A stretch of DNA of 34,064 nt from Actinomycetota bacterium (lineage in GTDB: Bacteria; Actinomycetota; Thermoleophilia; Gaiellales; Gaiellaceae), in contig JAIBJN010000039.1 of NCBI GenBank assembly GCA_020029595.1, forward strand, positions 1 through 34,064, written 5' to 3'. Shown piece by piece: positions 1-34,064 of the stretch. Made by a program: the position numbers and the translations under genes. Each line of letters opens with the position of its first letter. Within the stretch, counting starts at the first letter, position 1. The notes beneath the pieces were generated by a model. The model was not told the DNA's origin. It did not search any database and saw only the letters and a program-made list of their open reading frames with translations.

Positions 1-51
1 TCACAGTCCTTTCGTCGATCGGTTCGCCGAGATTAGATTCGCCGAGATTAT
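1..51. repeat. Short tandem repeat after lon; possible start of next leftward gene
   Basis: Just beyond the lon stop, TTCGCCGAGATTA occurs twice in tandem (23-35 and 38-50; period 15). On the minus strand an AAAGGA-like ribosome site is followed by a possible GTG at 4-2, so another gene may begin at the window edge. Too little sequence remains to tell. Confidence 0.35.
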
Positions 52-2429
<2,378 letters not shown>

Positions 2430-2433
<4 letters not shown>

Positions 2434-2867
2434 TTCGGCTCACTCCGTGCGACCCTCACCCGCACGGGGCCCGCCAGCCGGTGCCTGAGCGGGATGGTGA
2501 TGGTAAGGAGACCGTGCTCGTAGCCGGCCTCGGCGGCACCCGCGTCGACGCCGTCCCCGAGCGCTATGCGGCGCTCGAAGGGCCCGTAGTCGATCTCGAT
2601 GTGCTCGTAGCGGCGCACGTTTCCTGAGGGGCGCTGCCGGCGGCCCGAGACGATCAGGACCCCGTCCGTGACGGCCAGCTCCACCTCCGCCGGGTCGACT
2701 CCCGCCAGCTCGACGACGACGCGAAGCGCGGGCGGGTCCTCCGTGCGGTAGACGTCGACTCGCGGGCGGAACCCGACGCGCTGCGGCGCCAGCCTGTGCT
2801 GGCAGAGGTCGGCGAAGAGCTCCTCGAGCTCGCTCGTCAGCCGGTCGATGTCCCTGCGCGGGGCCAT
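2430..2867 (-). CDS. hsp20: Small heat-shock protein, Hsp20/alpha-crystallin family
   Basis: An ATP-independent holdase that binds unfolding proteins. The 145-residue product has an N-terminal helical segment (residues 1-35), an alpha-crystallin domain beginning at VGFRPRVDVYRTED, and a basic tail. I chose the ATG at 2867 because Hsp20 homology begins there; an in-frame start at 3065 would add 66 low-complexity residues reading across the upstream small ORF. A TACGAT -10-like box ends 6 nt before this ATG, which suggests a leaderless or near-leaderless mRNA. Its stop overlaps the lon start, giving a chaperone-protease operon. I see no CIRCE or HAIR operator upstream. Confidence 0.9.
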
Positions 2868-2873
2868 GCGACA

Positions 2874-2879
2874 ATCGTA
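2874..2879 (-). promoter_or_regulatory. Putative -10 box (TACGAT) for hsp20-lon
   Basis: TACGAT read on the minus strand, 6 nt upstream of the hsp20 ATG. It matches the TANNNT boxes found at similar distance before several other genes here. No convincing -35 is visible. Confidence 0.4.
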
Positions 2880-2882
2880 GCC

Positions 2883-3011
2883 GTGGCACGCATCCTCAAA
2901 GCGGTCGGGGCTGCCTGCGGGCTCTTGCTCTACATCTGGGTGGCCGCCGTCCGCTTCGCGCCCGGCGTGCGCGCCCGCAAGGCCGCGCGCCGGGCCGCCC
3001 CCGGCTCCTAG
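2883..3011 (+). CDS. Possible 42-residue membrane micro-protein
   Basis: A GTG-initiated short frame runs divergently from hsp20, 15 bp away. The product has a hydrophobic stretch (AVGAACGLLLYIWVAAV) followed by an Arg/Ala-rich basic tail, the layout of a single-pass inner-membrane peptide with cytoplasmic C-terminus. There is no clear Shine-Dalgarno. It lies in a region otherwise empty of genes. I do not recognise a family, and random GC-rich sequence could give such a frame, so confidence is low. Confidence 0.3.
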   Translation: MARILKAVGAACGLLLYIWVAAVRFAPGVRARKAARRAAPGS

Positions 3012-3058
3012 AGACAGCCTGCTCTCGGCACCATCTTCTTGCTGCTCGTCGCGGGTTT

Positions 3059-3087
3059 TTGACACTCCAGGGCAGGCCCGCTAGCCT
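3059..3087 (+). promoter_or_regulatory. Sigma-70-type promoter of the MMPL gene
   Basis: A perfect -35 TTGACA (3059-3064), a 17-bp spacer and the -10 TAGCCT (3082-3087). It is the best consensus promoter in the window. It predicts transcription from about 3094 and a leader of about 55 nt. Confidence 0.7.
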
Positions 3088-3104
3088 GGCGCGCAGACGA
3101 GTAG

Positions 3105-3122
3105 ATAGTGACTACTAACTAT
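3105..3122. promoter_or_regulatory. Palindromic operator candidate before the MMPL gene
   Basis: The inverted repeat ATAGT-N8-ACTAT, with partial symmetry inside the spacer, lies 10-30 bp downstream of the predicted start of transcription in an AT-rich island. Such sites are typical of TetR or MarR repressors of efflux genes. No regulator gene is adjacent, so the protein is unknown. Confidence 0.4.
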
Positions 3123-3148
3123 TCACACTTCTAGGGAGTGATCGGCTG

Positions 3149-5335
3149 ATGGAGCGTTGGACGCGGAGCATGATCCGCTACCGCTGGGCGGTGGTCGGCA
3201 TCTGGGCGGTCGTTTTCCTTGCCTCGCTCATGGCCATGTCCGGCCTGAGCGATCTGCTCACGAACCGCTTCTCTCTCCCCGGCACGGACTCGGCGCGGAC
3301 TGAGAAGATCCTCGAGGAGCACTTCGGCCAGCGGTCGGACGGGTCGTTCACGATCGTCGTCCGGGGCCAGCCCGGCTCGGCCGAGGCGCTCGCCTCGGAG
3401 GTCGACCAGGCGGCGCTGAAGGCGTCGGACGTCGTTCCGGGCTCCGAGGTCGCGTCGGTACAGCCCGTCTCCGACTCCGTCGTGAGCGCGCTCATCGTCT
3501 CGACCCTCGAGCCGGCTGACGCCAAGGGCTACACGGACGACGTGCGGGAGGCGATCGGCGAGATCCCGGGCGCCGAGGTCTACGTCTCCGGCCAGGCGGC
3601 GATCGAGCACGACCTCGATCCAGTCTTCGAGCGCGACCTCCAGGTCGGCGAGTTCTTCATCGCCGTTCCGATCGCGCTCCTCATCCTCGTCTTCGTCTTC
3701 GGGACGCTCGCCTTCCTGCTTCCGTTCATCTTCACGGCGGCGACGATCCCGACGACGCTCGGGATCATCTGGATCTTCGCCAACTTCATGGAGCTGACGA
3801 GCTACTTGACGAACCTCGTCATGCTCATCGGCCTCGGCATCGCGATCGACTACTCCCTCCTCATCGTCTACCGCTACCGCGAGGAGCTTGCGAGCGGCAA
3901 GTCGAAGGAGGACGCGATCGTACGGACGATGGAGACGGCCGGTCGCGCGGTCGTCTTCTCGGGCACGGCGGTCGGCATCGGGCTCGCGCTCATGCTCTTC
4001 ATGCCGCTGCCCTTCATGCGCGGCTTCGGCATCGGCGGCCTCGCCATCCCGCTCGTCTCCATCGTCTGCGCGCTCACACTGCTCCCGGTTCTCCTCTACT
4101 TCCTCGCCGCGAGGCTCGACCGCGTGCGGCTCATTCCCAAGCGCATCGTCGAGCGGCGGCAGGACCAGGAGTCGAACTTCTGGATCCGTCTCTCTCGCAC
4201 GATCATGCGGCGGCCCCTCGTCTTCGCCGCGACGACGACGACGCTGCTCGTCCTCTTGGCGCTTCCGGTGCTCGGCCTGGAGCTGGGGCCCGGATCGAAC
4301 CAGGGCATCCCGCAGGACCTCGAGGGCGTCCAGGGGCTGAACATCATCACGGAGGAGGTCGGAGACGGCGCGCTCGCGCCGACGACGATCGTGCTCGACA
4401 CGGGCCGCCCCGGGGGCGTGGACGACCCAGACGTGGAGGCCTCGCTCGCCCGCCTGCAGGCGGACCTGCGTAGCGATCCCGAGGTGGCCGAGATCAGGCT
4501 CGACCCGGCGAGCGTCCAGTACGTCGACACGACCCGCCAGTACCTGCAGATGCAGGTCGTCGGGAAGAGCGAGTACGGCGTGCCGGCGGCGCTCGACTTC
4601 GTCGACCGCCTACGCGACGACATCGTCCCGGCAGCCGGTTTCCCGCATGACGTCGCCGTCTACGCCGGCGGCGGGCCGCCCGGCGGCGTCGACTTCCTCG
4701 ACCTGACCTACGGCGCCTTCCCCTGGCTCGTGCTGGCGGTGCTTCTGCTCACCTACATCGTCCTGGTGCGGGCGTTCCGGTCGGTGCTCATCCCGCTGAA
4801 GGCGATCGTCCTCAACCTGCTCTCGATCGGCGCGGCCTACGGCCTACTCGTCGTCTTCTTCAAGTGGGGCGCGGGCGACGCGTTGGGGCTGATCTCCTTC
4901 GACCAGATCGAGGGCTGGATCCCGGTGTTCGTGTTCGCCATGGTCTTCGGGCTCTCGATGGACTACGAGGTCTTCCTCGTCAGCCGCATGCGGGAGGAGT
5001 GGGACGAGACCCACGACAACGAGCAGGCCGTCTCGCTCGGTCTGGCCAAGACGGGCCGGATCGTCACGGCCGCAGGGCTGATCATGTTCGCCGCCTTCAT
5101 GGGCTTCGTGGCGGGCTCGGTCGTCGGCCTGCAGCAGTTCGGCTTCGGGCTCGCCATGGCGATCCTCATCGACGTGACGATCGTGCGCGCCTTACTCGTG
5201 CCGAGCGCGATGGTGCTCTTCGGTCGCTGGAACTGGTGGCTCCCCGACGGCCTGGCGAAGGTCTTCCGCGTGAAGCCCTCTCCGCTCCAGCCGAAGTCCC
5301 GGGCTGCGCCGGCGCCGAGCCCGAGCGGCCGTTAG
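3149..5335 (+). CDS. MMPL/RND-family membrane transporter
   Basis: A 728-residue inner-membrane exporter of the MMPL (hydrophobe/amphiphile RND) superfamily, driven by proton motive force. Topology follows the family: TM1 near the N-terminus, a periplasmic loop (about 40-170), TM2-6, a second loop (about 400-520) and TM7-11. Both halves carry the proton-relay Asp-Tyr pairs: D234-Y235 in GIAIDYSLL and D605-Y606 in GLSMDYEVF. The ATG start has a GGGAG ribosome site. Substrate cannot be told from sequence; actinobacterial relatives export lipids or drugs. It has its own promoter and operator candidate and is followed by a hairpin shared with the convergent lipoprotein gene. Confidence 0.92.
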   Translation: MERWTRSMIRYRWAVVGIWAVVFLASLMAMSGLSDLLTNRFSLPGTDSARTEKILEEHFGQRSDGSFTIVVRGQPGSAEALASEVDQAALKASDVVPGSEVASVQPVSDSVVSALIVSTLEPADAKGYTDDVREAIGEIPGAEVYVSGQAAIEHDLDPVFERDLQVGEFFIAVPIALLILVFVFGTLAFLLPFIFTAATIPTTLGIIWIFANFMELTSYLTNLVMLIGLGIAIDYSLLIVYRYREELASGKSKEDAIVRTMETAGRAVVFSGTAVGIGLALMLFMPLPFMRGFGIGGLAIPLVSIVCALTLLPVLLYFLAARLDRVRLIPKRIVERRQDQESNFWIRLSRTIMRRPLVFAATTTTLLVLLALPVLGLELGPGSNQGIPQDLEGVQGLNIITEEVGDGALAPTTIVLDTGRPGGVDDPDVEASLARLQADLRSDPEVAEIRLDPASVQYVDTTRQYLQMQVVGKSEYGVPAALDFVDRLRDDIVPAAGFPHDVAVYAGGGPPGGVDFLDLTYGAFPWLVLAVLLLTYIVLVRAFRSVLIPLKAIVLNLLSIGAAYGLLVVFFKWGAGDALGLISFDQIEGWIPVFVFAMVFGLSMDYEVFLVSRMREEWDETHDNEQAVSLGLAKTGRIVTAAGLIMFAAFMGFVAGSVVGLQQFGFGLAMAILIDVTIVRALLVPSAMVLFGRWNWWLPDGLAKVFRVKPSPLQPKSRAAPAPSPSGR

Positions 5336-5402
5336 GAGGGTTTGACGAAACGCAGGCTGTGCCGCCGGGCCGCGCTGCTCGCCCCGAGGCGGCGTCCTCG
5401 GT

Positions 5403-5431
5403 CGCGCCCGTAGCTTCCTGCTACGAGCGCG
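5403..5431. terminator. Bidirectional hairpin terminator
   Basis: A 12-bp stem (5403-5414 with 5420-5431) around the loop TTCCT, with one mismatch on the plus strand that becomes a G-U pair on the minus strand. It overlaps the end of the minus-strand lipoprotein gene and lies about 70 bp past the MMPL stop. There is no T-tract, as is common in actinobacteria. Confidence 0.6.
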
Positions 5432-5960
5432 GGGGTGGGTGGGTGGACGAGGCGTCTTCGCCGCACGCAATGAACGTGACCGTGTCGTATCCGTCGCGGA
5501 AGTCGATCTCACCCTGCGGCAACGGGCCGTAGCCGAGCGCAGCGTATCGCCGGGCGTTCGCGGGAATCTGCACCGTGACGACGTGGCCTTCCCTGACGAG
5601 GAGCGGGAACTTGTTTCCTCCGTGGACCTCGACCACGACGGCAGGAGTCGGAGTTCCGGCGCCGACGAGCAGCAGCGGGCCGACGACGAGGTTGGCGGGG
5701 TCGGAGAAGGCCCCGGCGAAGTCAGCCCAAGACTGGGTGGAGCAATCCTCGACGGCTCCGCGGGGATGCGAGACCGGCGCTCCGGAGCCCGTGGACGCGT
5801 TCTCGACGGGGATGTCGGTCACTGTCGACGCGGCGGCCGCTGCCGGGTCGCCGTCCGAGCCGCCGGCGCAGCCTGCGAGAGTCGCCCCAAGCGCGAACAG
5901 CGCGGCGAGGACGGGGAGGAGTGCGCTCTTCGTCTGAGTGGACACTCGGCGAAGGTACAC
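5421..5960 (-). CDS. Secreted lipoprotein of unknown function
   Basis: A 179-residue protein beginning with Arg residues, a hydrophobic signal segment and a lipobox (TLAGCAGG), so it should be lipid-anchored on the outer face of the membrane. An Ala/Ser/Asp-rich linker follows, then a compact C-terminal domain rich in beta-strand-like hydrophobics (VVVEVHGGNKFPLLV, HVVTVQIPA) ending near IACGED. Two Cys residues in the mature domain (VEDCS and IACG) could form a disulphide. GTG at 5945 is an alternative start that still keeps the signal peptide. I do not recognise the domain. It diverges from the macro-domain gene. Confidence 0.7.
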   Translation of the reverse strand: MYLRRVSTQTKSALLPVLAALFALGATLAGCAGGSDGDPAAAAASTVTDIPVENASTGSGAPVSHPRGAVEDCSTQSWADFAGAFSDPANLVVGPLLLVGAGTPTPAVVVEVHGGNKFPLLVREGHVVTVQIPANARRYAALGYGPLPQGEIDFRDGYDTVTFIACGEDASSTHPPPRS

Positions 5961-6021
5961 CCCTCCCCAGCCTTCGGTTCCGCTCGTCGGTGCGATTCTC
6001 CGTCCTCAGTTGCGAAGGTTC

Positions 6022-6027
6022 TAAGCT
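6022..6027 (+). promoter_or_regulatory. Putative -10 box (TAAGCT) of the macro-domain gene
   Basis: TAAGCT sits 7 nt before the GTG start. The same hexamer occurs 6 nt before the LysR gene at 25.8 kb. Confidence 0.4.
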
Positions 6028-6034
6028 GTCCAGC

Positions 6035-6526
6035 GTGGAGCTGGAGGTCGTCGAGGGGAACATCGCCGAGCTCGACGTCGACGCGATCGCGAACGCGGCG
6101 AACAACCACCTCTGGATGGGAGCCGGGGTCGCCGGTGCGATCAAGGTCGCGGGCGGCGAGGAGATCGAGCGCGAGGCGGTGGCGAAGGGCCCGATCGAGA
6201 TCGGGGACGCCGTCGCTACCGGCGCCGGTCGTCTGCCTGCGCAGTACGTGATCCACGGCGCGGTCATGGGCCAGGATCTGCGCACGAACGCGGAGCTGGT
6301 CGGGCGAACGACCCGGCGCTGCCTGGAGGTCGCCGACGAGCTCGAATGCCGCACCCTCGCCCTCCCCGCCTTCGGGACGGGCGTCGGCGGCTTCCCCCTC
6401 GAGGAGTGCGCGACGATCATGGTCGCCGAGTCTCGGGCCCACGAGCCCGCGAGCCTCGAGCGCGTCGTCTTCGCCGTCTACGGCGACGAGGCCGAGGCCG
6501 CCTTCCGCTCCGCCCTCGGCGAGTGA
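6035..6526 (+). CDS. Macro-domain protein (ADP-ribose binding)
   Basis: A 163-residue stand-alone macro domain. These bind ADP-ribose and often hydrolyse O-acetyl-ADP-ribose or ADP-ribosylated protein. Family motifs are present: VVEGNIAEL at the N-terminus, NAANNHLWMGAGVAGAI (adenine/ribose loop with the catalytic-type Asn), and ALPAFGTGVGGFP (phosphate loop). I chose GTG 6035 because homology starts right after it; a longer in-frame start at 5921 would read antisense through the lipoprotein gene. No Shine-Dalgarno is seen, but a TAAGCT box lies 7 nt upstream, so a leaderless message is likely. It ends 20 bp before the rmlA start and may not be co-regulated with it. Confidence 0.88.
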   Translation: MELEVVEGNIAELDVDAIANAANNHLWMGAGVAGAIKVAGGEEIEREAVAKGPIEIGDAVATGAGRLPAQYVIHGAVMGQDLRTNAELVGRTTRRCLEVADELECRTLALPAFGTGVGGFPLEECATIMVAESRAHEPASLERVVFAVYGDEAEAAFRSALGE

Positions 6527-6528
6527 GG

Positions 6529-6539
6529 CACTAGCATCC
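6529..6539 (+). promoter_or_regulatory. CACTAGCATCC promoter element of rmlA
   Basis: This 11-mer contains the -10-like TAGCAT 9 nt before the rmlA ATG. It recurs exactly before rmlB (9447-9457) and as CACTAGGCTCC before the antiporter gene (31882-31892, minus). Confidence 0.5.
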
Positions 6540-6546
6540 TCACGTC

Positions 6547-7347
6547 ATGGAAGGCCGAGCGATCCGAGCCCGCGGGCTCATCTGCGCAGGCGGGGAGGCG
6601 ACGCGCCTCCAGGAGCTGACGCGGATCACGAACAAGCACCTGCTCCCGGTCGGGCGGTGGCCGATGGTCTACTACCCGCTCCAGCTCATGCAGCTGCTCG
6701 GGATCCGCGACGTCCTGCTCGTCACGGGGCAGGGCCACGCGGGCGACTTCATCGACCTGCTGGGCGACGGCCGCGTCCACGAGCGGGACGGCGACGGCCT
6801 CCTCTTCGACCTCGATCTCACCTACAAGGTGCAGACCGAGCCGGGAGGGATCGCGCAGGTCGTCGGCATGGCCGAGTCGTTTGCCGGCGGCGAGAGTCTC
6901 GTGGTCTGCCTCGGCGACAACATCTTCGAGTACGGCGAGGCTGAGGTTGTGCGGGAGTGGGCCGGCAAGCCCGACGGAGCGCTGATCTTCGTGAAGGAGG
7001 TGCCCGACCCCGAGCGTTTCGGGGTCGTCGTCTACGGCGAGGACGGCGGTGTGACCGACGTCGTCGAGAAGGCCGGCGTCGTCGACACGCGCTACGAGGC
7101 GCCGCCCTCGAGCGACGCGGTCGTCGGCCTGTACTGCTACCCGCCGGACGTCTTCCAGATCATTCGCGGGCTCGCGCCCTCCTCCCGCGGCGAGCTCGAG
7201 ATCACGGACGTCAACCGCACGTACGCCGAGCAGGGGCGCCTTCGCTCCGCCCAGGTGAGCGGCTGGTGGCGTGACGCGGGGACGCACGAGGCGCTCGGGC
7301 GGATCGGCACCCTCATCGACGAGACCGGGGCGAACAAGCCCGCGTGA
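6547..7347 (+). CDS. rmlA: Glucose-1-phosphate thymidylyltransferase (RmlA-like)
   Basis: Makes dTDP-glucose from glucose-1-phosphate and dTTP, the first step to dTDP-L-rhamnose. The 266 residues (usual about 290) carry the nucleotidyltransferase signature in a slightly variant form: CAGGEATRLQELT then KHLLPV, where the Gly-rich loop usually reads GGxGTRL. Further motifs are QTEPGGIAQ, the metal-binding LGDNIF and RFGVV. Its position at the head of an rml cluster supports the assignment. Its stop overlaps the GTG of rmlC by 4 bp. A related sugar-1-phosphate nucleotidyltransferase with another specificity is possible but less likely. Confidence 0.87.
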   Translation: MEGRAIRARGLICAGGEATRLQELTRITNKHLLPVGRWPMVYYPLQLMQLLGIRDVLLVTGQGHAGDFIDLLGDGRVHERDGDGLLFDLDLTYKVQTEPGGIAQVVGMAESFAGGESLVVCLGDNIFEYGEAEVVREWAGKPDGALIFVKEVPDPERFGVVVYGEDGGVTDVVEKAGVVDTRYEAPPSSDAVVGLYCYPPDVFQIIRGLAPSSRGELEITDVNRTYAEQGRLRSAQVSGWWRDAGTHEALGRIGTLIDETGANKPA

Positions 7348-7805
7348 TCCCGGGGATCGAGATCCTTCCGCTCCGGTCCTTTCGCGACGAGCGCGGCTGG
7401 TTCGTCGAGGTGCGGCGGGAGAGCCTCCTCCCGCACCGCACGCTGCAGACGAACGTCTCCTTCTCCCGCCAGGGGGTCATCCGCGGGCTCCACTACCACG
7501 AGCTCGGACAGGACGACCTCTTCGCCTGCCTCACGGGGACGGCGCGCGTGGTCGTGCTCGACCGGGAGACGGACGAGGTCTTCACGAGGGACATCGGCGA
7601 CGAGGACCCCGTGGCGATCTACGTCCCGGGCCGCCACGCGCACGGCTTCGAGGCGCTCACCGACCTCATCTTCTGTTACCACGTCACCCGCGAGTACGAC
7701 CCGGCGGATCCCGACGAGTACGGCGTCCCGTGGGACGACCCGCGCGTCAGGCACCTGTGGAGCACCCAGTCGCCGATCCTCTCGGAGCGGGACGCATCCT
7801 CCTGA
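7344..7805 (+). CDS. rmlC: dTDP-4-dehydrorhamnose 3,5-epimerase-like cupin (RmlC-like)
   Basis: RmlC epimerises C3 and C5 of dTDP-4-keto-6-deoxyglucose. This 153-residue cupin is shorter than the usual 180-200. It keeps FRDERGWFVEV, QTNVSFSRQGVIRGLHYHE with the catalytic-type His, VPGRHAHGF and DEYGVPWDDP. At the place where RmlC normally reads K-L (the Lys beside the substrate pyrophosphate), I read GQDDLFACLTG, so that Lys seems to be Asp. It may have altered activity. GTG start overlaps rmlA by 4 bp, and the rmlD start lies inside its 3' end. Confidence 0.8.
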   Translation: MIPGIEILPLRSFRDERGWFVEVRRESLLPHRTLQTNVSFSRQGVIRGLHYHELGQDDLFACLTGTARVVVLDRETDEVFTRDIGDEDPVAIYVPGRHAHGFEALTDLIFCYHVTREYDPADPDEYGVPWDDPRVRHLWSTQSPILSERDASS

Positions 7806-8572
7806 CGGGGGCGGGCGGCCAGCTCGGCGCCGCGCTCCGGGAGGCGTTCCCCGAGGCCGACGCGCGCACGCGCGCCGAGCTGGACGTCACCCAGCCGATC
7901 TCACTCGGCTACACGCCGTCTCTGGTCCTCCACGCCGCGGCCTGGACGGACGTGGACGGGGCCGAGGCCGATGAGGGGGGAGCGCTGCGCGCGAACGTCG
8001 AGGGGACGCGGAAGGTCGCCGCCCTCGGCGCGCCTGTCGTCTACTACTCCTCCGACTACGTCTTCGACGGCGAGAAGCGGGAGCCGTACGTCGAGTCGGA
8101 CGAGCCCAACCCACGCTCGGTCTACGGGCGGACGAAGCTCGAGGGCGAGGGCGAGGTGCGTGAGGGCTGGATCGTCCGGAGCTCATGGCTCTTTGGGTGG
8201 ACAGGCCACAACTTCGTCAGGACGATGCTCCGGCTGGGAGAGGAGCGGGACGAGGCGCGGGTCGTCGACGACCAGCGCGGCTCCCCCACCTACGTCGGTC
8301 ACCTGGCCGCGGCGACCCGCGAGGTCCTCGAGCTTCCGCAGGGCGTCTGGCACGTCGCCGCGGACGGTGAAGCGACCTGGGCGGAGTTCGCGGTCGCGAT
8401 CTTCGAGGAGGCGGAGGTCGACTGCCGCGTCGTCCCCATCTCGACGGAGGAGCTCGGCCGCCCGGCGCCACGGCCGGCCTACTCGGTCCTGCGCAGCGGG
8501 CGCCAAGACGCGCCGCAGCTTCCGCACTGGCGCGAGGGGTTGCGCGAGTGCCTCGCGCGCCTCGGCGCGTGA
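7757..8572 (+). CDS. rmlD: dTDP-4-dehydrorhamnose reductase (RmlD)
   Basis: Reduces dTDP-4-keto-L-rhamnose to dTDP-L-rhamnose with NAD(P)H. The Rossmann motif LLTGAGGQLG comes at the N-terminus, then SSDYVFDG (family STDYVFDG), the catalytic YGRTK (YxxxK) and VRSSWLFG. The start is uncertain: homology begins at 7793 with no usual start codon next to it, and GTG 7757, which overlaps rmlC by 49 bp, is the nearest in-frame start, giving 271 residues. The longer in-frame reading from 7271 only runs out of frame through rmlA and rmlC. Its stop overlaps the next GTG (GTGA). Confidence 0.85.
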   Translation: MEHPVADPLGAGRILLTGAGGQLGAALREAFPEADARTRAELDVTQPISLGYTPSLVLHAAAWTDVDGAEADEGGALRANVEGTRKVAALGAPVVYYSSDYVFDGEKREPYVESDEPNPRSVYGRTKLEGEGEVREGWIVRSSWLFGWTGHNFVRTMLRLGEERDEARVVDDQRGSPTYVGHLAAATREVLELPQGVWHVAADGEATWAEFAVAIFEEAEVDCRVVPISTEELGRPAPRPAYSVLRSGRQDAPQLPHWREGLRECLARLGA

Positions 8573-9444
8573 ACGTCCCACCGGGGCTCGAGTGGTGGCG
8601 GAACGAGCCCGGCGGAGCGGCATGGCTCGAGCGGCTCCCCCGTCTGGTCGCGGAGTGCGCCGATCTCTGGGGCCTCCGCCTGGGCGCTCCGTACCACTGC
8701 GCCCACATCTCCTACGTGGCGCCGGCTCGGCTCCCGGACGGGACGCCGGTCGTGCTGAAGGTCAACTTCCCCGAGCCGGAGAGCGAGCACGAGGCCGACG
8801 CGCTGGCCCACTGGCGCGGCGAGGGAGCGGTGCGGCTCTACGCCCACGACGCCGAGCGGCGGGCGCTTCTCGTCGAGCGCTGCGAGCCCGGCACTCGGCT
8901 CTGGGAGGTACGGGACGAGGAGGAGGCGAACGAGATCGCTGCAGACGTGCTCCGACGCCTCTGGCGTCCGCTCCTCGAAGGCCACGGGTTCAGGCTCCTC
9001 GCCGACGAGGCGGCGCGCTGGGCCGAGGAGCTGCCGGCCAGCTGGGAGCGGCTCGGGCGGCCGTTCGAGCGCCCCCTACTGGACGAGGCGGTCGCGTTCC
9101 TGTGCGAAGCGGCTTCGTCCCCAGGCGAGCCGGTCGTGCTCCACCAGGACTTCCACGGCGGCAACGTCCTCCGCGCCGAGCGGGAGCCGTGGCTCGCCAT
9201 CGACCCCAAGCCCCTCGTCGGCGAGCGGGAGTTCGATACGGCCTCGCTCCTCCGAGATCGCCGTTGGGAGCTCCGCAACGACCCGCACCCCGGGTCACGC
9301 ATCAGGCGTCGACTCGACCGGCTCGCCGCCGAGTTCGACCTCAACCGGCATCGGATGCGCGGCTGGGGCATCGCGCACGCGCTCGCCTGGGACCCGGACG
9401 AGGCCATGCTCGCCTGCGCCCGCTGGCTCGCAGCCGCGCGCTGA
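8569..9444 (+). CDS. Aminoglycoside/hydroxyurea phosphotransferase-like kinase (PF04655 type)
   Basis: A 291-residue small-molecule kinase resembling streptomycin 6-phosphotransferase and hydroxyurea phosphotransferase. The N-lobe has VVLKVNFPEPESEHEADAL with the ATP-binding Lys and partner Glu. The C-lobe has the Brenner-type catalytic loop VLHQDFHGGNVL and the metal motif WLAIDPKPLVGEREFD, typical of this family. GTG 8569 overlaps the rmlD stop by 4 bp (GTGA), so it is translated with the rhamnose genes. Resistance to an aminoglycoside is one reading; phosphorylation of a sugar or cell-envelope intermediate is another. The substrate cannot be told from sequence. Confidence 0.82.
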   Translation: MNVPPGLEWWRNEPGGAAWLERLPRLVAECADLWGLRLGAPYHCAHISYVAPARLPDGTPVVLKVNFPEPESEHEADALAHWRGEGAVRLYAHDAERRALLVERCEPGTRLWEVRDEEEANEIAADVLRRLWRPLLEGHGFRLLADEAARWAEELPASWERLGRPFERPLLDEAVAFLCEAASSPGEPVVLHQDFHGGNVLRAEREPWLAIDPKPLVGEREFDTASLLRDRRWELRNDPHPGSRIRRRLDRLAAEFDLNRHRMRGWGIAHALAWDPDEAMLACARWLAAAR

Positions 9445-9446
9445 CC

Positions 9447-9457
9447 CACTAGCATCC
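9447..9457 (+). promoter_or_regulatory. CACTAGCATCC promoter element of rmlB
   Basis: Exact copy of the 11-mer before rmlA. Its TAGCAT ends 7 nt before the rmlB GTG. There is no Shine-Dalgarno between, which suggests leaderless transcription separate from the upstream genes. Confidence 0.5.
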
Positions 9458-9462
9458 GAGCC

Positions 9463-10449
9463 GTGCGCGTTCTCGTCACCGGCGGCTGCGGGTTCATCGG
9501 CAGCCACTTCGTCAAGCGGCTCGTCTCCGGCGGGGACGAGGTCGTCGTGCTCGACAAGCTCACGTACTCGGGTCGGAAGGAGAACCTCGACAGCGTCGAC
9601 TGCAACCTCGCCGTCGGCGACATCGCCGACCCGGAGGCCGTCGCGCAGGCGGCCGTCGGCTGCAAGGCGATCGTCAACTTCGCCGCCGAGACCCACGTCG
9701 ACCGCTCGATCCTCGGGGCCACGGACTTCGGCCGCACCGAGTTCTTCGGGACGCAGGTCCTCCTCGAGGAGGTGCGGCGCACCGGTGCGAGGTTCGTCCA
9801 GGTCTCGACGGACGAGGTGTACGGAGACCTCGAGCGCGGAGGCTCGGCGAAGGAGACAGATCCGGCGAACCCGTCGAGTCCGTACAGCGTCGCCAAGGCC
9901 GCCGGAGACCTCCACGTCCCAGCGTACGTGCGGACGTTCGGCGTCAACGCGTCGATCACGCGGGGCTCGAACACGTACGGCCCTCGGCAGTATCCGGAGA
10001 AGCTCGTGCCGCTCTTCGTGACGAACGCCCTCGACGGGCAGCCTCTCCCCGTGTACGGGGACGGGCGGCAGGTACGGGACTGGCTTCACGTCGACGACCA
10101 CTGCGCGGGCGTCGAGTTCGTGCTCCGGGAAGGGCGGCCCGGGGAGATCTACAACATCGCCGGGGGGAACGAGCGCGAGAACATCGAGATCACTCACCGG
10201 ATCGTCGAGCTCACGGGCGTGAGCCCCTCGCTCGTCCGGTACGTGACCGACCGTCCGGGTCACGACCGCCGTTATTCGCTCGACTCCTCGAAGCTTCGCT
10301 CCCTGGGCTGGGAGCCGACGCGGGACTTCGAGGAAGGGCTCGCCGACACGGTGGACTGGTACCGCTCGAACCGCTCCTGGTGGGAGCCGATCAAGTCGGG
10401 GGAGTACCTCGACTACTACCGCCGCCAGTACGCCGAGCGGCTCGCCTAG
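9463..10449 (+). CDS. rmlB: dTDP-glucose 4,6-dehydratase (RmlB)
   Basis: Converts dTDP-glucose to dTDP-4-keto-6-deoxyglucose with bound NAD+, the second step of rhamnose synthesis. At 328 residues it has normal length. Motifs: GGCGFIGSHFV (NAD), FAAETHVDRSI, the catalytic triad segment VSTDEVYGDL (Thr-Asp-Glu), YSVAKAAGDL (YxxxK), then RGSNTYGPRQYPEKLVPL and DWLHVDDHC. The start is GTG with the CACTAGCATCC element just upstream, so rmlB probably has its own promoter although it follows the kinase by 18 bp. Confidence 0.93.
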   Translation: MRVLVTGGCGFIGSHFVKRLVSGGDEVVVLDKLTYSGRKENLDSVDCNLAVGDIADPEAVAQAAVGCKAIVNFAAETHVDRSILGATDFGRTEFFGTQVLLEEVRRTGARFVQVSTDEVYGDLERGGSAKETDPANPSSPYSVAKAAGDLHVPAYVRTFGVNASITRGSNTYGPRQYPEKLVPLFVTNALDGQPLPVYGDGRQVRDWLHVDDHCAGVEFVLREGRPGEIYNIAGGNERENIEITHRIVELTGVSPSLVRYVTDRPGHDRRYSLDSSKLRSLGWEPTRDFEEGLADTVDWYRSNRSWWEPIKSGEYLDYYRRQYAERLA

Positions 10450-10463
10450 GGCCGCGGGCGGCC
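10450..10463 (+). terminator. Weak palindrome after rmlB
   Basis: GGCCGC-GG-GCGGCC directly after the rmlB stop. A GC-only stem with a 2-nt centre and no T-tract; a possible but weak terminator. Confidence 0.25.
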
Positions 10464-10525
10464 GACCTCGGAGCCTTCATGCAATCCTTACTGCACGTGC
10501 GTACCGTGATTGTCGATAGGGGTCC

Positions 10526-12673
10526 ATGCGGCTCATGCGCCGGGTTCTCGTAGCAGCCATCGCCCTCGTCGTCGCACTCTCGTGCGCGGCGACGGCTCGG
10601 CCTGCGGTCACGTTCGTCCTCAAGGGCCACGGCTGGGGACACGGGCTCGGGCTCGCCCAGTACGGCGCGTACGGCTACGCGCGGGACGAGGGCCGGGGCT
10701 ACCAGTGGATCGTCCAGCACTACTACACCGGCACGACGCTCGGCCCGGCGGGCGTCGGACGGGTGCGCGTCCTTCTCGCCAACGGCCGCAGCCGCCTCTC
10801 CATCGGCTCCGCGTCCTCCTTCACCGTCACGGACGCGAACGGCCGGACGTTCAACCTCACCGCCGGCACGCACGTGCTCCGGCCGAACATGAGGATCGTG
10901 ACCGCGAACGGAACGCCGCGCGTGCTGGCGAGCCCGGTCCGGTTCACTCCGAACGGCAGCCCCCTCACGCTCTCGGGGAACGGGTACCGCGGACTGCTCC
11001 GGGTCCGCTCACAGGGGGGCCTGCTCTCCGCCGTCAACGACGTCCCCCTCGAGCCGTACGTCAAGGGGGTGATCGCCTGGGAGATGCCCTCGTCCTGGCA
11101 CGTCGAGGCGCTGAAGGCCCAGGCGGTGGTCGCCCGCACGTTCGGCCTCGTCAGCCGGAAGGCGGGTTCCTGGTTCGACCTCTACGACGACACCCGCAGC
11201 CAGGTCTACGGTGGCATTCGCGCCGAGACTTCGAGGACGAACGACGCGGTCGACGCGACCGCGGGCGAGGTCGTGCGAGCGGGCGGCGCGCTCGCGTGGA
11301 CCGTCTACCACTCGACGTCGGGGGGCAGGACGGCCTCGCGCGAGGACGAGTGGGGACCGCCGGCGATTCCGTACCTCGTCGGCGTCGAGGACGCCCATGA
11401 CAGCATCTCGCCGCACCACAACTGGGGTTCGACGGACGCCGAGGTGGATTGTCCCGGCACCGGGCGGGACTGCGTCTGGTCGGGGGCCGCCCTGAAGCGG
11501 GCGCTCGGAGGCCGGGCGCCGCGGTCGATCACCGATTTCGCCGTCACCGCCCGCAACGCATCCAGCCGTGTCGAGACGGCGAGGGTGACCGGGGCCTCCG
11601 GCTCCACGAACATCACGGGCGCCACGCTCCGGTCGGTGCTGAGCCTCCGCTCGACGTGGTTCACAATCGGCGTCCTGCGCCTGACCGGAGGCGGGTCCAT
11701 CGAGCGGGGGCAGGCGAGAACGCTCCGCGCCCTTGCTCGCAACCTGACGAGCGCGACGCTCCAGCGGAAGCCCGCCGGCTCGGCCACGTGGACCGACGTC
11801 CGCCAGATTCAGGGGAGCGTGAACGTCTCCGTTCGCCCGTCGGTGACGACCCTCTACCGGCTGACGTCGCCCGCCGCTTCGACCGGCGCCGTCCGCGTCA
11901 CTGTCAGGCCACAGCCTCGGTTCGTCTCCCGGCACGCGGCCGGCTCGCTGTCAGGAGTGGCGTCCACGGGAGAGGTGGTGCAGGTCCAGCGCCGAACGTC
12001 CACCGGCTCGTGGGTGACCGTGGCGATCGCGCTCACCCGCGAGGACGGCACGTGGCGAGCGCTCCTCGACCTCTCCACCGGCGTGTACCGCGCCTACGTC
12101 GCCTCCGGCGGCGTGGCGGGCACGAGCCCCGAAGGCCTCTTCGCCGATCTCGATCCCCGGGAGGAGGACGGCCCCGCCCCCGACGCGCGCGCCGCGCCGG
12201 ATCGTCGGGCCCTTCATGAGCTCCAGCCGCTCCTCGCTCCGGCCCATGAAGTTGTCGTTGGTGGTGACGACGCAAGGGGCGATGAACACGTCCTCCTCGA
12301 GCGTCGAGTACGCCGTCACGTAGGCGTTCGCCTGGACCAGGATGCTGGAGCCGTCCCCGACCACGAGCGGCGGGAGCTCCTCTCGGCTGGTCGTGGAGCG
12401 GGCGCCCAGGGTCGGCGACTTCCCCACGACGGCGTTGTCGCCGATCACGACGTCGTCCCCGAGCACCGTGCCGGGGTAGACCACGGCGCTCTCGGCGACC
12501 TGTGCGCTCAAACGCGCTCCCGCTCGAGCGAGGCCTGGAGCTGCTCGAGCGTTCGGACGACGGCCAGCCCCGCGCGGGCGGCGGCGAAGGGGTCGCCTTG
12601 GCCGCGCAGGAGCGCAAGGAAGTGCTCGCACTCGAGCCGCAGCGGCTCGGCGTTCGGGGTGCGCGGGCTGTAG
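10526..12673 (+). CDS. SpoIID/LytB-domain secreted protein, 3' end disrupted
   Basis: A signal peptide (residues 1-28) precedes a SpoIID/LytB domain: GHGWGHGLGLAQYGAYGYA, LEPYVKGVIAWEMPSSWHVEALKAQA split over the catalytic Glu region, and YLVGVEDAHDS. SpoIID proteins are lytic transglycosylases or amidase enhancers acting on peptidoglycan. Residues about 390-535 form beta-rich Ig-like repeats. After residue 536 (near 12131) the reading frame has no stop of its own and continues antisense to the acetyltransferase and oxidoreductase genes until 12673. I think the last 180 codons are not native. AGGGG close to the ATG is the only ribosome-site candidate. Confidence 0.82.
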   Translation: MRLMRRVLVAAIALVVALSCAATARPAVTFVLKGHGWGHGLGLAQYGAYGYARDEGRGYQWIVQHYYTGTTLGPAGVGRVRVLLANGRSRLSIGSASSFTVTDANGRTFNLTAGTHVLRPNMRIVTANGTPRVLASPVRFTPNGSPLTLSGNGYRGLLRVRSQGGLLSAVNDVPLEPYVKGVIAWEMPSSWHVEALKAQAVVARTFGLVSRKAGSWFDLYDDTRSQVYGGIRAETSRTNDAVDATAGEVVRAGGALAWTVYHSTSGGRTASREDEWGPPAIPYLVGVEDAHDSISPHHNWGSTDAEVDCPGTGRDCVWSGAALKRALGGRAPRSITDFAVTARNASSRVETARVTGASGSTNITGATLRSVLSLRSTWFTIGVLRLTGGGSIERGQARTLRALARNLTSATLQRKPAGSATWTDVRQIQGSVNVSVRPSVTTLYRLTSPAASTGAVRVTVRPQPRFVSRHAAGSLSGVASTGEVVQVQRRTSTGSWVTVAIALTREDGTWRALLDLSTGVYRAYVASGGVAGTSPEGLFADLDPREEDGPAPDARAAPDRRALHELQPLLAPAHEVVVGGDDARGDEHVLLERRVRRHVGVRLDQDAGAVPDHERRELLSAGRGAGAQGRRLPHDGVVADHDVVPEHRAGVDHGALGDLCAQTRSRSSEAWSCSSVRTTASPARAAAKGSPWPRRSARKCSHSSRSGSAFGVRGL
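11951..12511 (-). CDS. WbpD-like hexapeptide acetyltransferase, 3' truncated
   Basis: A left-handed beta-helix acyltransferase resembling WbpD/WlbB, which acetylates the 3-amino group of UDP-GlcNAc(3NH2)A. It starts at TTG 12511 inside TTGA, which overlaps the oxidoreductase stop. Hexapeptide turns are visible (VVYPGTVLGDDVVIGDNAVVG), then FIAPCVVTTNDNFMG and AVLLPGIEIGEEAF. Homologous sequence stops after about residue 127, at 12131-12133. The usual ending (VGAGAVVTKDVP-like, about 60 more residues) is absent, and the frame runs on antisense through the SpoIID gene to 11951. Gene loss, recombination or misassembly could explain this. Confidence 0.65.
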   Translation of the reverse strand: MSAQVAESAVVYPGTVLGDDVVIGDNAVVGKSPTLGARSTTSREELPPLVVGDGSSILVQANAYVTAYSTLEEDVFIAPCVVTTNDNFMGRSEERLELMKGPTIRRGARVGGGAVLLPGIEIGEEAFGARARHAAGGDVGAVHAGGEVEERSPRAVLAGERDRHGHPRAGGRSALDLHHLSRGRHS

Positions 12674-13500
12674 ATGTCACCCATGCGCGTGCTCCACTCG
12701 CCGTACGTCCGAAGCGAGGGCTCGGCGGCACTGTCGTAGACCGTCACCTTGCGGTCGAGCTCCATGTCGTCGAAGACGGCCATCTTGTCCTTGCCGACGA
12801 CGGTCATGCGCCGCATCTTGTGCGGGTCGAGCCAGGAGAGGTGCATGTGCGCCGTCTTGCCGGAGGGGAAGCGGAGGTAGCAGAAGACGACGTCCTCGAC
12901 GCCCTCCTTGAGGAAGGACTCGCCGCGCGCAAGGAGCTCGCTCGGCTCCTCGCCGAGGAGGTAGAGGATGACCGAGAGGTCGTGGACGCCGAGGCTCCAG
13001 AGCGCGTTCTCGTCGCGCCGGATCGTGCCGAGGTTCTGGCGGTTGCCGTAGACGTAGAGGATCTCGCCCAGCTCGCCCGAATCGACGAGCTCCTTCAGCT
13101 TCTCGACGCCCGGGTGGTAGAGGAGGAGGTGACCGGGCATGAGCACGAGCCCGCGCTCCTCGGCGAGCGCGACGAGCCCGTCGGCGTCGTCGGCGGCCAT
13201 CGCCATCGGTTTCTCGACGAAGACGTGCTTGCCGGCCGAGAGCGCGCGCCGGGCGAGCTCCGCGTGACTGGGGACCGTCGTCGCAACGACGACCGCGTCG
13301 ACCGCCTCGTCCTCGAGCAGGTCGTCGAAGCGCGCCGTCGCCCGGGCGGCCGGATAGCGCGTCGCCGCCCCGCGCAGGCGCTCCTGGTCCGCGTCGCAGA
13401 GCCAGGCGAGCCGGGCGAGCTCATGGAAGTTGCGTGCGAGGTTCGAGCCCCAGGGCCCGAGCCCGGCGAGCGCCACCGTCGGCGTCTCTAGAGCTTCCAT
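12508..13500 (-). CDS. Gfo/Idh/MocA oxidoreductase, WbpB/WlbA-like
   Basis: A 330-residue NAD(P)-dependent sugar dehydrogenase. The Rossmann motif is AGLGPWGSNLARNF, followed by the family EKP motif in VFVEKPMAM and GHLLLYHPGVEKLKELV. Neighbours suggest it oxidises C3 of UDP-GlcNAcA, as WbpB/WlbA do. Its ATG overlaps the 3' end of the 6-dehydrogenase gene by 13 bp and its stop overlaps the acetyltransferase TTG by 4 bp, so this is a tightly coupled operon. Other nucleotide-sugar dehydrogenases of the family cannot be excluded. Confidence 0.85.
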   Translation of the reverse strand: MEALETPTVALAGLGPWGSNLARNFHELARLAWLCDADQERLRGAATRYPAARATARFDDLLEDEAVDAVVVATTVPSHAELARRALSAGKHVFVEKPMAMAADDADGLVALAEERGLVLMPGHLLLYHPGVEKLKELVDSGELGEILYVYGNRQNLGTIRRDENALWSLGVHDLSVILYLLGEEPSELLARGESFLKEGVEDVVFCYLRFPSGKTAHMHLSWLDPHKMRRMTVVGKDKMAVFDDMELDRKVTVYDSAAEPSLRTYGEWSTRMGDIYSPRTPNAEPLRLECEHFLALLRGQGDPFAAARAGLAVVRTLEQLQASLERERV

Positions 13501-14753
13501 ACGCGGCCGTTCTGGCTGCCGTTCGCGCCCGTCGCGTTGCGGAAGTCGACGACGAGCTGCGCGCGCTCGGTGAGGGCGTCGTAGTCGACGCCCGAGTGCG
13601 CGGTGACGATGGCGACGCAGTCGGCCGCCTCGAGCGCACCGTCGAGAGGCGCGGACGCGAGCCCGTGCTCGGGCAGCTCCGGAACATGCGGGTCGTGATA
13701 GGAGACGCTCGCGCCCTCCGCGCGCAGGAGCTCGATGAGCTTCAGCGCCGGCGACTCCCGCAGGTCGCCGACGTCGGCCTTGTACGAGACGCCGACGAGG
13801 TGCACGGTGCTCCCGTTGACGGCCTTCTCCACCGAGTTGAGCGCCCGCGTGATCTTCTCGAGGCAGAAGTACGGCATGTTCTCGTTGATCTTCCCGGCGA
13901 GCTCGATGAACTCGGTGTAGAAGTTGTACTCGCGTGCCTTCCAGGCGAGGTAGAAGGGGTCGACGGGGAGGCAGTGGCCGCCGAGACCAGGGCCCGGCTT
14001 GAAGCTCATGAACCCGAACGGCTTTGTGGCCGCCGCATCAACGACCTCCCACACGTCGACCTGCATGCGGTCGCAGAGCTGTGCGAGCTCGTTCACGAGC
14101 GCGATGTTCACGGAGCGGAAGATGTTTTCCAGGAGCTTCGTCAGCTCGGCCGCCTCCGGCGAGGAGACGGCGATCACCGTGTCCAGAGCGCGCTCGTAGA
14201 GCGAGCAGGCGCGCGCCGTGCACGCCTCCGTGATCCCGCCGACGATCTTCGGCGTCGTCTTCGTCGTCCAGTCTGTCCGCCCCGGGTCGACGCGCTCGGG
14301 CGAGAAGGCGAGGTGGAAGTCCTTCCCCACCTCGAGCCCGCCTTCGGCGAGGATCGGGAGCATCTCCTCGCGCGTCGTGCCGGGGTACGTCGTCGACTCG
14401 AGCACGACGAGGTGGCCGGGCCGGAGGCGCTCGGCGATCGCACGCGTCGCGCCGAGGACGATCGAGAGGTCGGGCTCGCGGTTGACGGAGAGCGGGGTCG
14501 GGAGCGCGACGAGGATCGCGTCGGCGTCACGCAGGGCGTCGTAGTCCGTCGTCGCCGCGACCGCGCCCGACTCGACGAGCGGCGCCAGCTGTTCGGAGGG
14601 AACATCCTCGACGTAGCTCTCCCCGCGCTCGAGCGTGGCCACGCGCGAGGCATCGACGTCGACCAGGAGCACGCCCAGACCGGCCTCGGCGAAGACCTGG
14701 GCGAGTGGGACGCCGACGTAGCCGGCGCCGACGATGGCGACCTCACTCCTCAT
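13488..14753 (-). CDS. Nucleotide-sugar 6-dehydrogenase (UDP-GlcNAc/WbpA type)
   Basis: Oxidises the C6 hydroxyl of a UDP-sugar to the uronic acid in two NAD+-dependent steps. The 421 residues have VAIVGAGYVGVPLAQVF (NAD), LESTTYPGTTREE, KLLENIFRSVNIALVNELA, catalytic Cys in GLGGHCLPVDPFYL and GVSYKADVGDLRESPAL. The last motif is typical of the UDP-N-acetylhexosamine (WbpA/WecC) branch rather than UDP-glucose dehydrogenase. It starts 11 bp inside the end of the epimerase gene and is followed by the WbpB-like gene, supporting a UDP-GlcNAcA product. Confidence 0.9.
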   Translation of the reverse strand: MRSEVAIVGAGYVGVPLAQVFAEAGLGVLLVDVDASRVATLERGESYVEDVPSEQLAPLVESGAVAATTDYDALRDADAILVALPTPLSVNREPDLSIVLGATRAIAERLRPGHLVVLESTTYPGTTREEMLPILAEGGLEVGKDFHLAFSPERVDPGRTDWTTKTTPKIVGGITEACTARACSLYERALDTVIAVSSPEAAELTKLLENIFRSVNIALVNELAQLCDRMQVDVWEVVDAAATKPFGFMSFKPGPGLGGHCLPVDPFYLAWKAREYNFYTEFIELAGKINENMPYFCLEKITRALNSVEKAVNGSTVHLVGVSYKADVGDLRESPALKLIELLRAEGASVSYHDPHVPELPEHGLASAPLDGALEAADCVAIVTAHSGVDYDALTERAQLVVDFRNATGANGSQNGRVWKL

Positions 14754-15813
14754 CGCGACTCATCGTACAAAGGAGGTCAGCGATCCTCTCCGATGCGTGC
14801 CCGTCGCCGTAGAGCGGCGGTCGCTCGGCGCCTGGAGACGCGTCGCGAACTGCCGCGACGATCGCGTCCACATCGGTTCCTACCAGCGTGTTCCAGCCCG
14901 CCTCCAGCGTCTCCACCCACTCGGTCGTCGTCCGCAGCGTCACGCACGGGACTCCGTACCAGTACGCTTCCTTCTGGACGCCGCCGGAGTCGGTGAGGAC
15001 GACGCGCGCCTGGGAGGCCAGGGCGGCAAAGTCGAGGTAGCCGACAGGCGGCGTCAGGTAGACGCGCGGGCCGAGCCGGATGCCCGCCTCCGCGATGGCG
15101 GCGCTCGTGCGCGGGTGCGCCGGAAAGACGATCGGCTCGTCGAGGACGGCGAGGGCCTCGGCGATGCGTGCGAGCGGCTCCGGCGCGACGTTCGCCTCCC
15201 GGTGGAGGGTGAGCACGAGATAGCCGCCCGGCTCGACGCCCGCACGGGCGAGAGCGTCCGACCGCTCCCGTGCGATCGGCGCGAGGCGGAGGTTGGCGTC
15301 GTACATCACGTCGCCTACGAGGTGGACGCCGTCGGCGATCCCCTCGGCGCCCAGATTCGCTACGGCGGCCTCCGTGGGGCAGAAGAGCAGGCTCGACATG
15401 CGGTCGACGAGCATCCGGTTCAGCTCCTCGGGCATCGCGCGGTCGAAGGAGCGGAGGCCGGCCTCGACGTGCGCGACCGGCACCAGCAGCTTCCCCGCCG
15501 CGAGCGCGCCCGCGAGCGTCGAGTTCGTGTCGCCGTAGACGAGCACGGCGTCCGGCTCCTCCTCGAGCACTGCGGCCTCGATCTCGGGGAGCATGCGCCC
15601 CGTCTGCTCGCCGTGCGTGCCCGATCCGGTCTCCAGCCGGTAGCGCGGCGGCGCGAGCTCGAGCTCCTCGAAGAAGATCGCTGAGAGCTCGTCGTCGTAG
15701 TGCTGGCCGGTGTGGAGCACGACCTCGTCTACACCCCGGTCGCGGAGCGCGAGGGAGAGAGGGGCCGACTTCACGAACTGCGGCCGGTTGCCGACGACGG
15801 AAAGGATTCGCAC
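14743..15813 (-). CDS. UDP-N-acetylglucosamine 2-epimerase (WbpI/WecB family)
   Basis: A non-hydrolysing UDP-HexNAc 2-epimerase of 356 residues. Motifs: VGNRPQFVKSAPL, HTGQHYDDELS, YGDTNSTLAGALAA, HVEAGLRSFD, LHREANV and DSGGVQKEAYWYGVPC. The segment TLRTTTEWVETLEAGWN resembles the WbpI branch (UDP-GlcNAc3NAcA epimerase) more than WecB, where MRDTTERPE is usual. I chose GTG 15813 because homology (VRILSVVGNRPQ) begins there; the in-frame extension to 16152 reads through REP-like repeats. TACATT lies 10 nt upstream. It is the first gene of the four-gene nucleotide-sugar operon. Confidence 0.88.
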   Translation of the reverse strand: MRILSVVGNRPQFVKSAPLSLALRDRGVDEVVLHTGQHYDDELSAIFFEELELAPPRYRLETGSGTHGEQTGRMLPEIEAAVLEEEPDAVLVYGDTNSTLAGALAAGKLLVPVAHVEAGLRSFDRAMPEELNRMLVDRMSSLLFCPTEAAVANLGAEGIADGVHLVGDVMYDANLRLAPIARERSDALARAGVEPGGYLVLTLHREANVAPEPLARIAEALAVLDEPIVFPAHPRTSAAIAEAGIRLGPRVYLTPPVGYLDFAALASQARVVLTDSGGVQKEAYWYGVPCVTLRTTTEWVETLEAGWNTLVGTDVDAIVAAVRDASPGAERPPLYGDGHASERIADLLCTMSRDEE

Positions 15814-15823
15814 GCCGCCGGCG

Positions 15824-15829
15824 AATGTA
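15824..15829 (-). promoter_or_regulatory. Putative -10 box (TACATT) of the nucleotide-sugar operon
   Basis: TACATT on the minus strand, 10 nt before the epimerase GTG. No clear -35. Confidence 0.35.
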
Positions 15830-15839
15830 GCCGAACCGC

Positions 15840-15944
15840 ATGACTCTGAAGCTCCTCCTCGGCGGCCTCGGCCTGCTCGGGCGCCCCCTCGGCGCGGGCC
15901 GCACGCTTGCCTGGTACGCCCAACGCCGCCTGGAGCGCGCCTGA
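15840..15944 (+). CDS. Possible 34-residue micro-protein
   Basis: ATG-initiated frame divergent from the epimerase gene. The product has a Leu/Gly-rich stretch (TLKLLLGGLGLLG) and an Arg-rich end. No Shine-Dalgarno, no family recognised. It could be a chance frame in GC-rich intergenic DNA. Confidence 0.22.
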   Translation: MTLKLLLGGLGLLGRPLGAGRTLAWYAQRRLERA

Positions 15945-15967
15945 GCCTGTCTCCTCCGGACGCGCCC

Positions 15968-16169
15968 GGGGTCTGACCCGGGACGTGGCCGTTACGGCGG
16001 GTGCAACGCTCCGATTCCTGTGGAAGCCGGACGAGGCACGTCCTCGAGGCCGTGCTTGCCGCATGGCTCCTGGGCCAGGTGGGACCTGTAGCCTCGAAGG
16101 GCTCGTCTTGCGGCGACGCGCTTCTGTCCACATTCGCGACCGAAAGGGGCACGTCAGGGGTCAGACCCC
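15968..16169. repeat. Inverted pair of REP/MITE-like palindromic ends
   Basis: GGGGTCTGACCC at 15968-15979 recurs in reverse orientation at 16158-16169, and similarity continues inward (GACGTGNCCNTTNCGG on both arms), about 25 of 30 positions matching. Each end is itself a palindrome (GGGTC-T-GACCC and GGGGTC-A-GACCCC). The arrangement is that of a non-autonomous element of about 200 bp or a REP doublet. No transposase is inside. Confidence 0.6.
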
Positions 16170-16181
16170 AGTCGTGGCCGA

Positions 16182-16197
16182 GGCGGACGCGTCCGCC
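16182..16197. repeat. 16-bp perfect palindrome upstream of tRNA-Lys
   Basis: GGCGGACGCGTCCGCC can fold as a 6-bp stem with a CGCG loop. It lies between the REP-like pair and the tRNA; it may stop incoming transcription. Confidence 0.35.
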
Positions 16198-16218
16198 GTG
16201 AGCCCGCCGGCTCGCCGC

Positions 16219-16224
16219 TACACT
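16219..16224 (+). promoter_or_regulatory. Putative -10 box of tRNA-Lys
   Basis: TACACT 13 nt before the mature tRNA 5' end. No convincing -35. Confidence 0.35.
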
Positions 16225-16237
16225 GAGGCCCGCCCGG

Positions 16238-16313
16238 GGGCCGTTAGCTCAGCTGGTAGAGCAGGGGACTCTTAATCCCAAGGTCGAAGGTTCGAATCCT
16301 TCACGGCCCACCA
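16238..16313 (+). tRNA. tRNA-Lys (anticodon CTT)
   Basis: A 76-nt cloverleaf with encoded CCA. The acceptor stem pairs GGGCCGT with ACGGCCC, the D arm is in TAGCTCAGCTGGTAGAGC, the anticodon loop is CTCTTAA (anticodon CTT) and the T arm contains GGTTCGAATCC. The closing pair of the anticodon stem (G-A) is irregular. Its 3' half is duplicated downstream, which marks the gene as an integration site. Confidence 0.93.
16276..16309 (+). repeat. attL-like site in the tRNA-Lys 3' half
   Basis: 34 nt, from the anticodon stem to the acceptor stem, repeated at 17329-17362 with one mismatch. GGCAAC-containing direct repeats at 16371-16396 to its right resemble arm-type integrase sites. Confidence 0.65.
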
Positions 16314-16320
16314 TCAGAAC

Positions 16321-16342
16321 TCCCGCAAATGGGGCCTTTTTG
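16321..16342 (+). terminator. Terminator of tRNA-Lys
   Basis: TCCC-GCAAAT-GGGG followed by CC and five T residues. The stem is short, but the T-tract directly behind the tRNA supports it. Confidence 0.5.
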
Positions 16343-16471
16343 TTGTCTTGCTCGCCACCGCTTTGAGTCAGGGGGCAACGGAAGGGGCAACGTACCACCC
16401 AGCCTCTCGTTTCGCGGTGAGGGTACTGCGGCCCCTTCTCTAACAGACGTCACGCAGAGAGCGCCGCCAAT

Positions 16472-16909
16472 TCAGCCGCCGGGGTTGGACGAGTTGAAGA
16501 CAGCGCTGAACGCCCCGCCCATCCAGCCGAGTGCGCCGAGCGCGAAGGCACCGATCATTTCGGGTGCGACGCTGGAGTTGCCGAGCCAAACGAGGAGGTT
16601 CACGAGGCCGACGATCAGGTACGTCAGGACGCCGATTTTCAGGAACGTTGACGCTTTCACGGCGGCCATCAGTGTCGCCGTGCCTCCGGCCGCGCGACCC
16701 TTCTGGATCTCGATGCCTAGCACGCCAGCTGTAGCCGCTGCGACCGCCGAGGACACCAAGCCGGCTACGCCGGCGACTGCCTCGGAGAACTCGAGCTTCG
16801 GGACCGCTGTGGACGGGTCGAACTTCCAGAGCTTCCACGCCACCCAAAGCCAGATCCCGGCGAATAGCGCGAGGAAGACTGCGGCAATGACCTTGAGGAT
16901 GACATCCAT
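16472..16909 (-). CDS. Membrane protein of unknown function (island cargo)
   Basis: A 145-residue protein with about four hydrophobic helices: residues 3-25 (ILKVIAAVFLALFAGIWLWV), about 44-66, about 82-110 (FLKIGVLTYLIVGLVNLLVWL) and about 118-138. There is no signal cleavage site. ATG 16909 has a GGAGGA ribosome site 5 nt away; GTG 16912 is an alternative. It is the only intact gene between the two tRNA-Lys repeats. Holin-like or immunity-type roles are conceivable from the topology alone. I do not recognise a family. Confidence 0.68.
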   Translation of the reverse strand: MDVILKVIAAVFLALFAGIWLWVAWKLWKFDPSTAVPKLEFSEAVAGVAGLVSSAVAAATAGVLGIEIQKGRAAGGTATLMAAVKASTFLKIGVLTYLIVGLVNLLVWLGNSSVAPEMIGAFALGALGWMGGAFSAVFNSSNPGG

Positions 16910-17123
16910 CACTCCTCCGATCGGGTCAACGAGGCGGCGACTGAGCCGCGCCTTGGATCAAGCCAGCGGCGCCGACCCTACAAGGCCATGTCGAGCGCGG
17001 CTAGCTCGCGCACTTCCACAGAGTCACGGCGCGCCTCAGCGCGGCAGAGCCACGGCCTCGGAGCATCGGCGCGTGCTCGCCTCGCGGACGATTCGGGTCC
17101 ACCCACGGAAGGAGTAGGAGAGT

Positions 17124-17328
17124 GTGAACTACGTGCAGAGACTCGCTGGACGGCCACTCGAACGAGGCCCTGATCAAACGGCTGCCCGAGTTCGAGGAGG
17201 ACTGCCCCGACGAGCCGGCGCTGCAGGTGCGCGAGATGGACGACCTTCTCGCGGGGATCGAGGGCTGCGAGCCGAGCTCAAGGTGCTGGAGCGATCAGGA
17301 CTGCTCGAGCGCGTTGCGCGTGAGCGCG
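17124..17328 (+). pseudogene. Decayed ORF inside the tRNA-Lys island
   Basis: A good ribosome site (GGAAGGAG) precedes GTG 17124, but protein-like sequence switches frame. MNYVQRL is in frame 1, then SLDGHSNEALIKRLPEFEE and EPALQVREMDDLLAGIE are in another frame, then AELKVLERSGLLERVARER is back in the first, running into the repeated tRNA end. Charged, helical segments with clean codon bias in each piece suggest a small protein broken by two frameshifts. The family is unknown. The island's repeat cuts its 3' end. Confidence 0.38.
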
Positions 17329-17362
17329 TCCCAAGGTCGAAGGTTCGAATCCCTCACGGCCC
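17329..17362 (+). repeat. Second copy of the tRNA-Lys 3' end (attR or att junction)
   Basis: Matches 16276-16309 at 33 of 34 positions. Downstream it is followed, as at the tRNA, by a stem-loop (AGCCC at 17371 with GGGCT at 17384), CTGTTGTC, and GTCAAC/GGCAAC repeats at 17422-17446. It is not a tRNA gene because the 5' half is missing. Confidence 0.7.
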
Positions 17363-17448
17363 TCACGGAAAGCCCCCGCAATTGGGCTCTCTGTTGTCGG
17401 GAGCGGCACCGTGGGGAACTCGGGTGTCAACGTAGGTGGCAACTAGTG

Positions 17449-17466
17449 ACATCTCGCGCGAGATGT
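17449..17466. promoter_or_regulatory. 18-bp perfect palindrome, operator candidate
   Basis: ACATCTCGCGCGAGATGT is fully symmetrical. It lies 73 bp before the ABM-like gene and just after the arm-like repeats of the second att copy. It could bind a dimeric repressor of that gene. No regulator gene is adjacent. Confidence 0.5.
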
Positions 17467-17539
17467 GAAAGGGTGCCGAGCGGCTGCGAGACCGTCGTGG
17501 ACGGGCCACGAGGTGGAGGACAGCCGAAAGGAGGCGCAG

Positions 17540-17854
17540 ATGCACGGTCGCGTAGCGAGGTACCGATACGGGGGCGACGCGCACGACATCGCTCGACGGG
17601 CGGAAGAGGGGGTGCTGCCGATCTTCCAGGCGCAGCCCGGATTCAAGGCCTACTCGCTCCTCGAGAGCGAGGGGGAGATCATCTCGTTCAGCGCGTGGGA
17701 CTCTGCGGCGAGCGCCGACGCGGCGAGCGCCCTTGCCGCTGAGTGGGTCGCGGAGAACATGGCCGACGAGATCGAGCTCAAGGAGGCTCGCATCGGCGAG
17801 ATCCTCTTCGGCACCGCGCTGGGGGTCAGCACCAAGGCCGGCTCCGCCGCCTGA
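17540..17854 (+). CDS. Small ABM/dimeric alpha-beta-barrel-like protein
   Basis: A 104-residue protein that looks like the ferredoxin-like alpha+beta barrel of the antibiotic biosynthesis monooxygenase superfamily: a first strand (HGRVARYRYGG), a helix (DIARRAEEGVLPIFQAQPG), strands FKAYSLLESEGEIISFSAW, then a helix-rich end. ATG has a strong ribosome site (AAAGGAGG). Members act on small aromatic or haem-like substrates or only bind them; function here is unassigned. It stands alone between the palindrome and a strong hairpin terminator. Confidence 0.62.
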   Translation: MHGRVARYRYGGDAHDIARRAEEGVLPIFQAQPGFKAYSLLESEGEIISFSAWDSAASADAASALAAEWVAENMADEIELKEARIGEILFGTALGVSTKAGSAA

Positions 17855-17881
17855 CCGCAGGACTCTCGAGACGCAGGAGGC

Positions 17882-17906
17882 AGTCCCGGTGGTGGGGACC
17901 GGGACT
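17882..17906 (+). terminator. Hairpin terminator of the ABM-like gene
   Basis: Perfect 9-bp stem AGTCCCGGT/ACCGGGACT with a 7-nt loop, starting 27 bp after the stop. No T-tract. Confidence 0.6.
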
Positions 17907-17951
17907 CCCTCCGTTCTCATCCGCAAGGTTGGGCGCTCTCCGAGGAGCGGG

Positions 17952-18491
17952 CTAGTAGGCGTTCTTGTAGGCGCCGCCGGAGCGGCCGCGCGGCGCACCC
18001 TCGTGTGCGGAGAGGTCGACGAGCCCGGTGCGTGCAGGGAAGTCGACGTCCGGCGCCGCGATCACGTCGGCCGCCGGGTCCATCGGGTCTGCCGGAACGA
18101 CCAGGTGATGGATCGAAATGCGGCGAACCCCGACTCCCGAACGTCGGCGTAGACGGTCGTCGCGCCGCGCGTCCCGGTGACGGCGACCAGATGTCCTCTA
18201 TTCCGACAGGACACGACGAATCCGCGGCGAGCGGCTCGCGTGGCGAGGATACGGCTGACATGGTCGAGATCGCCGCGCGCGAAGTACAAGCAGCCGTAGT
18301 ACGACTTCGCCTCGCCTGGGAAGCTGCTCGAGCCCCACGAGCATTCGAGCGTCTCGTGATGCGCGGGGGCGACGCTCTCGACGAGAGCCCTCAGCTCGCC
18401 GTTCGGCCAGAGGGCGCGGACGATGAAGAAGCCCGCGACGGCTGTCGCCGCGCGCGCCGGCGCTCGTCCCCCGGTCGAGTGATGCGGACAC
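17952..18491 (-). pseudogene. Hidden gene with two G-run frameshifts, unknown function
   Basis: No single frame spans this gene, but coding-quality sequence runs through it. Frame A holds AGFFIVRALWPNGELRALVE, ETLECSWGSSSFPGEAKSYY and FARGDLDHVSRILATRAARR. At the G4 run (18128-18131) it must shift to frame B, which continues RRISIHHLVVPADPMD, APDVDFPARTGLVDLSAHEG and ends SGGAYKNAY at the stop 17952. A one-base change at the G5 run (18468-18472) would join frame A to GTG 18491, giving about 179 residues. Indels at both G runs suggest sequencing error or a young pseudogene. It follows the TolB-like gene by 50 bp. The family is not recognised. Confidence 0.5.
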
Positions 18492-18541
18492 TTGGCCGCG
18501 AACGCGGCGCGTCCCAGTCGCCCGTTTCGTGCGGACTCTCG

Positions 18542-19549
18542 TCAGGGCCCGGCTCCCCAGTCGCTGACGGCTTGGTGGGTCGAGGCGGACGTGAGCCGCC
18601 GCTTGTCGGTTCCGTTTCCGCGCATCGTCCAGACGTTGTTGCTCCCGCCGGAGAAGCGCGTGAAGGCGATCCGTCCGCCCTCGGGCCCCCACACCGGGCC
18701 GAAGTCCCCGGAGCCGTTTTGGGTGAGCCGCCGCAGGCCGGTGCCGTTGAACGAGACGACGTAGAGCTCCCAGTCCTCGCCGTCCCAGAGCTCGAAGACG
18801 AGCCGTGATCCATTCGGCGACCAGGTCGGAGAGCCCAGCGGTCGGCTGCTTCTCACGAGGCGGCGCTGCCCGCTCCCGTCCCGACGAACGAGCCGGAGCT
18901 CGTGGACACCGCCGCCGCGCCGGACGAACGCGATCCAGCCGGTCGAAGACCAGTCCGCGCCGTAGTCCGAGCCCGGGCGGTCGGTCAGGCGGCGGAGGCC
19001 GGTCCCGTCCGTCTTCACGACATAGATCTCGGCGTTCGTCCCGCCGACGTAGCGCGTGAACGCGATGCGCCCGCCGCTCGGCGACCAGACGGGATCGACG
19101 TCGTCGACCGTGTTGGAGGTGAGCCGCCTCCGCCCGGTCCCGTCGGGCTCGACGACGAGGATCTCGGATGTCCCGATCGCTCCGCCGGCCTCGAAGGCGA
19201 TCAGCCCGCCGCCGGGCGACCACGCCGGGTCGGCCTCGCCGACGGCGGTCTGGGTGAGTCGCGTGAGGCCGGCGCCGCCGACGCCGACACGGTAGAGGTC
19301 GCCCCGCCCGCCCGGGAGCCGCCGCACGAAGACGAGCCGGGAGCCGCTCGGCGAGAGCGAGGGGCCCACGTCAACCACTGAGCCGGTCGTGAGCTCGTCC
19401 TTCTCGCTCCCGTCCCCCCTCATCACCCACACGTGAGACGAGGAGGCGCCGAGGCTCGTGTAGGCGATCGTCGCCGCCCCCGCGCCCCCGGCACCGGCGA
19501 GTCCCGCGGCCCCGGCGACCGCGAGCAAGAGCCCCTTCGGCCAGACCAT
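18542..19549 (-). CDS. Secreted TolB-like beta-propeller protein (PD40 repeats)
   Basis: A signal peptide (residues 2-25, Ala/Gly-rich) precedes about six repeats with the PD40 pattern, such as DPVWSPSGGRIAFTR, NAEIYVVKTDGTGLRRLT and GPVWGPEGGRIAFTR. These repeats build a beta-propeller like that of TolB. Without a Tol system in view, an extracytoplasmic binding role is all that can be said. I chose ATG 19549 because it has GGAGGAGGA upstream and directly precedes the signal peptide. A promoter (TTGCCC-N17-TATCAC) lies just behind. Confidence 0.8.
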   Translation of the reverse strand: MVWPKGLLLAVAGAAGLAGAGGAGAATIAYTSLGASSSHVWVMRGDGSEKDELTTGSVVDVGPSLSPSGSRLVFVRRLPGGRGDLYRVGVGGAGLTRLTQTAVGEADPAWSPGGGLIAFEAGGAIGTSEILVVEPDGTGRRRLTSNTVDDVDPVWSPSGGRIAFTRYVGGTNAEIYVVKTDGTGLRRLTDRPGSDYGADWSSTGWIAFVRRGGGVHELRLVRRDGSGQRRLVRSSRPLGSPTWSPNGSRLVFELWDGEDWELYVVSFNGTGLRRLTQNGSGDFGPVWGPEGGRIAFTRFSGGSNNVWTMRGNGTDKRRLTSASTHQAVSDWGAGP

Positions 19550-19568
19550 GTCTCGTCCTCCTCCGGCA

Positions 19569-19597
19569 GTGATACACCGCAAAGGCGTGCCGGGCAA
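19569..19597 (-). promoter_or_regulatory. Putative promoter of the TolB-like gene
   Basis: On the minus strand TTGCCC (19597-19592), a 17-bp spacer and TATCAC (19574-19569), 20 bp before the ATG with a strong ribosome site between. Confidence 0.45.
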
Positions 19598-19647
19598 GGG
19601 AGACTCTCGGCCCGCGGGCTCCGGCACGATCTGACAGGATTCGCCTC

Positions 19648-20019
19648 ATGCTCCTGAGGCTTCTCTTCGCCTGGCTCTCGAACGTCGTCGCTCTCTTCGT
19701 CGCGGCGTGGATCGTGTCCGGCGTCGATTACGGAGACGACTTCTGGATTCTCTTTATCGCGGCCCTCGTCTTCACCGTCGTGAACTTCTTCGTCCGCCCC
19801 CTCGTGATCCTCCTCGCGCTTCCGGCGGTCATCCTCACGCTCGGGCTCGCGCTCATCCTCATCAACACGTTCATGCTCTACCTGACCGACTGGATCGTCC
19901 CGAGCTTCGAGACCGGGAGCTTCTGGTCGACGCTTCTCGCGGCGATCATCATCTCGATCGTCAACATGATCCTCAGCTTCTTCCTGCGGCCTGAGGAGAT
20001 GAGCCGCGACCGCGCCTGA
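19648..20019 (+). CDS. Phage-holin-4-superfamily membrane protein (PF04020 type)
   Basis: A 123-residue integral membrane protein with four helices: residues 2-25 (LRLLFAWLSNVVALFVAAWI), 31-55 (ILFIAALVFTVVNFF), 58-82 (LVILLALPAVILTLGLALIL) and 95-115. The VNFFVRPLVILLALPAVILTLG-like centre is characteristic of PF04020, a widespread family of unknown function named only for loose holin similarity. It diverges from the TolB-like gene, and ATG 19648 is the first codon of the hydrophobic region. It ends in a charged tail (EEMSRDRA). Confidence 0.8.
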   Translation: MLLRLLFAWLSNVVALFVAAWIVSGVDYGDDFWILFIAALVFTVVNFFVRPLVILLALPAVILTLGLALILINTFMLYLTDWIVPSFETGSFWSTLLAAIIISIVNMILSFFLRPEEMSRDRA

Positions 20020-20071
20020 GCCTGCCATCGCGACCCTCAAGGGGCATGCGTCGGAAGCCGATTCTGTAGCG

Positions 20072-21094
20072 ATGGCCCAAGCCAACCGGTTGCAGGCGCT
20101 CTTGGACCTCTCGCGGTCCCTCTCCTCGAGCCTGGATCTGCGCGAGGTGCTCCGAGAGTTCGCGACGCGCGCCGCCGAGCTGACCGGCGCGACGGCGGCC
20201 GAGCTCTCGACCTACGATGCCGCGCGCGGCGATCTCGTCATGCTCGTCGAGTACCGCCACGGGGCGGACCGGATCACCGAGACGGGCGGCCAGGTCTACC
20301 ACCTCGCCGAGTATCCGGTGACCCGGCACGTGCTCGAGACGCAGGAGCCGGTCCAGATCCGCGTCGAGAATCCGGACGACGACCCGGCCGAGCGAGCGCT
20401 GCTCGAACAGCAGGGTCAGGCTTCACTCCTCATGCTCCCGCTGGTCACGCGCGGGGAGACGATCGGCCTCATGGAGATCGTCGACGTCCAGGACAGGATC
20501 TGGGACAAGGCGGACGTCGAGTTCTGCCGCGCGCTCTGCGACATCGTCGCCATCGCGATCCGCAACGCGATGCTCTTCGCAGAGCTCCAGGAGACGGCGG
20601 CGCGGGACAAGCTCACCGGGCTCTACAACCGCCGGCTCTTCGAGGAGCAGTTCGACACGGCGGTCGCGCGCAGCCTGCGCACGAGGGAGGACCTGACACT
20701 TCTCATCGTCGACCTCGACGGCCTCAAGCGCATCAACGACGTCAGCGGCCACGTCGCCGGCGATCAGGCCCTGCGCACGCTGGCCGACGCATTGCGCGCG
20801 ACGATCAGGGCGACCGACGTCGCCTGCCGGCTCGGCGGAGACGAGTTCGCCATCATCCTTCCCGGGTCGACCGCGGAGGACGCTGTCAAGGTCGCCGACC
20901 GGGCCCAGGAGATGCTCGCGGAGATCGGCCGCGGCCAGTACAGCTTCTCCGGCGGGATCGCGCGCGTGACGCCGGCGCAGTCGTCCGCCGAGGAGGTGTA
21001 CCGCGCGGCCGACCTCGCCGCGTACCGCGCGAAGGCGGCCGGAGGTGCGCGGACGCTCCTCGCCGTCGAGACGCGGGCTGCCGCGACGACCTAG
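20072..21094 (+). CDS. GAF-GGDEF diguanylate cyclase
   Basis: A cytoplasmic enzyme making cyclic di-GMP from two GTP. A GAF sensor domain fills residues about 5-170 (LLDLSRSLSSSLDLREVL at its start). The GGDEF domain (about 175-335) begins at DKLTGLYNRRLFEEQF, has the intact active-site GGDEF at 255-259, and an inhibitory I-site R246-x-x-D249 exactly five residues before it. All features predict an active, feedback-inhibited cyclase. No membrane segment is seen, so the signal is intracellular. Its TAG stop shares the CTAG tetranucleotide with the stop of the convergent ABC gene. Confidence 0.92.
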   Translation: MAQANRLQALLDLSRSLSSSLDLREVLREFATRAAELTGATAAELSTYDAARGDLVMLVEYRHGADRITETGGQVYHLAEYPVTRHVLETQEPVQIRVENPDDDPAERALLEQQGQASLLMLPLVTRGETIGLMEIVDVQDRIWDKADVEFCRALCDIVAIAIRNAMLFAELQETAARDKLTGLYNRRLFEEQFDTAVARSLRTREDLTLLIVDLDGLKRINDVSGHVAGDQALRTLADALRATIRATDVACRLGGDEFAIILPGSTAEDAVKVADRAQEMLAEIGRGQYSFSGGIARVTPAQSSAEEVYRAADLAAYRAKAAGGARTLLAVETRAAATT

Positions 21095-22677
21095 TAGACG
21101 ACGGCTCGGGGCGCTGGTCGCCGTCGCGCTTCGAGGTCGAGCCGTCCGTCGGCGTGCTCGATGAGGAGCGGGTCGTGCGTCGCGCAGACGACGGCCGCAC
21201 CGGTCTCCCGCGCGAGTTGCAGGAGGAGCCGGGCGACGGCGAGCGCGTTCGCCTGGTCGAGGCGGGCGGTCGGCTCGTCCGCGAGGAAGAGCCGCGGCCG
21301 GCAAGCCGCGGCGCGGGCGACCGCCACCCGCTCGCGCTGGCCGCTGGAGAGGTCGGCCACACGGCGGGCGGCCACGCCTGCGAGCCCGACGACCGCGAGC
21401 GATTCCGCCGCCCGCGCCCGAGCCTCCTCCGCCTCGACCCCCCGCAGCGAGAGCCCCAGCTCGACGTTCTCCGCCGCGGTGAGGAAGGAGACGAGCCGTG
21501 CCTGCTGGCTCACGAGCGCGACGTGCGCTGCGCGGAACCGCGCTCGGGCCTCCCGATCGAGCGCCGAGACGGTCTCGCCCAGAACCTGAACAACGCCGCG
21601 CGTCGGCACGTCCGTCCCTGCGAGCAGATGGAGAAGCGTCGTCTTCCCGGAGCCCGACGGCCCGATAACCGCAGTGAGACGACCGGCCGGGAACGCTGCG
21701 TCCAGCTCGAGGAGCGCGGTCGCGCTTGCGACACCCTCCCCGTACGTCCTCGTCACGCTGTGGGCCTCGGCGACGATGTCGTCTCCTGCGGCCGCCTGCT
21801 CGGGAGCCGGCTCCAGAGGTGCGGCGCCCGGCCCCTCGGCGCCGGGGACGGCCTGGAGCAGGATCCCCTCCTCATGGAGGCGTGCGGTCGCGTGCGAGCC
21901 GATGCCCGTGCGGCGAAGGAGCTCCTCCGAGAGGCGGAGCCAGCCGCCCCGGCCGACGACGATCGCTTCGTCGCCGCCACCCGCGAGCGCCGCCTCCTCG
22001 CTCACGCGACCGTCGCGCACGCTGACGATCCGGTCGGCGACCGACGCCGACTGCGAGTCGTGGCTGACGAGGACGGTGGTCGTCCCCGCGTCGCGAGCGA
22101 GCTCGGCGATCGCCTCGTAGACGAGGCGTGCGTTGGCTGCGTCGAGCTCCCCGGTCGGCTCGTCGGCGAGGAAGAGGCGCGGGCGGTGCGCAAGCGCCGC
22201 GCAGACGGCGACGCGCTGCTGTTCGCCGCCCGAGAGCTCGCGCGGGTGCGCGTGGCCCCGATCGAGGAGCCCCACCCGCTCGAGGAGCACGTCGGCCCGG
22301 ACGAAGCGCTCCCGTTTCGGCATGCCCCCGAGCCCGAGCTGGAGGGCGACGAGCTCACGCACCTCGAGCTCCGCGGCGAGTGCCCGCCAGTAGTGCTGGT
22401 CGGCGTACCCCAGGAGCTCGGCGCGGTAGCGCGCCCGCCCGTGGCGGCCGAGCCGGGCGAGGTCGCGTCCGAGCACACGGACGCTCCCGGCCGTCGGTTG
22501 GTCGAGCGCCGCGAGCATCCTGAGCAGCGTCGTCTTCCCCGACCCGCTCGGGCCGAGAACGACGCAGATCTCCCCCTCGCGAACGTCGAGCGTGAGGCCC
22601 TGGAGCGCGACCACGCCTCCCTCGGGAGCCGGGTAGACGCGGAAGAGGTCGCGGATCTCGACGGCGGGGTCGCTCAT
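21091..22677 (-). CDS. ABC transporter ATPase, two fused nucleotide-binding domains
   Basis: A 528-residue protein with two MacB/LolD-like ATPase domains in tandem. Domain 1 (about 5-225) has Walker A GPSGSGKTT, signature LSGGEQQRV and Walker B LFLADEPTGELD. A linker rich in Ala/Pro/Glu (about 260-300) follows. Domain 2 (about 305-515) has GPSGSGKTT, LSSGQRERV and LFLADEPTARLD. Both sites look competent. ATG 22677 overlaps the permease stop (ATGA). Most MacB-type systems use two separate ATPase copies; here one chain supplies both, matching a permease with two FtsX halves in one chain. Confidence 0.92.
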   Translation of the reverse strand: MSDPAVEIRDLFRVYPAPEGGVVALQGLTLDVREGEICVVLGPSGSGKTTLLRMLAALDQPTAGSVRVLGRDLARLGRHGRARYRAELLGYADQHYWRALAAELEVRELVALQLGLGGMPKRERFVRADVLLERVGLLDRGHAHPRELSGGEQQRVAVCAALAHRPRLFLADEPTGELDAANARLVYEAIAELARDAGTTTVLVSHDSQSASVADRIVSVRDGRVSEEAALAGGGDEAIVVGRGGWLRLSEELLRRTGIGSHATARLHEEGILLQAVPGAEGPGAAPLEPAPEQAAAGDDIVAEAHSVTRTYGEGVASATALLELDAAFPAGRLTAVIGPSGSGKTTLLHLLAGTDVPTRGVVQVLGETVSALDREARARFRAAHVALVSQQARLVSFLTAAENVELGLSLRGVEAEEARARAAESLAVVGLAGVAARRVADLSSGQRERVAVARAAACRPRLFLADEPTARLDQANALAVARLLLQLARETGAAVVCATHDPLLIEHADGRLDLEARRRPAPRAVVY

Positions 22678-25600
22678 ATTCGGCGAGAGGCGGCGGTGAC
22701 GAGGGCGCCGGCGGCGAGGGCGCCGGCGGCGAGGGCGGCCGCGAGCAAGGGCCATGTGAAGGCGGGACGGAGCGGTAGCTCGGAGGTGCGTGCGTCGGCC
22801 GTCACTGCGACCAGGTCGACGACGAGAAAGCCGAGGAGGGCCGCCACTCCCAGGCCGCCGGCCAGGCCCACCGCGACGACGACGAGGCTGCGCAGGCGGA
22901 CGACGCGGCGGAGCAGAGCCGGGGGCGCGCCCTGCGCTTCGAGGTCTTCCAGCTCGCCGCGCTCGTCCCGCACGTCGGAGACGACGCCGAGCAGGACGCC
23001 CACGAGCGCAAGTCCGAGGGCGACGAGTGCCGCGGCGAGGAGCGTGAGGAGCGTGCCACGCGCAAGCGGGTCGTCGCGAAGCGAGCGCTCGAGGTCCTCC
23101 CGGGACTCGACCGCGAGGACGTCGAACGGCGGGCGGGCGAGCGCGGCGCCAAGCTCGGCACGATCCTGCTCCGTCGCAGCGCCCAGCCAGACCTCATTGG
23201 GGACGGCGAGGCCGGGCCGCTCCGCGTTGAGAGCGGTGCCGAGCAGGAGACGGTCGGCGACGACGAAGTCTCCGTCGGTTCCCGGGAACCGCTCGGCCAC
23301 GGCCCTGACGCGGACGACGACCTGCTCGCCGGCGACGCGGAGCGGGAGCTCGCCTCCGGGCCCGGCTGCGGCGGCGACGTTCGGCGACGCGATCACCGTG
23401 ACCGGCGTGTCGTCGCTCGGCTGACGTGGCCGGAAGCGGCTCGTGAACTGCTCGCTGAGCGTGCCGTGGATTGCGACGCGGTCCTCGAGGGCGGCCGCCT
23501 CGATGCCGTTCACCCCGATCCAGTCCTCGTAGCCTCCGAGCGAGACGTCGCGGGCCGGCGTCCGAGCCGTGAGCGCGCCGAGCTCTAGGTCGAGCTCGAG
23601 CGGAGCCCCCTCGCCCGCGCGCTCCTGCAGCTCCGTGGGCGGCGAGATCGTCAGACCAACGACCCTGCCGCCCCGGGCGTCCGCAGGCACCGCCGCGCGC
23701 AGGACACGCTCGCGATCGTGGTCCGGCTCGCCGAGCGTGAGCTGCGCGTAGTCGCCGCGGAGTGTCTCGACGCTTGCCGTCAAGATCACGGCCGGCCCAC
23801 GCGCAGGGAGCTCGAGCGCCGTCGCGTCGGCGGGAAGCACGGGCCCCCGAGGCGCGGCCTCCTCGGCAGGCGTGACGCGCGCGGCGAGTTCCCGCGGCGA
23901 GAGCGTGGCGAAGTCGTCGCGCCACCCGTTCAGCGCCGGGATCGCCTCGGTATCGAGACCGAGCACCGCGATGCCCGTGCGGCCCGTGCGGCTGACGTTC
24001 CCGGAGAGGCGGAGGACGGGCTCGGCGCGCACGTCGTTCCCGAGCGCTGCGAGCTGCTCGGGCGAAGCCGCCTCGTCGACGCGGATCAGCCGCGTCAGGT
24101 CCTCACGGAGCGTGAAGTCGAGCGGGACGGCGTAGGCAGCCTGCTCCACCTGGCCGCGCGCGAGCGTGGACCGGTAGCTCTCCGCGAAGACGGCGAGTCC
24201 GACGGTGACCAGGAGAAAGGCCGCCGCCACCGCCGCGTGGCCGGGGTGGCGCGCGAGCGAGAGCGCGGCGAGGCGGAGCGCGACGGAGCGACCCCGCGAG
24301 GCGCGCTCGAGGAGAAGGAGCGCGGGCCGGAGCACGCGCGCGCAGGCGACTGCGGCGGCGAAGGTCACGAGTCCCGGCAGGAGGACGAGCCCGACCGCCG
24401 CGCCCGACTCACGCGCGAGTGCCTCTTGGTCGAGGTCGCCGCGGAGGAGGGTCAGCCCGACGATGACGAGTGCGCCGAGCGCGGCCGCGTCGAGAGCCGA
24501 GAACGAGCGGCTGCCGAGGGCAAGCGGCTTCGCCCGAAGCGCCGCGACGAGAACGAGAGCGAGCGCGACGGTCACGGCGAGAGCGGCGACGAGGCCCGTC
24601 CCGGAGAGCGTCGAGTGTGCGAGGACATCGGCGACCGGGGCGCCCGCGCGGGAGGCGACGACCGCTCCTGCCAGCGTCCCGAGCGCCCACCCGGTCACCG
24701 TGCCCGCGGCCGCGATGACGACCGCCTCCGTGGCGGTGAAGACCGAGAGTTGCCAGCGCCTGGCCCCGAACCACGTCAGGCGGCGCCTGGCGGCTTCCAC
24801 GTCACGACGCATGCTGACCGCGGCGAGGACGGCGAAGGCGAAGAGGAGGGCGGCGGACTCGCCGCCCACGAGGAGGAGGCGGCGCCCGGCGACGTCGCTC
24901 GCCTCGGCCGCCGTGCGGAGCTCCTCGACCGGGGCGATCAGGTCGAACGAGCTCGAGCTCGTCTGGAGGCCCGAGCGGGCCCGGGCGACGTCGCCGGCGA
25001 ACTGGTCAACCTCCCAGGCGCGGACAGTTCCCGGTCGGAGGGGCGCCACCCAGGCATAGCTGCGATACACGGCGTCGAGCTGGGGCGAGGTGGCGAGTTC
25101 GTCAACCCCCTCCGCGAGCACGAGCGGCGCCGGCGGCGGGCGGTGGTAGTCGATCGCGTCGCGGTAGACGGGGCTGAGGGCCGCTCTGCTCTGCTCGTTC
25201 TCCGCGGGTGCGATGAAGTCGCCGAAGAGGACGGGGGAGTCGAGGACCGCCGTCCCGACCTCCACGAGGCGCAGGCCCGGTGCGTTCGGGATCGATCCCT
25301 CCCCGCGGAGGCGAACGACCTCGCACCGCTCCGGCACGCAGGTGCGCGGGAGGCGCCCGGTGCGGAGCGTCACCCACTCGTCGAGGCCGTCGACCGCCCC
25401 GAGCCCGAGGAACGTCCCGACGATCGTGCTCTCCCGGAAGAGGACGAGGGACGTCGGCTTGTCGTGGACGACACCGGCGAGCGCCCGCCGCGCCCGCCGG
25501 TCGAGTGCCGCGTGATCCTCGGCGAGCGCGGGGATGCCGAACCATCTGGCGCGGGCCGCGCGCTGGGCGGCCGGGATCTCGGCGACCGTGCGGGCGACGC

Positions 25601-25757
25601 TCTCGTCGCGGGCGACCACCGTGCCGGCGAGCACCGTGGCCAGCATGGCCGCTCCCGCGGCGACGCCGGCGGCGGCGAGGAGCGCGGTCGGCGCTCGACT
25701 CGCAAGCCTGACCGCGGAGAGCCTCAAGGGATACCCCAGCCTGCGGATCGTCCGCAC
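22674..25757 (-). CDS. FtsX-like ABC permease, 1027 residues
   Basis: A large inner-membrane permease with an N-terminal helix (about 22-45, TALLAAAGVAAGAAML), a long extracytoplasmic domain, and FtsX-type membrane blocks: near 290-480, a further helix near 515, and a C-terminal block near 895-1025. The layout is a fused double FtsX/MacB permease. Such mechanotransmitters export lipids, peptides or antibiotics, or control wall hydrolases. It starts at GTG 25757 and is coupled to the ATPase by a 4-bp overlap. A GC-rich 15-bp tandem repeat near 22698-22740 encodes the Ala/Gly-rich end. A LysR gene diverges 70 bp away. Confidence 0.88.
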   Translation of the reverse strand: MRTIRRLGYPLRLSAVRLASRAPTALLAAAGVAAGAAMLATVLAGTVVARDESVARTVAEIPAAQRAARARWFGIPALAEDHAALDRRARRALAGVVHDKPTSLVLFRESTIVGTFLGLGAVDGLDEWVTLRTGRLPRTCVPERCEVVRLRGEGSIPNAPGLRLVEVGTAVLDSPVLFGDFIAPAENEQSRAALSPVYRDAIDYHRPPPAPLVLAEGVDELATSPQLDAVYRSYAWVAPLRPGTVRAWEVDQFAGDVARARSGLQTSSSSFDLIAPVEELRTAAEASDVAGRRLLLVGGESAALLFAFAVLAAVSMRRDVEAARRRLTWFGARRWQLSVFTATEAVVIAAAGTVTGWALGTLAGAVVASRAGAPVADVLAHSTLSGTGLVAALAVTVALALVLVAALRAKPLALGSRSFSALDAAALGALVIVGLTLLRGDLDQEALARESGAAVGLVLLPGLVTFAAAVACARVLRPALLLLERASRGRSVALRLAALSLARHPGHAAVAAAFLLVTVGLAVFAESYRSTLARGQVEQAAYAVPLDFTLREDLTRLIRVDEAASPEQLAALGNDVRAEPVLRLSGNVSRTGRTGIAVLGLDTEAIPALNGWRDDFATLSPRELAARVTPAEEAAPRGPVLPADATALELPARGPAVILTASVETLRGDYAQLTLGEPDHDRERVLRAAVPADARGGRVVGLTISPPTELQERAGEGAPLELDLELGALTARTPARDVSLGGYEDWIGVNGIEAAALEDRVAIHGTLSEQFTSRFRPRQPSDDTPVTVIASPNVAAAAGPGGELPLRVAGEQVVVRVRAVAERFPGTDGDFVVADRLLLGTALNAERPGLAVPNEVWLGAATEQDRAELGAALARPPFDVLAVESREDLERSLRDDPLARGTLLTLLAAALVALGLALVGVLLGVVSDVRDERGELEDLEAQGAPPALLRRVVRLRSLVVVAVGLAGGLGVAALLGFLVVDLVAVTADARTSELPLRPAFTWPLLAAALAAGALAAGALVTAASRRI

Positions 25758-25786
25758 GACTCGAACGCTGCCAGTTGCGAGCGACT

Positions 25787-25818
25787 TTGACCACTCGAGT
25801 TGCTACGTGTGTGGTTAA
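25787..25818. promoter_or_regulatory. Inverted repeat, LysR operator candidate
   Basis: TTGACCACTC (25787-25796) pairs with GTGTGGTTAA (25809-25818) at 8 of 10 positions plus a G-T. The right arm overlaps the LysR -10 TAAGCT (25816-25821). Its place between divergent genes fits LysR autoregulation. Confidence 0.45.
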
Positions 25819-25827
25819 GCTGTGCTT

Positions 25828-26757
25828 ATGCTCGACGTCCGGCGTCTGCGGGTGCTTCGTGAGGTCGCCCTGCGTGGCTCCATTGCGGCCGCCGCGGAGT
25901 CGCTCAGCTTCACTCCGTCGGCCGTTTCGCAGCAGCTCGCGAAGCTCGAGCAGGAGGCGGGTGTGCCTCTCCTCGAGCGCGGCCCGCGCAGCGTGCGGCT
26001 GGCGCCGGCGGGCTGGCGCCTGGTCGAGCACGCCGAGACGATCCTGGAGCGCCTCGCCGAGGCGGAAGCGGAGCTGCGCGAGCTCGACGGCTCTCCGCCC
26101 GCGCTCCGCGTCGGATCGAACACGACGGCGGGCGCGGCCATCATCCCGGGCGCGCTCGCGGGCTTCAAGGCCGCGCGTCCCGACGTCGAGGTGATGGTCG
26201 CGGAGGCCGATCCGCTCGTCTCTCTCGCGCGCCTGCGCGTGCGGGAGCTCGACCTCGCCATCGTCTTCGAGTACGACCACGTCCCGCTTCCCTCCGACCC
26301 GCGGCTCGAGCTCGAGCTCCTGCTCGAGGAGCCGCTGCGCGTCGTCCTCCCGGCCGGCCATCCCGTCGCTAGGCAGCGTGCCGTACGCCTGCTCGACCTC
26401 GCCGCCGACACGTGGATCAGGAGCACGAACCGCTCGTCGTGCAACCCGTTCACCGAGCGCGCCTGCCGTGCGGCAGGCTTCGAGCCCACGATTCGCTTCG
26501 AGTTCGACGACTACACGGCGATGCAGAACCTCGTCGCCTCCGGCGCGGGAGTCGCCTTCGCGCCGGATCTGGGCCTCTCGCGCCTGAATCCGGGAGTCGC
26601 CGTCCGTCCGGTCGCCTTCGGGCCGAAGCGCCGGATCTACGCTGCCTACCGAGCCGGCGAGGGCGGCGGCCACGGGATCCCCGAGATGCTCGCGGCGCTC
26701 CGGGAGACGATCGCCGCTCGGGAGCCGCTCTTCCCCGCGCTCGCCGGCGCCTCCTAG
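25828..26757 (+). CDS. LysR-family transcriptional regulator
   Basis: A 309-residue LTTR. The winged helix-turn-helix occupies residues 1-60 (LREVALRGSIAAAAESLSFT, SAVSQQLAKLEQE). The periplasmic-binding-like effector domain starts near LRVGSNTTAGAAIIPG. The ATG is preceded by TAAGCT six nt away and no ribosome site. GTG 25822 is in frame but would overlap the -10. Divergent placement suggests it controls the FtsX-type exporter and itself. The effector is unknown. Confidence 0.88.
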   Translation: MLDVRRLRVLREVALRGSIAAAAESLSFTPSAVSQQLAKLEQEAGVPLLERGPRSVRLAPAGWRLVEHAETILERLAEAEAELRELDGSPPALRVGSNTTAGAAIIPGALAGFKAARPDVEVMVAEADPLVSLARLRVRELDLAIVFEYDHVPLPSDPRLELELLLEEPLRVVLPAGHPVARQRAVRLLDLAADTWIRSTNRSSCNPFTERACRAAGFEPTIRFEFDDYTAMQNLVASGAGVAFAPDLGLSRLNPGVAVRPVAFGPKRRIYAAYRAGEGGGHGIPEMLAALRETIAAREPLFPALAGAS

Positions 26758-26802
26758 CCTGTCTCGATCGACGGTTGGGCTCCGGTCGCTCAGGCCGGTC
26801 CC

Positions 26803-26808
26803 TAACCT
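26803..26808 (+). promoter_or_regulatory. Putative -10 box (TAACCT) of the sugar-dehydrogenase gene
   Basis: TAACCT ends 6 nt before the ATG; GGGG directly before the ATG is too close to act as a ribosome site. Confidence 0.4.
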
Positions 26809-26814
26809 GAGGGG

Positions 26815-28023
26815 ATGCCTCGAAGCCGTCTGCTCGTCGGAGGGTTAGTCGTGGTCCTCCTCGCCGGCGCGTGTAGCGGCGGCTCCGACGACCCCGAGGG
26901 CCAGTCCTCGCCGCCGCCGAGCACGGAGGCGAGCGACGACGTCACGACCGGAAGCGACGACACGGAAACCGAGCCGATACCCGTGGTGAATCCTGGGCGT
27001 CCGGGGAACGGTGGCCCACTCGAGCTCGAGAAGGTCGCCTCCGGCCTCGACGTGCCCGTGTTTGCCGTTGCCGCGCCGGGCGAGCCCCGGCGTCTCTACG
27101 TCGTCGAGCGGGCCGGGCGGATTCGCGTGCTCCAAAGGGGAAGGCTCGTGGAGGAGCCGTTCCTCGACCTCTCCTCCGAGGTGTCGAGCGGCGGCGAGCA
27201 GGGTCTTCTCTCGGTCGCGTTCCACCCCGACTACGAGTCGAATGGGCTCTTCTACGTCAACTACACCGACCTGGCCGGGGACACCCGCGTCAAGGAGTTC
27301 CTCGCCGCTCCCGGCTCGGAGCCGGTCGAGACGCGCGAGCTCCTCTACGTCCGCCAGCCGTACTCGAATCACAACGGCGGGCAGCTCGCCTTCGGCGCCG
27401 ACGGGCTGCTCTACGTGGGGATGGGCGACGGTGGCTCGAGCGGCGATCCCGAAAACCGGGCGCAGGATCTCTCGAGCCGGCTCGGGAAGCTCCTCCGCCT
27501 CGACGTCGACCAGCCGCGGCCGGAGTGGGAGATGGTCGGCTACGGCCTCCGCAATCCGTGGCGCTTCTCCTTCGACCGTGTGACCGGCGACCTCTGGATC
27601 GCGGACGTCGGCCAGTCCAAGGTCGAGGAGGTCGACTTCGTGTCGGCGGGCGACCTCGGCAACGTCTACAACCTCGGCTGGGACGTCTTCGAAGGCTCGG
27701 AGGTTCACGAGGACAAGGTGCCGACGCCGGGCGGGATCCTCGTCGAGCCGCTCACGGAGTACACCCACGAGTTCGGGTGCTCGGTGATCGGCGGTTACGT
27801 CTACCGAGGTACGGCGGTTCGACGCCAGGCGTGGGGCCGGTACTTCCACGGGGACTACTGCTCGGGGCGCATCTGGAGCGTCGCGCGCTGGAACGGAGAG
27901 GTGAGCCGGCGTGGCCATCCCTTCCGTGTCCCTAGGCTGACCTCGTTCGCGGAGGACGCGCGGGGCGAGCTCTACCTGCTCTCGAAGGACGGGTCGATCT
28001 ACCGCCTCGCCCGCAGGTCCTGA
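26815..28023 (+). CDS. PQQ-type glucose/sorbosone dehydrogenase lipoprotein
   Basis: A 402-residue secreted lipoprotein: signal peptide with lipobox LLAGACSG, a Ser/Asp/Thr-rich linker (about 22-60), then a GSDH beta-propeller (PF07995 type). Family features: VERAGRIRVL, GEQGLLSVAFHPDY, SNHNGGQLAFGADGLLYVG with the proposed catalytic His, GDGGSSGDP, YGLRNPWRFSFD and YVYRG. Such enzymes oxidise aldose sugars using PQQ and pass electrons to the respiratory chain. Whether the cell makes PQQ cannot be seen here. It is monocistronic, with its own TAACCT box. Confidence 0.87.
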   Translation: MPRSRLLVGGLVVVLLAGACSGGSDDPEGQSSPPPSTEASDDVTTGSDDTETEPIPVVNPGRPGNGGPLELEKVASGLDVPVFAVAAPGEPRRLYVVERAGRIRVLQRGRLVEEPFLDLSSEVSSGGEQGLLSVAFHPDYESNGLFYVNYTDLAGDTRVKEFLAAPGSEPVETRELLYVRQPYSNHNGGQLAFGADGLLYVGMGDGGSSGDPENRAQDLSSRLGKLLRLDVDQPRPEWEMVGYGLRNPWRFSFDRVTGDLWIADVGQSKVEEVDFVSAGDLGNVYNLGWDVFEGSEVHEDKVPTPGGILVEPLTEYTHEFGCSVIGGYVYRGTAVRRQAWGRYFHGDYCSGRIWSVARWNGEVSRRGHPFRVPRLTSFAEDARGELYLLSKDGSIYRLARRS

Positions 28024-28038
28024 GCCGAGGCTCGGGCC

Positions 28039-28066
28039 GGAACTCTCCTCCTCCGGCCGGTGTAAA
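28039..28066 (+). promoter_or_regulatory. Possible ECF-type promoter of the sigma factor gene
   Basis: GGAACT (28039-28044) followed after 16 nt by TGTAAA resembles an ECF -35/-10 pair (GGAAC core) and would start transcription just before the GTG. GGCCGG/CCGGCC (28035-28040 and 28053-28058) could also fold as a terminator for the gene upstream. Confidence 0.33.
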
Positions 28067-28076
28067 AAGGGGTGCA

Positions 28077-28634
28077 GTGGGGGACCGGCCACTGGCAGAC
28101 GACGATCTTGTCGCACAGGCGAAGCAGGGCGACACCCGTGCCTACGGCACCCTCGTGGAGGAGCACCAGACGATCGCGTTTCGCACCGCGTACCTGATCA
28201 CGGGCTCGGCCGCCGATGCCGAGGACGCCGTGCAGGAGGCCTTCGTGAAGGCCCACCGAGCACTCGGCCGCTTCCGCCCCGGCGCGCCCTTCCGCCCGTG
28301 GCTCCTCTCGATCGTGGCCAACGAGGCGCGGAACCGCCGCAGATCGGCCGGTCGGCGCGAGCGGCTCGCGCTGCGGGCGGCCGAGGATCCGCTCTCGGGG
28401 GGCGCGGTCCCGTCCCCCGAGGCGGCCCTCCTCGACGCGGAGCGGCGGGAGGAGCTGCTCGTGGCCGTGAACGACCTGCGTGAGGACGACCGCCTCGCGA
28501 TCGCGTGCCGCTACTTCCTCGGGCTCTCCGAGGAGGAGACGGCGGCGACGCTCGACTGGCGGCGTGGCACCGTCAAGTCCCGAACCTCGCGCGCGCTCGA
28601 CCGCCTGCGCGAGCGGCTGGGGGTGGAGGTATGA
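28077..28634 (+). CDS. ECF-family RNA polymerase sigma factor
   Basis: A 185-residue group IV sigma factor. Region 2 spans about 8-75 (YGTLVEEHQTIAFRTAYLIT, DAEDAVQEAFVKAHRAL, WLLSIVANEARNRRR) and region 4 about 122-180 (DDRLAIACRYFLGLSEEETA, RRGTVKSRTSRALDRLRERL). The GTG has AAAAAGGGG upstream. The next gene starts inside its stop (ATGA), the usual sigma/anti-sigma arrangement. A GGAACT promoter candidate suggests autoregulation. Confidence 0.9.
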   Translation: MGDRPLADDDLVAQAKQGDTRAYGTLVEEHQTIAFRTAYLITGSAADAEDAVQEAFVKAHRALGRFRPGAPFRPWLLSIVANEARNRRRSAGRRERLALRAAEDPLSGGAVPSPEAALLDAERREELLVAVNDLREDDRLAIACRYFLGLSEEETAATLDWRRGTVKSRTSRALDRLRERLGVEV

Positions 28635-29392
28635 CCGAGCTCGAGCGCGCCCTCCTCCGGCTTGGTGACGAGCTCGCGTTCCCCGAGACGCCGGACCTGG
28701 CTCAAGTCGTCCTCGGCCGGATCGGGGCGGTGCCGCGGCGCCGGTGGCCCCTGCCTTCGCGGAGGATGCTGGCGGTCGCCTTCGTCGTTCTTCTCGTCGC
28801 GTTCGGCGCCATCATGGCGGTGCCTGCGGCGCGCACGGCCATCCTCGACTTCTTCGGCCTCCGCGGGGCGACGGTGCAGCGGGTCGAGACGCTGCCGGCG
28901 GTTCCGAGGGTTCCGGCGGCGACGGCAAGGGCGCTCGAGCTCGGGACTCCCGTCTCGACCCCGAAGTTCGCCGGCCTCCTCGTCCCCGAGGCGCTTGGGG
29001 CTCCGGACGCCGTCTACTTCTCGCCGGCCGTTCCCGGCGGCAAGGTCTCTCTCGTCTACGAGCCCGGCGGCGGCGTTCCCGTGTCGCAGCACACGGGCGT
29101 CGGGATCCTGGTCACCGAGTTCCGGGGCGACATCGAGTTCCGGTTCGTGGAGAAGTGGGTGGCCGGTAGCACCAGCGTCGAGCGGCTCACGGTGGACGGG
29201 TCTCCGGGGCTCTGGGTCGAGGGCGGCCCGCACTTCGTCCTCTTCCGGACCGAGGACGGAGAGTTCGGCGAGGACTCCGCGCGGCTCGCGGGCAACACGC
29301 TTCTCGTCGAGCGCGGGAGCCTGCTCGTCCGCATCGAGGGCGACATCGACCGCGAGCGGGCCGTCGCGATCGCCGAGTCGCTCGAGCCGTAG
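28631..29392 (+). CDS. Membrane-anchored partner of the ECF sigma factor
   Basis: A 253-residue protein with a cytoplasmic N-terminus (1-45: TELERALLRLGDELAFPETP), one membrane helix (about 47-67: LAVAFVVLLVAFGAIMAV) and an extracytoplasmic C-terminal domain of about 180 residues rich in beta strands. Position and topology are those of an anti-sigma factor, but I see no HxxxCxxC zinc motif in the N-terminal part, so it is not a classical ZAS-type one. It may be a different class or a sensor lipid/ligand protein. The start is coupled to the sigma stop. Confidence 0.75.
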   Translation: MTELERALLRLGDELAFPETPDLAQVVLGRIGAVPRRRWPLPSRRMLAVAFVVLLVAFGAIMAVPAARTAILDFFGLRGATVQRVETLPAVPRVPAATARALELGTPVSTPKFAGLLVPEALGAPDAVYFSPAVPGGKVSLVYEPGGGVPVSQHTGVGILVTEFRGDIEFRFVEKWVAGSTSVERLTVDGSPGLWVEGGPHFVLFRTEDGEFGEDSARLAGNTLLVERGSLLVRIEGDIDRERAVAIAESLEP

Positions 29393-29404
29393 AACCGCCG
29401 AGGC

Positions 29405-30355
29405 TCAGGCTGCGGCAGCCGCGCCGCCCGCCTGCTCCCCCTCGACGCGCGTGCACACGTCGCGCGCGAGGTCGACGAAGGCACGAGCTGCGGGCGAGCG
29501 GTACCGGTCTCGGTGCCAGGCGACGCCGATCCGGCGCGGCGGCACACCGGCGAGACCGAGCACCGCGGTCCCGTCGTGGGTCGGGTCCACGGTCAGAAGC
29601 GGCACGAGCGCGGCTCCCACGCCGGCGGCCACGAGCTCCTGGATGGTCCCGTTGTCGTCGGAGCGGAAGACGATGCGCGGCTCCAGGCCTGCGTCGCGGA
29701 AGCGGTTCTCGATCTGGTGGACGCTCCGGCACTGGCGGTTACCGATGAGCGGCATCGCCGCCACCTCCCGCAGCGAGGGGGGCTTGGGGCGGCCGGCGAG
29801 GGGCGAGTCGGCGGGAAGCACGACGACGTACGGGTCGCGCATGAGCTCGACGGTCTCGAACGGGCCGTCCCCGACCGGGAGCATCACGAAGCTGAAGTCG
29901 AGCTCGCCGCGCTCGACGAGCTCGAGCAGGCCGCCGTCGTCGGCGGACTCCGTCAGCCGGACCGATACGTCGGGCCACGCGTCGGTGAACTCCCGTAGGA
30001 GGCGCGGGAGGATGCGCGCGCCGACGCTCTGGTACGTGCCGACCCGAAGCGTGCCCGCCGAGCCCTCGGTGAAGGCGGCCAGGTCGGCCTGCGCCGCTTG
30101 GAGACGGGCGACGATTCCGGCAGCGTGGCGTAGGAGGAGCTCGCCGGCCTCGGTCAGAGAAACGCGTCGCGGCCCTCCGGGACGCTCGACGAGCTGCTGC
30201 CCGACGATGCGCTCGAGCACCTGGATCTGCTGGCTGATCGCCGACTGCGTGTAGCCGAGCCGCTCGGCGGCACGTCCGAAGGAGCCCTCCTCGGCGACGG
30301 CCTGGAGCGCGGCGAAATGGCGAAGCTCGACGCCGAGCCATCCATCAGTTCGCAT
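29405..30355 (-). CDS. LysR-family transcriptional regulator
   Basis: A 316-residue LTTR. The HTH is residues 9-66 (LRHFAALQAVAEEGSFGRAA, YTQSAISQQIQVLER); the effector domain starts near LRVGTYQSVGARILPRLL. ATG 30355 adds eight residues before the usual ELRHF start and no closer start codon exists. TATGAT lies 11 nt upstream. It diverges from a 36-residue membrane micro-protein across 58 bp that hold two inverted repeats. Target and effector are unknown. Confidence 0.88.
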   Translation of the reverse strand: MRTDGWLGVELRHFAALQAVAEEGSFGRAAERLGYTQSAISQQIQVLERIVGQQLVERPGGPRRVSLTEAGELLLRHAAGIVARLQAAQADLAAFTEGSAGTLRVGTYQSVGARILPRLLREFTDAWPDVSVRLTESADDGGLLELVERGELDFSFVMLPVGDGPFETVELMRDPYVVVLPADSPLAGRPKPPSLREVAAMPLIGNRQCRSVHQIENRFRDAGLEPRIVFRSDDNGTIQELVAAGVGAALVPLLTVDPTHDGTAVLGLAGVPPRRIGVAWHRDRYRSPAARAFVDLARDVCTRVEGEQAGGAAAAA

Positions 30356-30371
30356 GATAGAAATGAATCAT
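30354..30371. promoter_or_regulatory. Inverted repeat ATGAT-N8-ATCAT at the LysR start
   Basis: Covers the LysR ATG and the AT-rich leader. Possible autoregulatory LysR half site. Confidence 0.35.
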
Positions 30372-30382
30372 AGCTCGACTCG

Positions 30383-30402
30383 CGCTAATCAACATTTTAG
30401 CG
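30383..30402. promoter_or_regulatory. Inverted repeat CGCTAA-N8-TTAGCG, LysR operator candidate
   Basis: A perfect 6-bp inverted repeat containing a T-N11-A-like core. It touches the GATAAT -10 (30402-30407) of the micro-protein gene, placing it where a LysR protein would activate or block. Confidence 0.5.
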
Positions 30403-30407
30403 ATAAT
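30402..30407 (+). promoter_or_regulatory. GATAAT -10 box of the micro-protein gene
   Basis: Near-consensus -10, 6 nt before the ATG, in the most AT-rich stretch of the window. Confidence 0.45.
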
Positions 30408-30413
30408 GAATGT

Positions 30414-30524
30414 ATGGAGTTCCTCGTCATCGCAGTCATTCTCCTCGTCGGGCCGCTCGCCCTTCTCTACGGCGTGGACTCCCGCGTCGACGAGCGGGGC
30501 TTGCGCGACTGGCGGCGCTTCTAG
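30414..30524 (+). CDS. 36-residue single-pass membrane micro-protein
   Basis: A short gene divergent from the LysR gene. The product begins with a membrane helix (EFLVIAVILLVGPLALLYG), then a charged end VDSRVDERGLRDWRRF. The layout is outside or periplasmic N-terminus and basic cytoplasmic tail. The GATAAT box, the operator-like repeat and clean GC-rich third positions support it as a real gene although it is far below usual gene-calling length. It may be the main target of the LysR protein. I cannot name a family. Confidence 0.55.
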   Translation: MEFLVIAVILLVGPLALLYGVDSRVDERGLRDWRRF

Positions 30525-30525
30525 T

Positions 30526-30693
30526 CGCGGCGGCCTCGGGCCGCTGAAAGAGCGCTTCGACCTAGACGCCGGCGGTCGAGAATCGTCCGCCCAGGTGAAA
30601 GTCGTCCTCGCCTCGGACGAGCTCTCGGGCCACGTGACCGGCCAAGTCGTCGTCGTGGCCGGCGGCGTGGAGGGACGAGTCCTTCACGACTGA
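30526..30693 (+). pseudogene. C-terminal remnant of a short-chain dehydrogenase
   Basis: Reading from 30526 to the TGA at 30691, this frame gives GPLKERFDLDAGGRESSAQV and VVLASDELSGHVTGQVVVVA followed by GGVEGRVLHD. This is the classic C-terminus of an SDR such as a 3-oxoacyl-ACP reductase (LASDxASxVTGQVxxVDGG). The N-terminal three quarters, including the Rossmann and YxxxK motifs, are absent; the micro-protein occupies that place. It has no start codon at the break. It ends just inside the convergent antiporter gene. Confidence 0.6.
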
Positions 30694-31877
30694 GCCTGCA
30701 GCCGCCGCTCGATCCAGCGCGCGCCCACCGTGTCGGTGAGGCCGTGCGCGAGGATCGAGGCGAGGATCACGAACGACGCGACGTCGAAGACGAGCGCGCG
30801 CTCCCGCACGGTCGAGCTGAGGACGAGCAGCGCGAAGAGCATGGAGGCGACGCCCTTCGGGCCGAACCAGGCGATGAAGAGCTTGTGCGGCCGGGGTAGG
30901 TCGACGCCGAGGAACGAGAGGAGCACTGCCGCCGGCCGCGCCACGAGCAGCGCGAAGGCGATGAAGAGGAGCAGTCGCGGGACGGAGCCGTCCCAGCTGG
31001 TGGCCACGACGAGCGCCCCGAAGACGAAGAACGTCGCGATCTGAAACACGGCGCTGGCGCTCTCGCTGAACTCCTGGAACGCCTCGGGGATGTCGTGCCG
31101 AGCGGCCGCGAGCGCGATGCCGGCGACGAAGGCCGCGATCAGCCCGTTTCCGTAGGTGACGTCTGCGAGCCCGAAGGCGACGAAGCCGAGTCCGAGCGCG
31201 TAGGCACCCTCGTACTTTCGCTCCATGCCTCCGCCGGGCAGCCGGGGCAGGAGGCGCGAGGCGACGACTGCGAGAGCGATCCCGATCAATGCGCCGAGAG
31301 CCGCCTCTCCGGCCAGCTCGGCGGCCTCTCTCGCCGCGTTGCCTTGCGCGGCCGCGAGCACCAGGAAGAAGAGGACGAAGGGGAGCGCGAGCCCGTCGTT
31401 CAAGCCCGACTCGAGGTTCAGCGTGTGCCGGACGACGCGCGGTACACGCTCGGCCGTGACGACCGCCGACGTGACCACCGGATCGGTCGGGCTGAGGACG
31501 GCGCCGAGGAGGAACGCCTCTGCCCAGGAGAGCGCGGGGAAGAGCGCCTTGCCGGCGAGGGCGAGCAGGACGAGGGTCACCGGCATCGCGACCACGAGCG
31601 CGCGCGCCGGCGGGCCCCAGTGCTCCCGCAGGAGCTCGGACTCCACGAAGAGGCCGTCGGAGAAGAGCGTGAGGATGAGGGCGAGCTCGACGAGGAAGAC
31701 GACGATCTCAGCGTGCGGGTCAGCCTCGACGACGCCGAGCAGTGCGAGGCCGACGCCGGCGACGACCGAGAGCACCGAGATCGAAAGCACCGTCCCGTGC
31801 AGCCAGCCGGAGAGCGCGGCGGCGAGCGTGAGCAGGAGCCCGAGGACTAGGAGCGCTTCCGGGAAGCCGAGGTCCAC
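30684..31877 (-). CDS. Na+(K+)/H+ antiporter, CPA1/NhaP type
   Basis: A 397-residue inner-membrane cation/proton antiporter with about 11-12 helices. Family motifs: FSDGLFVESELLREHWGPPA, LLGAVLSPTDPVVTSAV, the ion-binding Asn-Asp in LNLESGLNDGLALPF, and FIAWFGPKGVASML. No C-terminal regulatory domain is present. The GTG is preceded by TAGGCT 6 nt away within CACTAGGCTCC, and a perfect 17-bp palindrome lies in the -35 region. It exchanges sodium or potassium for protons in pH/ion homeostasis. It diverges from the cytochrome oxidase operon. Confidence 0.9.
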   Translation of the reverse strand: MDLGFPEALLVLGLLLTLAAALSGWLHGTVLSISVLSVVAGVGLALLGVVEADPHAEIVVFLVELALILTLFSDGLFVESELLREHWGPPARALVVAMPVTLVLLALAGKALFPALSWAEAFLLGAVLSPTDPVVTSAVVTAERVPRVVRHTLNLESGLNDGLALPFVLFFLVLAAAQGNAAREAAELAGEAALGALIGIALAVVASRLLPRLPGGGMERKYEGAYALGLGFVAFGLADVTYGNGLIAAFVAGIALAAARHDIPEAFQEFSESASAVFQIATFFVFGALVVATSWDGSVPRLLLFIAFALLVARPAAVLLSFLGVDLPRPHKLFIAWFGPKGVASMLFALLVLSSTVRERALVFDVASFVILASILAHGLTDTVGARWIERRLQAQS

Positions 31878-31881
31878 GCGA

Positions 31882-31892
31882 GGAGCCTAGTG
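31882..31892 (-). promoter_or_regulatory. CACTAGGCTCC promoter element of the antiporter
   Basis: Minus-strand copy of the element before rmlA and rmlB (9 of 11 identical). Its TAGGCT -10 ends 6 nt before the GTG. Confidence 0.5.
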
Positions 31893-31899
31893 GGCCGCC

Positions 31900-31916
31900 C
31901 CTCCGGAATCCGGAGG
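31900..31916. promoter_or_regulatory. 17-bp perfect palindrome, operator candidate
   Basis: CCTCCGGAATCCGGAGG, 8-bp arms around a single A. It lies 11-27 bp upstream of the antiporter -10, over the expected -35, and between divergent antiporter and coxB genes. Confidence 0.45.
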
Positions 31917-32031
31917 CGCCGATGGCCACGTGGCCGCCCTCCTGCGGGGCTCGGAGGCCGAACGGTCTGGCCTCTGGCCCGGAGACGGTTGCGTTAGGGT
32001 TTCGCCGGGGCCCTGATTCCCCGCTTTCCCC

Positions 32032-33039
32032 GTGCGGAGACGCTCGATTATCCAGATGGTCCTGGTCGGGGTGGCCGTCGGCGTCGCCCTGGCGCTCGTC
32101 GCAGTCCTGATCCCTTGGCTTCCCGACGCCGCCTCGGAGCAGGCCGGGATCGTCGACTCGGTCTACTGGATGGTGACGATCATCTGCGTGCTCGTCTTCG
32201 CGGCCGTCGCGGGCGTCTCGGCCTACGCGGTCTACAAGTTCCGGGCACCCCCTGGCGACACGGACGACGGGAGCCCCATCCACGGGCACACGGGCCTCGA
32301 GATCGTGTGGACGATCATCCCGGCGGTGCTCGTGACGGCCATCGCGATCTACTCGGGCGTCGCGCTCGGGCAGTCAGACGACCTCCCTGCCGATCACCGC
32401 GTCATCGAGGTCACCGGTCGGCAGTTCACGTGGACCTTCACGTACCCGGACATCGAGCTGGAGAAGGGCCGGCCGCTCACGAGCGGCGAGCTCGTCGTCC
32501 CGGTCGACGAGACGGTCGAGTTCCTCATCACCTCGGAGGACGTCATCCACTCCTTCTGGGTGCCCGAGTGGCGCATGAAGCAGGACGCGGTCAAGGGGAT
32601 CGTGACGCGAACCATCGTCGAGCCGACGAAGATCGGCACCTATCCGGTCATCTGCACGGAGCTCTGTGGCCTCGGCCACGCGATCATGCGCTCTCAGGCC
32701 CGCGTCCTCTCGGCGTCCGACTTCAACGCGTGGGTCAAGGAGCAGCGGCGGCTCGCGGCCGAGGGCGCCTCCGTGCAGGGGACGGCGCTCTTCACCGCGC
32801 AGTGCGGGAGTTGTCACACGCTCGCGGACGCCGGTACGACGATGGAGGTGGGGCCAAACCTCGACGAAGCTCTCAAGGGCAAGGACGCCGCCTTCATCCG
32901 CGAGTCGATCGTCGACCCCAGCGCTAGCATCGCAGAGGGGTACCAGGACATCATGCCGGCCAACTTCGGGGAACTCTTCACCGATCCGCAGCTCGACGGT
33001 CTCGTCGAGTACCTGCTCGAGGCGACCGGAGGAGGCTAG
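32032..33039 (+). CDS. coxB: Cytochrome c oxidase subunit II with fused cytochrome c (caa3 type)
   Basis: A 335-residue subunit II. Two membrane helices (about 8-28 and 42-67) are followed by the cupredoxin domain, where CuA ligands are visible in HSFWVPEWRMKQD and CTELCGLGHAIM (His, Cys, Glu, Cys, His, Met). A cytochrome c domain is fused at the C-terminus with haem motif CGSCH (near 262-266) and the Met ligand in DIMPANFG. This fusion defines caa3 oxidases, which take electrons without a soluble cytochrome. The start is GTG 32032; the leader is about 30 nt after TAGGGT. Its stop overlaps the ctaD start by one base. Confidence 0.94.
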   Translation: MRRRSIIQMVLVGVAVGVALALVAVLIPWLPDAASEQAGIVDSVYWMVTIICVLVFAAVAGVSAYAVYKFRAPPGDTDDGSPIHGHTGLEIVWTIIPAVLVTAIAIYSGVALGQSDDLPADHRVIEVTGRQFTWTFTYPDIELEKGRPLTSGELVVPVDETVEFLITSEDVIHSFWVPEWRMKQDAVKGIVTRTIVEPTKIGTYPVICTELCGLGHAIMRSQARVLSASDFNAWVKEQRRLAAEGASVQGTALFTAQCGSCHTLADAGTTMEVGPNLDEALKGKDAAFIRESIVDPSASIAEGYQDIMPANFGELFTDPQLDGLVEYLLEATGGG

Positions 33040-34064
33040 TGGCCGTCGACGTCCGCGAGATCGAGCACGAGCCCGTGCACGCGCCGCCTCCGCCCCGAAG
33101 AGGCCTCCGCCGGCTGACCGGCGCCGGGTGGCTGCGCGTCCTGTGGACGATGCCTCTGGCCTGGGGCCTCGGGACCCTGCTCGTGATCGGCGTCCGCTCG
33201 GCGATGGGCTTCGAGCCGCTCTGGGAGCTGCAGGTCCTCATCGTCGTCTGGACGATCGTCGTGCCGCTCGCCTTCCTCGCCGCGCTCGGCGGCTTCGATT
33301 ACTGGGCCTACTGGATCTCCGGACGGCCGACGCGCTCTGAGGACCACTCCGGCCACGGAGCGCGCACGTGGAAGGACTACTTCCGGGTCAACACGGACCA
33401 CAAGGTCATCGGGATCCAGTACCTCGTCACGACGATCTTCTTCTTCGTCGCGGCGGGCCTGATGGCGATGTTCATGCGCGCGGAGCTCGCGCGCCCCGGG
33501 ATGCAGTACGTGGACACGAACACGTTCAACGGGCTCTTCTCGGTGCACGCCTCGCTGATGATCTTCCTCTTCATCATCCCGGCGTTCGCGGGGCTGGGGA
33601 ACTACGTCATCCCGCTCATGATCGGCGCGCCCGACATGGCGTTCCCGCGCCTGAACGCGCTCTCCTACTGGCTCCTCCCCATCGCCGGCCTGATCATGCT
33701 CTCGAGCTACCTCGTCCCGGATGGCGGGGCCTTCGCGGCCGGCTGGACGAACTACGTCCCCCTCGCCGTGAACCAGGCCGACGGAAACCTTATGTTCCAG
33801 ATGGGCGTCCAGTGGGCGGGGGCGTCCTCGATCATGACCGCCCTCAACTTCCTGGTCACCATCATCACCATGCGTGCGCCCGGGATGTCCTTCTGGCGCA
33901 TGCCGCTGCTCGTGTGGGCGAACTTCGCCACGTCGACCCTCGTCGTCCTGGCGACGCCCTTCGTAGCCGGCTCCCAGTTCTTCATCATGTTCGACCGGGT
34001 CCTGCACACGAACTTCTTCAACCCGGAGCTGGGCGGCGACATCGTCGCCTACCAGCACATCTTC
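33039..34064 (+). CDS. ctaD: Cytochrome c oxidase subunit I, partial (runs off window)
   Basis: The first 342 residues of the haem-copper oxidase catalytic subunit, open to the window end. The canonical start DHKVIGIQYLVTT is only at residue 120. Before it lie a Pro/Arg-rich tail and two predicted helices (about 35-57 and 66-91), an unusually long N-terminal extension. NGLFSVHASLMIFLFIIP carries the low-spin haem His, followed by GLGNYVIPLMIGAPDMAFPR and YQHIF, the lead-in to the proton-pumping helix. GTG 33039 overlaps the coxB TAG by one base and has GGAGG upstream. It pumps protons while reducing oxygen. Confidence 0.93.
   Translation, partial: MAVDVREIEHEPVHAPPPPRRGLRRLTGAGWLRVLWTMPLAWGLGTLLVIGVRSAMGFEPLWELQVLIVVWTIVVPLAFLAALGGFDYWAYWISGRPTRSEDHSGHGARTWKDYFRVNTDHKVIGIQYLVTTIFFFVAAGLMAMFMRAELARPGMQYVDTNTFNGLFSVHASLMIFLFIIPAFAGLGNYVIPLMIGAPDMAFPRLNALSYWLLPIAGLIMLSSYLVPDGGAFAAGWTNYVPLAVNQADGNLMFQMGVQWAGASSIMTALNFLVTIITMRAPGMSFWRMPLLVWANFATSTLVVLATPFVAGSQFFIMFDRVLHTNFFNPELGGDIVAYQHIF

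Follow-up and report, generated by a model that had tools for sequence, protein, structure and literature searches.

Duplicated tRNA-Lys(CTT) 3' half with twin arm sites, the probable scars of two accreted and decayed integrative elements

In the 34,064-nucleotide stretch of DNA analysed here (hereafter the window), the 3' half of the tRNA-Lys(CTT) gene occurs twice, and each copy is followed on its right by a related set of repeats. The locus probably records two related elements, an older one (B) and a later one (A), that integrated one after the other into the tRNA gene and of which only scars remain. What the sequence shows directly is the repeat itself, a P'-type arm at the proper distance from each copy, and no P arm, integrase or third core. 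The window is an entire contig from a fragmented assembly (140 contigs, approximately 88% complete) of an uncultured actinobacterium related to Gaiella; a scan of named genomes places its close relatives in Gaiella and the Gaiellaceae.

The duplicated core and its right-hand flanks

ARAGORN identifies a single tRNA in the window, and its 3' half (TCCCAAGGTCGAAGGTTCGAATCCTTCACGGCCC) recurs with one mismatch (33 of 34 positions), as the earlier note had seen. The next-best 34-mer across the whole window, on either strand, differs from this core block at 14 positions. This comparison, together with a scan of 399 genomes of the class for the core-plus-doublet pattern described below, rules out a chance origin of the repeat; the scan returns five occurrences, two of them in the window, and its reversed control returns none in the same 399 genomes. 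The window presents a restored tRNA 3' end on one side of the intervening DNA and a displaced copy on the other. The left edge of the displaced copy ends just past the anticodon loop, and the loop sequence CTCTTAA, which displaced cores in intact relatives keep, is missing from it. No third core occurs in the window or in the assembled host genome. Directly upstream of the tRNA lies a 41-nt imperfect inverted repeat (78%; window 15957-16180) with GGGGTCTGACCC / GGGGTCAGACCCC motifs.

The likeness continues past both tRNA-derived cores through a hairpin region, the heptamer TGTTGTC (at 16341 and 17392, with no other plus-strand occurrence in the window) and an arm doublet. Doublet A (GGCAACggaaggGGCAAC) starts 64 nt after the end of core 1 and doublet B (GTCAACgtaggtGGCAAC) 63 nt after the end of core 2, the latter preceded by a weaker third unit, GGGAAC, at 17414. 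The two are the only exact matches to GKCAAC-N4-8-GKCAAC in the 34 kb, on either strand. The order and offset of hairpin, heptamer and repeats described in the earlier note are indeed shared by the two copies; its pair of GGCAAC repeats after each is not, as the second doublet reads GTCAAC...GGCAAC. Identity falls from 97% in the tRNA part to approximately 65% in the flanks (53 of 81 aligned positions; Fisher p = 1.4e-4 for 33/34 against 53/81). In a control for the flank alignment, 2 of 2,000 random window segments score as high, and these presumably overlap the two sites themselves.

Seven other tRNA-Lys sites carry a P' doublet, at 63, 63, 64, 64, 65, 66 and 64 nt from the core end, so that the offsets in the window fall within or at the edge of the 63-66 nt seen in relatives; 23 further tRNA-Lys loci carry none (0/23). 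The strict doublet pattern leaves out genome G099 (locus L050), whose arms are of another type. Judged from sequence, these comparisons support the identification of the repeat as an integration core and of the right-hand repeats as P'-type (integrase-arm) sites.

Table 1. Features of the tRNA-Lys(CTT) locus, in window coordinates.
Feature	Position	Strand	Basis or remark
tRNA-Lys(CTT), integration target, intact	16238..16313	+	ARAGORN
Core copy 1, the tRNA 3' half, presumably restored by inner element A	16276..16309	+	
Putative P' arm of element A: hairpin region, TGTTGTC, doublet GGCAACggaaggGGCAAC (16374-16391)	16310..16391	+	64-nt offset as at intact attL sites of the same tRNA
146-aa membrane-protein-like ORF, probable cargo of A	16472..16912	-	searched in 128 other genomes of the order without a match; no Pfam family
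Possible broken reading frame ending at core 2, candidate remnant of A	17118..17328	+	frames read
Core copy 2, displaced; no anticodon loop, no P arm on its left	17329..17362	+	
Putative P' arm of older element B: hairpin region, TGTTGTC, weak unit (17414), doublet GTCAACgtaggtGGCAAC (17426-17443)	17363..17443	+	63-nt offset; 53/81 identity to arm A
Leader and ABM-domain protein gene (17540-17854), directly after arm B	17448..17854	+	72-76% DNA identity to loci in G109, G060 and G038

DNA between and beyond the cores

The DNA between the cores (16310-17328) is poor in GC: 16314-17328 averages 65.3% against a mean of 70.8%, which places it in the lowest 0.8% of the window. Its membrane-protein-like ORF has no counterpart in viral contigs or phages, and two plasmid matches of approximately 45 nt each were judged to be chance. 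The possible broken reading frame, searched against protein families for an integrase remnant, yields no match. A free attP was not found in IMG/VR, where the core has no match. The earlier note had reported no integrase between the cores, and this absence extends to the whole contig, which contains no match to the tyrosine integrase family PF00589.

To the left of the displaced core, where a P arm would lie, no doublet occurs between 16942 and 17328. Because core 2 has a doublet on its right, none on its left and no CTCTTAA, the 1.05 kb between the cores lacks an attR; and because both doublets of the window lie to the right of their cores, 16310-17328 is not one complete element. Nor does this DNA have the form of a cis-mobilizable element (CIME), which keeps attL and attR without an integrase: an attL-like end is present, and the right end has neither P arm nor CTCTTAA.

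To the right of arm B, homology to other Gaiellaceae loci restarts at 17448 (G109), 17458 (G038) and 17494 (G060) and covers the ABM-domain gene and its leader. In these three genomes the locus has other upstream neighbours and no tRNA. The gene is either what remains of B's cargo or host DNA that a deletion brought next to the arm. Further on, the minus strand at 17955-18538 likely holds a gene split by a frameshift, with no family match. From 19629 to coxA the gene order is largely common with the same-genus genome G001, in which unrelated chromosomal genes precede the shared block. Relative to the window, G001 has two stretches of additional DNA, approximately 4.7 kb at 30519-30601 and approximately 4.1 kb at about 30688.

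Elements at the same tRNA gene in relatives

Three Gaiellaceae genomes have an element in this tRNA gene as well: 15.1 kb long in G043 (locus L047), 3.6 kb in G026 (L048) and 8.2 kb in G012 (L049). At the near core a P' doublet (GTCAACgcaggGTCAAC or GTCAAACaaacgGTCAAAC) lies 63-66 nt off on the right; at the far core a second doublet, the putative P arm, lies approximately 120-135 nt to the left, with none on the right. As far as sequence can tell, this layout is that expected of attL (core-P') and attR (P-core). A tyrosine integrase is encoded inside two of the three elements (G043 and G012), and the 8.2 kb element also carries a phage capsid gene. The 3.6 kb element (L048, 3539-7200) has both att sites and both arm doublets on a contig without a tyrosine integrase match, and by its sequence is a better candidate than the window for an integrase-less mobilizable unit.

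The inward-facing arms of these elements bear out the earlier note's view that two arm sets to the right of their cores are abnormal for one element, and they support the two-element model. So does L050, in which the second core has GGTTAC-type repeats on its left and a different doublet, GGTTGCCAACGTGGTTGCCAACG, on its right; a displaced core flanked by arms on both sides is, from its sequence, a standing tandem. L050 is thus a precedent for the displaced core followed by a further P' arm (17426-17443) in the window. Accretive integration, as the earlier note proposed, fits these data; a surviving array does not, as neither the window nor the assembled genome contains a third core, and no right end of element B, with such a core, was found.

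A second copy in relatives without an insertion, which the earlier note named as a refuting result, was not seen: it is absent from all 15 relatives whose tRNA-Lys has no doublet, some of which reach only 3-5 kb downstream. The contig of same-genus G001 breaks before the tRNA, so that no empty site is seen within the genus, which counts against the model. Elsewhere in the host genome, an integrase (C97) has a GGCAAC doublet at its 3' end and then a displaced tRNA 3' half, which derives from another tRNA 3' end and, by sequence, looks like an intact attR. This combination indicates that such a recombination system occurs in this lineage, and it counts in favour of the model.

Several other loci were recorded alongside. 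In L065 (G010), a diverged second core (3 mismatches) lies approximately 1.74 kb past the tRNA start with a GGCAAC-type repeat on its left, and the tRNA has no P' doublet; the locus is another small remnant. In L047, L048, L051, L061 and L063 the tRNA-Lys stands between wecB and coxBA, in the orientation to these genes opposite to that in the window. Hyphomicrobium sp. NDB2Meth4 (L103, L106, L107, L108, L109) has several displaced tRNA-Lys(CTT) 3' halves, and a GGCAAC doublet lies to the right of one of them; together they may constitute an array in an isolate genome. Two contigs (L102, L105) of one bin labelled Gemmatimonadetes (CALMKE01) carry a Gaiellaceae-type tRNA-Lys core and a near-identical P' arm, and this bin may be mixed or mislabelled.

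Proposed history, rival readings and known systems

We infer the order of events, the deletions and the loss of integrases as follows. The attP core of the older element B would have recombined with the 3' half of the tRNA gene, a step that restored the gene and placed the P' arm of B downstream of it. Element A, with a related P' arm, would next have recombined at the same core, now that of B's attL, restoring the tRNA again and pushing the core and P' arm of B 1.05 kb away. Later deletions would then have taken A's right end with its P arm, crossover and integrase, up to or near 17329, and the whole of B save its P' arm and, perhaps, the gene for the ABM-domain protein. The point at which copy 2 begins on its left counts against this history in that it requires either a deletion ending there or a different crossover point. 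The missing right end of B counts against it too, as does the loss of every integrase and P arm, which leaves the elements without a name. The cargo-like ORF unique in the order and the low GC support the model.

A likeness that runs from the tRNA through the hairpin region into the doublet could also stem from one duplication event that copied the 3' half of the tRNA with approximately 80 nt downstream, or from a second tRNA-Lys gene that has decayed; neither would involve a second element. We consider this unlikely. The tRNA part agrees far better than the flank, and had copy 2 alone been free to change, the expected number of differences there would be approximately seven even in the tRNA part, against one seen (p ~0.005). 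Moreover, the tRNA 5' half is missing at copy 2, copy 2 is closer to the CTT than to the TTT gene, and the doublet represents an arm site that occurs only next to integrated elements. The former second tRNA gene, which the earlier note had held up as a competing explanation, is contradicted by the same step in identity. In the two-element model this step arises because the cores must match the host tRNA, while the arms of the two elements had already diverged.

The two cores do bound approximately 1 kb of low-GC, genome-specific DNA, which the earlier note took for a small island; were it complete, the right-hand arm would be chance or host sequence. This is hardly credible, because the right side shows neither a P arm nor a crossover with CTCTTAA, and because the second doublet has the spacing of a P' arm and belongs to a type absent from the 23 other tRNA-Lys loci. 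We see just as little chance that element B is a large island that starts at 17363 and ends shortly before coxB, near 31.9 kb. coxB does lie 15.8 kb after the tRNA here, against 1.5-2.9 kb in L053, L059, L060, L062 and L066, but no core, arm doublet or integrase occurs up to coxB, and the block shared with G001 has a chromosomal setting there. It is also quite improbable that the very small integrase-less units between tRNA-Lys cores in the Gaiellaceae (1.05 kb in the window, 1.7 kb in G010 and 3.6 kb in G026) make up a class of their own, minimal elements that resident integrases of the GGCAAC/GTCAAC type mobilize in trans.

The two-element locus is a fossil of a known process, and its mechanism is textbook. 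What it adds is documentation that tRNA-Lys(CTT) is used recurrently for integration in an actinobacterial family that has received little study, and a demonstration that, once the integrase is gone, a tandem can be told from a single element by the offset of the arm repeats and the side on which they lie. The intact Gaiellaceae elements (L047, L048, L049) share the tRNA gene, the core and the P' offset with the window, and differ in having both ends, inward arms and single occupancy. In Frankia sp. EAN1pec, the tandem AICEs Fean5518 and Fean5534 with closely related integrases occupy tRNA-Lys, and such tandem arrays are called unstable (PMC3218068). There, as here, two tandem elements share an actinobacterial tRNA-Lys, with related integrases in Frankia and related arm sites in the window; the Frankia elements are recognisable AICEs, whereas att scars alone remain here. 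In accretion as described for ICEs and IMEs, the newcomer recombines into an att site of a decayed element (CIME) already present at the 3' end of the target gene (PMC5704250). Element A would have used a decayed resident's att site in the same manner, but the inner unit here also lacks an intact right att site and is therefore not a CIME. The Dehalococcoides ssrA genomic islands (PMC3146451) likewise show displaced RNA-gene 3' ends repeated in tandem, some of them accompanied by integration modules and others not, and differ in their serine recombinase, their tmRNA target gene and their extent, with islands amounting to as much as 100 kb.
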